Source: Candidatus Hebobacterum abditum (GTDB lineage Bacteria > Armatimonadota > Hebobacteria > Hebobacterales > Hebobacteraceae). From it: a stretch of DNA of 64,000 nt. A program made the position numbers and the translations under genes. Below the pieces are notes generated by a model that was not told the DNA's origin, did no database searches, and saw nothing but the letters and a program-made list of their open reading frames with translations. The stretch covers positions 48,354 through 112,353 of the forward strand of contig JALGXW010000021.1 of the NCBI GenBank assembly GCA_029821875.1, given 5' to 3'. Shown here piece after piece: positions 1 through 64,000 of the stretch (positions are counted from its first letter, which is position 1; each line of letters starts with the position of its first letter).

Positions 1-771
1 GACATCCCCGTCGGGCTGCAGCCACTCGCGATTGCCCACCACCGCGAGCGTGTCGCGGAGGGAGGTCTTCTTCACCAGGAAGTCCATGGCCTGCTCGGCG
101 ACGGCCAGGTACTCCTCGTCGCCGAGGAGCTGGTGGGCGCGGTACAGCGCCTTCGGCAAAGCTGCGTTGGCATAGGTGAACTCGGGCAGAATCCATTCCC
201 AGCCGGGCCGTGTGTGCTCGCGGCAGCGGTGCACGAGGTAGTCGGCCAAGGGTCTGGCGAGCTGCTCTGCCCTGAGCACGTCGCCGCGGGTAGAGTGGGA
301 CCACCAGTGCAGCCCGACGATGCAGTAGGCCTTGCTGCGAGGATGCTCCAGCGCCTCTACCCAGGGAAGGGCTTGGTGCAGCATTCGCTCCGCCGGCCCC
401 ACCATGCCGCTCTCGATCGGCGTAACGAGCACATGGGCCAGCGCCCACAGGGCGCGGCCGAAGGCATCCTCGGAGCCCACCGTGTCCATCGGCCTGCGGT
501 CGTAGGAGACGAAGTTGTGGAAGCGGCCCTCAGGAGTCTGCGCGTACATCAGGAATGCCAAGTAGCGGTAGGCCAGGTCGCGGCTCAGCTGGTCCCCATA
601 GAGCCGATGGTGCTTCAGGACCACCACCAGAGCGCGTGCGTTGTCATCCGTGGTGTAGCCAGTGCGGAAATCCGGGATGCTGTAGTTGGCGTGCTGGATT
701 AGCCCAAAGCAGTCGGTCATCCGCGCCAGGTGATCCAACGAGACAGGTTGGTTCAGCTCGGGGCAGATCAT
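1..771 (-). CDS. (alpha/alpha)6-barrel, glycosidase-like partner protein of the adjacent glycosyltransferase (3' end truncated by the window edge)
   Basis: Open minus-strand frame running off the window: MICPELNQPVSLDHLARMTDCFGLIQHANYSIPDFRTGYTTDDNARALVVVL...; start codon overlaps the stop of the upstream GT4 gene (ATGA, 768-771). Absent from the ORF track because its stop lies outside the window. Confidence 0.7.
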   Translation of the reverse strand, partial: MICPELNQPVSLDHLARMTDCFGLIQHANYSIPDFRTGYTTDDNARALVVVLKHHRLYGDQLSRDLAYRYLAFLMYAQTPEGRFHNFVSYDRRPMDTVGSEDAFGRALWALAHVLVTPIESGMVGPAERMLHQALPWVEALEHPRSKAYCIVGLHWWSHSTRGDVLRAEQLARPLADYLVHRCREHTRPGWEWILPEFTYANAALPKALYRAHQLLGDEEYLAVAEQAMDFLVKKTSLRDTLAVVGNREWLQPDGDV

Positions 772-2054
772 CGCGCGGCGCTTCCGGTAGCCGATGGCGT
801 CGCCGGCGCGGTCACTGGGATCACCACGGCCGGGCCCGGCCGCGGCCTGGGCAGCTGTCTGAGTACCTCGCGGAGCAGGTTCCGGTAGCGCGTTCCCACC
901 TCCGTCCAGAGCAGACGCCGGCCGTAGGCACGAGTCCGCCGCTCCATCTGCGCCTGCAGTGCAGGCGCATCCAGCACTCGCAGGGCCGCCTCCGAGATGG
1001 ATGATGCGCTGGCGAAGTCGACCAGCAGGCCGCGCTCTCCCCCCAACAGGAATCTGGCGTGAAGATAGGCTGTGGAGATGATCGCCCTACCCGCGGCGAC
1101 TGCGTAGGCAAGCGTCCCGCTGCAGATCTGGTGCGGGTCGACATAGGGAGTGATGTAGATGTCGCTGGCCGCCAGGTAGCTGATGATTTCGTCCTTAGTC
1201 AGGTAACGGTTCACGAACCGGACCGACTCCTCGACTCCGACTTCTCCGATCAGGCGGGTCAGCGACTCGCGGTACTCATCAGCGCCGTCGCGGATTGCGT
1301 CGGGATGGGTCTCGCCGACGATCAAATAGACTAGCTCTGGGTGGTGCTCCAGCACGCGCGGAAGCGCCTGGATGGCGTACTCCAGCCCCTTCCCAGCCCC
1401 CACCAGGCCGAACGTGCACATCACCTTCTTGCCGCTGAGGCCCAGCTGCTGCTTGATCGCTTCCCGTGGCTGGGTAGAAGGTGGAGGCGCACCGTGGTTG
1501 ATGAAGGCGACTTTCGATGGCGCGACACCGTAGTCGCGACGCAGGATCTGGGTGGCGATAGGGTTCATCACCATCACCCGCTCCGACTTCTCCGCCAGCG
1601 CCCGGATCATGTCGCGGGTCTTCTGGTTCGGTTCGGGCAGCACGGTATGCAGGTTGGCGACCACCGGCTTGTCAATGGTGCTGAGGAACCGGTATATGCT
1701 CCGGCCCTCCATGCCCCCGTAGATGCCGAACTCGTGCTGGATGCTGACCACGTCTGCAGGCGAGTCGTTGATGAACTCCGCCGCGGCCTGGTAGTCTTTC
1801 TCGTTGCGGTCGTCCACTACATGAACTACAGGGCGGGAGTACTGGTGGTATCTGGCGCCACCCTCCATGGCGATCACAACTGGCTCGGGGAATGCTCCGC
1901 CACCCCCAGTGGCCTGTATCAGATCCTCACAGAAGGTGGCAATCCCGCATTCCCGCGGGGGATAGGTGCTGAGATAGGCCACCTTGACCTGCTCGGCTCG
2001 TGCCGGAAGAACGCGTGCTTTCAGGGCGTCTACGTATACCCTCGCCACAGTCAT
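768..2054 (-). CDS. Glycosyltransferase family 4 (GT-B fold) protein
   Basis: ORF 428 aa; N-terminal VAYLSTYPPRECGIATFCEDL, VSIQHEFGIYGG, and C-terminal GT4-like nucleotide-sugar binding region. Confidence 0.85.
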   Translation of the reverse strand: MTVARVYVDALKARVLPARAEQVKVAYLSTYPPRECGIATFCEDLIQATGGGGAFPEPVVIAMEGGARYHQYSRPVVHVVDDRNEKDYQAAAEFINDSPADVVSIQHEFGIYGGMEGRSIYRFLSTIDKPVVANLHTVLPEPNQKTRDMIRALAEKSERVMVMNPIATQILRRDYGVAPSKVAFINHGAPPPSTQPREAIKQQLGLSGKKVMCTFGLVGAGKGLEYAIQALPRVLEHHPELVYLIVGETHPDAIRDGADEYRESLTRLIGEVGVEESVRFVNRYLTKDEIISYLAASDIYITPYVDPHQICSGTLAYAVAAGRAIISTAYLHARFLLGGERGLLVDFASASSISEAALRVLDAPALQAQMERRTRAYGRRLLWTEVGTRYRNLLREVLRQLPRPRPGPAVVIPVTAPATPSATGSAAR

Positions 2055-2106
2055 ATCTGTCCTTTCTGTCTCGCGCTAGCAGACCGGCCGGTCGGGCACT
2101 GCCCCC

Positions 2107-2298
2107 CTAGCGTCGGAAGTGTCTCCTGCGGGGGCGCCTGGTGGCCCGTTCAGCGGCCCTGGCGGCACTTCGCTTCTGGTGGCAGCTTGAGCACAGGCGG
2201 GGCGGCGGGTAGCCCAGCCGCTCGTCCTCAGTCCACTCCGCCTCCGCGTAGACGAAAGGCTCCTCACAGGCTTCGCACTGAAGCTCCCGGTCGGCCAT
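2107..2298 (-). CDS. Small zinc-ribbon protein
   Basis: 63 aa with CEACEEPFVYAEAE...CSSCHQKR: two CxxC knuckles, typical of the probable zinc-ribbon family. Confidence 0.75.
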   Translation of the reverse strand: MADRELQCEACEEPFVYAEAEWTEDERLGYPPPRLCSSCHQKRSAARAAERATRRPRRRHFRR

Positions 2299-2300
2299 GC

Positions 2301-2594
2301 CTACCAGCGACGCCTGCCGCCGCCGAAGCCGCCACCACGACGGTCCCCGCCTCCGCCACCGCGCTCGCGCCGCGGGCGAGCCTCACTGACGTTGATAGCG
2401 CGACCATCCACCTCACGCCCGTTCATCGCCGCGATCGCATCAGCGGCCTTCTCTTCCGGCACGTCCACGAAGCCGAACCCCTTGTCGGCAATCAGACGCG
2501 CTTCCGTAGGCTCGTACTCCGCGAACAGCTCCCGCAGTGAAGTCTCCGTTACGGAGTAGCTCAGGTTCCCAACATACAGACTCTTAGTGGCCAC
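2301..2594 (-). CDS. RRM-domain RNA-binding protein with Arg/Gly-rich tail
   Basis: SLYVGNLSYSVTETSLRELF (RNP2) and KGFGFVDV (RNP1); RGG-like C-terminus. GTG start preceded by AAAGGAGG; the ORF-track start is further upstream. Confidence 0.9.
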   Translation of the reverse strand: MATKSLYVGNLSYSVTETSLRELFAEYEPTEARLIADKGFGFVDVPEEKAADAIAAMNGREVDGRAINVSEARPRRERGGGGGDRRGGGFGGGRRRW

Positions 2595-2611
2595 AGTGGC
2601 CTCCTTTCGCT

Positions 2612-2684
2612 GCGGCCTGGCTCCGCCGTGCGAGCACGCCACATCCTGCCGAAGCGCCAGCTTCCTTACCGCGGGCCAGGCCGC
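2612..2684 (-). promoter_or_regulatory. Candidate structured 5' leader upstream of the RRM gene
   Basis: 10-bp perfect outer arms GCGGCCTGGC/GCCAGGCCGC (2612-2621, 2675-2684) enclosing CGTGCtcGCACG and an imperfect CTGGCG/CGGCAG hairpin, just upstream of the SD. Confidence 0.45.
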
Positions 2685-2719
2685 GGTGCAACGGAACCGA
2701 CGCCCATCGCGACTACATA

Positions 2720-3931
2720 CTATCTGCGACGACCCCCGACCTGCGGACGGCGCGGGCGGCGAAAGCGAGAGAGCCGTCTCGCCGGCACACGGGATGACTG
2801 GGACAAGTCCGGCTCGGTCAGTCCGGCTACGGTGACGCGGGGGAGCTGTCGGCCGAGGGTCCGCTCGATGCTGGCGAGAGCAGGGCCGTCCTCTCGGCTT
2901 GCCAGGGTGAAGGCATCGCCCAACGCTCCGGCTCGCGCCGTCCGTCCGATCCGGTTCAGGTACTCGGCCGGCATGGCAGGAACGTCGTAGTTCACAACGT
3001 GAGTCACCCCCTCCACATGGAGGCCTCGCGCGGCCACATCAGTCGCCACCAGCACTCGCACGGAGCGCTGCCGGAAGCTCTCGAGGGCCTGCTCCCGCTC
3101 GCGTTGGCTGCGATCACCGTGGATGCAGCCCGTCTTCAGCCTCTCCAGCTGGAGTCGTCTCGCCAGGACGTCGGCCTGGCGCCGAGTGCGAACGAAGACG
3201 AGTACGCTCTCCATGGCGTCGCGGTCGAGCAGCTCCAGCAGCAGATCGGTCTTGCGCGCCGACGGCACCATGTATACAGACTCGGATACCGTCGCGGGAG
3301 GAGCAGAGGGGGAGCCGACCTCAACGGGGATCGGGTCCCGCAGGATCTCCTCATACGCCAATTCCATCAGCGCGATCGGCATCGTGGCGGAGAAGAGCAT
3401 GGACTGGCGCTCTCTGGGCAGCCGCGCCAGGATGCGCCGCAGGTCGGGGATAAAGCCCATGTCCATCATCCGATCGGCCTCGTCCAACACTAGCACTTCG
3501 ACGGCGTCGAGTCGAGCCGAACGTCGGCGGCAGTGGTCGAGCAACCGACCGGGCGTTGCCACCACGATCTCATAACCGGCCTTCAGGGCCTCATGCTGGC
3601 GGGCCATGCCGAGGCCGCCGTACACGTCTATAGTTCGCAGGGGGGTGCCATGGGTGAGGACCGCGCACTGCTCGGCCGTCTGCGCCGCGATCTCACGAGT
3701 GGGAGAGAGGATCAGCGCTCGCGTGCGGCCGTTCCGGCCGTTGCGGAGACGCTGGATCAGTGGGAGCAAGAAGGCAGCGGTCTTGCCGCTTCCCGTCTCC
3801 GCGGTGGCGATGATATCGCGTCCGGCGAGCGCGAGAGGGATTACTTCCTGCTGGATGGGCGTAGGTGTGTCGAAACCCATTCGGCGAGTGGCCCGAATGA
3901 GTTCGTCGGAAAGGCGAAACTGAGTGAAGAT
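2720..3931 (-). CDS. DEAD-box ATP-dependent RNA helicase (likely non-ATG start; ORF track starts at 3880)
   Basis: Motifs GFDTPTPIQ, AETGSGKT, DEAD (VLDEADRMMDMGF), SATMP, HGDRSQ, RIGRTARAG. The frame upstream of the first ATG encodes the conserved Q-motif lead-in FTQFRLSDELIRATRR. Confidence 0.9.
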   Translation of the reverse strand: MFTQFRLSDELIRATRRMGFDTPTPIQQEVIPLALAGRDIIATAETGSGKTAAFLLPLIQRLRNGRNGRTRALILSPTREIAAQTAEQCAVLTHGTPLRTIDVYGGLGMARQHEALKAGYEIVVATPGRLLDHCRRRSARLDAVEVLVLDEADRMMDMGFIPDLRRILARLPRERQSMLFSATMPIALMELAYEEILRDPIPVEVGSPSAPPATVSESVYMVPSARKTDLLLELLDRDAMESVLVFVRTRRQADVLARRLQLERLKTGCIHGDRSQREREQALESFRQRSVRVLVATDVAARGLHVEGVTHVVNYDVPAMPAEYLNRIGRTARAGALGDAFTLASREDGPALASIERTLGRQLPRVTVAGLTEPDLSQSSRVPARRLSRFRRPRRPQVGGRRR

Positions 3932-4068
3932 AGTCGTTACCTCGCAGGCTAGAGAAAGTCAGATCGCCACAGCGGCGCTCTTCTAGCCGACGAGGTGACT
4001 CGCTCTTGATTGTGCTCTTTGACCTCGACTGCGGTTGTCCGACCAGTCAGGCCTGAGCACTTAAGGGT

Positions 4069-4098
4069 ATTGTACCACAAATGCCCCACGCCGGTCAA
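4069..4098 (-). promoter_or_regulatory. Putative sigma70-type promoter of the helicase operon
   Basis: Minus strand TTGACC - 18 bp - TACAAT (-10 at 4069-4074, -35 at 4093-4098). Confidence 0.6.
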
Positions 4099-4306
4099 AC
4101 GCCGCGGTCGGGATCGCGCACACTCTCTCTGCCAAATGGCGATGAGACGCCGCTCACAGCCCTGCATGCTTGTCCTCGAACCTCAGTCATTCTCCCATAT
4201 AAGACCTCCGGGCCGCGCCTCCGGCGCCTTGCCGTTCATCCTGAGCCTTGCCAAAGGGCCGAATCCCCACCACGGACGCACACCTGCCCCAGGGGGACGC
4301 CCTTAC

Positions 4307-5755
4307 CTAGTCCCTGCCACGCAGGAAGTGGCGCCGCTTGTAGAGGCTTCGCGCACAGAGAGCGACCCCCGCGGTCACGAGCAGCGGCGGCAACAGAGTT
4401 GCGGCCCATGGACGCCCGTCAGCCCGAGCGGGCAGGAACACCCAGGCCGCGAGAAGGATGCTCATGAACCACCCGTACACGGCCCACACGGCCCATCGCG
4501 CCCTCAGCAGTAAAGCGATCGCCTGCGTGATGCCGAGGATCCCGAACAGAGGCGCAATGACGAGCGATAGCCGTGTCAGCGGACTTGGGAAGTCGCTGGC
4601 GAGCATCGGCAACACAGTGAAGGAGGCAACGATCGCCAGGAATCCAAATGCTGTACCGGCGGCGATAAGCTGATAGAACATAGGGGGCAGATCCCGGAAC
4701 TTTGCCGGCAAGACATCTCGGAATATCGCGAAGGACCCCGGCCACACTCGGAGGGAGAGCCACCGACGCCGTTTGGGTTCGACACCGCCAGCGAACCACC
4801 AGCGGTTGTGCCAGGTGTAGACACCCACGGCAAGCGCGAACACTATCCCAAATGCGGTCAGGCGAGTGCGTACCTCGGGAGGAGACATAAACCAGTGGGC
4901 CACCGGGAAAGACGCACACCAGGCCCAGACTGCGTACACGCCCCGCTGGTTTTGGACGAGTATGGCTCTCGCCTGCACCAGACTGAGGACCGCAAGAACG
5001 AACATTGCCTTGTTGCCGCTTGGGGTCCCGGCAAAGCACGGGCTGATGTTAAGCATGCGCCGCCCTTCAGCCACTGACAGTAAAGCGGCAAGGCCCCACA
5101 AGATTCCGAAGATCGCAATCCCCAGGAGCAGCTTCGGGGCCCGCCACCAACGGCGACGCGCGTGATGCCGCCGAGCAGCAATCAACATGTCTCTTACTGC
5201 CGCAGGCATAGGGTCACCCGGGAAGTACGTCTTAAGACGGTCATAGCGGGCGTCGAAGTACCCCTTCGCGGGGCATGTGCTCAAGCCGGGAAGCTGTAGA
5301 GGGAGCAGTCGTTCCATGACCATCTCTGCCAGGCGCTGATCGCAGGTAAGATCGAAGCTGCCGTATCGGCCAACCCTCTCCTTCGGCCACCCAGCATCGG
5401 GAGTATCCTCATCCATGGGATAGAAGCGCAGATAGAACTCCCGACTACTCGGGCAGAGCCCGATGTGGACATAAGTGTCCCCGGTGCGGGCCGCATAGAG
5501 ACTATCGTCGGAAGCTAGGGTCCTCTCGATCTCAGACCACGTGGTCTCTTCCGGCCGCGACGGGACGCCGTGGTGCTCATGCCAATCCTCCATGCGATCG
5601 AGCGTCGCATCGGGCCATTGCTCCTTCAGCGTATCCACGACGACCAGCAATGCAGCCCGAAGGTCCGATAGCGGTATGTGCTGCTCGAGGTGGACCGTCA
5701 CGCCATTGAAGGGAGCTCGGCCCTCACGCCAGCGCCGGTTGAGTTCCTCATCCAT
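4307..5755 (-). CDS. Polytopic membrane protein with N-terminal soluble domain, function unknown
   Basis: 482 aa ORF; soluble first ~200 aa, then multiple hydrophobic helices. Confidence 0.65.
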   Translation of the reverse strand: MDEELNRRWREGRAPFNGVTVHLEQHIPLSDLRAALLVVVDTLKEQWPDATLDRMEDWHEHHGVPSRPEETTWSEIERTLASDDSLYAARTGDTYVHIGLCPSSREFYLRFYPMDEDTPDAGWPKERVGRYGSFDLTCDQRLAEMVMERLLPLQLPGLSTCPAKGYFDARYDRLKTYFPGDPMPAAVRDMLIAARRHHARRRWWRAPKLLLGIAIFGILWGLAALLSVAEGRRMLNISPCFAGTPSGNKAMFVLAVLSLVQARAILVQNQRGVYAVWAWCASFPVAHWFMSPPEVRTRLTAFGIVFALAVGVYTWHNRWWFAGGVEPKRRRWLSLRVWPGSFAIFRDVLPAKFRDLPPMFYQLIAAGTAFGFLAIVASFTVLPMLASDFPSPLTRLSLVIAPLFGILGITQAIALLLRARWAVWAVYGWFMSILLAAWVFLPARADGRPWAATLLPPLLVTAGVALCARSLYKRRHFLRGRD

Positions 5756-5818
5756 CTTCCCACCTCACGTTGCCCCGCCAGCCCCGGCCACCCTCTCCTG
5801 TACCACCGCGGTCGTGCC

Positions 5819-6847
5819 TTAGTCAACGGCAAGTTGTGGCAGATGCTCGCTGATGCGGTCGCGCAGGACGCCCAGGTTGCGGTCGAAGAAGCCATCATTC
5901 ACATAGAAGCTGCCGGCCACTCGTGAGCCGGCCTCGGCAAACAGGCCGGTCCGCCACACTTGGCGGGCGACCATGAACCAGGGGATCGCGGTCAGAGCGG
6001 CCTCGGAGAGCGGGCGCACTTCCCGGTACCCCTCACAGAAGGCATCCCAGATGGCGTCTGTTTCGCCAAAGCCCAGGCGGCATACAGCGAGGTCATAGGC
6101 GCGCCAGCCCAGGCCGCTGCAGTCGAAGTCGAACACACGGGCACTACCGTCGGCATCCATGCGGATATTGCCGCTGGGGTAATCGCCGTGGCAATACCCC
6201 CACTCAAGCTCGTCAACCTGCGCCGCCAACCCAGCGTGCAGCTGTCCGGCTACCGCTCGGACGAAGGCAGCATCCGCTGGGCGGTGGGCCAGGAAGGGGA
6301 GTATCACCTCAATCGGCCGATCGATCAGGTGCCGGAGGTCGAGTACGAACCGCTGGTGCTCGCAGGTGAAGCCATCGCTATGCCGATGGATGAGTGCCAT
6401 CGTGCGACCACAGGCCCGAGTCTCGTCGAGGTTCGCGGCCTCCGGCCGGTGCCCGGAAGCATGGGAGAAGAGGACCGCCGTTCGCGGTCCCTCTAAGGCA
6501 GGAATGGTGCAGTGGCAGGCGCCGTCCCGCCGGACGATCGGCGCGCACACGGGCACACCGCGAGCCTCGAGGTGGGCCAATACGGCCAGTTCATACGCAA
6601 TGTCCTCCGCAGTGCGCCGACCATGACTGTAAAGGCGCAGCACGTAGTCGCCATCCGGTGTCGATATGAAGTAGTGGTCATTGAACCCACACTGTATCAG
6701 ATGACAGGCTGTGGGCCTGGCGAGGTGGTACTCGGGCCAGAGGGCGTCGACGAGTGCCCCCACCTCAAGCGTCGAGTGCACAACAGGCAAGAAGTGCGCC
6801 ATCCGGTCCCTCCAGCGAGTGACGTCGTCGTCATGCGGATTGCGCAT
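5819..6847 (-). CDS. APH/homoserine-kinase-like phosphotransferase family protein
   Basis: CHGDYPSGNIRM...ARVFDFDCSGLG matches the APH Brenner-like loop and DFD motif; upstream GGGAGGGGG SD. Confidence 0.8.
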   Translation of the reverse strand: MRNPHDDDVTRWRDRMAHFLPVVHSTLEVGALVDALWPEYHLARPTACHLIQCGFNDHYFISTPDGDYVLRLYSHGRRTAEDIAYELAVLAHLEARGVPVCAPIVRRDGACHCTIPALEGPRTAVLFSHASGHRPEAANLDETRACGRTMALIHRHSDGFTCEHQRFVLDLRHLIDRPIEVILPFLAHRPADAAFVRAVAGQLHAGLAAQVDELEWGYCHGDYPSGNIRMDADGSARVFDFDCSGLGWRAYDLAVCRLGFGETDAIWDAFCEGYREVRPLSEAALTAIPWFMVARQVWRTGLFAEAGSRVAGSFYVNDGFFDRNLGVLRDRISEHLPQLAVD

Positions 6848-6929
6848 CCCGCCGCCCCCTCCCCTGCTACTGACCACCGGGGCCCGCCCTCAGAACTCCT
6901 GCAGCACTCCGGGCTGCGACGATCCGGAC

Positions 6930-7556
6930 CTACCTGAGCGCGCCGTCGCCCCCCGCGTACAGCCACACCCCGATTGCGTACCATTCGTCGCTGCTAGTCT
7001 CTAGATCGGCTCCCTCCTCCAGCAGGCGACTGCGAACAGCATCCAGTCGCTCCGCCTCAGCGACACTCGACAGGAGCAGATTCTCATTCAGGAAGTCGCC
7101 GAATTCCCTCATGGCACGAATCAGACCGTATATGACCTCATTGTAGAGCACTGAGTAGTAGCCCCGGGCCGATCCATAGTAGCCGAAGTCATACCCAACA
7201 AAGGCGAAGCCAGCTGGCAGGCCACTCAGGGCCTCAGTCCCTCCGAAGCAGATCAGATCGGCGTCCGGCCCGAAATCCCTCGCCAGGATCTCTTTGATCT
7301 GCTCGTATTGGCCTAGATCGCCGATCCCAGTCTCGGGCAGGAAGCCATACTCCGATTCCCAATCACGCCCACCCCAGGGGCCATGCCAGAAGGCCCCGTC
7401 GAACCCGCGATACTTCCTCGCCACTTCCTCGTGGGTGAGACCCAACACAGGTATCCTGAACTCATAGCCAGGTATCGGATCCTCTCTGTGCGCCTCTGCA
7501 AGACTCACACGAGTCACTATCACGAGTCCCTCGGAGCGCGCACCCTCTTCAAGCAT
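6930..7556 (-). CDS. Hypothetical protein
   Basis: 208 aa ORF, codon usage plausible; no recognised family. Confidence 0.5.
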   Translation of the reverse strand: MLEEGARSEGLVIVTRVSLAEAHREDPIPGYEFRIPVLGLTHEEVARKYRGFDGAFWHGPWGGRDWESEYGFLPETGIGDLGQYEQIKEILARDFGPDADLICFGGTEALSGLPAGFAFVGYDFGYYGSARGYYSVLYNEVIYGLIRAMREFGDFLNENLLLSSVAEAERLDAVRSRLLEEGADLETSSDEWYAIGVWLYAGGDGALR

Positions 7557-7820
7557 CTGATCTCACCCGGATATGGTCTACAGGGCCAATGTGGATGTGG
7601 TCGCCGAACACCCAATGCGTAGTGTTCCTATGATCGAGTGATTTCGGTGGCGCGTTCGGATACTTCTTGGCGCGAAGGTCTCGCCCCCCGTCCGGTGAGG
7701 CGCCTGCGTCGGAGTCTGATGTTCCCCTCTTCATCGGGGCCCTCTGCCATCTGGATCAGAACGTCTGCTTCGCCCTTTGACTCCTGCCCCCACCCCTGCC
7801 GCTGACGGCCGCGCCCGGCC

Positions 7821-8951
7821 TCAGAACTCCAGCAGCAACTCCAGTAGCTTTCGGTCGAGCTTGTGGCCGTGGAAGTCCTCGTAGTCGACGTCGGATCGCT
7901 CGGAGTCCAGGATGCCGAAGGCGCCGCGCAGGTTCCACAGCGCGTACCCGATGTTGTGCGACTTCAGGATGTCGAGCACATCGCGAAGCCATGCCAGGAG
8001 CACTGGATGAGGCGTCTTGTTGTAGGCGCCGCCCTCGCCGCAGTGCACGCCCACTCCCTGCGCGGCCAGCTCCGCCCAGGGCCGGTAGAACTCCTCCAGC
8101 GCGCTGCGGTCCCACGTCTTCCCCCATTCCTCGATACCGGGCCAGACCGGCTCCGGCCACTTCATCGCGTCCGGCCCGGCCCACTCGGCCCGGTAGTGGC
8201 TGATTCTGCCGGGCGCGTAGGCGCGGCAGCTCTGCGCGATGCCGAGGTCGGCTAGCTCCGGGCAGGGGACGCTCGCCCACTGCACGCCGTCGGCGATGAT
8301 GAGCCGGTCCGGGTCCACCTCCCGGATCGCCTTCACCGTGGCGCGCACCACTCGCTCGTGGTCCTCCCGGGTCATCTCCGCCACCGGCGCGGCCGGCTCG
8401 TTGATCAGGTTGAAGCTCACCTCCGAGCCGCCGATCCCCTTATAGCGCTCGGCGAACGTCGTCCAGTGCAGGATGAACGCCTCCAGGGCGGCCTCGTCCT
8501 TCCACAGGTTGAACGGCTCCTGCCGCTCTCGGTTCACGCTGTAGCCCGGCCCCCGATGGAAGTTTACGCAGACGTGCAGCCCGTACTTCCGGCCCAACTC
8601 CACCGCCCGATCCACCTTGGCCAGCCCGGCCTCGGCGATCTTCAGCGGGTCATCGTCCTCGATCCAGTGCGTGTAGCACAGCGGCAGCCGCACGAAGTCG
8701 AATCCCCAGTCGGCCATCCAGCGGAAGTCGTCCTCCTGCCAGTTGCCATCGCTGGCCACGAAGAACATCTCCAGCAGGTTGAAGCCGCGCCACCGCGGCA
8801 GCTTTGTCTGTGTCATCTGCTTGGCCTCCATGCCTTGCTTCTGTCCCCAGGCGCGAGCGCCCGACAACGCAGGCAGACCTCCGAGCACGGCCCCTGCGGC
8901 CGCCGCCCTCAGGAATGCCCTTCTGGTGAGCCCGGCGACTTCCCGTGTCAT
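7821..8951 (-). CDS. Glycoside hydrolase family 5 (cellulase-like), Tat-type signal
   Basis: MTREVAGLTRRAFLRAAAAGAVLGGLPALSG (Tat signal); NLINEPAAP acid/base and GVHCGEGG nucleophile motifs. Start trimmed from 9194 in the ORF track. Confidence 0.85.
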   Translation of the reverse strand: MTREVAGLTRRAFLRAAAAGAVLGGLPALSGARAWGQKQGMEAKQMTQTKLPRWRGFNLLEMFFVASDGNWQEDDFRWMADWGFDFVRLPLCYTHWIEDDDPLKIAEAGLAKVDRAVELGRKYGLHVCVNFHRGPGYSVNRERQEPFNLWKDEAALEAFILHWTTFAERYKGIGGSEVSFNLINEPAAPVAEMTREDHERVVRATVKAIREVDPDRLIIADGVQWASVPCPELADLGIAQSCRAYAPGRISHYRAEWAGPDAMKWPEPVWPGIEEWGKTWDRSALEEFYRPWAELAAQGVGVHCGEGGAYNKTPHPVLLAWLRDVLDILKSHNIGYALWNLRGAFGILDSERSDVDYEDFHGHKLDRKLLELLLEF

Positions 8952-8974
8952 GACCTTGCGCTCCCTCTCGCCGC

Positions 8975-10138
8975 CTACCCAAGAACTCGCTCGCCCGACC
9001 GGCTCTCCCACACCGACAGGTCCACGTCGGTGCACAGCTGAATCACGAGCAGCTCGAGCGCTGCCGCCGGGTCCGCCAGCTTGCCGCGTATCCTCTTGAT
9101 GGCGAGATCGCACCCGTGCATGGCCTGTATCGCCTCGCCTAACTGCTCCCACGACAACTGGCTGGCCTGCCTCACCGTGCGCTGCACAAGCCACGACCGC
9201 CGCCTGAACTGCGCCAGCGCGTTCTTCCTCTCATCCTGTGGCAGGAGCGCGGCCGTCTCCTCGTCCACGTCCTTCCCGGGCCGCCAGCCGTGTTCGACCA
9301 GCAGCTTGGTCTGCCAGATGAGGCGTATCGTCTGGCCGAGCATGCCGAGGACCCGGCCCGGCTCCTCCCGACGGTCCCCGAGCAATCCCCGCAGGATACC
9401 CACCGCGCGCCCGGCCTCGCGCCGCCCAACCGCGTCGAGCAGCCGGAAGATGTCCTCCTCTACCAGGCGCGGGCTTACCTCAGCCACATGCGCGCCCGTG
9501 ATGACGTCCTCGTCCCCGACGAAGAGCACGAGCTTCTGGATCTCCGACTCCAGCTCTCCCAGTCCCACGCCCACCTTCTGCTCGACAAGCTTCCGGGCCG
9601 CCGCGGGCTCGAGCTTCTTGCCTAATTCCTTGGCCCGGCGCGCCGCCCAACTCGCCGCCTCGCGCACCTTCAGGGAGCCAAACTCGATAACAAGCCCGTG
9701 CTTGGCGAGGGCGCGCTGGAGCGCCGCCCGAACTGCCTTCCGCCGTCCGCGGTCTCCGGTCTCACCGGTCACCAGCACGACGCTCACCCCTGGCGGGAGC
9801 GGGCCGACGGCCTTGCTCAGCGAGTCCTGCTCCCGCGGTGCCATGCGCTCCGCCTCGCGTATGACGACCACGCGGGCTCCGCCGAAGAGGGCCCCCGTCT
9901 GGCTGCGATTCAGCACGTCCGAGGCGGTGGCCGAGATTCCGTCCAGGACCTCCCACGTGGGCTCTTCCCCGGCCCCAGCCTCCCGCGCCTCCTGCCGCAG
10001 CGTCGCCAGCGCCTCTCGCTTGAGGTGCTGCTCAGGGCCGTGGAGCAGACACCACTGCCCGAGGCAGCTTGCGTCCTTGGCCTTGAGATGTTCCGCGTAG
10101 GTGCGCTTCACTTCACCCATCTTCGACGGCGGCGTCAC
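8975..10138 (-). CDS. holA: DNA polymerase III subunit delta
   Basis: 387 aa; GPEQHLKREAL, ARVVVIREAERM, typical HolA layout. Confidence 0.85.
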   Translation of the reverse strand: MTPPSKMGEVKRTYAEHLKAKDASCLGQWCLLHGPEQHLKREALATLRQEAREAGAGEEPTWEVLDGISATASDVLNRSQTGALFGGARVVVIREAERMAPREQDSLSKAVGPLPPGVSVVLVTGETGDRGRRKAVRAALQRALAKHGLVIEFGSLKVREAASWAARRAKELGKKLEPAAARKLVEQKVGVGLGELESEIQKLVLFVGDEDVITGAHVAEVSPRLVEEDIFRLLDAVGRREAGRAVGILRGLLGDRREEPGRVLGMLGQTIRLIWQTKLLVEHGWRPGKDVDEETAALLPQDERKNALAQFRRRSWLVQRTVRQASQLSWEQLGEAIQAMHGCDLAIKRIRGKLADPAAALELLVIQLCTDVDLSVWESRSGERVLG

Positions 10139-10706
10139 GGCCCTTGCGCCGAAGGCCGAACGCGCCCAGGCCGTGCAGGATCAACCAGCAGGCTCCGATC
10201 GTCACGAGAATGTCACCGACGCTCCCGGGGCTGAAGAAGCGCGGCCGCGGCACCATCGGAAGCGGCAGCACATCGGCCAGCGGCCGCAGGCGAGTGGCCG
10301 CGGTCGCCGCCTCGTGCATGGTGTAGTCAGGTGAGTCGAGCAACTCGACCAGCCGCGCGCTGCCCGCCCGCTCGGCCAGGCCGCGATCCACAGGCATCGA
10401 TCCGCCGTTGGCAGCGATGACGAGGAAGTTCAGGAGCGCCCCCAGCCCCACCAGCCGTACGCCGGGCAAGTGTCGGTTGAGCCAGAGGCCGCCCAGCAGC
10501 AGCAAGAAGGAGGCGAGGTGAAGGGTCGGCCCCAAAGCCGCTGGCACGGCGGCCTGCCTCGCGCCGAGAACCATCAGGACGACCTGAAGGGCGGCGGCCG
10601 CTATGAATGCGCTCGGCGCCCGCAGGTCCAGGTCCTTCAGGCGAGCGAAACGCCCGCCGGCAATCACGCCGACGATGATCGTGAGGACCGCGGCATCGAG
10701 TAGCAA
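10113..10706 (-). CDS. DUF5317-like membrane protein
   Basis: 197 aa, NFLVIAANGGSMPVD motif typical of DUF5317; 26-nt overlap with holA. Confidence 0.65.
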   Translation of the reverse strand: MLLDAAVLTIIVGVIAGGRFARLKDLDLRAPSAFIAAAALQVVLMVLGARQAAVPAALGPTLHLASFLLLLGGLWLNRHLPGVRLVGLGALLNFLVIAANGGSMPVDRGLAERAGSARLVELLDSPDYTMHEAATAATRLRPLADVLPLPMVPRPRFFSPGSVGDILVTIGACWLILHGLGAFGLRRKGRDAAVEDG

Positions 10707-11825
10707 CTAGCCTCCCGTCGCTGCCATCGCCTTCGGCAGACTGGCGACCACATACCCCACAAACACCAGCCACCACACCAGCCCGATTCCCAGAGCCCAC
10801 GGCGACATCGTTCCACCCTTGCCGAGCCGAACCGTCGCCAGCACCAGCGCCCCGCTGAACAAAGCAAACCCCGCCGATAGCAGCGCTATGTTTCCAGTTG
10901 CCAGGCTGCCGAAGTGCCAATCTGTCAACAGAATCCCCAACGTCACTGGGAACGTGGACTGGAACACCATTGCCCCCGTGATGTTCCCGAGAGAGAGTGT
11001 GTCCTTGCTCTGCCGGATCCAGATCACGGAGTTGAACTTCTCGGGGAGCTCGGTGGCGACGGGCGCGACGACCAGCGCGAAGACCAGGGGTGGGAACCCC
11101 AGTCCCATGCAGATCTCCTGCGTCGCCCGCACGAACTCCACCGCGCCGCCGATGATGAGCCCCAGGGCGAGGAGAACCTGGCCGGACACGGCGCGCAGCC
11201 GGGGGCGCCTTCCCATGAGGAGTGCGCGCCGCTCCTGGTGTGCGACCCGATCGGGGCTGGGACGCAGCAGCGGCAGCGCGGCCCAGATCAGATTCAGGGT
11301 GAGGGGCTCATCCTTCTCGCCCTCCATCGTCTCCCGCAGGTTCAGGTAGAGATAGAAGGCATACACCGCGATGAGTCCCACTGCCACGAACACGCGGACC
11401 CAGTGGCCGACCGGCGCGAAGCTCACTCCGATGGCCGCACCATAGAGCGGAAGGAAGAACCCCAAATCCCGGGTCAAGATCCTCCGATTCACCGTCAACT
11501 GCGGGCCCGTCGCCCTCCGGCTTCGGTAGACCCACGCGGCGAGGGCGGTCACGAAGAAGGCGAGCGTCGCGAGCATGAACGGCGCCCCGAGGATCGCTCC
11601 CAGGCCTATCTCCTCGCTCGCCTGCTCCTTGAAGAACAACAGCGCCACAACGGGAATCATCGTCTCGGGCAGCGCCGTGCCCACCGCCGCGAGGACGCTT
11701 CCGACTGTTCCCTCAGAGAGCTTCAGGCGCACCCCGAGCCATTCCACGCCATTGGTGAACAGCTCGGCGCCCACAATGATAACGATGAAGCTTACGCCCA
11801 GCAGGACGAGGTTCGCGGCCATCAT
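10707..11825 (-). CDS. Sodium/calcium exchanger (CaCA family) membrane protein
   Basis: 372 aa with alpha-repeat sequences GAELFTNGVEWLG...AVGTALPETMIPV and APVATELPEKFNSV. Confidence 0.85.
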   Translation of the reverse strand: MMAANLVLLGVSFIVIIVGAELFTNGVEWLGVRLKLSEGTVGSVLAAVGTALPETMIPVVALLFFKEQASEEIGLGAILGAPFMLATLAFFVTALAAWVYRSRRATGPQLTVNRRILTRDLGFFLPLYGAAIGVSFAPVGHWVRVFVAVGLIAVYAFYLYLNLRETMEGEKDEPLTLNLIWAALPLLRPSPDRVAHQERRALLMGRRPRLRAVSGQVLLALGLIIGGAVEFVRATQEICMGLGFPPLVFALVVAPVATELPEKFNSVIWIRQSKDTLSLGNITGAMVFQSTFPVTLGILLTDWHFGSLATGNIALLSAGFALFSGALVLATVRLGKGGTMSPWALGIGLVWWLVFVGYVVASLPKAMAATGG

Positions 11826-13115
11826 TTAGGTGCCCGACTCTGGGGGTTCGCCGACTCGCGCGGTGCTGCCTCCCCAGCCAGGATGCAGGCAGCAGAGAGC
11901 GACCGCGGCGGCCACGGTCAGCACGGCGGCGGAGCCATACCATATGTAGTGGATGTCGACTTCCCACAGGGCGCCCCCCCAAAGCGGGCCGAGGAAGCCT
12001 CCGGCCCCCTGGGCCGTGGCCATGAGGCCCATCATCAATCCGCGCTTCCCTTCGGGGGCCAAGTCGGCCACCAGTGCCAGCCAGGCCGGGAGGCCGAACA
12101 GGAAGCCGAGCACGACGACCACGCCGGCAAGGAGGAGTGTCACGATGGAGTCGCAGAGGGGAACGACCCACAGACCCGCGGCGGCGGTCACCGTCGCGAC
12201 CTGCACCACGCGGTTGCGCGGCCACCGGTCCACCATGTGGCCCACCGGGATGCCGAGGATGCCGGCCGGGACGAAGAGCAGGAGCAGCAGGAACCCCACA
12301 TCGCTCCGCGCGATATTCGAGACTTCCTTCATGTAGGGGGCCATGAACGGCCCCAGCGTGGTGACGGCCAGCATCTCGCCGAACGAGATCACCAGGATGA
12401 CAGCAATCACCTTCGCCGACGGCATACTGCCTGCGGGCGCGGTCTCTCTCCGCTCGGCCACACGAGCGCGGCTTTCCGGCAGTGTCCTGGCGACCAGCGC
12501 GGCGCCGGCGGCGGCCGCCGCCGCGAGGGCGAAGGGGGCCTTGCTGACCCACTCCGCACCGGCCCCGAGGCTGGTGGCGAATCGCATGGCGAGGCCGGCG
12601 AGGGTGGGCCCAAGTGCCAGGCCCGCGAAGTAGGCTGTGTTCATCACGCTCATGGCCACACCGCGCCGCTCCCGTGGAACGTTGTCCGGAGCCGCCGCAA
12701 ACAGCGGCGGCCACAGCGCGGCCGCGCCGACTCCGTCGAGAGCTCGCAGTGGCACGAGCATTGCGAAGATCAGTATGGGAGTGAGGACGAAGACGTGCGT
12801 GGGGACGAAGCAGATCACAACCGGAGTTAGGATGCAGAGCGTCAGACCCGCGGAGGCGAAGACGCGCCGGCCGTAGCGATCGGAGAGATGGCCGAAGGGG
12901 AACTTGAGCAGGGTCTCCGCAACGAGGAAGGTGGATGCCAGGATGCTCAGCGTGCGGGCCCGCTGCTTCAGATCATACAGGACATAGAAGGGCAGCGCGT
13001 AGTTGTTGATCGCAGCAAAGACGATCTCGCCCAGTGCCGCAACCAGAGCCATCCGAGCAAGCACCGGGTAGCTGCGAAAGACCGCCACATAGGTGCGGTG
13101 TAGGAATCGAAGCAT
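11826..13115 (-). CDS. Major facilitator superfamily transporter
   Basis: 429 aa, about 12 hydrophobic segments, GHLSDRYGRRVF motif A. Confidence 0.9.
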   Translation of the reverse strand: MLRFLHRTYVAVFRSYPVLARMALVAALGEIVFAAINNYALPFYVLYDLKQRARTLSILASTFLVAETLLKFPFGHLSDRYGRRVFASAGLTLCILTPVVICFVPTHVFVLTPILIFAMLVPLRALDGVGAAALWPPLFAAAPDNVPRERRGVAMSVMNTAYFAGLALGPTLAGLAMRFATSLGAGAEWVSKAPFALAAAAAAGAALVARTLPESRARVAERRETAPAGSMPSAKVIAVILVISFGEMLAVTTLGPFMAPYMKEVSNIARSDVGFLLLLLFVPAGILGIPVGHMVDRWPRNRVVQVATVTAAAGLWVVPLCDSIVTLLLAGVVVVLGFLFGLPAWLALVADLAPEGKRGLMMGLMATAQGAGGFLGPLWGGALWEVDIHYIWYGSAAVLTVAAAVALCCLHPGWGGSTARVGEPPESGT

Positions 13116-13185
13116 GGGCGAGACGGGCAGAACCCGCCTCGCCTTTCTGCGCGGCGGGCAGGCGCTCCTTTTCGCGAGTCCCTCG

Positions 13186-14646
13186 CTATCCCTTCATCAC
13201 GCCGAGCGGGACCAGCCTCGCAACCAGTTTCGAGATGCCGGCCCCATCGCACGTCCGGACGACTTCGTCGACGTCTTTGTACGCCTCCGGCATCTCCTCC
13301 GCCAACACTTTCGGGCTGGCAGCCCGGACGTAGACTCCCTTCTTTCCCAGCTCCTGTCTGATGTCACGCCCCCGCGCGGCGCGGATCGCTCCATGCCGGC
13401 TCATCACCCGGCCCGCGCCATGACAGGTGGAGCCCCATGTCTCCTTCATCGCCCGCTCCGTCCCAACGCACAGATAGGAGGCCGTGCCCATGCTGCCCGG
13501 GACGATGACCGGCTGGCCGGTCTTCCGGTGGAGGGGAATGAGCTCCGGCCGAGCGGGGCCGAAGGCGCGGGTCGCTCCCTTCCTATGAACGCAGAGGGTC
13601 TTGCGCACGCCGCCCACCTCATGCTCCTCGATCTTGGCGATGTTATGGGCCACGTCGTAGACGATCTCCATTCCGAGCTTCTGGGCGCCCGCGCCGAACA
13701 CGCGCTCGAAGGCCTCTCGGGTCCAGTGCGTGATGCACTGGCGGTTGGCCCAGGCGTAGTTCGCGGCCGCCGCCATGCCGGCCAGGTAGCTCTGCCCCTC
13801 CGGCGACTCCACCGGGGCGCAGGCGAGCTGTTTGTCGGGGAGCTCGAGGCCGTACTTGCTCACCGCCCGCTGCATCACCTTGAGCGAGTCGTCGCACACC
13901 TGATAGCCGAGGCCGCGGGAGCCCGTGTGGATCATGACTGCGACCTGCCCGGCCTCTGTTATACCAAGCTCACGGGCGATCGCCTCATCGAAGATCTCGT
14001 CCACGACCTGGACCTCGAGGAAATGGTTGCCCGCGCCCAGGGTCCCAAGCTGCGGCCGGCCGCGCTGGATAGCGCGGTCCGACAGCGCGCTCGGGTCGGC
14101 GCCCTCGATGCGGCCGCCTCCTTCGATGTGATCGGTATCCTCGGACCAGCCCATCCCGCGGGAAACGCCCCACTGCGAGCCCTGAGTGAGCACCTTCCTC
14201 AGCTCGGCGGCATCGATTCGCACCTTCCCCTTGCTGCCGACTCCCGAGGGGACGTCGACGAAGAGCTGATTCACGATGTCCTTGATCTTCGGCTCGACGT
14301 CTTCGCGGGCGAGGTTCGTGCGGAGCAGGCGGACGCCGCAGTTGATGTCATAGCCCACCCCGCCGGGTGACACGACGCCCTCTTTCACGTCCGTCGCGGC
14401 CACCCCGCCGATGGGGAACCCGTAGCCGTAGTGGATATCGGGCATGGCCATGGAATGGCCGACGAGGCCGGGCAGACAGGCGACATTGGCCACCTGCTCG
14501 AGCGAGTTGTCCGACCTGATCTCTCGCATCATCTCGCCCGAGGCGTACACGATCGCATCGCTGCGCATCTCCGGCTTGTACTTGCGCGGGATGCGCCAGC
14601 GATACTCGTCGATCCGCTCGATGGGTCCGCTCCACCGCTGTGCCAT
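13186..14646 (-). CDS. rtcB: RNA-splicing ligase RtcB
   Basis: MPDIHYGYGFPIGGVAA, GGVGYDINCGVRLLRTNL, LGTLGAGNHFLEVQ, HTGSRGLGYQVCDD, GSMGTASYLCVG. Confidence 0.97.
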   Translation of the reverse strand: MAQRWSGPIERIDEYRWRIPRKYKPEMRSDAIVYASGEMMREIRSDNSLEQVANVACLPGLVGHSMAMPDIHYGYGFPIGGVAATDVKEGVVSPGGVGYDINCGVRLLRTNLAREDVEPKIKDIVNQLFVDVPSGVGSKGKVRIDAAELRKVLTQGSQWGVSRGMGWSEDTDHIEGGGRIEGADPSALSDRAIQRGRPQLGTLGAGNHFLEVQVVDEIFDEAIARELGITEAGQVAVMIHTGSRGLGYQVCDDSLKVMQRAVSKYGLELPDKQLACAPVESPEGQSYLAGMAAAANYAWANRQCITHWTREAFERVFGAGAQKLGMEIVYDVAHNIAKIEEHEVGGVRKTLCVHRKGATRAFGPARPELIPLHRKTGQPVIVPGSMGTASYLCVGTERAMKETWGSTCHGAGRVMSRHGAIRAARGRDIRQELGKKGVYVRAASPKVLAEEMPEAYKDVDEVVRTCDGAGISKLVARLVPLGVMKG

Positions 14647-14772
14647 GGTATGCTCTCCCCGCCTCTCGACTCTCCGCTTCGCCGCTTCACATCAGACACA
14701 GAGAATGTATCAGAGACCAGGGACGGACTCAAGGGAATCGTGAACGAATACGGCTGGGTCGGGGGCCCCGAG

Positions 14773-17280
14773 CTAGAGTTCTGCCTGCAGTTCGTCGATG
14801 CGGGCCGCGTACTGGTCGACCGCCTGCCTGGCCGTCTCACTGTCGCCGCTCTCGGAGTGGATGTGGAACAGGGGCGCGGAGACATCGGGCAGGACGAGCA
14901 CCCAGCCGCCGTCCAGGTGGATCTTGATGCCGTCGAGATGCTCCACGTGCAGGGCGCTGCTCTCTTCGTGCAGGCGGCGCATCACCGTCCCCTTGTGCTC
15001 CCAGGGGCACTGCACTTGACTTCGAGCCCGGTAGTACCTCGGCATGCGGGCACGGACCTGGCTCAGCCGCTGGCCGCTGAGCGCCAGGAGCTCCAGCAGC
15101 TTGCCCACGGCCAGCATCGCGTCGAAGGCGGGCAGGAAGCGCGGGAAGATGAAGCCGCCCTCGGTGTTGCCCGCGAAGACGAGGCCGGGCGTGCTCCCCG
15201 CCGTCTCCATGAGGGAGCGAGAGTCCGCCTTCGTCCTGATGACGCTTGCCCCATGCCCCCGGCAGATCTCTTCGATCCCGGAGGTGGCGCTGAAAGGCAC
15301 CGCCACCTGCGCGCCGTGGTCCGCGCCCTGGAGCACCAGGTCGGCGAAGACCAGCAGGAGATCGTCGCCCACCAGCGCCTCGCCGGTCTCGTCGATGGCG
15401 GCCAAGCGCTCGCCATGGCTTCCCATGAGCAGCCCCAGGTCGGCCTTCAGCGCGTGTACAACATCTCCCATTTCGACCACGCGTTCGCTTCTCGAAGACC
15501 ACGGTTCCTCTGAGCGAGTGGGATCGACGAAGGCGTTGAGCGCTGTGGACTCACACCCGAGCCGGCCGAGCACCTGGGGCATGAGCAGACAGAGGGGGCC
15601 GTAGGCATAGTCGATGACGAGCTTCGGCCGCCAGCGCGAGATCGCCTGCTCGTCGAGGAAGTTGAGAAAGTCCTCGGTGTAGTACTCCATCGTCCGGCCG
15701 AGGAATTCGAGACTGCCCACTGCGTCGAGCGGGGCGCGCCTGAAATCCTCACGGAAGAAGATGCTCTCGATCCTGCGCTCCGCGCTGCGGTCCAAGTTCT
15801 TGCCGGTGCCGTCGAAGAACTCGACGACCATCTGCCCGGGCTCCGTCGATGAGGCGGAGACGTGGATGCCGCCGGCCGCCCCTGATATGTTCGCCATGTG
15901 CCGGGCGACGGCGCCGGGCATGATCCGGAGGTCCAGCACATTGGCGCCCACCGACATGAGGCCCGCGATGACGGCCCGCTTCGCCATGCGCGAGGCATGA
16001 TGGGAGTCGCGGCTCGTGATCACCTGCGCCCCCGCCTCGAGGTAGGCTCCGAACGCCGCGCCCAACTTGGCGGCGAACTCGGGCGTGATCTCGATGTTCG
16101 CCAGGCCGCTCACGCCGCTCGACCGGAACAGGGCCCCCGGCCACTTCGTGCCCCAGACGAGGCTCATCGTGACCTTGGAGCCGCGTTCTGTGACCTTATC
16201 CGGCCACATGCGGATGCGGGGCATCACGGAGGTGCCCTCTTCGAGCAGACACCTGTCGCCGACCACCGCCCCCTCGTTGATGGTGACATTCCGCTTGGCG
16301 ACGACGTTGCGGCAGACGGTGGCGGCCTTGACGCGGGCGCCGTGCCCGAGGTAGGTGCCGCTCCACACCACGGAGTGCTCGACCTGCGCGCCGGCCTCGA
16401 TCACGCAGTTGTCCCCCACGACCGCCAGCGGCCCCACCTGTGCCCCCGGCCCGACGCTGCAACCGTGCCCGATGAGCACAGGCGCCCGCAGCTCGGACCC
16501 GGGGTCGAGCCTCGTGTCCTCACCCACCCAGACCCCTTCATCTCGCGCCTCCCCGGGCAGGTCGGCCCGCACCTTCCCCAGCAGGCAGTCATGATTCGCC
16601 GCCTGGTACTGCTCGAGGGTGCCGACATCGGTCCAGTAGCCCTCGGCGACATAGCCGCAAAGGAGCTTACCCTCGCTGAGAAGAGCTGGATAGAGATCCT
16701 TGCTGAAGTCGTATGGGCGCTCAGCGGGAATGCGCTCCAGCGCCTCGGGCTCCAGGATGTAGATACCTGTGTTGACCGTGTCGGAGAACACTTCCCCCGG
16801 GCCCGGCTTCTCGAGGAACCGTTCGATCGTGCCCTCTCCGTCGAGGATCACGACACCGTATTCCAACGGGTCGGGTACTCTCGTGAGAACGAGAGTCGCG
16901 ACCGCGCCGCGTGCCCTGTGGAACTCGATGGCCGGCCGCAGGTCGAAGTCCGTGAGAGCATCTCCGCTGATGATGAGGAAGGTGTCGCCGAGGCGGTCGA
17001 TCAGGCGGCGGACCGAGCCGGCCGTGCCCAGGGGCGCATCTTCGACGGCATACTCGAGCTCGATCCCGAACTCCTCGCCGTCCCCGAAGTAGCTCTCGAC
17101 TTCGTCCGCCAGATAGTGCAGCGTGGCGAAGCCCTTCCGCACACCTAGCCCCGCCAGCAGGCGGAGGATATGGTGCATGATGGGCCGGTTGGCAACCGGC
17201 GCCATCGGCTTGGGCAGATCGCAGGTCAGAGGGCGCAACCGAGCGCCTTCCCCACCCGCCATTATGACTGTCTGGATCAT
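14773..17280 (-). CDS. Mannose-1-phosphate guanylyltransferase-like nucleotidyltransferase / left-handed beta-helix / (degenerate) phosphomannomutase fusion
   Basis: MIQTVIMAGGEGARLRPLTCDLPKPMAPVANRP, hexapeptide repeats, then PGM-like domain. Start trimmed from 17397. Confidence 0.9.
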   Translation of the reverse strand: MIQTVIMAGGEGARLRPLTCDLPKPMAPVANRPIMHHILRLLAGLGVRKGFATLHYLADEVESYFGDGEEFGIELEYAVEDAPLGTAGSVRRLIDRLGDTFLIISGDALTDFDLRPAIEFHRARGAVATLVLTRVPDPLEYGVVILDGEGTIERFLEKPGPGEVFSDTVNTGIYILEPEALERIPAERPYDFSKDLYPALLSEGKLLCGYVAEGYWTDVGTLEQYQAANHDCLLGKVRADLPGEARDEGVWVGEDTRLDPGSELRAPVLIGHGCSVGPGAQVGPLAVVGDNCVIEAGAQVEHSVVWSGTYLGHGARVKAATVCRNVVAKRNVTINEGAVVGDRCLLEEGTSVMPRIRMWPDKVTERGSKVTMSLVWGTKWPGALFRSSGVSGLANIEITPEFAAKLGAAFGAYLEAGAQVITSRDSHHASRMAKRAVIAGLMSVGANVLDLRIMPGAVARHMANISGAAGGIHVSASSTEPGQMVVEFFDGTGKNLDRSAERRIESIFFREDFRRAPLDAVGSLEFLGRTMEYYTEDFLNFLDEQAISRWRPKLVIDYAYGPLCLLMPQVLGRLGCESTALNAFVDPTRSEEPWSSRSERVVEMGDVVHALKADLGLLMGSHGERLAAIDETGEALVGDDLLLVFADLVLQGADHGAQVAVPFSATSGIEEICRGHGASVIRTKADSRSLMETAGSTPGLVFAGNTEGGFIFPRFLPAFDAMLAVGKLLELLALSGQRLSQVRARMPRYYRARSQVQCPWEHKGTVMRRLHEESSALHVEHLDGIKIHLDGGWVLVLPDVSAPLFHIHSESGDSETARQAVDQYAARIDELQAEL

Positions 17281-17403
17281 CGCCCTCTCTCCCCCGTCAA
17301 CTCCTTTCGACCGACAAGGCCCGTCCGATCCCCCAAGCCCGCGCTCTCCGGGAACTCTGCCCCTGGAACACACACCCCCCGGCCGGGCCCCTGGCAAGCC
17401 ACC

Positions 17404-17979
17404 TCACCTTCTGCGCCTCCGTCTGCCGGAGTACGTGCACGAGGCGCACCAGCGCCGGCCGACACGCTGCCATCGACCGCAGCGCCGACACCGCCGCCAG
17501 CCGCTGCGCCGTCGCCATTCCGACATCCTGGCGAGGGAGGTGAACGCGCGCTCCGCCCGGCGCCTCAACTCCTCGTCCTCGATCTTCCCTGCGGCCTCGG
17601 CTATCCGCTTCTCCTGGCGCCCGGAGAGGCGGATCTCGGCGGGACGCGGCCCCGGCTGCCGGCTGCGGCGTTCCCGGCGGCGCGTTCCTCCCCTGAAGTG
17701 GATATCACGTATCACGCCCGAGCCGATCTTGGCCGCGAGGAGCTCCAGCAACTCCCGCCGCCGCATCTGGAGCTCATTGGCCCAGGCCGGCGTGTCTGCC
17801 GCCACGATCAGGACCCCATCTCGCACGGCTTCCGCCCGGCTGTGCGCCGACACGACCCGGCCCGCGATCTGCGGCCAGGACGAAATGGCCAGGTGCTCGC
17901 GGAAGCGCGTCCTCAGGTCGAGGTCCGCCAGCACCCCTTCGATCAGCCGGTCCAGCCTGGCCTCACCTCGGCCGGGCAT
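17404..17979 (-). CDS. DUF721 (DciA-like) protein
   Basis: Position after recF; WPQIAGRVVSAHSRAEAVRDGVLIVAADTPAWANELQMRRRELLELL. Confidence 0.75.
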   Translation of the reverse strand: MPGRGEARLDRLIEGVLADLDLRTRFREHLAISSWPQIAGRVVSAHSRAEAVRDGVLIVAADTPAWANELQMRRRELLELLAAKIGSGVIRDIHFRGGTRRRERRSRQPGPRPAEIRLSGRQEKRIAEAAGKIEDEELRRRAERAFTSLARMSEWRRRSGWRRCRRCGRWQRVGRRWCASCTYSGRRRRRR

Positions 17980-19120
17980 GGTGTGGGGTCACCTCCCCGT
18001 TTTCCACGGCGAATATAGATGACTCAGCCAGGACATCCCTCGGTATGTCCTCCCGATCGCAGCAGGTCACGATGACCTGATCTGCGTCGCAGGCGGCAAA
18101 GACTCCTCGGCGGTGCCGCTCGTCGAGCTCGGAGAGCACGTCGTCCAGCAGCAGCAGCGGAGCTTCGCCCGTCATGGCGTGGGCGACGGCCGCGAGGCCC
18201 ATCCGGAGCGCCACTGCGCAACTGCGCTGCTCGCCCTGAGAGGCGAATGCCCGAACCGACTGCCCGTCGAGCGCGAGCTCGATGTCGTCCCTGTGCGGCC
18301 CTCTCGTTGTCGTCCCGTACTGCACGTCCACACGGCGGCGCTCCTCGAGCGCGGCCGCCACACGCCGCGTCACATGTTCCACCCGTCCGGCCTCGTCCTT
18401 CCCATCGGTCCCCGCGGTTTGTCCAGTCTCGATGGCAATCGATGGGCCATATGTCACAGTGAGGCCCCTTCCCCCGCCTGTTACCGTCGCGTGGGCCCGT
18501 TGCGCCTCCGGCGCCAGCGAGGCGATGAAGTCGCTGCGATCCAACATCACGTGCGCTCCGTGGCGCGCGGCAGCATTCTCCCATGGCGTGAGGGCCTCCT
18601 CAGCGGAGCGCCGCTCCCGCACCTCCTTCAGCGCCCTGTTTCTCTGCTCTATCGCCCGGCGGTAGCGAGTCACATGGTAGTAGTAGCTTCGCCTGATGGC
18701 GGACAGCTCACTGTCCAGCAGGCGCCGGCGCCCGGACGGCTCCCCGCGAAGGACCTCGATGTCCGATGCTGAGAAGAGAACCACCGGGGCGACCCCGATG
18801 AGGTCGGCTCGCCGACGCGACACGCCGTCGATCTTGATCTGGCGACGTCCGCTGGCGGCCAGGCCGACCTCCACCCGCCTGCGCCGCTCGGAGTTCACGA
18901 ACTCGGCGCGAACAAAGCCGTGCTGACTCCGCCAGCGGATGAGTTCGTCAGTCGTTCTCGCCCGGGGCGACTCGCCTACAGCAGCTACACAGATGCCCTC
19001 GAGGAGATTCGTCTTCCCCGCACCGTTGGGTCCGTGGACGGCGATGACCCCGGCGGGCAACTCGAGCGCCAGTGTTTCGTAGTTCCGCAGTTCTCGCAGC
19101 TCCAACCGTGAGAGATGCAT
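17963..19120 (-). CDS. recF: DNA replication and repair protein RecF
   Basis: GPNGAGKTNLLEGI Walker A, LLLLDDVLSELD Walker B, gene order. Confidence 0.95.
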   Translation of the reverse strand: MHLSRLELRELRNYETLALELPAGVIAVHGPNGAGKTNLLEGICVAAVGESPRARTTDELIRWRSQHGFVRAEFVNSERRRRVEVGLAASGRRQIKIDGVSRRRADLIGVAPVVLFSASDIEVLRGEPSGRRRLLDSELSAIRRSYYYHVTRYRRAIEQRNRALKEVRERRSAEEALTPWENAAARHGAHVMLDRSDFIASLAPEAQRAHATVTGGGRGLTVTYGPSIAIETGQTAGTDGKDEAGRVEHVTRRVAAALEERRRVDVQYGTTTRGPHRDDIELALDGQSVRAFASQGEQRSCAVALRMGLAAVAHAMTGEAPLLLLDDVLSELDERHRRGVFAACDADQVIVTCCDREDIPRDVLAESSIFAVENGEVTPHHARPR

Positions 19121-19222
19121 CGCTGGCCCCGTGTGGAAGCAAAACGAGGCACCCCCGCCTCCTGCGGAGCCGCCCCGCCTGCCTCCGGCCTTGCGCTGGA
19201 CTGCCTGCTCCCGGCCCTGCCC

Positions 19223-20341
19223 CTATAGCTGCATCGGCATGACGACGTAGAGGTAGTCCGGATCGTCAGATCCCTTCACGAGTCCAGAACTGAGCGGGCC
19301 CGTGAACTCCCATACCACCGTATCGGAGCTGATCACGGACAGAACGTCAGTCAGGTACTCGGCGTTGAAGGCGATCTGCAACTCCTCCCCTTCGATCTGG
19401 GCCGCCAGCTCCTCGTGCGCTCGCCCCACCTCTCCGCTCTCGGCGGTGATGATCAGCATTCCCTCCTGGGCGCGGAACACGAGCTTGCTCGCCTCTGCCC
19501 GGGCCACAATCGCCGCCCTCTTGATGGCCGCCTGCAGGTCCTCGCGGTTCACCGCGACCGTGCGCTCCGCTTCTCCGGGGATGACACGGTCGTAGTTCGG
19601 GAACTGACCCTCTATCAGTCGGGAGATGAGGATGTATGGTCCGACCTCGAATCTGATCTGCTCCTCTGCCACTCCAACCTTGACCGCGACCTCCTCGTCA
19701 GCCGGATCCAGCATCCTGTTGAGTTCTTGAAGGGCCCTGGAAGGGATAATCACCTGCCAGGCGTCTTGCCCGGCTTCGGCCTTCACTGCCTCGGCCGCGG
19801 CAGTTTTCACCGCCAGACGATAGCTGTCTGTGGCCACCATCTGGATGCCCGCCTCGCTTCGCTTCAGAAGGATCCCCGTCAGAATGGCCCTCGTCTCGTC
19901 GCCGGAGGAGGCGAAGATCGTCGAACGTATCAGGTCCCGCATTCCCGCCTGCGTCACTTCGAAGGCGATCTCCCCGGACACCTCCGGCAGGGCGGGATAC
20001 TCGTCGGCCGGCAGACCGTTGATCGTATACTCGGACCGGCCGCAACTGAGCCCCAGGATGTTTCGGTCTTCGCTGCGCATTTCAACCGTCGCGTCCGGGA
20101 GGCTCGCCACGACGTCCACGAGCATCCTCGCCGGCACTGTGATCGCGCCCTCTTCAGCCACCTCGATCGGCACTGCGCTCTGCGCACCTATCTCCATGTC
20201 GTAGGCAACGATACCCAGCCTGTCGCCCTGCGCATCGAGGAGAAGGTTGCTGAGGATCGGGAGAGTCGTCCGCCCAGAGACCACCCGACTGACGTGCTGC
20301 AGAGCTTCGTGGAGCACTCTACGGTTGCAGGAGACCTTCAC
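19223..20341 (-). CDS. dnaN: DNA polymerase III subunit beta (sliding clamp)
   Basis: 372 aa, C-terminus DDPDYLYVVMPMQL; dnaA-dnaN-recF order. Confidence 0.97.
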   Translation of the reverse strand: MKVSCNRRVLHEALQHVSRVVSGRTTLPILSNLLLDAQGDRLGIVAYDMEIGAQSAVPIEVAEEGAITVPARMLVDVVASLPDATVEMRSEDRNILGLSCGRSEYTINGLPADEYPALPEVSGEIAFEVTQAGMRDLIRSTIFASSGDETRAILTGILLKRSEAGIQMVATDSYRLAVKTAAAEAVKAEAGQDAWQVIIPSRALQELNRMLDPADEEVAVKVGVAEEQIRFEVGPYILISRLIEGQFPNYDRVIPGEAERTVAVNREDLQAAIKRAAIVARAEASKLVFRAQEGMLIITAESGEVGRAHEELAAQIEGEELQIAFNAEYLTDVLSVISSDTVVWEFTGPLSSGLVKGSDDPDYLYVVMPMQL

Positions 20342-20422
20342 CGGTTGTTCCCCCTATTACAGGAAGAGTCAATGGTTGCCAGTCCGTTTCTATTCCGAAC
20401 CAGAAACACCTTTCGAGGGGCC

Positions 20423-20500
20423 TGTGGATGAAGTCGGGTTGTGTGCCTCCCGATAAGAGTTATAGAACAATCTAATAATAATGGTTATATGGGCTGTGGA
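20423..20500. other. Candidate origin element: near-consensus DnaA box plus AT-rich stretch (dnaN-dnaA intergenic)
   Basis: TGTGGATGA at 20423-20431 (one mismatch to TGTGGATAA); AT-rich gataagagttatagaacaatctaataataatggttatat at about 20452-20492 in a GC-rich background. Confidence 0.4.
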
Positions 20501-20661
20501 ACTGGGGAGAAGCGCTGGCGGACAGCCCGACATCTGGCCATAGTGTCCACGCCCACCCTATTGGGAGACGAGGATGTGTGTGCCTTGCTGGCTGGAAAGG
20601 GATAACTGCCAGTCCATACCAGCGGATGGAAGCGACTTCCACAGGGTTTGCACAGGGATAT

Positions 20662-22029
20662 CTACACGTCCATCCGGAGACGGGCACCGAGCTCGTTCAC
20701 GAGTGCGCGGACAGAGCTATCCGCCATCTCGTTCCTTATCTTCCCGCAGGCGTGGATCACGGTCGAATGATCCTTGCCGCCGAAGGCGCGTGCGATACTG
20801 GGATACGATGCCTTGAGTATGTCCCGGCACAGGTACATGGCGATCTGGCGCGCACGGACGACCTGCCGCTGACGGGTTCGGGCGGTGAGCTCCGGCACGG
20901 TGAAGTTGAAGTGATCGGCGACGAGTTGCTGTATGCGCCCGATGCTCAGCGGCTGCTCGGCATCCAGCGAATGATCCCGGAGTTGCTCCGCGGCCAGCGA
21001 GAGGGTGACGGGGGTGTCCGTAAGTGAGGCCGCCGCAAGAAGAGTGATGAGAGCGCCCTCGAGGACCCGAATGTTCGACTTGACCCTCCGCGCCATGAAG
21101 TGGAGCACCTCTTCTGGCACCTCAACGTGGTCGGCCTCTGCCCTCCGCGCGAGGATCGCTATTCGCGTCTCGAGGTCCGGCGGCTTTATGTCGGCTATCA
21201 GGCCCCACTCGAATCGGGAGCGCAGGCGATCGTCCATCACCTGGAGCTCCTTCGGGGGGCGGTCGCTCGCGATGACGACTTGTCGGCCGGTCTCGTACAG
21301 CGTGTTGAAGACTTGGAAGAACTCGGCCTCCGTGCGCTCCTTCGCGGCGATGAACTGGATGTCGTCCACGAGCCATACGTCGACATCGTGATACTTCTTC
21401 CGGAAGGAGCCGAAGCGGTCTTCCCGGATCGACGAGACGACGTGGAACGTGAACGTGTCCCCGGAGACGTACTCGACGCGCAGATGCGGATGCTCCCGAC
21501 TCACCTCGTGCCCGATTGCCTGCATGAGATGAGTCTTGCCGAGCCCGACGCCGCCGAAGATGAAGAGGGGATTGTAGGCCCGGGCCGGCTTGCGCGACAC
21601 AGCGAGGGCCGCGGCTTGCGCGAACTGGTTGCTCTTGCCCACAACGAAGTTCTCGAAGCTGTAGCGTGGATTCAGGGGTGTGCTCTCGAGACCCTCGGGT
21701 CCCTGCCGCGGCCCTCGCCGGTCTGAACGCCGCCGCCTACTCCCGCCGCTGTCCGCCAGATCCAAGCTTATCTGCCCGAGTTCGAAGGTAACCTTGAGTG
21801 GGCGATCGAGCACCTGCGCGAGTGCCGTTTCAATGGCCTTCCGGCCGCGTTTCTCGAGCCAATCGCGGGCGAACTCGGTGGCAACGATGAGTTCCAGTTG
21901 GTCGTCGGTGATAGCCTTCGGCTTGACTTGCTTCAACGAGCTTTGGAAGGAGGGCCGCGCTGCCTTCTTGTCCAGCGCTGCCAAGACCTGCTGCCATACT
22001 TCCTGCGCCGATGACCGCGACTCGCTCAT
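20662..22029 (-). CDS. dnaA: Chromosomal replication initiator protein DnaA
   Basis: FIFGGVGLGKTHLMQAIGHE, DVWLVDDIQFIAAKERTEAEFFQVFNTLYE, GGKDHSTVIHACGKI. Start trimmed to MSESRSSAQEVWQQVL. Confidence 0.97.
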   Translation of the reverse strand: MSESRSSAQEVWQQVLAALDKKAARPSFQSSLKQVKPKAITDDQLELIVATEFARDWLEKRGRKAIETALAQVLDRPLKVTFELGQISLDLADSGGSRRRRSDRRGPRQGPEGLESTPLNPRYSFENFVVGKSNQFAQAAALAVSRKPARAYNPLFIFGGVGLGKTHLMQAIGHEVSREHPHLRVEYVSGDTFTFHVVSSIREDRFGSFRKKYHDVDVWLVDDIQFIAAKERTEAEFFQVFNTLYETGRQVVIASDRPPKELQVMDDRLRSRFEWGLIADIKPPDLETRIAILARRAEADHVEVPEEVLHFMARRVKSNIRVLEGALITLLAAASLTDTPVTLSLAAEQLRDHSLDAEQPLSIGRIQQLVADHFNFTVPELTARTRQRQVVRARQIAMYLCRDILKASYPSIARAFGGKDHSTVIHACGKIRNEMADSSVRALVNELGARLRMDV

Positions 22030-22179
22030 GCGCCTCCCCCTGCGAAGATTAGGTTCGACGTCCTCGCGCCAGCGGCCCTCATGCCCTCGCCCCTGAGCGC
22101 GCGCCACCTCGCTTGGCCGAACTGGAGTGTGCTTACAGCGAGAGGTGAGCCGGTACGTATCCCTGGTTGGGGACCGGGG

Positions 22180-22361
22180 TGTGGATAGCTAGAGCCGCGT
22201 CACCTTCAGGATGAAGAAAGTCTCGATAATTGCTGCTTTTCTTGACTATGTCTGCCTGGGATCGCGGTCCCGACATCTGCTCGAACGTACCTTCCGGCGC
22301 CGAAAAACCCAGGCTTTATGCGGACGCGTCAATCCACAGCCTTTTCAACAACTGTGGATAA
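22180..22361. other. DnaA boxes upstream of dnaA (candidate oriC / autoregulatory region)
   Basis: Perfect TGTGGATAA at 22353-22361; TGTGGATAG at 22180-22188. Confidence 0.55.
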
Positions 22362-22422
22362 CTTAGAAACCTTCCCGGTCCAACCGACCTCGCTGAGCAC
22401 ACGCCTCAATTCAACGGGCGGC

Positions 22423-22463
22423 AGTATATCACAGTTGGTGCCGCGTGACAAGCGCGTGACAAG
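22423..22463 (-). promoter_or_regulatory. Putative dnaA promoter with 11-bp tandem repeat over the -35 region
   Basis: Minus strand TTGTCA (22446-22451) - 17 bp - TATACT (22423-22428); plus strand CGCGTGACAAG repeated exactly at 22442-22452 and 22453-22463. Confidence 0.6.
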
Positions 22464-22582
22464 AAGAAATTTGCCCGCTTCGCTCATCACCTTATGACAA
22501 CGCGCGTTGGAGACAAGGACAATTGGGTAAGCTTCAGCCCATCGACCAGCCGGGCGATTGCTGAGCGCGAATCGGCGGCCTG

Positions 22583-23062
22583 TCAGCGCGCGATCTTCAG
22601 CGTGAACTCGGCCGTGCGCCTGCCGAAGCGCCGACATTCACCGCGCGATCTTTCGTCCGGCGCGCCCACCGCGATGGGGCCGTAGTGGTCTCCCTCCGCG
22701 TCGCCTTGCACGACCATCCCATGGATCAAGAGCGCCTTGACGATGTCGAGCACAGTGGTCTCGTTGCCTCCGCCGGGACCGCCCGAAGACGCAAACGCGC
22801 CACCGACCTTTCCGCTGAGCTTGCCGTGATGCTTGACGCTCTTGTCGATCAAGTCCTTGACCTCGGCCGCCATCGTGCCGTAGTAGACCGGCGAACCGAT
22901 GACGATGCAATCGAACTCGAGTAGGTCATCGGACGTTACCTGGCTCACGGATCGAACGTCAACGGCTACCGAAGCGACCTCGCGGGCCCCTGCGGCGACC
23001 TCCTCCGCCATGTTCTCTGTGTTCCCGCTGCGCGAGTAGTAGCAGATGAGCATCTTGGCCAT
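22583..23062 (-). CDS. Flavodoxin/NAD(P)H:quinone oxidoreductase family protein
   Basis: [22 protein letters not shown]-binding loop; [21 protein letters not shown]. Confidence 0.85.
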
Positions 23063-23316
23063 GGCTGATCTCCTCGCTCGCCGTCACGTCGGCGACTGTG
23101 AATCCCCGACGCTGCGCGGCCGGCAGTCCGTGGGCCATTCGCTTCCGAGGGGCCCCATTCCTGGCGGCGAGGGATGCTCGGCGTCCCCGCCCAAGCCGTC
23201 CCATGTGCCGGAAACGAGACGCCTTCTGTCTGTGGGGGACGCGGTCGCACAGGCGCTTGCAGGAGTGTATCGACCGCGGGCGGCGAAGCTATGACGGGTC
23301 GAGAGAGAGGTCGAGC

Positions 23317-23796
23317 ATGCGAGTGGCACTAGGCGCCGATCACGCCGGGTTCCAGATGAAGAACGCTGTCGCCGACCATCTGAGGGCGCTTGGCCACAAC
23401 GTCCTGGACCTCGGCGCGGACAGCGCAGAGCCCAGCGACTACCCCGACTTCGCGGAGGCCGTGGGCCGGGCCGTGGTTGAAGGCCGAGCTGAGCGCGGTG
23501 TGCTCGTCTGCGGCAGCGGGGTGGGCGCCGCCGTCGCGGCGAACAAGCTTCCAGGAATCCGGGCCGGCCTGTGCCACGACACCTACTCGGCCCACCAGGG
23601 TGTGGAGCACGACGACATGAACGTGCTCGTGCTCGGGTCCCGCGTCATCGGGCCCGAGCTCGCCCGCGAACTCGTGGAGGCCTTCCTGAAGGCGTCGTTC
23701 TCCGGCGAGGAAAGGCACCGGCGGCGCCTGGCGAAGGTGGCCGCACTGGAGGACGGCGCGGCGAGGCCGGATGCCGAGGAAAGGAACAGAACATGA
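23317..23796 (+). CDS. rpiB: Ribose-5-phosphate isomerase B
   Basis: [62 protein letters not shown]. Start trimmed from 23098. Confidence 0.93.
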
Positions 23797-24893
23797 ATCC
23801 GCTCTGCCAACTCCATCCACTGGGCCAGTCGGTCTGGCTGGACTACATAGATCGGGAGCTGCTGACCAGCGGTGAGCTGAAGCGACTGATGGAGGAAGAT
23901 GGCATCCGGGGCGTCACCAGCAACCCGACCATCTTCGACAAGGCCATCTCCGGCAGCGACGCCTACGATGCTCAGATCAAGGAGCTCGCCGTGTCCGACC
24001 CTGGCATGAGCGTTGAGGACCTGTATGAGAAGCTCGCCATCGCGGACATCCAGCAGGCGACCGATACTCTTCGACCGGTCTACGACGAGAGCGAGGGAGC
24101 CGACGGGTACGTGAGTTTGGAGGCCTCCCCGCGGCTGGCCAATGACACCGACGGGACGCTGGCCGAGGTCAGAAGGCTGTGGAAGCTCGTCGATAGGCCG
24201 AACCTGATGATCAAGGTGCCCGCCACGAAGGAGGGGATCCCGGCCATCGAGACCTTGCTGGGCGAAGGGTACAACATCAACATCACGCTCATGTTCTCCA
24301 GGGACCACTACGAGGCCGTGGCCAATGCCTACCTCAAGGGCATCTCTCGCGCACCCGCCGCGCTCCGCCCGGCCTCGGTCGCCTCCTTCTTCGTGAGCCG
24401 GGTCGATGGGAAGGCGGATAAGGCCCTGGAGGAGATCGGCACGCCGGAGGCGCTGGCCCTCAGGGGCAAGACCGCGGTCGCCAACTCGAAGCTCGTCTAT
24501 CGGCGTTTCCGGGAGATCTTCGATGGCGACGACTTCGCCGACCTGCGCGCCAAGGGCGCCCGCGTGCAGCGGGTCCTCTGGGGCAGCACGAGCACGAAGA
24601 ACCCGGAGTACTCAGACGTGCTCTACGTCGAGCCGTTGATCGGCCCCGACACCGTCAACACGATGCCGCCCGCAACGATAGATGCCTTCCGAGATCATGG
24701 GAAGGCAATCGCCGCCGTCGAGGACGATATCGAACAGGAAGAGGCGAGGCTGTCCCAGCTGAAGGCCCTCGGCGTCGACCTCGATCAGATCACCGAAGAA
24801 CTCCAGGAAGAGGGCGTCAAGGCCTTCGCCGCCTCCTTCGAGCACCTGCTCAGTACGGTCGAGAGCAAGCGGAAGGCCTTGGCTTTGGGTTAG
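23793..24893 (+). CDS. tal: Transaldolase
   Basis: [33 protein letters not shown] (Schiff-base Lys); ATGA overlap with rpiB. Confidence 0.93.
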
Positions 24894-24957
24894 GCCGAGC
24901 CGGGATCTGATCCCTGGCAGCGGCTCGGCCGCCAGAGGAGACTCGGATAGTGGACGG

Positions 24958-24983
24958 AGCGCGGCGCCTTTCGGCGCCGCGCT
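24958..24983. terminator. Bidirectional stem-loop between convergent genes
   Basis: AGCGCGGCGCC-TTTC-GGCGCCGCGCT, 11 bp perfect, between tal (+) and the GH gene (-). Confidence 0.7.
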
Positions 24984-25012
24984 CTTCCAGTCTGCACTTT
25001 GCGCTGGACCGC

Positions 25013-27022
25013 TCAGAAGAACAGCAGCGGAAGGTACTCGGGCTCGTCGTCGTAGGGCCCGCTTTCGCCTGTCGCCACATCGTAGAGGCGTTCGTGGGTC
25101 GCCCGCGCGGCCTCGCCGAGGAGGTCATACGGCCGATTGCACACGTCGAGGAAGCCGATGTTCCAGTTCTCCCCGTCGAAGCGGCCGAGGGCGGATTCGT
25201 CGTAGAGCGTGAACCAGTGCACCCCGACACACCACGGCTTTGCCGCCGCGTCCTCGAGGTAGACGCGGTAGGCCTGTCCTCTGGCCTTCTGATCTCGGAC
25301 GTGCCCTATTCCACTCGCCGGCAGCCCCACGTCGAGCGCGCCGAAGTGCCACTCACCGATCATGACCGGCCGCTGCACGTAGGCGCTCAACTCCTCTAGC
25401 TCAGGTCGAACGCGCTGCTGGTATCCGTTCACGCTGAAGACGTCGAAGGAGGTCATCCCGTCCAGCGCCCACCGCGGCGGCACGGTGTAGTAGCGCGCGC
25501 CGAGGTTGAGGTGATTCGGGTCCACCTTCTTGCAGGCCGCGCTGAGGGTGGAGAACAGCTTCTCGACCATCACCGTGCTGAACTCGGCGAGGTCGGTCTC
25601 GGCTGCCGGCGTGAGGTCCTTCTTCCACTCGCCCTCCGCCACTTCGGCCAGCTTCACGTCCATGTCCCAGGCACCGGCGAGGCCGGCGTCGGTCCCGTGC
25701 TTGTTCCGCACGAACTCGGCCAGCGCGCGGCGCGTCTCGCAGGACGGCGTGTTGTAGAGCATCCCGACGGCCGGGATCTCCTTGGCGAAGCCCCAGGTCG
25801 GCTCGTTCATGAGGAAGTAGCCGATGAAGGCCGGGTCGTCCCTGGTCTCTTCGAGCTGTTTCGCGAAGTCGGCCGCCTCGGCCTCGAACTCGGGATGGAA
25901 GACATCGGGGAAGTCTCGGAACACGCGAGGCGTGTGCCCGCGGCGGAGGTCGAGCGGGCGGACATAGGGGAATCCGGCATCTCGTGCGATCTGCCACTCG
26001 GACCAGTTGGCCACCGTGTTGAAGCCCAGCCGCCGCAACTCGGCCAGCGCGATCTGCGCCCACTTCTCGCGCCAACCCTTGCCGAAGGCGCGGATGAAGT
26101 TCGCAGCAAGGTAGTTGATGTGCCGCTGCCGCCCGAAGCCGTGCGTGTGCGCCTCCCGGTACTCACCCTCGGGCTCCGGCAGCCACTCCAGAGCGGTCTC
26201 GAGTCCGCCGCATACGGCATCGGTGTCCACGCGCACGCAGTCCATGCCGGCCGACCAGAAGGCACAGCCGTCCGGGTCCACCAACCACCAGCGCTTGCCG
26301 TCGTGGTGCGTGCGGAAGAAGCCCGTCGCCTCGAGGCGAATGTCCTTGCTGCCTCCCCACTGCGACCAGGTCTTCGGAAACCGATGGCTGCCCTCCGCGT
26401 CGAGCTGGCCCTTCAAGCGGGCCGTCACCTCATCAGCGCTTCGGCTCTTCTCCGGCCACTCGTGCAAGGCGCTCTGGCCCAGCTCGTCGATGATGGCACC
26501 CCCTGGGAGTGTTGGTGACGTCAGGCGTTCGGGCTCTTCGGCAGTGGCCGTCACGGGAGTGAGGCAGAAGCGCGCGGGCTGATCGCTCTTCGCCGTGACG
26601 GTGATGGTCATGCGGTCCACTCTGTTCAAGTCCACACGATCGCCGAGGCAGCGCGGCTTGAGCCACGCGGCCTCGCGCTCGTAGGCCCACCGATTCTGGT
26701 CAACGGCCTCCAGTGGCATTCGCATACGTGCCTGACATTGATTCAGCGCAGAGAAGCTCAACCCGAATGCCGGCCCCTCTTCTCCCTCTCGGAGCTCCAG
26801 CACGAAGACGACCGTCCGGTTACCGTCCACCAGTAGGTCTGCAGTGAGATGGCTGGCTTTGGCCAGCGCGCCGATAGGTAAGCGATAGGCCAGGCCATCG
26901 CCGGTGTCCTTGACCGCGTACCACGTTGCGCCCGGGACGGGCGCGTCACCCCCCTCGGCCGCCAGCTTCCCGAGCAGCTTCTCTGGCTTGAGTTCCATCG
27001 CGAGCTTCTCAGTCGATGCCAT
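25013..27022 (-). CDS. Beta-agarase-like clan GH-A glycoside hydrolase
   Basis: GFFRTHHDGKRWWLVDPDGCAFWSAGMDCVR, FLMNEPTWGF acid/base, PVMIGEWHFGALD nucleophile region. Start trimmed to MASTEKLAME. Confidence 0.75.
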   Translation of the reverse strand: MASTEKLAMELKPEKLLGKLAAEGGDAPVPGATWYAVKDTGDGLAYRLPIGALAKASHLTADLLVDGNRTVVFVLELREGEEGPAFGLSFSALNQCQARMRMPLEAVDQNRWAYEREAAWLKPRCLGDRVDLNRVDRMTITVTAKSDQPARFCLTPVTATAEEPERLTSPTLPGGAIIDELGQSALHEWPEKSRSADEVTARLKGQLDAEGSHRFPKTWSQWGGSKDIRLEATGFFRTHHDGKRWWLVDPDGCAFWSAGMDCVRVDTDAVCGGLETALEWLPEPEGEYREAHTHGFGRQRHINYLAANFIRAFGKGWREKWAQIALAELRRLGFNTVANWSEWQIARDAGFPYVRPLDLRRGHTPRVFRDFPDVFHPEFEAEAADFAKQLEETRDDPAFIGYFLMNEPTWGFAKEIPAVGMLYNTPSCETRRALAEFVRNKHGTDAGLAGAWDMDVKLAEVAEGEWKKDLTPAAETDLAEFSTVMVEKLFSTLSAACKKVDPNHLNLGARYYTVPPRWALDGMTSFDVFSVNGYQQRVRPELEELSAYVQRPVMIGEWHFGALDVGLPASGIGHVRDQKARGQAYRVYLEDAAAKPWCVGVHWFTLYDESALGRFDGENWNIGFLDVCNRPYDLLGEAARATHERLYDVATGESGPYDDEPEYLPLLFF

Positions 27023-27169
27023 CACTCTCTCCTCATGGTGAAGCGTGCCCTCCGCCGCGAAAGGCCCCCATAACGTTCCTGTTGGCAGGTGCAAGCCCTG
27101 CGGCCGCGCAGTGTGGCGGGAGGGGACGGACGGGCGCGGGAGGGCGGAGAGGGCGAGGGACGGGGCGCC

Positions 27170-27778
27170 CTAGCTGATGACGCCGCCGTGCCTCTGGAAG
27201 ACCGGGCTGGCGTCGAGGTACATCCTGACGAGCCCCATCAGTTCCACATACGCTCGGAAGAACTCGGAGAGCTTCGCGAAAACCTCGGCCTCAGTCAGGC
27301 CGACCTCTCGGCCGATCTCGGCCGCCTGCCGATAGGCGCGCCGGCCCGCCTCCTCGTAGTACTCGCCGGGGTCTCGGAAGGGAACGACGAGGTCGCCGAG
27401 CTGGACCATCACCGAGTCCCTGCGGCGCCAGTCGCGCCGGAGCCGATCGAGGCTCTCCGGGAACAGACCGGTGATGAAGAGCGTGTAGTCTCCGATGTGT
27501 CGCTGCACGGTGAGTGCTCGGACCTCGGGAGAGATGCCGCCGGCCTCCCCGGATATCAGCATCTCCGCGACGTCGGCGAGCGGGGTGCCGCGTGCGTCAC
27601 GCAGCCTGTACAGCCGGTCGACGTGGAGGAAACGAACCAGGAGGTCCTCCGACAGATAGCCCTTGAGCCTGGTGTCTCGGGCGCGAGGTTCAGGGAACCG
27701 TCCGTGGCGGAAGGCCCAATCGGCTGCTTCCCGGAAGAGAAGGCGGACGGGATGCTGCTCGGGAACCTGTTGGCCCAT
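27170..27778 (-). CDS. Hypothetical protein
   Basis: 202 aa ORF with plausible amphipathic coding content; no recognised family. Confidence 0.5.
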   Translation of the reverse strand: MGQQVPEQHPVRLLFREAADWAFRHGRFPEPRARDTRLKGYLSEDLLVRFLHVDRLYRLRDARGTPLADVAEMLISGEAGGISPEVRALTVQRHIGDYTLFITGLFPESLDRLRRDWRRRDSVMVQLGDLVVPFRDPGEYYEEAGRRAYRQAAEIGREVGLTEAEVFAKLSEFFRAYVELMGLVRMYLDASPVFQRHGGVIS

Positions 27779-27880
27779 GCCGGCGGTCCTTCGAGTTGAT
27801 CTGGTGCCGTGTCGCGGACATGAAGCCGACCAGGCCCGGCCAGCGCCGGTCCTGCTCGGCAGCTGATACCGGCTCGCCGC

Positions 27881-28531
27881 CTAGGCGGCCGCCATCATCT
27901 TGCGAATGCTCTTGCCGATCTTGCGCTTCGCGCGCTGCAGGGCGTTGTCGATGGACTTCACGCGCCGGTGCAGCTCGCCTGCGATCTCCTGGTAGGACTT
28001 CCCCTCGAGATGGCCGCGCAGCACTGCTGACTCGAGGTCGCTGAGGTCACGCTTGATCCGGTAGCGAAGATCGTCGGAGAACTGCTGAGTGATGACGAGA
28101 TGCTCCGGGTCGGCCTTGTCGGACTCGGCGAGCGTGTCCAGCAGGGTCCGGTCTGAGTCAGCATCGAAGAGACTGGCGTGAAGTGATACGTAGGAGTTGA
28201 GAGGGATGTGCTTCTGCCGGGTGGCCGCTTTGATTGCGGTGAAGATCTGTCGGCTGATGCAGAGCTCCGCGAACGCTCGGAACGGGAGCAGCTTATCGTT
28301 GCGAAAATCTCGGATCGCCTTGTACAGGCCGATCATTCCTTCTTGGACGATGTCTTCGTGATCGGCCCCGATCAGAAAGTAGGACCGTGCCTTGCCCTCG
28401 ACTATAGTCCTGTACTTCGTGAGAAGATGTTCAGTGGCTCCCAGGCTGCCGCCCTTTGCGTACTTGACGACCTCTTCGTCGAGCATGCCGTGGAAACTCG
28501 AGGAAGTGTCCTGCATGCCTGTGTTAGGCAT
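27881..28531 (-). CDS. RNA polymerase sigma factor, SigH-like (sigma70 family)
   Basis: HEDIVQEGMIGLYKAIRDFRNDKLLPFRAFAELCISRQIFTAIKAATRQKHIPLNSYVSL; region 4 SYQEIAGELHRRVKSIDNALQRAKRKI. GGAGG SD before MPNTG. Confidence 0.92.
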   Translation of the reverse strand: MPNTGMQDTSSSFHGMLDEEVVKYAKGGSLGATEHLLTKYRTIVEGKARSYFLIGADHEDIVQEGMIGLYKAIRDFRNDKLLPFRAFAELCISRQIFTAIKAATRQKHIPLNSYVSLHASLFDADSDRTLLDTLAESDKADPEHLVITQQFSDDLRYRIKRDLSDLESAVLRGHLEGKSYQEIAGELHRRVKSIDNALQRAKRKIGKSIRKMMAAA

Positions 28532-28644
28532 TACTACCGCCTCCACAATCGATAGTCTAGCACGACATCACAGTCAGAAGGAAATCAGAGACGTACGTCA
28601 TTGCGGCACGCTGTTTCGGCAACACCTCCTTACCCGTACTGTGT

Positions 28645-28734
28645 GGAGGGCATCTGCCCTCCGTCAACAAGAATCCGGGCCGGCACAACGGCCCGGACCA
28701 ACCTCATTATAGGGCAACATCTCCGACCAGTCAA
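28645..28734 (-). promoter_or_regulatory. Consensus promoter and two-hairpin leader of the sigH-like gene
   Basis: TTGACT (28729-28734) - 17 bp - TATAAT (28706-28711); hairpins TCCGGGCCG/CGGCCCGGA (28674-28697) and GGAGGGC/GCCCTCC (28645-28662). Confidence 0.65.
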
Positions 28735-28843
28735 CACCGAGCGGGGCCGAGCACGCCGGAAAACCCAGCAATTCCCCAGGTTTTTGTTCGCAAATCCCGC
28801 GAGGGCACAGCTTCCTTCGTCTCAACCGGCCGATAGGGACGAT

Positions 28844-30292
28844 TCAGCGCTTGATCCGCCAGCTCGGGCCCTCGGGCCGGTCCTCGAGCGCTACGCCAAG
28901 TTCGGCCAGCCGCGAGCGGACCTCGTCGGCTATCGCGTACTGTCCCTTCTCCCGGGCCCTCTGCCTCACGTCGACCAGCAGTTGGATGAGGTCCTCCTCC
29001 AGCCCGTGGTCGGTGCGCGCCTCCGCCAGACTGAGACCCAGGACCGCCGACAAGCCGACCAGCGTCTCGCGGGCGGCCCCCAACGCCTCTCGTCCTGCCT
29101 CCGAGGGCGCGAAGGCGGCGCTGGCCCCCGCCGCCGCCCGGTTGACCGCGCCGACGAGGCCGTGGAGCGCCGCAAGCGCCCGTGGGGTGCTGAAATCGTC
29201 GTCCATGGCCGCGTGGAACTCGCCCTCCGCCGAGTCGCGGGCCTCGGCCACTTCCGCCAGGTCGTCGCCGGACGTCTTGGCCTGCCTTTCGAGCAATCGA
29301 TCCATCGTTTGCCGGGCGATCCGAAGCCGCTCCAAGGCGCTCGCCGCCTGCTCCAGCGCCTGCTCGTCGAAGGGGATGTCGCTCCGATAGTGGGCGGCGA
29401 TGTAGAAGTACCGGAGGGCAGGGCCGCCCACGCGGTCCATGGCCTCTCGGAGCCCCACCACGTTGCCGACCGACTTGGCCATCTTCTCCTCGTCGCCGGC
29501 CCGCACGACGTTGACCAGTCCGTTGTGGATCCAGACCCGCGCGAACTGAGATCCGTGAGCGGCCTCTGACTGCGCCATCTCGTTCTCATGGTGAGGGAAT
29601 ATCAGGTCGGCCCCGCCTGCATGGATGTCGAAGCCGTCTCCGAGGTACTTGCGACTCATGGCCGAGCACTCGATGTGCCACCCGGGCCGACCCGGGCCCC
29701 AGGGGCTCTGCCAGCTCGGCTCGCCGGGCTTGGCCCCCTTCCAGAGGAAGAAGTCTCTGGGGTCCCTCTTGCGCTCGTCCTGCTCCACCCGCGCCCCAGC
29801 GATCTGAGAGTCGAGGTCCCGGCGCGACAGTCTGCCATAGGCCGGGAAGCTCGGCACGTGAAAGGCGACATCGCCGTCAATGGGGTAGGCGTGGCCATTC
29901 TCGATCAAGCGCTCGACGAGCGAGATGATCTCGTCAACGTGTTGGCTGGCCGCCGGGGCGATGGTCGGCGGCAGCACGGCCAGCTCGTCCAGCTCTCCCC
30001 AATAGCTTGCAGTGTAGTCATCCGCCACATCGCGCCAGCTTCGCCCCTCTCGCTGGGAGGCGGCGATGATCTTGTCCTCTATGTCAGTCACGTTCATCAC
30101 ATAGGTGACTTCATGGGCGCGGTAGATCAACCACCGCCGCACGACATCCATGGCCACCGCATGACGCCCATGGCCCACGTGCGCAGGCGCATAGGGGGTG
30201 ACCCCGCAGACGTACATCGACGCCTTGCCCGCCTCTCGGGGCGCGAACTCCTCTTTCTGTCGCGTCAGAGTGTTATAGATGCGTATGGGCAT
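28844..30292 (-). CDS. cysS: Cysteinyl-tRNA synthetase
   Basis: [52 protein letters not shown] (KMSKS-like). Confidence 0.96.
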
Positions 30293-30328
30293 GAGTTCCC
30301 TGGCAAGATATCAGGTTGGCGCTGCCGA

Positions 30329-31012
30329 CTAGCGCCGGTCGGCATCTTGCGCCACCGGCTGCCGTGTCGAGCATCTGCCCTCGAGCTCGGCCAACCGCCG
30401 CTCCAGTCGCTCGACCTCCTTGCTGAAGAGCTCCTGGCACTGCTCGCACGGGTCGTCCTGCGTTGCCCCCGAGATGGACGCCACCGCTACCCGCACCCCC
30501 TGTGAGCGAACGACCCGCGCCGGCACCCCGACCACCGTGCTGTCCGCCGACACGTCGCTCAGCACGACCGACCCCGCGCCCACGACGGCGTTGTCTCCCA
30601 CCATGATCGAGCCGAGGATGCATGCCCCCACCCCGACGACCACCTTGTCGCCCAGCGTCGGGTGTCTCTTCCCCGTCTCCTTGCCCGTCCCCCCCAGGGT
30701 CACGCCCTGGTAGAGGGTGCAATCGTCCCCGATCTCGGAGGTCTCCCCGATGACGGTGGCCATCCCATGGTCGATGAGCAGCCCCCGGCCTATCTGCGCG
30801 CCGGGGTGAATCTCGATGCCGGTGATGAACCGGTTGACTTCGGAGAGGAACCGGGCCATCAGCCGCAGCCCGCGGGTCCACAACCAGTGCGCCACTCGGT
30901 GTATGATGACCGCGTGGAGGCCGGGATAGAGCAGAACGACCTCGAGGCGGCTCCGCGCGGCCGGGTCCCGGTCCAATGCCGCCTGTATGTCAGCCCTTAT
31001 ACGGTCGAACAT
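30329..31012 (-). CDS. cysE: Serine O-acetyltransferase
   Basis: [60 protein letters not shown] hexapeptide repeats. Confidence 0.93.
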
Positions 31013-31044
31013 GCTCGTTCCCGCCTTGCGCTCGCCCCAGGGCC

Positions 31045-31074
31045 AGTATATCGGCGGCGTCGAGCCGCTGTCAA
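31045..31074 (-). promoter_or_regulatory. Putative sigma70-type promoter of cysE
   Basis: Minus strand TTGACA (31069-31074) - 18 bp - TATACT (31045-31050). Confidence 0.6.
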
Positions 31075-31175
31075 CCCAGCGGCAAGCCGCCTTGGGCCCT
31101 CATTGCGCGGCCGGTGCAGGGAAGGACTGGCCGCCTGCTTCGACGAATCAACTCCTACTTCGGCAGGGCTTACAG

Positions 31176-32447
31176 ATGGCGTCGAAATACAAGGCCCCCC
31201 GCGGCACCCAAGACGTCCTCCCTGAAGTCTCGTGGCGCTGGCAGCGCGTCGAGGCGGCCTTTCGCGACATCTGTCGGCGCTACGGCTATGGCGAGATCCG
31301 CACCCCCATCTTCGAGGACACTCAGCTCTTCGTCCACGGCACCGGCGAGGGGACGGAGATCGTCAACAAGCAGATGTACTCCTTCGACGACCGGGGCGGC
31401 CGCAGCCTCACCCTCCGTCCCGAGGGCACGCCCCCCGTCGTCCGCGCCTACCTCGAGCACGGCCTTGCCTCGGGTGGAGTGCAGAAGTTCCACTACATCG
31501 CGCCGATCTTCCGCTACGAGCGCCCGCAGGCGGGCCGGTATCGCCAGCACACACAGCTCGGGGTGGAAGCGATCGGCGCGCCGGGACCGGACATCGACGC
31601 CGAAGTCATCGCCCTGTTCCACGATTTCCTGACGGAGATTGGCCTGGAGGGCGCGGTCACACACGCCAGCAGCATCGGCTGCCGGAATTGTCGGCCGGCG
31701 CTTTCAGGCGCGCTCCGCGCCTTCTTCAAGCCGAAGCTCGACGACCTCTGCGACTTCTGCCAGGCCCGCTACGAGACCAATCCGCTCCGGATCCTCGACT
31801 GCAAGGTGCCCGCCGATGTCGAGGCCAGGGTAGGCGCGCCGAGCGCGCTCGACCATATCTGCGACGAATGCCGCGCCCACTTCGACGCGGTCGTGGCTCT
31901 GCTCACGGAACTGGACATACCCCACGAGGTCGATCCGACGATCGTGCGCGGGCTGGACTACTACGCCCGCACCACTTTCGAGGTGGTTCACCCGAGCCTC
32001 GGCGCGCAGGACGTGGTCATGGGTGGAGGCCGCTACGACGGCCTGGCCGAGGCCCTCGGCGGCCCCGCCACACCCGGCATCGGCTTTGGCTCGGGCCTCG
32101 AGCGTCTCCTCCTGGTTCTCGGGGAGGATGGCTCGTCACCTGGGCCAGACGTCTACGTCGCGGCCGCCTCTGACGAAGCGCGCGGAGCCGCTTTCACGCT
32201 TGTGCTCGAGCTGCGGAGGGCCGGCCTTTCGGTAGAGGTCGACTATACCGGGCGAGCCCTGCGAGCACAGATGAGAGAGGCCAACCGGCTGGGAGCGCGC
32301 ACGGCGGCTCTGATCGGCGAAGATGAGGTGGCGGCCGGCACCGTGACGCTGCGTGACATGGCCACCGGCGAACAGGAGAGCGTGCCTGCCGGCCAGGTGG
32401 TGGAACGGATCAAGGCTGGCCCGGGCGCGGGCGGGAGCCGTACATGA
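31176..32447 (+). CDS. hisS: Histidyl-tRNA synthetase
   Basis: [63 protein letters not shown]. Start trimmed from 30987. Confidence 0.96.
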
Positions 32448-34234
32448 AACGCACTCTCCCATGCGGCGCGCTGCGGCGCGATCACATTACGAAGACGGTG
32501 ACCCTCGCCGGCTGGGTCGCGTCGACGCGAGATCACGGCGGGCTGATATTCGTCGATCTGCGTGACCGCGAGGGTCTCGCTCAGGTCGTCTTCGATCCCG
32601 CCCAGGCGCCGGAGGCGCACTCCCAGGCCGGGAAGCTGAGGGCGGAGTACGTGGTCGCCGTCAAGGGCGAGGTGACGCCGCGGCCGGCCACCTCCGTTAA
32701 CCCGGACCTCCCGACCGGCGAGGTCGAACTGCGGGCCACGGACCTCGAGATACTCAATCCCGCGAGGACGCCTCCCTTCGAGGTCGGGGAGGCCTCCCGG
32801 GTGGATGAGCTGCTGCGGCTGAAGTACCGGTATCTCGACCTTCGATCTCGGCGGATGCTGGAGAACCTGCGGCGTCGGCACGCGATGGCCAGGGCGACGC
32901 GGGAGTTCCTCGACCAGCGACGCTTCATCGAGATCGAGACGCCTCTGCTCATGCGCTCGACGCCCGAGGGCGCGCGTGACTATGTGGTGCCGGCCCGCGC
33001 TCACCCCGGCGCTTTCTACGCCTTGCCGCAGTCGCCGCAACTGCTCAAGCAACTGCTGATGGTATCCGGCATCGAGCGTTATTATCAGCTTGCCCGCTGT
33101 CTGCGGGACGAAGACCTCCGCGCAGACCGGCAGCCGGAGTTCACCCAGATCGACATAGAGATGTCCTTCGTCGACCAGACGGAGGTGCTCGACCTCAGCG
33201 AAGCGTTGACGTGCCACGTCTTCCGCGCAGTGGGCATCGAGATACCGGGGCCGTTCCCGACGCTGACCTACCAGGAGGCGATGGACGCCTACGGCTCGGA
33301 CAAGCCGGACGCGCGGTTCGATTTGAAGCTGGTCACGTTGGACTCGATCTTTGCCAGCACGGAGTTCCGCGCCTTCGCAAGCGTACTGGGTGACGGCGGG
33401 ACCGTGCGCGGCCTGCGGCTCCCCAAGGGCGCCTCGCTCTCCCGCCGGGAGGTAGACGAGCTCGAATCGACTGCCAGGCGATACGGCGCCAAGGGACTTG
33501 CCTGGTTCCAGGTCCTGCCGGACCAGCTCAAGTCGCCGATCGCGAAGTTCCTCTCCGATGAAGAACAGGATGGCCTCAGGGCGGCGACGGAGGCTCAGGA
33601 TGGGGACCTATTGCTGCTCGTCGCCGACAGGTTCCCTCTCGCCTGCGAGGTGCTGGGCCGACTTCGCCTCGACCTAGGACGGCGCTTCGATCTTATCGAG
33701 GAGTCGGAGTGGCACGGGCTCCGCATCATAGATTTCCCCCTGGTCGCATACAATGAGGAGGAGAAGCGGGTCGAGCCCATGCATCATCCGTTCACCTCGC
33801 CGAAGCCGGAGGATGTGGGATTGATCGAAACCGAGCCGCTGCGCGTTCGGGCGCAGGCCTATGACCTCGTGCTCAATGGCGTCGAGATCGCCTCCGGCAG
33901 TATTCGAGTCCATCGGCGGGAGTTGCAGGAGAAGGTGCTGGCGCTCATCGAGATGTCGGCGGAGGAGGCCGAGCGGCGATTCGGCTTCCTTCTGGAGGGC
34001 TTGCAGTACGGTGCGCCGCCCCACGGTGGCATCGCGTTTGGCTTCGATCGAATGGTGGCCATGGCCTCGGGGGAGGAGAGCATTCGCGACGTGATCGCGT
34101 TCCCCAAGACGGCCGCCGCGGTCGATCCGCTCACCGGGGCGCCGGCTGAGGTGGAGCCGACGCTGCTGAAAGAACTGCACATCTCGGTCGAGCCACCTGC
34201 CGACCGGGAAGAGGATGGCGACGCTCGTGACTGA
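32444..34234 (+). CDS. aspS: Aspartyl-tRNA synthetase
   Basis: [53 protein letters not shown], class II motif 3 [12 protein letters not shown]. Confidence 0.96.
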
Positions 34235-34988
34235 GAAGCGGGCCCGCAAGCGCCGCCGCCGCGCCGCTCCCCGGAAGGCCGGCAAGCGAGCCAGGCGGCG
34301 CAAGCCGAGGCCGGGGGACGTCGAGGCCCTTGCCGACGCGCTGGCCATCGAGCCCCGCCGCGCGGGGGTGCTGCGCCAAGCGCTGACCCACAAATCGGCC
34401 GAGCAGGAGCTCGGCTTCCTGTCCAACGAACGACTCGAGTTCCTCGGCGACGCGGTGCTGGACTTGGTGGTGGCGGAGCATCTCTACCGCCGTCACCCAG
34501 AGCTTGCCGAAGGCGACCTCACCAAGCTCAAGGCGGTCGCCGTCTCCGAGCCGGTGTTGGCGGCCGTGGCCCGGGAGGTGGACCTGGGCCTGTTCCTGCT
34601 GCTCGCCAAGGGCGAGGAGCAGACCGGCGGCCGGGATCGGAGTTCCATACTGGCAGACACAATGGAGGCGGTCTTTGCGGCTGTCTACCTGGATCGCGGC
34701 TACCGGGCCACTCGCCAGCTGATCCTGCGCCTTCTGGGAACGCGTTTGGGCGCGATCGAGCGGCGCGAATACGAGCCTGACTACAAGACACTGCTGCAGG
34801 AGAAGATCCAGGAGCTTCATCGCACGCCGCCGACCTACCGGGTCGTTTCACAGACCGGGCCGGACCACGACCGCACGTTCGTCGCCGAGGCGCGCATCGG
34901 CCGGCGGGTGCTTGGGTCTGGCAACGGGAAGAGCAAGAAGCAGGCCGAGCAGGCCGCCGCCCGGGCGGCATTGATCGAGCAGGAATAG
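34215..34988 (+). CDS. rnc: Ribonuclease III with basic N-terminal extension
   Basis: [21 protein letters not shown] signature, dsRBD at the C-terminus; Arg/Lys-rich first ~33 residues. Confidence 0.95.
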
Positions 34989-34991
34989 CCC

Positions 34992-35017
34992 GGCCTCTCA
35001 CCAGGCGTCGAGAGGCC
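34992..35017 (+). terminator. Stem-loop downstream of rnc
   Basis: GGCCTCTC-N10-GAGAGGCC, 8 bp perfect; no T-tract. Confidence 0.35.
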
Positions 35018-35066
35018 AGGCGTTCTACGGCATAACTCTTCGCTGCAGGTTCCGGGAGGTAGAGAG

Positions 35067-36299
35067 ATGACGAGATGCACTCAGGTTCTGTTGCTGGCGG
35101 TTCTCGGAGTGCTGCCCTGCTCCGCAGTCCCGCTGGGCGCGGAGGTGGTAGTGGGCGAGGAAGTCCCTTCCGCCATCGCAGAGACGGCGCTCGCCTACTC
35201 CAGCGCGCTGCTTGACGCAGAGCTGGCGACATCGTGGGGACTCCTGTCCGCCAAGTCACGCACCGAGATCACGGCCGTTGAGTGGGAGGAGAGCTGGCGC
35301 TTGCGGCCGACCTCGCGGCCGCCTTCGGCGCAATCCCTGCTGAGGGCCCTGGCGGGTGCGGAGGAACCACCAAGCGGCGGCGAGGTGTTGCTCACCCCGG
35401 GTCAAGCGTTGATCCAGGTCAGTGAGAATGTGAGGATCACTCAGGAGCTGGTTCTCGTGAGGGAAGGCGATCGCTGGCTTGTCGATCTCCTCGCCTCCGA
35501 CGAACTCAACGCCCGCGCCGCCGCCGAGGTATTCCTCAACGCGGTGGCCGCGGAGGTCAAGGGAGCGGCCGCCCCGAGGCCGGTTCGCACACCGGGCGCC
35601 GGCCGGCCGATGCTGCAGGCCGTCCTGGCGCCGCAGGCGAAGGAGTTCTACGTCCTGCAGGCCGATGTTGAGGATGACCGCGCTCGGGTCACCCTCGCCT
35701 GCGACCTGCAGGTCAGCATTGTTCTCCGGGCCACCCGACTGGGTGCCGGCTGGACGGTGGACCTGTCGCGGCCTGTGGTCAACGTGGACCCGACGAGCGC
35801 TTACCCCCTCCGTGACGCAGCCGACAGCGCTCGCAAGGCCACCTGTCAGGAGCAACTCCAGAAGCTCGGCCGCGCCTTCGAGATGTACGCGGCTGCCTCC
35901 GATGACCTGCTTCCCGACGCTGACCGGTGGGTGGAGCTCATGCGGCCCTTCGGGGCGCGCGACATGCTCCTGCACTGCCCGGCCGACTCGGTCCCGGGGA
36001 TCAGCTATGCCATGAACCGCAACTTGGCAGGGAAGAGGCGCTCCCAGGTCGCGAACCCGTCGTCCACGCCCTTGCTCTTCGAATCGGCCCTGCACACGGC
36101 CAACCCGTCTGACAAGGGCGGAAGCTGGCCGGAGCCTGCTCTGCACGCCGACGGCAACCTGGTTCTGTACGTGGATGGCTCGATCCGGGCCGTGAAGCGG
36201 AAGCCCTCCTTCACAGTGAAGGAAGGGAGAGGCGGCGCCGCGGCGCAGCCGGCCCCACGGCTGAGGGTACCGGCGAGGCCCCCACGGCAGCCTCGCTAG
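35067..36299 (+). CDS. Secreted protein with DUF1559/prepilin-like C-terminal region
   Basis: Signal peptide; C-terminal CQEQLQKLGRAFEMYAAASDDLLPDADRWVELM...LHCPADSVPGISYAMNRNL...HADGNLVLYVDGSIR resembles the DUF1559 tail. Confidence 0.65.
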   Translation: MTRCTQVLLLAVLGVLPCSAVPLGAEVVVGEEVPSAIAETALAYSSALLDAELATSWGLLSAKSRTEITAVEWEESWRLRPTSRPPSAQSLLRALAGAEEPPSGGEVLLTPGQALIQVSENVRITQELVLVREGDRWLVDLLASDELNARAAAEVFLNAVAAEVKGAAAPRPVRTPGAGRPMLQAVLAPQAKEFYVLQADVEDDRARVTLACDLQVSIVLRATRLGAGWTVDLSRPVVNVDPTSAYPLRDAADSARKATCQEQLQKLGRAFEMYAAASDDLLPDADRWVELMRPFGARDMLLHCPADSVPGISYAMNRNLAGKRRSQVANPSSTPLLFESALHTANPSDKGGSWPEPALHADGNLVLYVDGSIRAVKRKPSFTVKEGRGGAAAQPAPRLRVPARPPRQPR

Positions 36300-36333
36300 G
36301 CCGGCTCACCAGCGCGAATGCTCGCCACGATGA

Positions 36334-36360
36334 AGAGGGACCCGATACTCGGGTCCCTCT
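36334..36360. terminator. Bidirectional stem-loop
   Basis: AGAGGGACCCGA-TAC-TCGGGTCCCTCT, 12 bp perfect, between convergent genes. Confidence 0.8.
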
Positions 36361-36405
36361 GTCTTGCTTGCGGCGGTCCAGGTCAGGCTTCGGAGTCGAA
36401 GGCGC

Positions 36406-38967
36406 TTAGAAGTCTTGCCGGATGCCGAAGGCGACGAACCGCGGCGGGGTCCGCGAGAACGGCACGTAGAAGACCTGGTCGCCTGCGATCTGCCCGATCA
36501 CGGCCGCGGTCTGCGGATGGTAGACGACGTAACTCGTGACGTCCTCTCGGTCGAAGAGGTTGAAGATCTCCAGATAGGCTTCCCGTCCCGGCCCCATAGT
36601 GTAGGATGCGTTCAGGTTCACCGTCAGGTTGCTGCCGGTCTCCAGCGTGTCCGGTGCAATGAACCCTTGCGCCGGGTCGTCCGGATTCAGGTAGTTCTCC
36701 GGAATCTCCAACTCCTCCGGGCTGGCCGGGTCGCCGGGATCGTAGTCCGGGTTCGGTATGTGAGCCGGATCGCTCCCGCCGGCATCGAGGCCGCTCTGGC
36801 CGTAAGGGAACCCGCTTCCGTAGGTCACCCACGGCTTGACCGTGAACTTGCCGAGGTCGTAGTTGAGGGCCAGGGTGGCCGTGTGCTTCTGACTCCACTC
36901 CACCCGGTACGTCTGGCTCAGTCCGTCTTGATCGGTGCGGTCCAGGAAGCCGTACCCGTAGGGATAGACGTTGTCCCTGGGGCTGGTCGCCTGTGCATCC
37001 AGGTAGGTGTAGGAGAGCCAGCCTCTCGAGTGATCGGCCATTTTGCGATCCAGCTTGAGCTCGAGCCCGCGCGTCAGGCCGGTGCCGTTGCCGGCGAACC
37101 AGACCGGCGCGAATGGATCGAAGTCCTCCAGGGCATCGGAGAGGATCGGATTGCCGTCGCCGTCGAGCACCCAGCCGCCGCTCTCGTCATGGAGCACGCC
37201 CTGCCACCTCTGGGTCATCTGGTCGCTGTCGCGCTCGAACCAGGTGGCGGTGACCAGACTCCGGTCGTCCGCCTTCCATTCGAGGCCCACGTCCCAACAG
37301 CGGTCGAGCTGTGGCTTCGCCGGGAAGTCCGGTGCCAGCAGATCGTACCAGCCGAAGTCTGCTCCGGCGAACTCGTAGGCGATGAGGTTGGCGCGGGGGA
37401 AGTGCACGTATTGGCCATAAGAGCTCCGCGCCATCACATCGCCGGACAGAACGTAGGTCAGACCGGCGCGGCCACTGGTCTCGTCCAGCTTCAGCTCGCC
37501 GGCCGCCGGCCGGTCGTATATCATCTCGTCGTAGCGCCCGCCCAACGTGAGGAAGAGGCGATCGTTGACGCCCCACGTGTCCTGCACGTAGGCCTGTGTG
37601 TTCCGGGTATCGTTGTCGGACACGAAGCCGGTCGGGAGAAGCATGACGCTGTACGCCGAGTTGTTGTCGCTGTTTATGAGCCAAGCGCCAGCGCGCACTC
37701 GATGGTCGCCAACCTGGGCTTCGTAGTCGAACTGCCCGGTGGACATCTGCTCGTCCCGGTGCTGCCAAAAGAGGTTCTCGAGGTCGCCCAGCTCCAGCTG
37801 CAGGAAGTGGTCCAGCCACGAGTATCGCAAGGTCCAGAACGAGCGAGGACTCACAGTGTGGTTGAGCGTAAGCGCCACGATGTCATGGCCCTGCCGACCG
37901 TAGTCGTCGCCCGGCTGCGTCGGCACCCAGTCGGAGATCTCCGGGTCGAATGTGAACATGCGCTGCCACGGAAACAGGTACTTCGCGTTGCCGTGGGCGG
38001 CAAGAAGGGTCAGATTATCGCGCTCACCGGCGTCGTAGATCACCTTGGCGATATGGTCTCCCACATGCGGCGCTTCTGTCGTAAACAAGTTCTCGGGGAA
38101 CTCGCTCTTCCAGTTGTATTGCCCATAGTAGTAGTTGAATCGGTTCTCGACGGTGCCCGTCTCCAGAAGGAATCCGGCGTGGCCGTAGGGGGATCCCGCC
38201 CCCACGTCGGCGAAGTTCCCCTGCATCTGGTCGCCGCGCTTGACCACCTGGTTGACGATTCCTCCAGTCCAGCCGCCGTACTCGGCCGGGTAGCCCCCGG
38301 TGAACAGTTCCAGGCGGTCCAGGCCGATTGAGACGATGTTCGTCGCGAACACGTTGGCGTTCGGCTCGGTGATGGGAATGCCGTCGAGGAAGTAGCCCAC
38401 CTGGTTCGAGCGCGCTCCCCGAATGTGCGGATAGAATGTGCTGTCCGGGACCACGCCCGGCTGCGGGAACACCAAGCCCGGGTACTGATAGCGGTCGTTG
38501 GGCTGGGACAAGGTCGTTTCCTCGTCCTCATCGGTGACCACATAGACGGTCGCTGTGACATCTTGCCGCAGCGCGACGCGAGGTGCCGTAATGGTTGCCT
38601 CCGCGCCTACGGCCGGGACCACGGTTGGCGCCAGACCGACTTGGATGGAGGTTACCTGACTCTGAATGACCTCCAGCTCCACGACGCGGGCTTCGACGTA
38701 GCCGATCAGGCCGACCTTCAGCGTGTGGCTGCCGGGCGGCACGTTGGTGATGACGAATCGGCCGTCCAGGTCGGTCACAGTGCTGAGCCGGGCCTCCTCC
38801 AATGTGACATTGGCTCCAGAGAGCCCAGCTGCCGTATCGGCGTCGGTCACGATTCCCGAGACAACGCCCGTAACCGCACCCCAGGCCGATCCGCAAGTCA
38901 GTATCAGCGCCAGCGCAAGGATGAATGGCGCTGTCCTTCTCCTCCTGGTTGCCCTCATCTCGCTCAC
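36406..38967 (-). CDS. TonB-dependent receptor with N-terminal carboxypeptidase-regulatory-like domain
   Basis: VSGIVTDADTAAGLSGANVTLEEARLSTVTDLDGRFVITNVPPGSHTLKV, plug YFLDGIPITEPN, C-terminal ...FGIRQDF. Confidence 0.93.
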   Translation of the reverse strand: MSEMRATRRRRTAPFILALALILTCGSAWGAVTGVVSGIVTDADTAAGLSGANVTLEEARLSTVTDLDGRFVITNVPPGSHTLKVGLIGYVEARVVELEVIQSQVTSIQVGLAPTVVPAVGAEATITAPRVALRQDVTATVYVVTDEDEETTLSQPNDRYQYPGLVFPQPGVVPDSTFYPHIRGARSNQVGYFLDGIPITEPNANVFATNIVSIGLDRLELFTGGYPAEYGGWTGGIVNQVVKRGDQMQGNFADVGAGSPYGHAGFLLETGTVENRFNYYYGQYNWKSEFPENLFTTEAPHVGDHIAKVIYDAGERDNLTLLAAHGNAKYLFPWQRMFTFDPEISDWVPTQPGDDYGRQGHDIVALTLNHTVSPRSFWTLRYSWLDHFLQLELGDLENLFWQHRDEQMSTGQFDYEAQVGDHRVRAGAWLINSDNNSAYSVMLLPTGFVSDNDTRNTQAYVQDTWGVNDRLFLTLGGRYDEMIYDRPAAGELKLDETSGRAGLTYVLSGDVMARSSYGQYVHFPRANLIAYEFAGADFGWYDLLAPDFPAKPQLDRCWDVGLEWKADDRSLVTATWFERDSDQMTQRWQGVLHDESGGWVLDGDGNPILSDALEDFDPFAPVWFAGNGTGLTRGLELKLDRKMADHSRGWLSYTYLDAQATSPRDNVYPYGYGFLDRTDQDGLSQTYRVEWSQKHTATLALNYDLGKFTVKPWVTYGSGFPYGQSGLDAGGSDPAHIPNPDYDPGDPASPEELEIPENYLNPDDPAQGFIAPDTLETGSNLTVNLNASYTMGPGREAYLEIFNLFDREDVTSYVVYHPQTAAVIGQIAGDQVFYVPFSRTPPRFVAFGIRQDF

Positions 38968-39074
38968 TCCCTCGTGGTTCTCAGGTATTCCGGTCTGTAG
39001 CTATCTCGTATTGCCACATTCCCACCTGGGACTCGCGAGCACCCCCTGATCCCCCTTCAGATCGTCTGGAAGAC

Positions 39075-40088
39075 TCATTGAAGCTCGAACTTGACTACGG
39101 CGTGCGTCCAGACACGTCGCGGCTGACCATCCTGAATGGCCGGCTTGTACCGCCAGCCTCGGACGAACTCAACGGCGGCGTCGTCGAGTCGGCGGTCATG
39201 GCTCGATTCGACTACCTTGACATCCGACACAACGCCCAGTTCGGTGACCGCGACTTCGAGCCTGACGGTGCCCTCTGCACCGTCCGCCGCCGCCGCGGGT
39301 GGATATTCCAGACTTCCCTTGAAGACTACAACAGGTTCTTTCCGGTCGGCCGTGCGCGAGACGAATCCCGGACTCCCGCCGTCACCCGTCCCCCCTCCTG
39401 AGCCAGACCCAGACCCCTCACCGATGCCAGTTCCGTCGCCCGTCCCGGCGCCTCCCCCGCTCCCGCCGCCTGTCCCGCCTTCACTGCCGGGGCCAACGCC
39501 GGTTCCCGAGCCCGATCCTACACCAGGGACCTCGCCTATAGGCGTCTCGCCGCTGGCTGCGCCCGTTAGGTCGCCCGCCGGACTCGGAGTGCCCAGATCG
39601 ACGAACCCACCTCCCCCGCCCCCGCCCCCGCCAGGCCGGGTGCCATCGCTTACCGGAGGCACGAGCGGCCGCGGCTCCACCGGCGATGGCTCGGGCTCCG
39701 GCGTCACCTCCACCGGGTCGGGAGGGCTCACCAAGACAGGCGCTGGAGGCTCCTGCGGGGCCGGCTCCTGCGGGGCCGGCTCCTCCGGCGGCCGCGGCTC
39801 GGGCCGGTTGGCCGGTCGCGGAGGCGGCTGCTGTGGTGGTAGCTGCGGATCGGCTGCCGGGCGGACCGCCACGCCCGGTTCCATCCCGACAGACAGCTCG
39901 GACGGCCACTCGACGAGCTCTACCGGCGTGGCGAGCGCGGGAGCTGCTTCATCGAACACTCTGATGTCCCCGAAGCCAGTCCGGGGCGCCTCCATCGGCA
40001 AACAGGCGGCACCCGCCAGCGCCGCCACATGGAGCGTCAGGGCCGCCGCGAAGCCCCAACTCAGGAGCCTGTCGCCGCCTCTGCTCAT
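39075..40088 (-). CDS. tonB: Energy transducer TonB with Pro-rich and Gly/Ser-rich linkers
   Basis: N-terminal TM, long low-complexity linker, C-terminal EYPPAAAADGAEGTVRLEVAVTELGVVSDVKVVESSHDRRLDDAAVEFVRGWRYKPA. Confidence 0.9.
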   Translation of the reverse strand: MSRGGDRLLSWGFAAALTLHVAALAGAACLPMEAPRTGFGDIRVFDEAAPALATPVELVEWPSELSVGMEPGVAVRPAADPQLPPQQPPPRPANRPEPRPPEEPAPQEPAPQEPPAPVLVSPPDPVEVTPEPEPSPVEPRPLVPPVSDGTRPGGGGGGGGGFVDLGTPSPAGDLTGAASGETPIGEVPGVGSGSGTGVGPGSEGGTGGGSGGGAGTGDGTGIGEGSGSGSGGGTGDGGSPGFVSRTADRKEPVVVFKGSLEYPPAAAADGAEGTVRLEVAVTELGVVSDVKVVESSHDRRLDDAAVEFVRGWRYKPAIQDGQPRRVWTHAVVKFELQ

Positions 40089-40510
40089 GGCCCCTCACCG
40101 CTCCCCAGCGGTTGCGTCGCGATTGCCATCCTTGCCGCCCCCGCCTTCTTCGCCGCGTCCATGGCCGCAACGACGGCACCGTGTCGGATGTTCGTGTCGG
40201 CGTTGATGACCACAATCAAACCGGGGCTCGCCGTCAGTCGCTGCCTGATCTCCTCGGTCAGCGCGTCTGGCGCGACCGTCTTCTTGTCGAGGGCGACGCT
40301 TCCGTCGCTGCCCAAGGTGACGACGAGGGAGCGATCTCCCCATGTCTTCGAGTCGGCCGTGTCCGCTCTCGGCAGCCGCACTGGCAGGCCGGCCTGTCGG
40401 CTCATGGCCAGAGACGCGATCATGAAGAACACCAGCAAGAAGGCCATGGTGTCTATCATGGGGATGAGCTCGATTCGCGCCTTCTCCGGTGGCCGCCGCC
40501 TAATGCGCAA
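40085..40510 (-). CDS. exbD: Biopolymer transporter ExbD
   Basis: RIELIPMIDTMAFLLVFFMIASLAMS; translational overlap with tonB. Confidence 0.92.
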   Translation of the reverse strand: MRIRRRPPEKARIELIPMIDTMAFLLVFFMIASLAMSRQAGLPVRLPRADTADSKTWGDRSLVVTLGSDGSVALDKKTVAPDALTEEIRQRLTASPGLIVVINADTNIRHGAVVAAMDAAKKAGAARMAIATQPLGSGEGP

Positions 40511-41138
40511 CTGGAACCTCCACCCTTTCCCGGGCCGCGGCGAGCAGGTTCTCGAGCTGGGTGGCCCTGAGCTCGATCTCCTCTGTTATCTGGCGCACCT
40601 TGTCGCGGCACCAGTTGTAGCCGACAAGACAGAAGATGGCGATTGCGAGGCCGGTCGCGGTTGCAATGAGCGCCTCCGCCACGCCGCCGGTTATCCCGGC
40701 CGGGTGACTGGTGCCACTGATTGAGATGATCTTGAAGGCGGAGATCATCCCGAGCACGGTCCCCAGCAGTCCGAGCAGAGGCGCCAGGGTGACGATCGTG
40801 TCCAAGACCACGAGACGCCTGTTCAGCACTTGCTGGTCGGCCAGCGTCTGCTCCTCCATCGCAGAGGCGACGGGCTCCTCCCGCAGGAAGGCGCGCAGCC
40901 CAGCGGCGAGCACGTTTGCCACGGGCCCGCCGATACGCTCACACTCCGCCAAGGCCTCCGCTCCATCCCCGGCGCGGTAGGCCTGGCGTATCTTGGCGAT
41001 CAACTGGTCTCCCCCGCGGTCCGCGTTCCTGAGCGCCAGGAATCTCTCCACCAACACGGTCACGGCCAGCATCGAGCAGACTGCGAGCGGCACCATGACG
41101 GGCCCGCCCTTGGCGAGGGTGTTCAGGATATCCAGCAC
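40500..41138 (-). CDS. exbB: MotA/TolQ/ExbB proton channel family protein
   Basis: ISIFGxx-type core LLGLLGTVLGMISAFKII...GGVAEALIATATGLAIAI; GTG start preceded by GGAGGAGAG (TTG at 41141 is an alternative). Confidence 0.92.
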   Translation of the reverse strand: MLDILNTLAKGGPVMVPLAVCSMLAVTVLVERFLALRNADRGGDQLIAKIRQAYRAGDGAEALAECERIGGPVANVLAAGLRAFLREEPVASAMEEQTLADQQVLNRRLVVLDTIVTLAPLLGLLGTVLGMISAFKIISISGTSHPAGITGGVAEALIATATGLAIAIFCLVGYNWCRDKVRQITEEIELRATQLENLLAAARERVEVPVAH

Positions 41139-41440
41139 CAACTCTCCTCCAGTCCCCGGTTCGGTCGGCCAGACGCGAAGCGTTCGGCCCCGAAAGCCCT
41201 TCGGCGCCATTCGGACACGCTATTATCACTGCAAGCTTATTCCACAGTTCCGACCATTGGCTATATCTACACGGGGGGTCGTCGAACTGGGAACGGATGT
41301 CACGAAGAGGGTGTTGGGTGGCAGAGGCGCGAGCGGCACACCATACTGCGGGGAGACCCGGCCGAGTGGCCGACGGTAGCGCCTTCGATGGGCCGTGGCT
41401 CGGGCCACACATTAGCGCGACTTGCTGTGCGGGCTAGGAA

Positions 41441-41662
41441 TCAGAAGGGAGTCGTGCCGATCTCTGGATGGCGCGGCGCCACCCAAAAGACGTAGATCAT
41501 CTCGAAGAGGCCGAATGGAAGTGGTAGGGCGAACAGGACGTACCAGCCGATGTGGTCCCGTCGGGCCGCCTTCCAGAAAGCGATGCACTTCCAGAAGTAG
41601 GTCCACAGCACTACCAGCCAGGTGATGATCCAGGCCAAGATGATCTGCTGTTCGTCCGGCAT
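41441..41662 (-). CDS. Small DUF5652-like membrane protein
   Basis: MPDEQQIILAWIITWLVVLWTYFWKCIAFWKAARRDHIGWYVLFALPLPFGLFEMIYVFW. Confidence 0.65.
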   Translation of the reverse strand: MPDEQQIILAWIITWLVVLWTYFWKCIAFWKAARRDHIGWYVLFALPLPFGLFEMIYVFWVAPRHPEIGTTPF

Positions 41663-41835
41663 CGCTACCTCCGCGAACTCGCCCCGCTTCCCCGCTGGGC
41701 GGAATTCTAGCAGATTCTCGGCCGCAGCGGCTGGCCATCCCCGAGCGCACGCGCCCCGCCCTTGGGGGGAGCAGGAGGGGGCGCGGCGCCGTGGAACCCC
41801 CAAGGCATCAGCAACGCCGCCCAGGAGGTGCTGCT

Positions 41836-42108
41836 ATGACCGATGAGCAAGGGACGCCTGACGAGCGTCCGATCGGGCAGGTAACGCATTACTTCAGCAA
41901 GGCCGGCGTGATGGCAGTTGAGTTGTCGGACACGCTGTCTGTCGGCGATCAGATCCACGTGGTGGGCCACACAACCGACTTCGTCGCCAGTGTCCAGTCC
42001 ATGCAGATCGAGCACGAGGCGGTGGCGGAAGCGGGCCCCGGCGACTCCGTCGGAATCAAGGTCGAGGAGAGAGCGCGGCCCGGCGATATGGTGTATCGCA
42101 CTCCGTGA
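41836..42108 (+). CDS. Translation elongation factor-like small protein (EF-Tu domain II-like)
   Basis: IGQVTHYFSKAGVMAVELSDTLSVGDQIHVVGHTTDFVASVQSMQIEHEAVAEAGPGDSVGIKVEERARPGDMVYR; AGGAGG SD. Confidence 0.8.
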   Translation: MTDEQGTPDERPIGQVTHYFSKAGVMAVELSDTLSVGDQIHVVGHTTDFVASVQSMQIEHEAVAEAGPGDSVGIKVEERARPGDMVYRTP

Positions 42109-42139
42109 AGGGGCGGGCCAAGCGCGCGCTGAGCCGCCA

Positions 42140-42169
42140 TTGACACGACGCCGCGCCCTCTGATAGACT
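42140..42169 (+). promoter_or_regulatory. Putative sigma70-type promoter of the tRNA pair
   Basis: TTGACA (42140-42145) - 18 bp - TAGACT (42164-42169), about 15 nt before the first tRNA. Confidence 0.65.
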
Positions 42170-42184
42170 CCAAGATGTCGGGGC

Positions 42185-42260
42185 CGCGGCGTGGTGCAAT
42201 TGGCAGCACGCCTGACTCTGGATCACGAAGTTCTAGGTTCGAGTCCCAGCCCCGCAGCCA
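42185..42260 (+). tRNA. tRNA-Gln(CTG)-like, with several stem mismatches (possible pseudo-tRNA)
   Basis: D arm gtgc-aattggca-gcac, anticodon loop CTCTGGA (CTG), T loop TTCGAGT, encoded GCCA end; mismatches in acceptor, anticodon and T stems. Confidence 0.6.
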
Positions 42261-42271
42261 GCTGTAAGCAA

Positions 42272-42348
42272 GGCCCCGTCGTCTAGTGGTCTAGGATACG
42301 TGGTTCTCAGCCACGAGATCGCGGGTTCGAATCCCGCCGGGGCTACCA
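42272..42348 (+). tRNA. tRNA-Glu(CTC)
   Basis: GGCCCCG...CGTGG-TTCTCAG-CCACG...GCGGG-TTCGAAT-CCCGC-CGGGGCT-A-CCA; all stems pair (one G-U at 1-72). Confidence 0.95.
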
Positions 42349-42537
42349 CGAATCAGCGAAGCGGGACGTATAGGGCAGTAGCCTTGGGCGCTGATCGTAT
42401 GGCGCCGTGTCTCCTGCCCTTCTTGCTGGCCCCGGTTTCCCAGCTGAGCGCCGTGAGAGGCAGGATAGGACTGGCTGAGAGATGAAGGGAATTGCCCAGG
42501 AATCTTCGGACAGAGTTTCTAGACAGACCAGGTGAGC

Positions 42538-43815
42538 ATGGACGCGATTGAATGGAACCTACCGCCTGAAGAGAGAACCCACCTCCGCGACCTCGCCGGG
42601 AAGCAGGCCGAGTACGCCGCGCTCCCTGTCATGGCGGAGCGGAAGCAGATGTGGTACGACCTCAACGACGCCCGACCGGGCGCGCGGCCTCCGGTCATCA
42701 TCGAGACCTGGACCTTCGACCGCGACTTCATGCCTGCCAGCGTGTTCCGCTGCACCAGTGACGTCGGCCGCGGCATTGAGCGCCAGCTGCTTCGCAACGT
42801 CCGCAACCACGAACTCATCGATGACGACAAGGTCATAGCGGACACCTTCGACATCGGGTGGTTCGTCGACATCGACGACTTCGGCGTGCACATCCCAATC
42901 GAGTCAGTCCCCGACGGACAGGGCGTCGCAACCGGATATCGCTTCCTCCATCCCATCAACAACCTGGAAGAGGACCTCGCCCTTCTCAAACCGGCAACCT
43001 GCCACGTCGACCGGGAACGGACCATGGCCTGGAAGTCCTTTCTCGAAGATCTGCTGGACGGCATCCTGCCCGTTGAGATCCGAACCGGCGCTTTCGGTCG
43101 CGGTATGCTCACCCACGCCGTCGTCGGGCTGATGGGTATGGAAGCCTTCTTCGTGGCGATGCACGAGAGCCCCGATGAGACCCACCAGCTCATGGCCTAC
43201 TTGCGCGACAACTGTCTGCGCGTTATGCGCTGGGCGGAAGCAGAAGGACTGCTGCGGGTCAACAACGGCAACCAAGACAGCTTCGGATCCAGCTACAACT
43301 TCACCGCCAAGCTGCCGGCCTCGCGATCGGATGACGGCGCGGTGCAGCTCTCCGACATGTGGGGCTGTGCCAACAGCCAGGAGACCGTGGGCGTCTCGCC
43401 GGCGATGTTCCACGACTTCTGCTTCCCCTACTACCGCGACGTCTGCGAGCCGCTCGGGCTGCTCTACTACGGCTGCTGCGAGCCGGTCCACTCCTTCTGG
43501 GACGACATCAGCCAGCTCCCCCATCTCAAGAAGGTGTCGATCTCTCGCTGGTGCGATCAGCGCGTTGTGGGCGAAGCCCTCCAGGGCACGGACATCGTCT
43601 TCTCCCGCAAGCCCAACCCGAACCTCCTCGGCGTGGATGTGGCGCTGGACGAAGATGGCTGGGCCGCCCACACACGCGAGTCCCTGGAGGCCGCCCCGGG
43701 CGTCTTCATGGAGTTCATCGTGCGCGACGTTTACACGGTCCACGGCAACCTGGACAAACCCCGCCGCGCCGTCGAGCTCGCCCGCCGCGAAATCGACCGC
43801 CACTACAAGTCCTGA
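42538..43815 (+). CDS. Uroporphyrinogen decarboxylase (URO-D)-family protein
   Basis: DNCLRVMRWAEAEGLLRVNNG..., GLLYYGCCEPVHSFWDDISQLPHLKKVSISRWCD typical of URO-D superfamily methyltransferase-like proteins. Confidence 0.7.
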   Translation: MDAIEWNLPPEERTHLRDLAGKQAEYAALPVMAERKQMWYDLNDARPGARPPVIIETWTFDRDFMPASVFRCTSDVGRGIERQLLRNVRNHELIDDDKVIADTFDIGWFVDIDDFGVHIPIESVPDGQGVATGYRFLHPINNLEEDLALLKPATCHVDRERTMAWKSFLEDLLDGILPVEIRTGAFGRGMLTHAVVGLMGMEAFFVAMHESPDETHQLMAYLRDNCLRVMRWAEAEGLLRVNNGNQDSFGSSYNFTAKLPASRSDDGAVQLSDMWGCANSQETVGVSPAMFHDFCFPYYRDVCEPLGLLYYGCCEPVHSFWDDISQLPHLKKVSISRWCDQRVVGEALQGTDIVFSRKPNPNLLGVDVALDEDGWAAHTRESLEAAPGVFMEFIVRDVYTVHGNLDKPRRAVELARREIDRHYKS

Positions 43816-43895
43816 CGCGCCCTGATCCCTGCACGCGCCTACTACAGCGCGTCGCCGCTGGCCGGAGGAGTTGTCCGACTGACGCGTGCGGCGAG

Positions 43896-44201
43896 CTACG
43901 ACCACTTCCTACCCAAGGCCTCTAGGCCCGCTGCGGCCAGGTCATCCGGACTCATGACGATGTGGAACTCGACATCGGCCTCGAACTCGAGGAACCACGG
44001 CTCCGCCAAGGCCGGCACCCTCGATGGGTCAGCCACCTCGACGATCATGATCGCGCTGCGATGCCCGCCGTACTCACTGAAGTAGACCGCTTCGGGCTTC
44101 GCGTCTTCGATGATTCCCCCCATCTTCTTGGCGATCGTCCCCTCTCGGACAGCGGCATTGAACTTCCCGTGGGGCAGGTGCACGTGCATCAACATCTTCA
44201 T
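43896..44201 (-). CDS. Small hypothetical protein (DUF3303-like ferredoxin-fold candidate)
   Basis: MKMLMHVHLPHGKFNAAVREGTIAKKMGGIIEDAKPEAVYFSEYGGHRSAIMIVEVADPSRVPALAEPWFLEFEADVEFHIVMSPDDLAAAG. Confidence 0.6.
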   Translation of the reverse strand: MKMLMHVHLPHGKFNAAVREGTIAKKMGGIIEDAKPEAVYFSEYGGHRSAIMIVEVADPSRVPALAEPWFLEFEADVEFHIVMSPDDLAAAGLEALGRKWS

Positions 44202-44635
44202 CGGGGTCTCCTTTGCTGTGATGGCAACTTCCAGTGGGGCGCTTCGCGGCGATCGCGTGCCGCCGCACCCTCTCCATACTCCCGCCGTTGGGGGCATGCG
44301 TCAACGCGAATTCAGAGTTCGCGCGGCCAAACTCAACCGTCTGCAGGAAGACGGCGACAGCCACGCACGGCCACCGGATGCCGTCGCCCATCTGTGGCTG
44401 GTGCCGGGACCGGGATGTGAGCTGGGAACACCCGGGATTGCCAGTCTGGTGCGCCACCAGCGGCGCTGGACCGGCGCCCAAGCGGGCGGCCGGTCTGCCA
44501 GGACGCCGGTCACATCGATCTCCCCCTGACCGGCGGCCTTGAACGCTATCGCCCCCAATGCTAGTGCCGCCACAGCTGCGGTGGGGCCTCCGCTAGCAGA
44601 GGTAGACATGCCTGACTGGTTGGCAACGCGCTGGT

Positions 44636-46039
44636 CTACTCGCATGCTGCTTCGGTCGCTGCTCCTGGGTCGCGCCTCCTCACACTCGCCGCAAGCCAGA
44701 TCAACAGCGGGACTCCGTACTCTCCCAGTGTCACCCACCAGATCTCGTTGTGATGGCCGGCGAAGTCATGGGCATAGAAGCCGAAGATGGTGCCGGTGAG
44801 CACAAGCCAGGCGAGCGAGCGCTGGAGGCAGAGGAAGGGAAGAGTCCAGGCGAGATACCAGGGGTAGACCGCGGGAGTGAGGAGGAAGAAGCCCATGAGC
44901 GCCTGGAGGGATAGGCGGATGGCATCTCGAGTATTGTACGAACGGGGACGCGTGAAGATCAGCCATGCAAGCCAGGCGGCAAGGGCGATTCCACACACCA
45001 CACGTGCGATTGCATCATGATGGAGCGTCAAGCGGGAGAAGGCAAGGTCGACGAGCGCGAAGACGCTGCTGTTGCCGGTCCACTTCTGAGCGTAGAGCGT
45101 GAGACCGCGGAACAGGTCCGTTCCGGCGGAGAGGAACGGCACATAGGCGAGGAACCCGACGAGCAGGAGCGCAAGGAGAAAGTGTCGGCGGTGCGGCTTG
45201 GCCGCGAGCGCGAGGAAGGGAACCGCGACTAGGGCATAGCCCTTCGAGAGGACGCTCAGGGCGAGCGACGCACCGGCGGCGACCCGACCCGGCCCGGAGC
45301 GCACGAGCAACAGGCGAACGGATAGCACGAGGAAGAAGATGCCTACGCTGTCGAGATGTCCGCGGCCGACGACCTCACACACAGCAAGAGGGTGCCAGGC
45401 ATAGCAGATGACCCACGCGGCTGGGCGCCCGAGCCGGCGGATGAGATCGGCCAGCAGCAGCACGGTGAGGGCGTCGAAGAGGGCCAGCACGAGCTTGAGT
45501 TCGATGACCGGATTGAGGGGCAAGAGGCCGGCGAGGGCAAAGACGTACTGGGCGACGGGGGGATAGGCCGCGGGGACGGACTTGTGCTGCACCAGTCCCC
45601 ACACCCAATCGTGCAGCGGCGCAAGCTCCGGCGATCTCGGGGAGTGAGCATAGGGATTCATGCCCGCCCGCACGACGCGACCTTCCCAGAGGTAGCGGTA
45701 CATGTCTGATGAGGCGGGGCCCCGAGCAGGTGCCACCGCGACCCGAAAGAGAAGGCCTGCCAGGATGATCAGCAGCGTCCATCGGCGAGAGGCGGCGGAG
45801 CGGGCCCGCCAGATGGAAAGCGTGGGAATGAGGAACACGAGAAAGCCGGCGAACAGCAGCACGAGCTGCTGCGGCCGGTCGGCGAGGGTGCGGTCAGTGT
45901 GGGCGAAGGAGCGATAGATCCACCAGAGCAGGGCGGCCGAGGCGAGTAGGATGATCCCGAGGGGCCACTCGCGCCAGGCGGCGCGGGCCGGACACGGAAC
46001 CGAAGGTCTTCGACGGCCAGTCATAGGCGGACGTCCCAC
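44636..46039 (-). CDS. Polytopic membrane glycosyltransferase (GT87/MptB-like mannosyltransferase superfamily)
   Basis: 467 aa, about 12 TM; SSDMYRYLWEGRVVRAGMNPYAHSPRSPEL loop typical of GT-C enzymes. Confidence 0.8.
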   Translation of the reverse strand: MGRPPMTGRRRPSVPCPARAAWREWPLGIILLASAALLWWIYRSFAHTDRTLADRPQQLVLLFAGFLVFLIPTLSIWRARSAASRRWTLLIILAGLLFRVAVAPARGPASSDMYRYLWEGRVVRAGMNPYAHSPRSPELAPLHDWVWGLVQHKSVPAAYPPVAQYVFALAGLLPLNPVIELKLVLALFDALTVLLLADLIRRLGRPAAWVICYAWHPLAVCEVVGRGHLDSVGIFFLVLSVRLLLVRSGPGRVAAGASLALSVLSKGYALVAVPFLALAAKPHRRHFLLALLLVGFLAYVPFLSAGTDLFRGLTLYAQKWTGNSSVFALVDLAFSRLTLHHDAIARVVCGIALAAWLAWLIFTRPRSYNTRDAIRLSLQALMGFFLLTPAVYPWYLAWTLPFLCLQRSLAWLVLTGTIFGFYAHDFAGHHNEIWWVTLGEYGVPLLIWLAASVRRRDPGAATEAACE

Positions 46040-46108
46040 TGCTCGGCGCTTCGAGATGGTCGCGTCAGTCGCCGACGGCGGCCGGAGATCTCAAGTGCCC
46101 TTCCGCGT

Positions 46109-47119
46109 TCAGCGAAGCCTCGCAACAACCTTCGTGCCGAGCCAGGCGCCGGGGACGAGCCCGGCCAAGTACAGCCATCCGCTGATGGCGAGGGAGGGGA
46201 GCGCGCTGAACATCCCGCCGATGTTGCAGCCATGAGCGGCCCGGATGCCCCACCCCATCAGAATGCCTCCGAGGAGAGCGACCAGGAGGTCGCCGCGTCT
46301 CGATGGCCAGGTGAGGCGGAACTCCTTCTGCAGGAGGCTCGACAGCGCCGCGCCCAGGACGAGGCCCGCGTTGAGCGCGAGGGGGGGAGCAACGGCGGCG
46401 AGGGAGACCCCCGGGGCCGACCGCACGACGGAGGGTATCATGGCGAGGGGATAGCCGACAGTCCAGGGGGAAGCGATCGCCATCTGGGCTGTGTTCAGGA
46501 GGCCAAGGGCGGCGCCGCCCAACACCGCGGGCGCGGCCAAGGAGGACAGTCGAAAAGGGCGCGTGCCGTCGGCGCCGCCGGGCCGCGGGCCGGTTCGCAG
46601 CAGGACCAGCCACAAGGCGCCGAGAGCGAGGGCAGTGAGGGAGACGCCGAGGAAAGGGCCGACCCACTCGGCGACCGACAGGGCCGGCGCCGCCAGCGGA
46701 ATCCAGCGGGAGAACAGCGGCTCAAAGGGGAACGTGGCGGCGCCGGCCAGGATGCCCGCGAAGACGGCCCAGGCGACGCAATAGCCCTCCCCCAGGCGCT
46801 GCAATGTGCCCGCGGCGCACATTCCGGCGACCGTCATGCCGAGCCCGAAGAGCACGCCGCCGAAGAGCGTGCCGATGCCTGCAGAGGGCAGGAGCAGATG
46901 GGAGGCAACCGGGAGCCCGAGCTGGTGCCGGGCGGCCATGACCGCGCCGAAGCCTAGGGTGGCCAGCAGGAGCCCAGCCATGATCCCGCTGACCGCCTCG
47001 CGGGAGCGCAGAAGGAAGAGCTCGAAAGCGGCCATGGCGAAGCAGAAGCCGGAGCGGTTGAGGATCACCCCGTAGGTCAGGCCGAAGAGCGCGAATATGA
47101 GGACAAGGCGGGCATCCAT
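46109..47119 (-). CDS. YeeE/YedE (TsuA-like) thiosulfate/sulfur transporter
   Basis: 336 aa; GMTVAGMCAAGTLQRLGEGYCVAW and IRAAHGCNIGGMFSALP motifs. Confidence 0.88.
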   Translation of the reverse strand: MDARLVLIFALFGLTYGVILNRSGFCFAMAAFELFLLRSREAVSGIMAGLLLATLGFGAVMAARHQLGLPVASHLLLPSAGIGTLFGGVLFGLGMTVAGMCAAGTLQRLGEGYCVAWAVFAGILAGAATFPFEPLFSRWIPLAAPALSVAEWVGPFLGVSLTALALGALWLVLLRTGPRPGGADGTRPFRLSSLAAPAVLGGAALGLLNTAQMAIASPWTVGYPLAMIPSVVRSAPGVSLAAVAPPLALNAGLVLGAALSSLLQKEFRLTWPSRRGDLLVALLGGILMGWGIRAAHGCNIGGMFSALPSLAISGWLYLAGLVPGAWLGTKVVARLR

Positions 47120-47191
47120 ATTCTGCCACTAGTCCGAAGCTGGCGAGGTCGCCTCCCCACCGTCGCCGCCCGGCCACACGGAAGTGAGCGA

Positions 47192-47482
47192 CTATCCCCC
47201 GGCCAGAGGAAGAAGGACGGTAATCACGTCGCCGGAACGGAGCCGGCTCGTCTCGAGTTCGTCAACCGTCTGGTTGTTCAAGAGAAGGATGAGGCTGCGG
47301 AGGCGGTTGCCTCGAGAGTCGAAGAGCATGGGACGGACCGACTCTCCCTGCTCGTCTGCAAACCGAGCCAACGCTTCCGCCACCGTCAATCCCGCGTAGG
47401 GAACGGAGACGAGCTTCTCCCCCACTACTTCCCGCAACGGGCCGAACAGACGCAGCTCCACAAGATCACCATTGGTGCTCAC
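47192..47482 (-). CDS. ThiS/MoaD-like sulfur carrier protein
   Basis: VELRLFGPLREVVG...LLLNNQTVDELETSRLRSGDVITVLLPLAGG with C-terminal GG. Confidence 0.9.
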   Translation of the reverse strand: MSTNGDLVELRLFGPLREVVGEKLVSVPYAGLTVAEALARFADEQGESVRPMLFDSRGNRLRSLILLLNNQTVDELETSRLRSGDVITVLLPLAGG

Positions 47483-48315
47483 GATTGAACCTCCGGATTA
47501 CTCTCTATGCCACCGCGAAGGCGGCAGAACTCCTCGTAGTCGATGGGGGCCGTGATCGTCGGCCGGTCGCCGCAGACCGGACAGCCGGGGTCTCGCGGTA
47601 TCTCGACGGAGCGAAAGCTCATCTCGAGTCCATCGAAGACGAGCAGGCGGCCGATAAGGGGGTCGCCGATACCGAGGATGAGCTTGAGGACTTCGGCCGC
47701 TTGGATGCTGCCAACGATTCCGGCGACGGCACCGAGGATTCCAGCTTCCTGGCAGCTCGGGACGAGGCCCGGGGGCGGTGGCTCAGGGTAGAGGCATCGG
47801 TAACAGGGTCCGCGGCCGGGCACGATGGTGGTGACGTGGCCCTCGAAGCGCAGGATGCCAGCGTGAGAGAGCGGCTTGCCCTGCATGACACAGGCATCGT
47901 TGACCAGGTATCGGGTGGGGAAGTTGTCGGCGCCGTCCACGACGACATCGTAGTCGGCTACCACGTTGAGAACGTTGGCAGAGTCGAGGCGACACTGATG
48001 CGGGACGACGCAGACATCGGGGTTGATGCCCTCCATCGTCTCCCGAGCGGAGAGGCACTTCGGCCGTCCCAGGTCGGCGGTGGTGTGAAGGATCTGGCGT
48101 TGAAGGTTGCTCAGGTCGACGGCATCCGAGTCGACGAGGCCGATGGTGCCGACGCCGGCCGCGGCGAGGTAGAGGCCCACCGGGGAGCCCAGCCCGCCCG
48201 CGCCGACGATGAGCACGCGGCTCTCGAGCAGCTTGCTCTGCCCCTTGCCACCGACCTCCCGGAGGATGATGTGGCGGCTGTATCGCTCGATCTGCCCCTC
48301 GGAGAAGTCGCTCAT
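47479..48315 (-). CDS. ThiF/MoeB/HesA family adenylyltransferase
   Basis: RYSRHIILREVGGKGQSKLLESRVLIVGAGGLGSPVGLYLAAAGVG; CYRC and CPVC zinc ligands; no rhodanese domain. Confidence 0.93.
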   Translation of the reverse strand: MSDFSEGQIERYSRHIILREVGGKGQSKLLESRVLIVGAGGLGSPVGLYLAAAGVGTIGLVDSDAVDLSNLQRQILHTTADLGRPKCLSARETMEGINPDVCVVPHQCRLDSANVLNVVADYDVVVDGADNFPTRYLVNDACVMQGKPLSHAGILRFEGHVTTIVPGRGPCYRCLYPEPPPPGLVPSCQEAGILGAVAGIVGSIQAAEVLKLILGIGDPLIGRLLVFDGLEMSFRSVEIPRDPGCPVCGDRPTITAPIDYEEFCRLRGGIESNPEVQS

Positions 48316-48563
48316 GGAGCGCTCTCCTCAGCGCGCTCGATGCAGATGCGGACAGCGCCGTTCTGCGAGATGGCATGGACAATCCTGTGTCCCTCCATCT
48401 TGGCGCTCCTGGGGACGTTGCGCTCCGGGTTCCCCTGATCCACGATCACTTCGATCCTGCGGCCGGGCTCCATCTCTTCGAGACGGAGCTTGGTCTTGAC
48501 CCAGTTGAGGGGACAGGGAGTGCCCCGCAGGTCGAGGCAGCACTCGGGCGCTCTCTCAGTCAT
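48312..48563 (-). CDS. TusA-like sulfurtransferase (CPLN subtype)
   Basis: CLDLRGTPCPLNWVKTKLRLEEMEPGRRIEVIVDQG. Start trimmed from 48833. Confidence 0.9.
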   Translation of the reverse strand: MTERAPECCLDLRGTPCPLNWVKTKLRLEEMEPGRRIEVIVDQGNPERNVPRSAKMEGHRIVHAISQNGAVRICIERAEESAP

Positions 48564-49740
48564 GAGGGACCCTCTCCGCCAATGCAGGGCGATGGGCGGA
48601 CATGTCCCGGAGGCGCTTGACGATGCGTGGGAACACCTCGAGAAGCCGATCGACCTCTTCAGCCGTGTTGCCCCGCCCCACTGTGATCCGAATGGAGCTA
48701 CGGGCGATGTCGGGCGGCAGGCCGAGGGCGAGGAGAACGTGGGAGGGTTCGGACACGCCTGAGGTGCACGCGGAGCCCGTTGAGACGGCAAAGCCCTCTT
48801 GATCGAGGTCGAGCAGCAGGGCCTCTCCTTCAATGCCGGCGACGCAGAAGCTGGCGCTATTGGGGAGCCTCTGCGTGGGGTGCCCTGTCAACAGCACGTC
48901 GGGGATGGCGCCGAGGATACCGCCGATGATCTGGTCGCGCAGTCCGCTGGTATGCGCTGTCTCCTGCTCCATCTCTTCGCCCGCGAGACGGGCGGCCTCG
49001 CCGAGGCCGACGATGCCCGCGACGTTCTCGGTGCTGGCGCGCCGGCCGCTCTCCTGGCCCCCGCCATGGACGTAGGAGGTGATGGTGACGCCGTCGCGCA
49101 TGAAGAGGGCACCTACCCCCTTGGGACCGTAGAGCTTGTGGGCGGAGAGGGAGAGCAGATCGATGTTCATCCGGCGGACGTCGATGGGCACGTGCCCGAC
49201 CGTCTGCACGGCATCCGTGTGAAAGAGAACGCCGCGCTCTCTGCAGACAGCGCCGATCTCGGCGATCGGCTCGATGGTCCCCATTTCATTATTGGCATGC
49301 ATGACGGAGACGAGAATGGTCCGATCGGTGATGGCGGAGCGGACGGCATCGGGATCGACGAGACCGGCCTCATCGACCGGCAGGTGAGTCGCGCGAACAC
49401 CGACGCGCCCGAGATGCTCGACCGTGTCATGGATGGCATGGTGCTCGATGGCGGAGGTGATGATGTGATCGCCCTTGTCCCCCAGCGCATGCGCGACACC
49501 GGCCAAGGCATGGTTGTCGGCTTCCGTGCCACTGCCGGTGAAGACGATCTCGTCCGAATCGGCCCCAAGCAGTGTGGCCAGGTGCGTCCGAGCCCTTTCG
49601 ACGCCCTCCAGCGCGGCCACGCCTTCCAGGTGGAGGCTCGACGGGTTGCCCCAGTGCTCAGTGTAGTACGGCAGCATCGCCTGGAGCACTTCGGGTCGCG
49701 TTGGCGTGGTCGCCGCGTGGTCGAAGTAGACGCGTTCCAT
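48556..49740 (-). CDS. Cysteine desulfurase (NifS/IscS-like)
   Basis: VYFDHAATTPTRPEVL, SLSAHKLYGPKGVG (PLP Lys), STGSACTSG active-site Cys loop. Confidence 0.95.
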   Translation of the reverse strand: MERVYFDHAATTPTRPEVLQAMLPYYTEHWGNPSSLHLEGVAALEGVERARTHLATLLGADSDEIVFTGSGTEADNHALAGVAHALGDKGDHIITSAIEHHAIHDTVEHLGRVGVRATHLPVDEAGLVDPDAVRSAITDRTILVSVMHANNEMGTIEPIAEIGAVCRERGVLFHTDAVQTVGHVPIDVRRMNIDLLSLSAHKLYGPKGVGALFMRDGVTITSYVHGGGQESGRRASTENVAGIVGLGEAARLAGEEMEQETAHTSGLRDQIIGGILGAIPDVLLTGHPTQRLPNSASFCVAGIEGEALLLDLDQEGFAVSTGSACTSGVSEPSHVLLALGLPPDIARSSIRITVGRGNTAEEVDRLLEVFPRIVKRLRDMSAHRPALAERVPHD

Positions 49741-49894
49741 GCGATCCCCTTGTACCGGATTCATCGCGCCGAGCAGTGCTCGACGGCCGGCCTCACTTCC
49801 ATATTATATGGTAACGAGGGAGGTTACGCCCGTGTGAACATCCCGCGAACAATTGCCGTCTCTCCCGGTCGGCGGAGGGACTGGCGCAGGCGGC

Positions 49895-50302
49895 TCACAG
49901 AGCCACTCGCATCGCACGCGGCGGGCAGGCCGACACACACAGCTCACAGGCGACGCAGTCGCCGGCAGAGAAGCCGACCTCTTGAGTGCCGATATCTCTC
50001 GACAGAGCGCCTGTCGGGCACATCGTCACGCAGGCGCCGCACTGGGTGCACCGCTTCTCGTCCCGGACGACGTCCCTCTCCAGCGGCTGGACCTCGAGTC
50101 CCTGCGCTCCGGCCCAACTGAGGGCGTCCCGGATGCTGCCTTCCTCTCCCTCCAACCCGAGGACGATCACGCCCTCCGAGCGAGGAGTGATGGTGGCCCG
50201 CAGGATGTTGAACTCCAGGTCATACCGGCGCACCATCTGGGAGACGAGCGGCGCTTCGATGAGGTGCCTGGGGTAGTGAACGACAACGCGGCGTGTTGCC
50301 AT
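49895..50302 (-). CDS. NIL-domain / 2x[4Fe-4S] ferredoxin protein
   Basis: N-terminal NIL-like domain; CTQCGACVTMCPTGAL and CVACELCVSACPPRAM. Confidence 0.92.
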   Translation of the reverse strand: MATRRVVVHYPRHLIEAPLVSQMVRRYDLEFNILRATITPRSEGVIVLGLEGEEGSIRDALSWAGAQGLEVQPLERDVVRDEKRCTQCGACVTMCPTGALSRDIGTQEVGFSAGDCVACELCVSACPPRAMRVAL

Positions 50303-50305
50303 CGG

Positions 50306-51517
50306 TCAAACCTCCTCTTCCACTTCACGCTCCGGCAGGGGCTTGAAGGTGAGCCCCGAATCGACGGACGGGAGCGGCTGCACCGGTTCGGACAGCAGGA
50401 AGTGCCCCGTCTTGATCCAGTCCTTGAGGATCTCGGTGATCTCCTTGGCCTTGGGATAGCTGGAGAGCGAGCCGGTCGGGACTTCCTTGCCCTGCACCGC
50501 TATCTTCCCATTCTTCAGCTCCCGGTAGCTGACGTGGCCCAGAGGCCCTCCCTCGCCATAGGGATAGCCGCGGCTGTAGTCCACAACCGGCGCGACTATC
50601 TCCTCGTCTTTTATCGCGGTAAACCGGGCCATCTCTTCATCGAGCACCGGTATTGCTGCGCCGAGGCCCACCTGCAGCGATGCACCGTACCCATACATGC
50701 TGACTCCGACGATCCACTCCGAGCTCATCTGCTTCATGTCGCCGACGACTGACAGAGTGCCCGCGCCGGCCTTTGGAATCTGCTTGTCGGTGCGCGCGAC
50801 CGTGGGGTTGTGCTGTGTGCCCTGCCAGAAGACGTAGCCGGCTGCCCCGCCGAGGAAGATCCGAGTGCCGATACCGATGGTCCGGTAGGTGGGGTCGTTC
50901 AGCAGCGGGCTCAGCTGGCCCGCCGAGCAGTAGTTGGCACTCCCCAGGTCCGCCTTCAGCACGCCCATGTAGGTGTAGATGTCTCGCTCCGGGTCCAAGT
51001 TGACGGCAACGTTGTAGTTCTGGTAGGCGTTGCGCGGGTTGGACAGGACGCACTCATTGAGATCGGCGATGTTGATCCATGTGTCCAGGTGTTGCCGGGG
51101 GTAGCAGTCAGTTCCATAGGCAACGGCGCGCAGCCGAACGTCCTTTCCCGCGATGAGCTCCTCGATGACGTGCCCCCCACCGTACGCGAACTCCCCGGGG
51201 TAATCGCGATTCAGGGGATCGCCCTCGGCCATCTCGGTCGCACCGATGTAGATGTCCACGGCCGCCAGGCCTGCGTAGGCGGGGACTTCATTGAGCCAGG
51301 CCTTCTGGATCTTCATCCGTGGGGTCGCATGCCCGACGTTGATGAGCGCCCCGGATGAGCACATCGGGCCGAATGTGCCCGTTGTCACGACATCGACGTG
51401 TGCTGCCGCCTTGGTGGCGCCCTCCTCCTCCACGATGTCGATCATCTCTTCCGCGGTGACGACGACGACGTCGCCTGCTGCTATCTTCTCGTTGATCTCT
51501 CTGATCGTCTTAGCCAT
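50306..51517 (-). CDS. DUF39 homocysteine biosynthesis protein
   Basis: TIREINEKIAAGDVVVVTAEEM, VVTTGTFGPMCSSGALINVGHATPRMK, GATEMAEGDPLNRDYPGEFAYGGGHVIEELIAGKDV. Confidence 0.92.
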   Translation of the reverse strand: MAKTIREINEKIAAGDVVVVTAEEMIDIVEEEGATKAAAHVDVVTTGTFGPMCSSGALINVGHATPRMKIQKAWLNEVPAYAGLAAVDIYIGATEMAEGDPLNRDYPGEFAYGGGHVIEELIAGKDVRLRAVAYGTDCYPRQHLDTWINIADLNECVLSNPRNAYQNYNVAVNLDPERDIYTYMGVLKADLGSANYCSAGQLSPLLNDPTYRTIGIGTRIFLGGAAGYVFWQGTQHNPTVARTDKQIPKAGAGTLSVVGDMKQMSSEWIVGVSMYGYGASLQVGLGAAIPVLDEEMARFTAIKDEEIVAPVVDYSRGYPYGEGGPLGHVSYRELKNGKIAVQGKEVPTGSLSSYPKAKEITEILKDWIKTGHFLLSEPVQPLPSVDSGLTFKPLPEREVEEEV

Positions 51518-51637
51518 GGTATCCTCCGTCTGGTCTCGAAGTGCACTCAATGGATCGCGGTTCGGCGACCCTGATTGCTGACTGCCGGGGGCCCCTGCCC
51601 TCCAGGCGGGCGAGGCAGGGCGCTCTCCGGCGACGTG

Positions 51638-52573
51638 CTACTCGCCGAACAAGTCTCCTGACAGGTACCGCTCACCGGTGTCCGGCAGTACGACGACCAC
51701 GGTCCGGCCGTCGTTCTCAGGCCGGCCTGCAACCTGCACGGCCACGTGAGCTGCGGCGCCGGCTGATATCCCACACAGGACGCCCTCCTCAGCCGCGAGT
51801 CGCCGCGTCATGGTGACGGAGTCATCCTCTTCGACTTGGATGATCTCGTCGACCACTTCAAGGTCGAGCACATCCGGCACGAACCCCGCGCCGATGCCTT
51901 GTATCTTGTGACGGCCGGGCTCCCCCCCCGAGAGGACCGGCGACTTAGTCGGCTCTACAGCAATGTATGTGATGTCGGGCTTGCGGGGCTTCAAGGCCCT
52001 GGCAACGCCGGTTATCGTGCCGCCGGTACCGATGCCGGCCACAAACACGTCCACGTTTCCCTCGCTGCCTCGCCATATCTCCTCCGCAGTTGTCTGCTCA
52101 TGGATCTCGGGATTGGCCGGGTTCTTGAACTGCTGAGGCATGAACGAGTTCGGCCTCTCGGCAAGCAGCCTCTCAGCTTCGCGCACCGCCTCGCTCATGC
52201 CGCCTTCGGCTGGCGTGAGCACGAGTTCGGCGCCGTATGCTTGCAGCAGCCGTCGCCGCTCCACGCTCATGCTCTCCGGCATTGTCAGCAGGAGCGAGTA
52301 ACCGCGGGCGGCCGCTATCATCGCCAGGCCGATGCCTGTGTTCCCGCTGGTCGGCTCGATCATCGTCGTCTTGCCCGGCTCGATCTTCCCCTCCCGCTCT
52401 GCCGCGTCGATCATCGAAAGACAGATACGATCCTTGACGCTTCCGCCGGGGTTGAAGGACTCCAGCTTCGCGAGCACAGTGGCACCGACATCGTCGGTCA
52501 CGCGTCGCAGCCGCAGCAGCGGCGTCTCACCTATCAACTGGTCTATGCTCTCTGCGATTCTCGACTTGGGCAT
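51638..52573 (-). CDS. cysK: Cysteine synthase A
   Basis: [29 protein letters not shown] (PLP Lys), [33 protein letters not shown]. Confidence 0.95.
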
Positions 52574-52851
52574 GGCAGCACGCCTCTTTCTTGTCCGCGC
52601 CCTGGGGGGCGACGGACCTTGGAGTGGACCCGCGGTGAGAATCAGTCTGCGGGCATGGACTTCGCGAGGGGAACGGCAGCCGGGATCCGAAGCGTGGCGC
52701 CGTTGAGAACGACTGGGATCGATGGATCGTTATGCTGAGCGCCGCCTCGGCTCACGGGCCGACAGGCCGCCGCGCGCCAGCGTCAATAGCCGGTGCGCGA
52801 GCGGCTATGGCATGCACATGCGGCAGCGGTCCTGTGAGCGCGTGTGGCCCA

Positions 52852-52896
52852 GCATTACATTACGAGAGTAACGTCTCCCCCGGTCCATGTCAAGTG
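52852..52896 (-). promoter_or_regulatory. Candidate MerR-type promoter/operator upstream of cysK
   Basis: TTGACA at the minus-strand -35 and dyad ACGTTAC-TCTC-GTAATGT (about 52856-52873) between MerR and cysK. Confidence 0.5.
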
Positions 52897-52924
52897 GCGT
52901 TTGCGCTTTTTCTGTAACTCGGCC

Positions 52925-53308
52925 CTAGGCCGCCCTCTGCATGGCGAGGCGGTAGATCTGGCAGGCCTCGCAGCGGGACTCGCGCCCGTCTCTCCTGGCG
53001 ATCTCCCAGCAGCGCTTGCCGGGGGACTGCGCTACGGGACACTCTGCCCTGACCTCCTCGGGGCAGTTCGTGAGCTGCCAGCAGGCGGGGAGAGATATGA
53101 GGCGAGCCACCTCTGCGAGGTCATAGCCCTGCTCGTTGACCAGCTCGCGAATGCGGCTAAGCCAGCAGACATCGCTGAAACTGTAGAGGCGCTGGTTGTT
53201 CTTCCGCGCCGGCACCACCAGCCCGCGCTCCTCGTAGACGCGCACCATCCTCACGCATACGCCGAGAAGCTCAGCGACTGCGCCAATCCGCATGACGGGC
53301 TTGTCCAT
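52925..53308 (-). CDS. MerR-family regulator with C-terminal two-CW-like Cys/Trp motif
   Basis: MRIGAVAELLGVCVRMVRVYEERGLVVPARKNNQRLYSFSDVCWLSRIRELVNEQGYDLAEVARL, then CWQLTNCPEEVRAECPVAQSPGKRCWEIARRDGRESRCEACQIYR. Confidence 0.88.
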   Translation of the reverse strand: MDKPVMRIGAVAELLGVCVRMVRVYEERGLVVPARKNNQRLYSFSDVCWLSRIRELVNEQGYDLAEVARLISLPACWQLTNCPEEVRAECPVAQSPGKRCWEIARRDGRESRCEACQIYRLAMQRAA

Positions 53309-53790
53309 GTCAGGCGCGTAGTCGCGGGTCGCACACCGCGGCCGCATGGTTTCACCTTCCAGACAGGCACTGTCGGCGCCTCAGCCCGGCAACTCATCGA
53401 AATGCCCGTCGAAACGAGTTGCATGTATGCTACAAGTTACCCAGAGCCACGTCAACTCGAGGAGCCCCGCCCGGCCCCGAATGCCACGGCTCCCCCGGCG
53501 ACAAGCGGCACACCCCGACCAGGCCCATCGACGGTCTGCGTTCACTCATCTCCTTGTCCTTCCCACCGCTGCTGCGCCAACCTGGCGATGCCTCTGTATT
53601 CCTCGGAGGTACCCTCCTCCTGAGCCCATCAGTTCCGTTCTCGGTCCAGAATGCGTACCTGCGTGGGTTGACAGCCGCACATTGTGTTGGGGCCCGCACA
53701 CAGCTTGCCACTTCCATCCCCGTCTCGCTCGGCACAAGGGGTAGAGTCTAGTATCTTGCCTTTTGGTGGGCGCCGCGAAAGGGGACACAG

Positions 53791-55623
53791 ATGAGGCCCC
53801 ATTTGAGAGCACCAAGTGTGACGCTACTAGTCTGTCTGTCGATCGTCCTGTCCGTAACATCCGGGGAGGCACGGGACCGACGCGGAGAGGCCCTCAACCT
53901 CCAGGCCACAGAACGGGTCATGGTCGGCTTCTCCGACATGCCTGGCCCTGCTGATGTCGCCGCGATTCAAGCCGCCGGCGGCATCATTCGCGCAGCCTAT
54001 GCGCGCTTTCCGGTGCTGTGCGCCGAACTACCAGTCCAGGCCGTCAACGGTCTGCAGAGGAACCCCCACGTGCGGTACGTGGAGTTGGATCACCTTCGCT
54101 ACGTTTCGGCTCAGACCCTCCCGTGGGGCGTCGATCACATCGATGCCGATCTCGCCTGGGCCACCACGCAAGGAGAAGGCGTCAGGGTGGCGGTTCTCGA
54201 CACGGGTGGCGATCCCGACCACCCTGACCTGAGCTACGCGGGTGGCGTAAACTTCGCCGGCTGGCGTAGGGACGGCTCAACCGGCTCCAGATGGTGGAAC
54301 GACGGCCATGGCCACGGCACCTGGACCAGCGGAACCGTCGGGGCCCTGGATAACGGCATAGGAGTTGTTGGCGTGGCACCGGCGGCTTCGGTCTACGCGG
54401 TCAAGGTTCTCAGCAACTCCGGCTCGGGCTGGGACAGCGACATTGCTCAAGGGATAGACTGGGCCATCGGCGCAGGCATGGATGTGATCTCGATGAGCCT
54501 GGGTGGTCCGAGCTACTCGGCTGCCCTCGCCGACGCCTGCCAGAGCGCCTGGAACGCCGGGATCCTGGTGGTCGCCGCCGCCGGCAACGAAGGCGATGGC
54601 AACCCGGCTACGGAGGAGGTCTCCTGGCCTGCCGCCCTGCCCACCGTGATGAGCATCGGCGCCTCCACTTCGGCCGACGGCCTCGCCTCCTTCAGCAATA
54701 CCGGCTCACACCTGAGCCTCGTGGCGCCCGGTGTGTCGGTCCACTCCACCTACAAGGGCGGCACCTATGCCACCTTCAACGGGACTTCCGGCGCCTGTCC
54801 GCATGTCGCCGGTGCCGCCGCGCTGGCGCTGTCCGCAGACCCGACACTCACCAACGCTGAAGTGCGTTCGCTGCTCACGGCCACGGCCGTGGATCTGGGT
54901 CCTGCGGGATGGGATGGGGGCTTCGGCTATGGGTTGGTTGACGCCTTCGCCGCGGTGGGCGGAGTGGCGACCCCGGTGCTCTACGACGCCGCCGTCACCA
55001 ACCTGTCGGCCCCGGGCACGGCAACCGTCGGAGATCTCGTGAGCGTCGACGTGGAAGTTGCCAACAACGGCGCCTACACTGAGACCTTCTTCGTGACTGC
55101 AATTGACTCGATCGACGGCGAGGAGTTCGGCTCAGAGAGCGTGACCCTCGCTGCAGGCGCCAAGACGACCCGGGGATTCACTTGGGACACGGCGGGTAAC
55201 AGCGTAGGGGAGCACGTCGTGCTCGCGTGGGTCACGCTGGCGGGCGATGAGCGGCCCTCGAACGACTCTCGCAGCGTCGAGATCGTGCTCAGCGCCGTGC
55301 CGCCGCCCGCTACAGGGCTCGACATCAGCGTCACCACCGATAAGTCTGTCTACAGGCGAGGCGAATGGATCTACATCACCGTGCTTGCCACGGACGGCGG
55401 ATCACCCGGGGTTCCGCTGGCCGGGGTGTATAACTTCGTCGAAGTGCTCACCGCCTCAGGCAACCTCTACATCGGCGACGCCTTTACCGGCCCCGATGGC
55501 CGTACCGTCTATCGGCTCAAGCCGAAGCCGCGTGACGGCGTGGGCACCTACCTCGTCTTGGTGCTCGGCGACAGTGGGCTATATCAGGACGCCGACAGCA
55601 CTAGCTTCGAGGTAGTGCGATAG
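53791..55623 (+). CDS. Secreted subtilisin-like S8 serine peptidase with CARDB/Ig-like C-terminal domains
   Basis: VAVLDTGGDPDHPDL, GHGTWTSGTVGA, NGTSGACPHVAGAAAL (His and Ser catalytic boxes). Confidence 0.93.
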   Translation: MRPHLRAPSVTLLVCLSIVLSVTSGEARDRRGEALNLQATERVMVGFSDMPGPADVAAIQAAGGIIRAAYARFPVLCAELPVQAVNGLQRNPHVRYVELDHLRYVSAQTLPWGVDHIDADLAWATTQGEGVRVAVLDTGGDPDHPDLSYAGGVNFAGWRRDGSTGSRWWNDGHGHGTWTSGTVGALDNGIGVVGVAPAASVYAVKVLSNSGSGWDSDIAQGIDWAIGAGMDVISMSLGGPSYSAALADACQSAWNAGILVVAAAGNEGDGNPATEEVSWPAALPTVMSIGASTSADGLASFSNTGSHLSLVAPGVSVHSTYKGGTYATFNGTSGACPHVAGAAALALSADPTLTNAEVRSLLTATAVDLGPAGWDGGFGYGLVDAFAAVGGVATPVLYDAAVTNLSAPGTATVGDLVSVDVEVANNGAYTETFFVTAIDSIDGEEFGSESVTLAAGAKTTRGFTWDTAGNSVGEHVVLAWVTLAGDERPSNDSRSVEIVLSAVPPPATGLDISVTTDKSVYRRGEWIYITVLATDGGSPGVPLAGVYNFVEVLTASGNLYIGDAFTGPDGRTVYRLKPKPRDGVGTYLVLVLGDSGLYQDADSTSFEVVR

Positions 55624-55640
55624 GCTGGCTCCGAGAACGG

Positions 55641-55669
55641 GAACGAGCCCCCAGCAGGGGGGCTCGTTC
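55641..55669 (+). terminator. Rho-independent-like terminator after the S8 gene
   Basis: GAACGAGCCCCC-agca-GGGGGGCTCGTTC followed by tctccgttt. Confidence 0.8.
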
Positions 55670-56031
55670 TCCGTTTGCAGTGCTCTGCCTCTGTCAGGCG
55701 GCTGTGGCACAGTCGTTGACCGCCCAGGCAGGCTTGCTGGGGCGGGTAACACAGGCGTCAGCGATTCTGGCCGTTCTGACATTCCACGCACGACCTCGGT
55801 CAAACGCGCCACGACTTGCTCGGCCGTGCCCCGGGCAGAGACGTTGCGCATCCGTACCAGTGGTGTGGCAACCAGCAACAGTGTTCACCCTTTTGCCAGG
55901 TTTCCTTCACTGCTTCTACGTGCCTCTCGTGGACACTGCGGGTACTTGCCCGGGTCCAGCGGATGGGTGCCGGAGGGGAGCCGGGGGCCGCCGGCCAGGA
56001 TCGGGTTGATGAATGCGGAGGTGGATGCAGC

Positions 56032-56442
56032 ATGGCAAGAAGGATGCTGAAGGTCGTTGGGATCCCAGTTGTGGTGCTCGCGGCTATTGTTGCGATGTTC
56101 TTGGTGGCACAGGCAAATGCCGACTCTGACATCGGGTACGCCGTGCTGAAGCTCATCGCCGGCGAGTCCGGGACCGTGCCGTTGGGAGCGGCGCCGTTGG
56201 GTGTGGCGGCCGGACAGGGGATGTCCGGACAGAGCTGTGGGGGCAGCGAGGGTGGTTCGTGCTCGACGGAGAGTGGCGGCTCGTGTTCGACGGGCGCAGA
56301 CGCGTCAGAGCACTCGTGCGACAAGTGCGCGTCTACACACGTGGAGGAAGAAGCCAACCCAGAGGGCACCAGCGCGCGGACCCCCGCAACGGCGGACGGG
56401 ATGCTCGGCGAGGCGGTAGGCGGATCGACCGTCGAAGACTAA
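56032..56442 (+). CDS. Small membrane-anchored Cys/Ser/Gly-rich protein of unknown function
   Basis: MARRMLKVVGIPVVVLAAIVAMFLVAQANADSD (TM/signal), then SCGGSEGGSCSTESGGSCSTGADASEHSCDKC; GGAGGT SD 9 nt upstream. Confidence 0.65.
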   Translation: MARRMLKVVGIPVVVLAAIVAMFLVAQANADSDIGYAVLKLIAGESGTVPLGAAPLGVAAGQGMSGQSCGGSEGGSCSTESGGSCSTGADASEHSCDKCASTHVEEEANPEGTSARTPATADGMLGEAVGGSTVED

Positions 56443-56528
56443 CCACCGCGAGTGCTCAAGACCTAGCCGCGTCTGAGTCGGGGAATGTCCGCCTCGCGGC
56501 TCCCGGGATCGGGAAGAGGCCGGTCGGC

Positions 56529-56739
56529 TCAAGCGAATCGGTCGCTGTCCCTCTCGAGCTGCGCCAGAGTGTATTGCACGTCGCGCAGCAGTGATGTCAG
56601 CAGAAGGCCGAGGCTAGCGACGGTGAGAAGCTCCGGCCAGAACGAGCGGAAGTGGATCGACTCGGAGCAGACCACGGCCATAGCAAGGCAGGCCGCCGAT
56701 GCAATGGGGAGCCAGAACCGTTGACGGGCGATGGCCATT
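56529..56739 (-). CDS. Small membrane protein, unknown
   Basis: MAIARQRFWLPIASAACLAMAVVCSESIHFRSFWPELLTVASLGLLLTSLLRDVQYTLAQLERDSDRFA; two hydrophobic segments. Confidence 0.45.
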
Positions 56740-56816
56740 GCCGAAGCGATCCTCGGTTCAGACCGGCCGTCCACCCCGAGCCTGCGTGGAGCGATCGTCT
56801 GCACGAGTCGTAGCCC

Positions 56817-57020
56817 CTACACGAGCGCTAGTTGCTCCTGCTGGCTGCGCAGCAAGGAATCGACCTCGGCGCGAAGCAAGTCGGAGTTGATGCCGTCCAG
56901 GAGCATCAACCGATCGCCCTCGGGCAGTCGCGCCAAGTACTTCGCCAGTGCCCCCGTGCCCGTCACTCTCATACAGACGCGAAAGGCCTCCCCCCAGCAT
57001 ACCGGTCTGGCTTCGCTCAT
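56817..57020 (-). CDS. Small hypothetical protein
   Basis: MSEARPVCWGEAFRVCMRVTGTGALAKYLARLPEGDRLMLLDGINSDLLRAEVDSLLRSQQEQLALV; adjacent to the small membrane protein. Confidence 0.4.
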   Translation of the reverse strand: MSEARPVCWGEAFRVCMRVTGTGALAKYLARLPEGDRLMLLDGINSDLLRAEVDSLLRSQQEQLALV

Positions 57021-57388
57021 CAGCTTCCCCTCCTGTAGTTGTGTCGGCCTCGCACCTGCCTCCCGTCGGTGCGAAGACCCGGAGCTCGGAATTCCACAGA
57101 ATCCTGGCTCGCAGTTGGGTTCTTCCACACTTCTCGCGCATCCCAGAGGCATTTGTTTAAGCAAGCCCTTGACTATTGACAGAGCTCCCCGCTGTGGGAG
57201 GGTGCAGGACCGTCGGAATGCACGGCGACAGACCTCTGGTGCAGCACGACCCCGGCTGAGCTCGGGGTCCCGACGGGCACTGTGGGGCCTTCACGGCGAT
57301 CTCCTCTCGAGGCGGGGGCCGAGGCCGTGGCCGCAGCAAGTGGGGCGTGCCCAGAGGGCGAGGAGGGCTGCGGCAAGGCCGAAGAAAC

Positions 57389-57412
57389 GCGGAGGGCGTG
57401 TGCGCCCTCCGC
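57389..57412 (-). terminator. Terminator stem-loop of the SLH-protein gene
   Basis: GCGGAGGGCG-TGTG-CGCCCTCCGC, 10 bp perfect; minus-strand 3' side reads GTTTCTTC. Confidence 0.75.
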
Positions 57413-57443
57413 ATTCCAGCGCTCTGCAGTTTGGTTCGAGGGA

Positions 57444-59849
57444 CTACATCATCAGGTCGAAGGCGCGGGCTATGTAGACGGCCATCTGGTCTCGGGTGAC
57501 GACCCCCTCCGGATGGTAGTTCCCGTCTCCGTAGCCCTGCACGACCCCGTGCTCGTAGCAGTACTCGATGTGCTTGTAGGCCCAGAAGTCAGAGGCCACG
57601 TCGAGGAAGGTCGCCACAGCTGGCGGGTTATAGTCGGCCAGGCCCGCTTCGCCCGTGGGCGTGGCGATGGAGCGCGCGATGTAGACGGCCATCTGCCCGC
57701 GGTCCACCTCCAGCGCTGGCTTGTACTCTCCGTCCAGATATCCCTGGACGACGTTTTGCAGCACCGTGTACTCGATGTAGTCGAAAGCCCACTGATCGGT
57801 CGGCACGTCTGGGAAGCTCGGCTCGGCCGGTCCCGTCGGGACATTGTCGTCGCCGCCGGCAAGGCTGCGCGCGATGTAGACGGCCATCTGGTCCCGGCTC
57901 ACTGGCAGCAGCGGCTTGTAGTCTCCCTCGGCGTAGCCCGCGACAACCGCCGCGTCGACACAGGCCATGATCTCCTCGAACGCCCAGTAGTCCTCGGGGA
58001 CATCGGTGAAGGTGATCAGATCGATCGTGTCGGTCGCCTCGGGCGACGCGTTCCCGACGGCGTCGCGACACTGGAGCCCGACGGTCTTCGTCCCCCTGTC
58101 GTGCGAGAGCTTCCACTCCCTCGAGGTCGCGAATGGCTCCCACTCGGTCCAGGCCTCGGTCTCGTTCCGGAGGCGCATTTCGGTCGCGTCGGTCGCGGTC
58201 AGCGTGAGCGTCACGACGCGTGCAGCGCCCTCCTCGATCACGATGCTCACATCTGCAGGCGCCGTCGCGTCGAGCAGGATCTCGTCGTAGTTCTCGGCCG
58301 ATAGATCGACGCCACTTCTCCCTTGGATGGAGACTCGCTTGATGCCGTCCCCGGCTGACAGCGTCCATGCCCGCGCGGTGCTCGCCGACTCCCAAGCCGT
58401 CCAGGCGTCGTCTTCGTTCCTGAACCGCAGCTCCGGGTAGTCACCCGGATCGATGGACAGCGTCACGGCAGGAGACGTCGTGTAATCGGCGTCGCCGTCG
58501 ATCACCAGGATCGGCGCTTGCGGCGAAAGCTGCTGACCGCGCACGAATATGTCGGGCCCGCCGTTCGTGTCGAGCAGGACGAGATTATCGGCGTAGGAGT
58601 CGAACGCTGACGTCAGCCCGTCGCCGCTCAGCGCCACCGAGTAGAAGCCGGCGTCATCGTTGCCCTGCTCGCCGGCCGTCGATACGGAGACGCGGGTCGT
58701 CGTTCCCCCGACTCGGTCGCGCACGAACACATCCCAGGCCCCGTTGGTGTCGCCGGCGACGAGGTTGCTCGCCAGCGACGCGAAGGCGACGTAGCGCCCG
58801 TCATCGCTGATGGCGAGCATCCACGACTCGCCTCCCGAATCCTCGTCGCCCTGGGCGCTCGCGCTGGATATCGACACGAGTTCTGTTCGCCCGGTGAGGA
58901 GGTCTCGCACGAACACGTCGCACTTCCCGTTCGTATCACCCGGCACCAGATTGCTTGCATAGGACGCGAACACCACATACCGGCCGTCCGGCGTTACCGC
59001 GGTTCCCCCCGCGGCGTCGCCGTTGCCCTGCGCGCCTGTGATATCCGCCACTGACACGCGGGCAGTGGTCGGCGTGACCGCGTCGCGGAGGAACACGTCT
59101 GAGTATCCATTCGTATCGCCGGACACGATGTCAGTGGCGTTGGATCGGAAGGCGACGTACCGGCCATCGGGACTCATGCTCGGCTTCATTGATGTGCCGT
59201 TGGGAGAATCGCCCTCCCGAGACACGGAGACGGCCGTCACCGACGGACTCGGAGTCGCTAGATCGGCCAGGTAGATCCCGGGCCAGCCGTACTCTTCATC
59301 GAGGATGAGATTGGTGGCCTCAGACTGGAACGCCACATACCGGCCGTCGCTGCTGATGGCGCAGGCCGTCGATTTCTCGTTCGCGGGCCCGGTCGGCGAC
59401 ACCGACACAAGCAGTGTCAGCTCTGTCTGCAGGTCGCGCACGAAGACGTCCATGTACTCGTTCGCGTCGCCGGACACGAGGTCGTTCGCCATGGAACAGA
59501 ACGCGACGTAGCGCCCGTCGTCGCTGACATCGGGATACATCGAGTGGTTGTTCCCTGGCTCGCCGGCGTCTGACCTCGAGATTAGTTCAATCGTGCCGAA
59601 CAACCGATCTCGCACGAATACGTCGAAGAACGAGTTCTCATCGTCCGCCACGATGTTCCCCGCTCCGGAATAGAAGCACACGTATTGGGCGTCCGCGCTG
59701 AGGGACGCACCCCAGGACGGCCCGTTGGCCGAGCCGCCGTAATCCGTGAGACTGGCGCGCTCCGTCACCACCTGCGCGGCAGCGGGGATTGCCACCAATC
59801 CTAACACACAGAGAATCAGCGCTGGTCGCAGTATCCGTCTCCCCAGCAT
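57444..59849 (-). CDS. Secreted PD40/TolB-like beta-propeller protein with three C-terminal SLH domains
   Basis: Repeated SPDGRYVAFRSNATDIVSGDTNGYSDVFLRD units; three SLH repeats (FTDVPEDYWAFEEIMACVDAAVVAGYAEGDYKPLLPVSRDQMAVYIARS and similar). Confidence 0.92.
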   Translation of the reverse strand: MLGRRILRPALILCVLGLVAIPAAAQVVTERASLTDYGGSANGPSWGASLSADAQYVCFYSGAGNIVADDENSFFDVFVRDRLFGTIELISRSDAGEPGNNHSMYPDVSDDGRYVAFCSMANDLVSGDANEYMDVFVRDLQTELTLLVSVSPTGPANEKSTACAISSDGRYVAFQSEATNLILDEEYGWPGIYLADLATPSPSVTAVSVSREGDSPNGTSMKPSMSPDGRYVAFRSNATDIVSGDTNGYSDVFLRDAVTPTTARVSVADITGAQGNGDAAGGTAVTPDGRYVVFASYASNLVPGDTNGKCDVFVRDLLTGRTELVSISSASAQGDEDSGGESWMLAISDDGRYVAFASLASNLVAGDTNGAWDVFVRDRVGGTTTRVSVSTAGEQGNDDAGFYSVALSGDGLTSAFDSYADNLVLLDTNGGPDIFVRGQQLSPQAPILVIDGDADYTTSPAVTLSIDPGDYPELRFRNEDDAWTAWESASTARAWTLSAGDGIKRVSIQGRSGVDLSAENYDEILLDATAPADVSIVIEEGAARVVTLTLTATDATEMRLRNETEAWTEWEPFATSREWKLSHDRGTKTVGLQCRDAVGNASPEATDTIDLITFTDVPEDYWAFEEIMACVDAAVVAGYAEGDYKPLLPVSRDQMAVYIARSLAGGDDNVPTGPAEPSFPDVPTDQWAFDYIEYTVLQNVVQGYLDGEYKPALEVDRGQMAVYIARSIATPTGEAGLADYNPPAVATFLDVASDFWAYKHIEYCYEHGVVQGYGDGNYHPEGVVTRDQMAVYIARAFDLMM

Positions 59850-60124
59850 GTCGTCTCCTTGTCGAGTCGTACTCCCCCAACGTAAACATCTGCCATTTCA
59901 GGCCCGCAAGAGAATATTCCATGGAGAATGGCCCCGCCCGTGCCGGATCAGCAACGGGCCGAGCCCCCTACGGCAGACGGTCTTTCTCGCAGACCGATGA
60001 TAGTCAGTCCCGGCCAGGCTAGAGTAACATTCCCTCTTTGAGGTCGTTTGACGCCATCAGGCAATTTCCCTAGACTCCCACCGCAGCCGCACGTCGACCG
60101 ACATGCAACCAGGAGGCATGCAGA

Positions 60125-60968
60125 ATGCTCCCCATTGAGGATCGGATTGGAATCTCGACTCACTTCATGCCGAGCGCCCACGGCGAAGACATCTACGACG
60201 CCATTCGGATGGTTCACGAGGCCGGCTTCGCCGGCTTCGAGGTGGTCCCAACTCTGGATCAGGCGCAGCTCGGCTACCCGGAGAACTACCCGAATGTCGG
60301 CCTCGATCTGCTCGAGGCCTCGGAGGCCGACCTCGACCGGCTGAAGGAGGCGCTCGGCGCCTTCAAGTGGACCACCATTCACTCGCCCCACCTCGACTGG
60401 AACCAGGCCAGCGCCAACCGGCACTTCCGCAAGCTCACCTGGGAATACTACGACAAGTGCGTCGAGCTGGCCGTGCACCTGAACGCGGCCGCGATGACCT
60501 TTCACATGGGCGGCGGCACGTGGGGCTACCAGCGAAGCAAGCAGACCGCCTGGCAGTACCTACGAGGTCGGTGGCTTCGACATACTGAAGTTCGTCTGCG
60601 ACCGCGTGGAGGGCTGGGGCATCAACATGGACATCGGCCACGCCTACATGAGCGTGCATGAGGATGAGCCCTACTTCCGCTTCTTCGACGAGTTCAAGGG
60701 CCGCATGGCCGAGATCCACCACAACGGGGTCAACCACTACTGGGGCCGCTACATGGAGCACCAGCCGCCCCACCTCAACAACATGATCGACTTCCAGCGC
60801 ACCTACGAGCGCCTGCGCGACGACGGCTACGAAGGCCCGATCGTGTGCGAGATTCAGGGGATGGACATCGCCCAGGTCATCCGCCACTGCCAGGAATCCA
60901 AAGACATGATCTCCGGCATCTGGCACGGCACGCTGAGCATGAAGAACCGGTGGTACGAAGCGACCTAG
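60125..60968 (+). pseudogene. Sugar phosphate isomerase/epimerase (xylose isomerase-like TIM barrel), frame disrupted near 60560
   Basis: Frame 1: MLPIEDRIGISTHFMPSAHGEDIYDAIRMVHEAGFAGFEVV...TFHMGGGTWGYQRSKQTAWQYL; continues in another frame as YEVGGFDILKFVCDRVEGWGINMDIGHAYMSVHEDEPYFRFFDEFKGRMAEIHHNGVN...VCEIQGM. Confidence 0.8.
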
Positions 60969-60995
60969 AGGCCATTCCAGAACTCTTGAAACCAA

Positions 60996-61069
60996 GACCC
61001 TTCGCTGCGCTCAGGGTGACACTTACGCCAGCAGCCTCTTGCGTGTCATTCTGAGCGAAGCGAAGAATC
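60996..61069. repeat. Imperfect palindromic intergenic repeat (27-nt arms)
   Basis: GACCCTTCGCTGCGCTCAGGGTGACAC / GTGTCATTCTGAGCGAAGCGAAGAATC, 22 of 27 positions complementary, 20-nt loop. Confidence 0.75.
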
Positions 61070-61189
61070 TCGGGTGCAGGGCAAGGCAGTTCGGGGATGA
61101 GTTCCAGCCAGCAACCTCCGGGAGGCTGAGCCGCTCAGCCGCGCCTCCGCTGCCGCAGAGACGATGTGCTCACCCTCGTGTCCCGAGGG

Positions 61190-62533
61190 TCACGGATAGA
61201 CGTGCTTCAGGGCCCCGGTCTGGGGGTCGAGGAGCGCAAGGCCCACTGGCTCTCGCTGCAGGACGACGAGGCGGTCTTGGCTATCCACGCCGGCTACCCG
61301 ATCGTCGGGCGAGAACTGGGGAAAGACGGCGCTGAGCGGCCGCGCGTTCCCCTGCGCGTCCACCAGGCAACACACTGACACCAGGGCGGCGTCACCTACG
61401 GGGAGGACACTGATGTTCCCGCCCTGCACAATGTCCGCCGGCAGCTTCATCACAGTCGGCTCCTTCTGCCCCACCTGCCAGCGCAGTCGTGACCCGGCGT
61501 ACAACGTGCGGCCGTCCTTCGACCAGATCAACCGGGTGAAGAAGATATCGTTCTGGGTCATCTCCGCCTCCAGCGTCGCCTGCGGTTCGTCGAGCCGGTA
61601 GACCCAGGTGCGCATCAGGCCGGTCCGCGTCTGCCCCGGCGCTATCTCCAGCCGGCAGATGGCGAGCCGGCGTCCATCCGGGGAGGGCACGAGTCGGTGG
61701 TTCTGGTGCTCCCAGCTTCCCCGCGCGAAGTCGCCCGGCCGGCGCAGGACTGGCGAGCGTGACCCGTCGGCGGGGCAGTATCGCAGGACCTCCCCACTTC
61801 TCTCGAGGAGGTAGATGGCGTCGCCGCCGGGCACCCAGGCCCAGTCTGTGAACACAGTGTAAGAGAAGGCCTCCCGGTACTCACCTTTTCGCACGTACTG
61901 GTGGTGTTTCCAAAGCTCCAGTTCCCGTCGTTCGGACCCGTCCGGGCGTAGTGTGAGGAGAGCCCCTTCGTATGTACTCCCCCCGTGAGTCTGCTTCACG
62001 ACTGCGAGCCAGTCACTGCGCGGCGACCACCTCATCTCATACGGGTCGCCCGCAGGGCCGGCGGCCCCCGTACCTACGGGATCAAAGTCCAGTCTCTCAA
62101 GTTCCTGGTGCCGAACGACGTCCCAGATGACAGGCAAGCCCTCCCGGATGACAGGACGGCCCTCGGGCCCAGGCAGGCAAGGCCTGCCTGGAGAGAAGAG
62201 AACCGCATAGCGATTGTCGGGGGAGAGCAACACTTGCTTGTGGCCCGGCCACCAGGCGAGGTCGCGCCCGCTCTTCAGGTCCACGAGCACGGTCACGGTC
62301 GCCCCCGGCACCCATTCGACCGCCTCCTGTACCTGCAAGGCCACTGTCTCGCCGTCGTCGGACATGGAGAGAAAGGAGCCGATCGCCTGCACCTTGCTCC
62401 GCTCATAGCCGCTGGCCGACCCCGCCGCAACACACATCAGCAGCAACACACACGTGCCGAGAGGCAAGTATCGCATTGGCATCCCCCATGTGCGCTCCCG
62501 CATCTCACACCACACGGCTCCCCAGGCCTTCAT
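61190..62533 (-). CDS. Secreted PD40/TolB-like beta-propeller protein
   Basis: Signal peptide MRYLPLGTCVLLLMCVAAGSASG; repeated SPDGRRLAICRL, SPRSDWLAVVKQ, SPDNRYAVLF motifs. Confidence 0.75.
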   Translation of the reverse strand: MKAWGAVWCEMRERTWGMPMRYLPLGTCVLLLMCVAAGSASGYERSKVQAIGSFLSMSDDGETVALQVQEAVEWVPGATVTVLVDLKSGRDLAWWPGHKQVLLSPDNRYAVLFSPGRPCLPGPEGRPVIREGLPVIWDVVRHQELERLDFDPVGTGAAGPAGDPYEMRWSPRSDWLAVVKQTHGGSTYEGALLTLRPDGSERRELELWKHHQYVRKGEYREAFSYTVFTDWAWVPGGDAIYLLERSGEVLRYCPADGSRSPVLRRPGDFARGSWEHQNHRLVPSPDGRRLAICRLEIAPGQTRTGLMRTWVYRLDEPQATLEAEMTQNDIFFTRLIWSKDGRTLYAGSRLRWQVGQKEPTVMKLPADIVQGGNISVLPVGDAALVSVCCLVDAQGNARPLSAVFPQFSPDDRVAGVDSQDRLVVLQREPVGLALLDPQTGALKHVYP

Positions 62534-62577
62534 CCGTTTTGACCTGTTCTGACCATGCGTTGTTCCGTGCTATGCGG

Positions 62578-63819
62578 CTACCGAAGCGACGAAGTCGCCT
62601 CTTCATGCTGCTGCAGAGCAGCGGCCAGGAACTCGCCGCGAGCCACGATTCTGGGTGGAGAACCGTCTGTTGGCACAGCATGAAACTCGACCGAATCTAC
62701 GTATGGCCCTGAGCACTGGACGATGATCTCCCCCGCGGAGGCCCAGGCATGGCCGCCCACCAGGGACCCCACCTCGGGTCGGAGGAGGCGCGCGCTCAAC
62801 CGGCCAAGGTCCACGATCCGTAGGGCGCCGTCTGGTGAGACGTACGCAATCGCATCCCCCTCAGGCGACCAGGCAAGACGGGCGGAGCGGAGCGGCCACG
62901 CCGTGTCAGTCTCTGTTCCCCTCTCGACGTCAACTACGTCGAATGCAAGCTCCCACTTGCCTGACTCCCCCCAGCGCCCGTGGACGTAGCCTACCTTCGC
63001 GTCACAGGGGCCGGGGAACACCGCGTATACGCCGTTCGTAGTCCCAACCACACTGGTGTCGATCTTGCCGTCTGCGGACACCCTCACGAGGCCAATCTGG
63101 TTGCCGACGCCGCCGTGAGGGTACGGAAAGGTGAGAACGCGTCCGTCCTGATCCCAGACGAAGCCGAACGTGGCCGAGCCGCGATCCACGACCCAAGAGG
63201 CCACTTCTTCGCAGTGCGGCAATGAGAGGAGCGATAGCTTGGTCTTCAGTTCTCCTGGAACAGCTAGCCGAGAGATCGCCAGCCATTCGCCCGATTGGCT
63301 GACCGCCGCGTTCCAAATCCCGAATCCTTGCTCCTCGAACACGAACTCACGCGTGCCCTCCGCGGGCCGGAACAGCCAGACCTGAGTCCTCTCATTGGCT
63401 GTGTCCCAGTGCACGTAGGTCAGAGCCGATGAGTCAGGAAGCCAGCGGAGTGTCCGGATGGGGATCATGTGGACAGTCGCGACGTGTACGAGCGTGTTCG
63501 CCTCTCCCGCCGATAGGTCGAGGAGCCAGAGCGAGTCAGTCCCTGTTCTGTGGGCCAACACGGCGAGAAAGGCGCCGTCAGGCGATGCAGACGCAGCCAT
63601 GACGCGCCATGCCTCTGGGTCGATCTGGACCGCCGCCCGGGACGCCGCCTCCGAGGGCACAGTGGACGATGGATGGGAGCATCCTGACAGCACGCTCGCA
63701 AGTACGACAAGCAGGACCAAGCAGAGCGGGAACGGACCGCGACAACGCAACGCGCCCCTGCTTCTCCCGCAAAGCGGCGTTCGAGGTGAGTTGCACTCCC
63801 GCTGTTCGCGTTGGTGCAT
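62578..63819 (-). CDS. PD40/TolB-like lipoprotein
   Basis: Lipobox VLASVLSGC; SASPDGAFLAVLAH, SPEGDAIAYVSPDGALRIVD propeller motifs. Confidence 0.75.
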   Translation of the reverse strand: MHQREQRECNSPRTPLCGRSRGALRCRGPFPLCLVLLVVLASVLSGCSHPSSTVPSEAASRAAVQIDPEAWRVMAASASPDGAFLAVLAHRTGTDSLWLLDLSAGEANTLVHVATVHMIPIRTLRWLPDSSALTYVHWDTANERTQVWLFRPAEGTREFVFEEQGFGIWNAAVSQSGEWLAISRLAVPGELKTKLSLLSLPHCEEVASWVVDRGSATFGFVWDQDGRVLTFPYPHGGVGNQIGLVRVSADGKIDTSVVGTTNGVYAVFPGPCDAKVGYVHGRWGESGKWELAFDVVDVERGTETDTAWPLRSARLAWSPEGDAIAYVSPDGALRIVDLGRLSARLLRPEVGSLVGGHAWASAGEIIVQCSGPYVDSVEFHAVPTDGSPPRIVARGEFLAAALQQHEEATSSLR

Positions 63820-64000
63820 TCCTGCACTGCCCCCTCTGTCTCTGGCGCTGATCCCCTCGCGGACAAGAGTGCGGATAATCCAGGGCCTTGCGAGTCTGGC
63901 CGAGAGCCAATTCCGGATGAACAGGCGCCGCGCAGCCGGCCCAATTCTAGCATCCCCGGCCCATCGGTGACAGAGCGCCCATCCGCTCCAGGCTGACGGC

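Follow-up and report, generated by a model that had tools for sequence, protein, structure and literature searches.

SCO1388 of Streptomyces coelicolor, a putative GMP/ManB fusion, has been described as apparently bifunctional; disrupting it, singly or in combination with one or the other of two further GMP genes, brought no additional phenotype and barely affected GMP (PMC5982138). In a separate screen, insertion in SCO1388 was linked to lower actinorhodin (PMC6585502). A phosphohexomutase fold without mutase activity is found in PGM5 (aciculin), which keeps the substrate site and binds glucose-1-phosphate (PMC7761743). GlmM dimerises via domain 1 and inhibits CdaA through contact (PMC8573169), and GMPPB is under the control of inactive GMPPA, which binds GDP-mannose (PMC11228364).

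The protein analysed here, P0001, belongs to a group of fusions – referred to as type A – that join a live nucleotidyltransferase (NTase) to a dead mutase domain. Like SCO1388 it combines an NTase and a phosphomannomutase-like domain in one protein. SCO1388 is presumed to be an ortholog, judging from Streptomyces relatives, whose architecture and lost loops are those of P0001; the difference lies in the mutase half, which in type A we read as dead. PGM5 resembles P0001 in having a mutase fold without mutase activity, but retains its active site, whereas P0001 is without the metal, sugar and phosphate loops and is fused to an NTase: since a PGM5-like pseudo-mutase is inactive with an intact substrate site, P0001 falls outside that class. 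In the GMPPA/GMPPB and KONJAC/VTC1 pairs an inactive protein likewise works with an active NTP:sugar-1-P transferase (of the NTase plus left-handed beta helix, or LbH, fold that P0001 shares), but in those pairs an NTase paralogue on a second chain is the dead partner, where P0001 has a mutase fold within its own chain. In the GlmM–CdaA pair of Bacillus a mutase fold works on a second enzyme through contact, but this mutase is active in its own right and its partner is a separate chain. The closest solved structures to the C-terminal half, the Thermococcus/Pyrococcus phosphoglucomutase/phosphomannomutases 9du5 and 1wqa (~30% identity, TM 0.88-0.92), are stand-alone enzymes in which no catalytic loop is missing. 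A pseudo-mutase fused to an NTase is a variation on the pseudo-enzyme theme, not a new kind of system; a literature search lying mostly outside subscription journals found no published description of an inactive mutase domain of the type A kind.

The fused gene and its nucleotidyltransferase half

The window (the whole stretch of DNA analysed, 64,000 nt) carries the P0001 gene on its minus strand, at 14773-17280. The product is 835 aa long, read from an ATG at 17280, with a possible start as far out as 17397, and runs from an NTase through a left-handed beta helix to a phosphohexomutase fold. An earlier note on this DNA had quoted the strings GGEGARLRPLT, SASSTEP, GSHGER and LPDVSAP, all of which were found, on the minus strand; the interval it gave (14773-16100) covers the mutase half and misses the rest of the gene, to 17280. 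The features are as follows.

14773..17280, minus strand: fusion gene P0001, 835 aa (ORF with ATG at 17280; Pfam domains)
16588..17271, minus strand: nucleotidyltransferase domain PF00483, aa 4-231 (Pfam; catalytic motifs intact)
17224..17256, minus strand: NTase signature GGEGARLRPLT, aa 9-19 (sequence)
16228..16533, minus strand: left-handed beta-helix LbH_EIF2B PF25084, aa 250-351 (Pfam)
14791..16131, minus strand: phosphohexomutase-fold pseudo-domain, aa 384-830 (PGM_PMM I-III detected, IV not)
15976..16011, minus strand: conserved basic segment RDxxxxxRxxKR, aa 424-435 (type A compared with stand-alone mutases)
15838..15858, minus strand: former phosphoserine loop SASSTEP, aa 475-481 (alignment)
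15406..15423, minus strand: former metal loop GSHGER, in place of DGDxDR, aa 620-625 (alignment)
15154..15171, minus strand: former sugar loop GNTEGG, in place of GExSGG, aa 704-709 (alignment)
14977..15006, minus strand: family-specific motif PWEHKGTVMR, aa 759-768 (type A alignment)
14872..14892, minus strand: former phosphate loop LPDVSAP, in place of RPSGTEP, aa 797-803 (alignment)

The gene sits in a dnaA-dnaN-recF-dciA cluster, of which DnaA and DnaN were identified by eye; RtcB flanks it on the opposite side. The nearest named hit comes from a MAG of Hebobacteria, a class of Armatimonadota to which the host is related. Between P0001 and its same-genus orthologue (L005) identity is ~75% over aa 1-300 and ~90% over aa 300-810; a recombination break within the fused gene is likely.

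All NTase motifs are present in P0001 (GGxGxRLxPLT, PKP, SGD, EKP, NTG and WxDxG). Across the family, 76 of 76 full-length type A proteins (P0001 among them) conserve the signature, the lysine, the metal Asp and the EKP, NTG and WxDxG positions, and the earlier claim of an intact N-terminal transferase thus extends to the family. The best solved relative of this half is 8x7s (tlr0611), a UTP-glucose-1-phosphate uridylyltransferase. Against the NCBIfam model for GDP-mannose pyrophosphorylase (Rv3264c type, NF052502) P0001 scores 262 bits, below the curated cut-off of 440, and assignment as ManC by NCBIfam was therefore rejected. We read the N-terminal half as an active-looking ManC/GMPPB-like sugar-1-phosphate nucleotidyltransferase.

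Loss of mutase residues across the type A family

The mutase domains of 84 type A proteins (P0001 included, and mostly from Armatimonadota and Actinomycetota) were compared with 44 intact stand-alone mutases, mostly of one subfamily, and, by phmmer, with solved mutases. Catalytic residues (R20, H109, K118, D242 etc.) carry P. aeruginosa PMM/PGM numbers. P0001 keeps one of 11, the serine position (S477). Both phmmer and the 44 mutases place S391, S478 and E487 at the sites of R20, H109 and K118; the metal triad D242/D244/D246 has become G620/H622/E624, with the Arg after the third position kept; the sugar loop GExSGG reads GNTEGG (N705 for E325); and in the phosphate loop R421, S423 and T425 are replaced by L797, D799 and S801. 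Judged on the four loops of an active phosphohexomutase (phosphoserine, metal, sugar and phosphate), P0001 does not qualify. Replacement of the metal, phosphoserine and phosphate loops, as originally claimed, is borne out by both alignments; to call the loops ablated is right overall, but overlooks that the serine position is still Ser and that Glu, followed by the Arg, stands for the third Asp. Loss of the sugar loop and of the Arg20 equivalent, and the undetectable PGM_PMM_IV, had gone unmentioned.

The same losses recur throughout the family. Survey of fusion homologues for loop loss, which the earlier note had proposed, shows that all 84 type A domains keep just 0-3 of the 11 residues (median 2), compared to 10-11 in the 44 stand-alone mutases, in support of its reading as a pseudo-mutase. 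None of the 84 type A domains has the DDD metal triad, as against 44/44 stand-alone mutases and 7/7 domains of the mirror-image fusions described below (type B). Glu replaces the third metal Asp in 80/84 type A domains, Leu the phosphate-loop Arg in 72/84 and Asp the phosphate-loop Ser in 80/84. Pfam PGM_PMM_IV is below detection in 54 of 55 scanned relatives, though the fold match covers domain IV. Because these losses were found again in every homologue examined, the loss is not due to chance; that a single metagenome assembly produced it through a sequencing error or frameshift has a negligible probability, since cultured strains of Actinacidiphila and Streptomyces show the same losses, as do plasmid records. 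Chance and artefact were both rejected on the 84 related domains.

From these replacements we infer that the mutase-fold domain of P0001 cannot do mutase chemistry. A contrary reading is that the domain catalyses an unorthodox phosphotransfer, relying on the retained serine, on Glu624 and on an altered metal site. S477 is retained, and among type A domains the phosphoserine position is Ser in 49/84, the third Asp has become Glu in the 80 noted above, and three acidic residues occupy the metal positions in 10/84 (P0001 not among them); residual or altered chemistry is thus possible in some members. In P0001, however, the metal positions are G/H/E and equivalents of the phosphate-loop Arg, Lys118 and His109 are gone, while the former catalytic loops differ widely among relatives: we consider this reading improbable.

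Our survey centred on 61 Armatimonadota and 150 Actinomycetota genomes, with other phyla seen in passing only. Matches spanning both halves (a few of them partial) occur in ~29 of the former and ~66 of the latter; beyond these phyla one case each carries the label Bacillota or Spirochaetaceae, and another lies on a Campylobacterota plasmid (the divergent type A fusion L055 on plasmid pSULKU01 of Sulfuricurvum kujiense). The order NTase-LbH-PGM, which characterizes SCO1388-type proteins, is identical in 55/55 scanned relatives. A quick-search tree built from 117 mutase domains places all type A domains in one clade (SH-aLRT 100), with stand-alone and type B mutases across the branch. This tree, from which we rejected a loss confined to the P0001 lineage, is consistent with one ancestral loss of mutase residues. 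The earlier note had mentioned neither this ancient, family-wide loss nor the intact mutase that often adjoins type A genes in Actinomycetota, nor the mirror-image fusions.

Type A members are named by domain content, and one, SCO1388, has been called apparently bifunctional; proteins of this kind are called two-in-one enzymes, but probably pair an active domain with a repurposed one. Should the mutase half prove dead throughout the family, bifunctional calls insert a non-existent mutase step in pathway models, and the small contribution of SCO1388 to GMP merits a fresh look.

Constraint and possible role of the mutase-fold domain

AlphaFold2 modelled P0001 with mean pLDDT 90.3 and pTM 0.61 (from a 55-sequence type A alignment that omitted three rows from a plasmid collection); at this pTM the modelled arrangement of the domains is tentative. 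The modelled mutase half matches 9du5 (Thermococcus phosphoglucomutase) with a target TM of 0.92 and an rmsd of 2.3 Å over ~450 columns. Given this match and a pLDDT of 90, the mutase half is taken to be folded, and together with Pfam PGM_PMM I, II and III the model places P0001 in the phosphohexomutase superfamily.

Close type A pairs give a dN/dS of ~0.03-0.15 in NTase and mutase halves alike; the values are rough, several pairs having a high or saturated dS. Judged by these ratios, the dead domains of type A are under purifying selection. Some 20 positions are near-invariant in type A and rare in stand-alone mutases, including R431, R460, R515, N582, W760, G764, M767, R768 and D799; where type A has R431, 40/44 stand-alone mutases have Glu or Asp. 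R424 and K434 also occur in the archaeal mutases of the phmmer comparison and are thus not type A inventions. A pseudogene was accordingly rejected on dN/dS (even if rough) and on the frame, which is single and open across both halves in nearly all type A genomes. A vestigial mutase domain, decaying without function, would account for former catalytic loops that vary among relatives, but not for dN/dS well below 1, an open frame, new invariant residues and a kept fold, and is very improbable.

We presume that the pseudo-mutase domain acts on the NTase as a non-catalytic module. The reading we favour, with somewhat better than even confidence, is that an active-looking NTase is joined to an ancient, constrained mutase-fold pseudo-enzyme that serves for docking or regulation. 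The pseudo-mutase would act most likely through protein contacts – either in assembly with itself, or as a dock for an intact mutase on a separate chain, which would deliver sugar-1-phosphate to the fused NTase – and less likely through effector binding at a new site. This role is favoured because of the constraint, the intact mutase next door in some Actinomycetota, and the precedents of GlmM-CdaA and GMPPA-GMPPB.

The mutase neighbours are as follows. Of 45 actinomycete loci, 16 have a same-strand mutase gene as their immediate downstream neighbour; 15 of these genes are intact, at gaps of -13 to +290 bp from the type A gene, and one (L103 in G168, 4069-5478) is itself degraded (TGCSNP, DGDGDK, no RPSGTEP). 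A CDP-alcohol phosphatidyltransferase gene is directly upstream in 25/45, and DUF881, DUF1290, DUF881 and VanW genes lie farther downstream in several; the conserved cluster (CDP-alcohol phosphatidyltransferase, fusion, mutase, DUF881, DUF1290, DUF881, VanW) is seen in L155 and L161-L163. Neither an adjacent mutase gene nor an upstream CDP-alcohol phosphatidyltransferase gene was found in the 27 Armatimonadota loci, and the 64,000-nt window holds neither; because no mutase adjoins in these loci, the docking reading rests on Actinomycetota. Elsewhere in the genome of the window a separate intact mutase adjoins a GMP_PMI-type guanylyltransferase (ManC). In two relatives of the host (L175 and L176) a GT4/GT5-like glycosyltransferase (GT4-type) is encoded just upstream of the fusion.

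A plausible though on balance unlikely alternative is an allosteric sensor, in which the pseudo-mutase tunes the NTase on binding an anion such as a hexose phosphate or nucleotide sugar, at the old site or a new basic one. Domain I of type A carries conserved Arg/Lys residues (R431, R435, R460, R502 and R515), inactive PGM5 still binds glucose-1-phosphate (PMC7761743) and GMPPA, which binds GDP-mannose, controls GMPPB (PMC11228364). Unlike PGM5, type A has its sugar and phosphate loops destroyed, which disfavours sensing of hexose phosphate via the old pocket: with Asp for Ser in 80/84 and Leu for Arg in 72/84, that pocket is unlikely to hold hexose phosphate. The suggestion of a regulatory or sugar-phosphate-sensing domain, hexose bisphosphates included, thus survives in part. 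A regulatory or structural role agrees with purifying selection and the new invariant residues; sensing does not agree with the loss of E325, S327, R421, S423 and T425.

Mirror-image fusions

Seven Armatimonadota fusions with the domain order of type A (L058 in G025, L060 in G038, and L125-L129) show the opposite pattern. In all seven the four mutase motifs are intact and the NTase is degraded (R14 to Pro, K24 to Arg, D107 to His); in the tree their mutase domains group with stand-alone mutases of the same families, away from type A. With a dead NTase and a live mutase, these type B fusions are nearer in kind to GMPPA/GMPPB and KONJAC/VTC1; the AlphaFold2 model made from their seven sequences, at pLDDT 71, is weak, and nothing here depends on it. 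Among the fusions sampled from Armatimonadota and Actinomycetota, none had two intact halves.

It is conceivable, if rather unlikely, that these patterns reflect reciprocal decay: NTase-mutase fusions would have arisen at least twice, each with one live half, and the dead domain of one type may act as a docking mimic for the pathway's live enzyme. The outcome would be a split complex for nucleotide sugars in which the pseudo-enzyme halves are matched. The opposite losses make docking of live pathway partners by pseudo-domains testable. Clear full-length type A matches are present in five of the seven genomes that carry type B, and likely matches in the other two.
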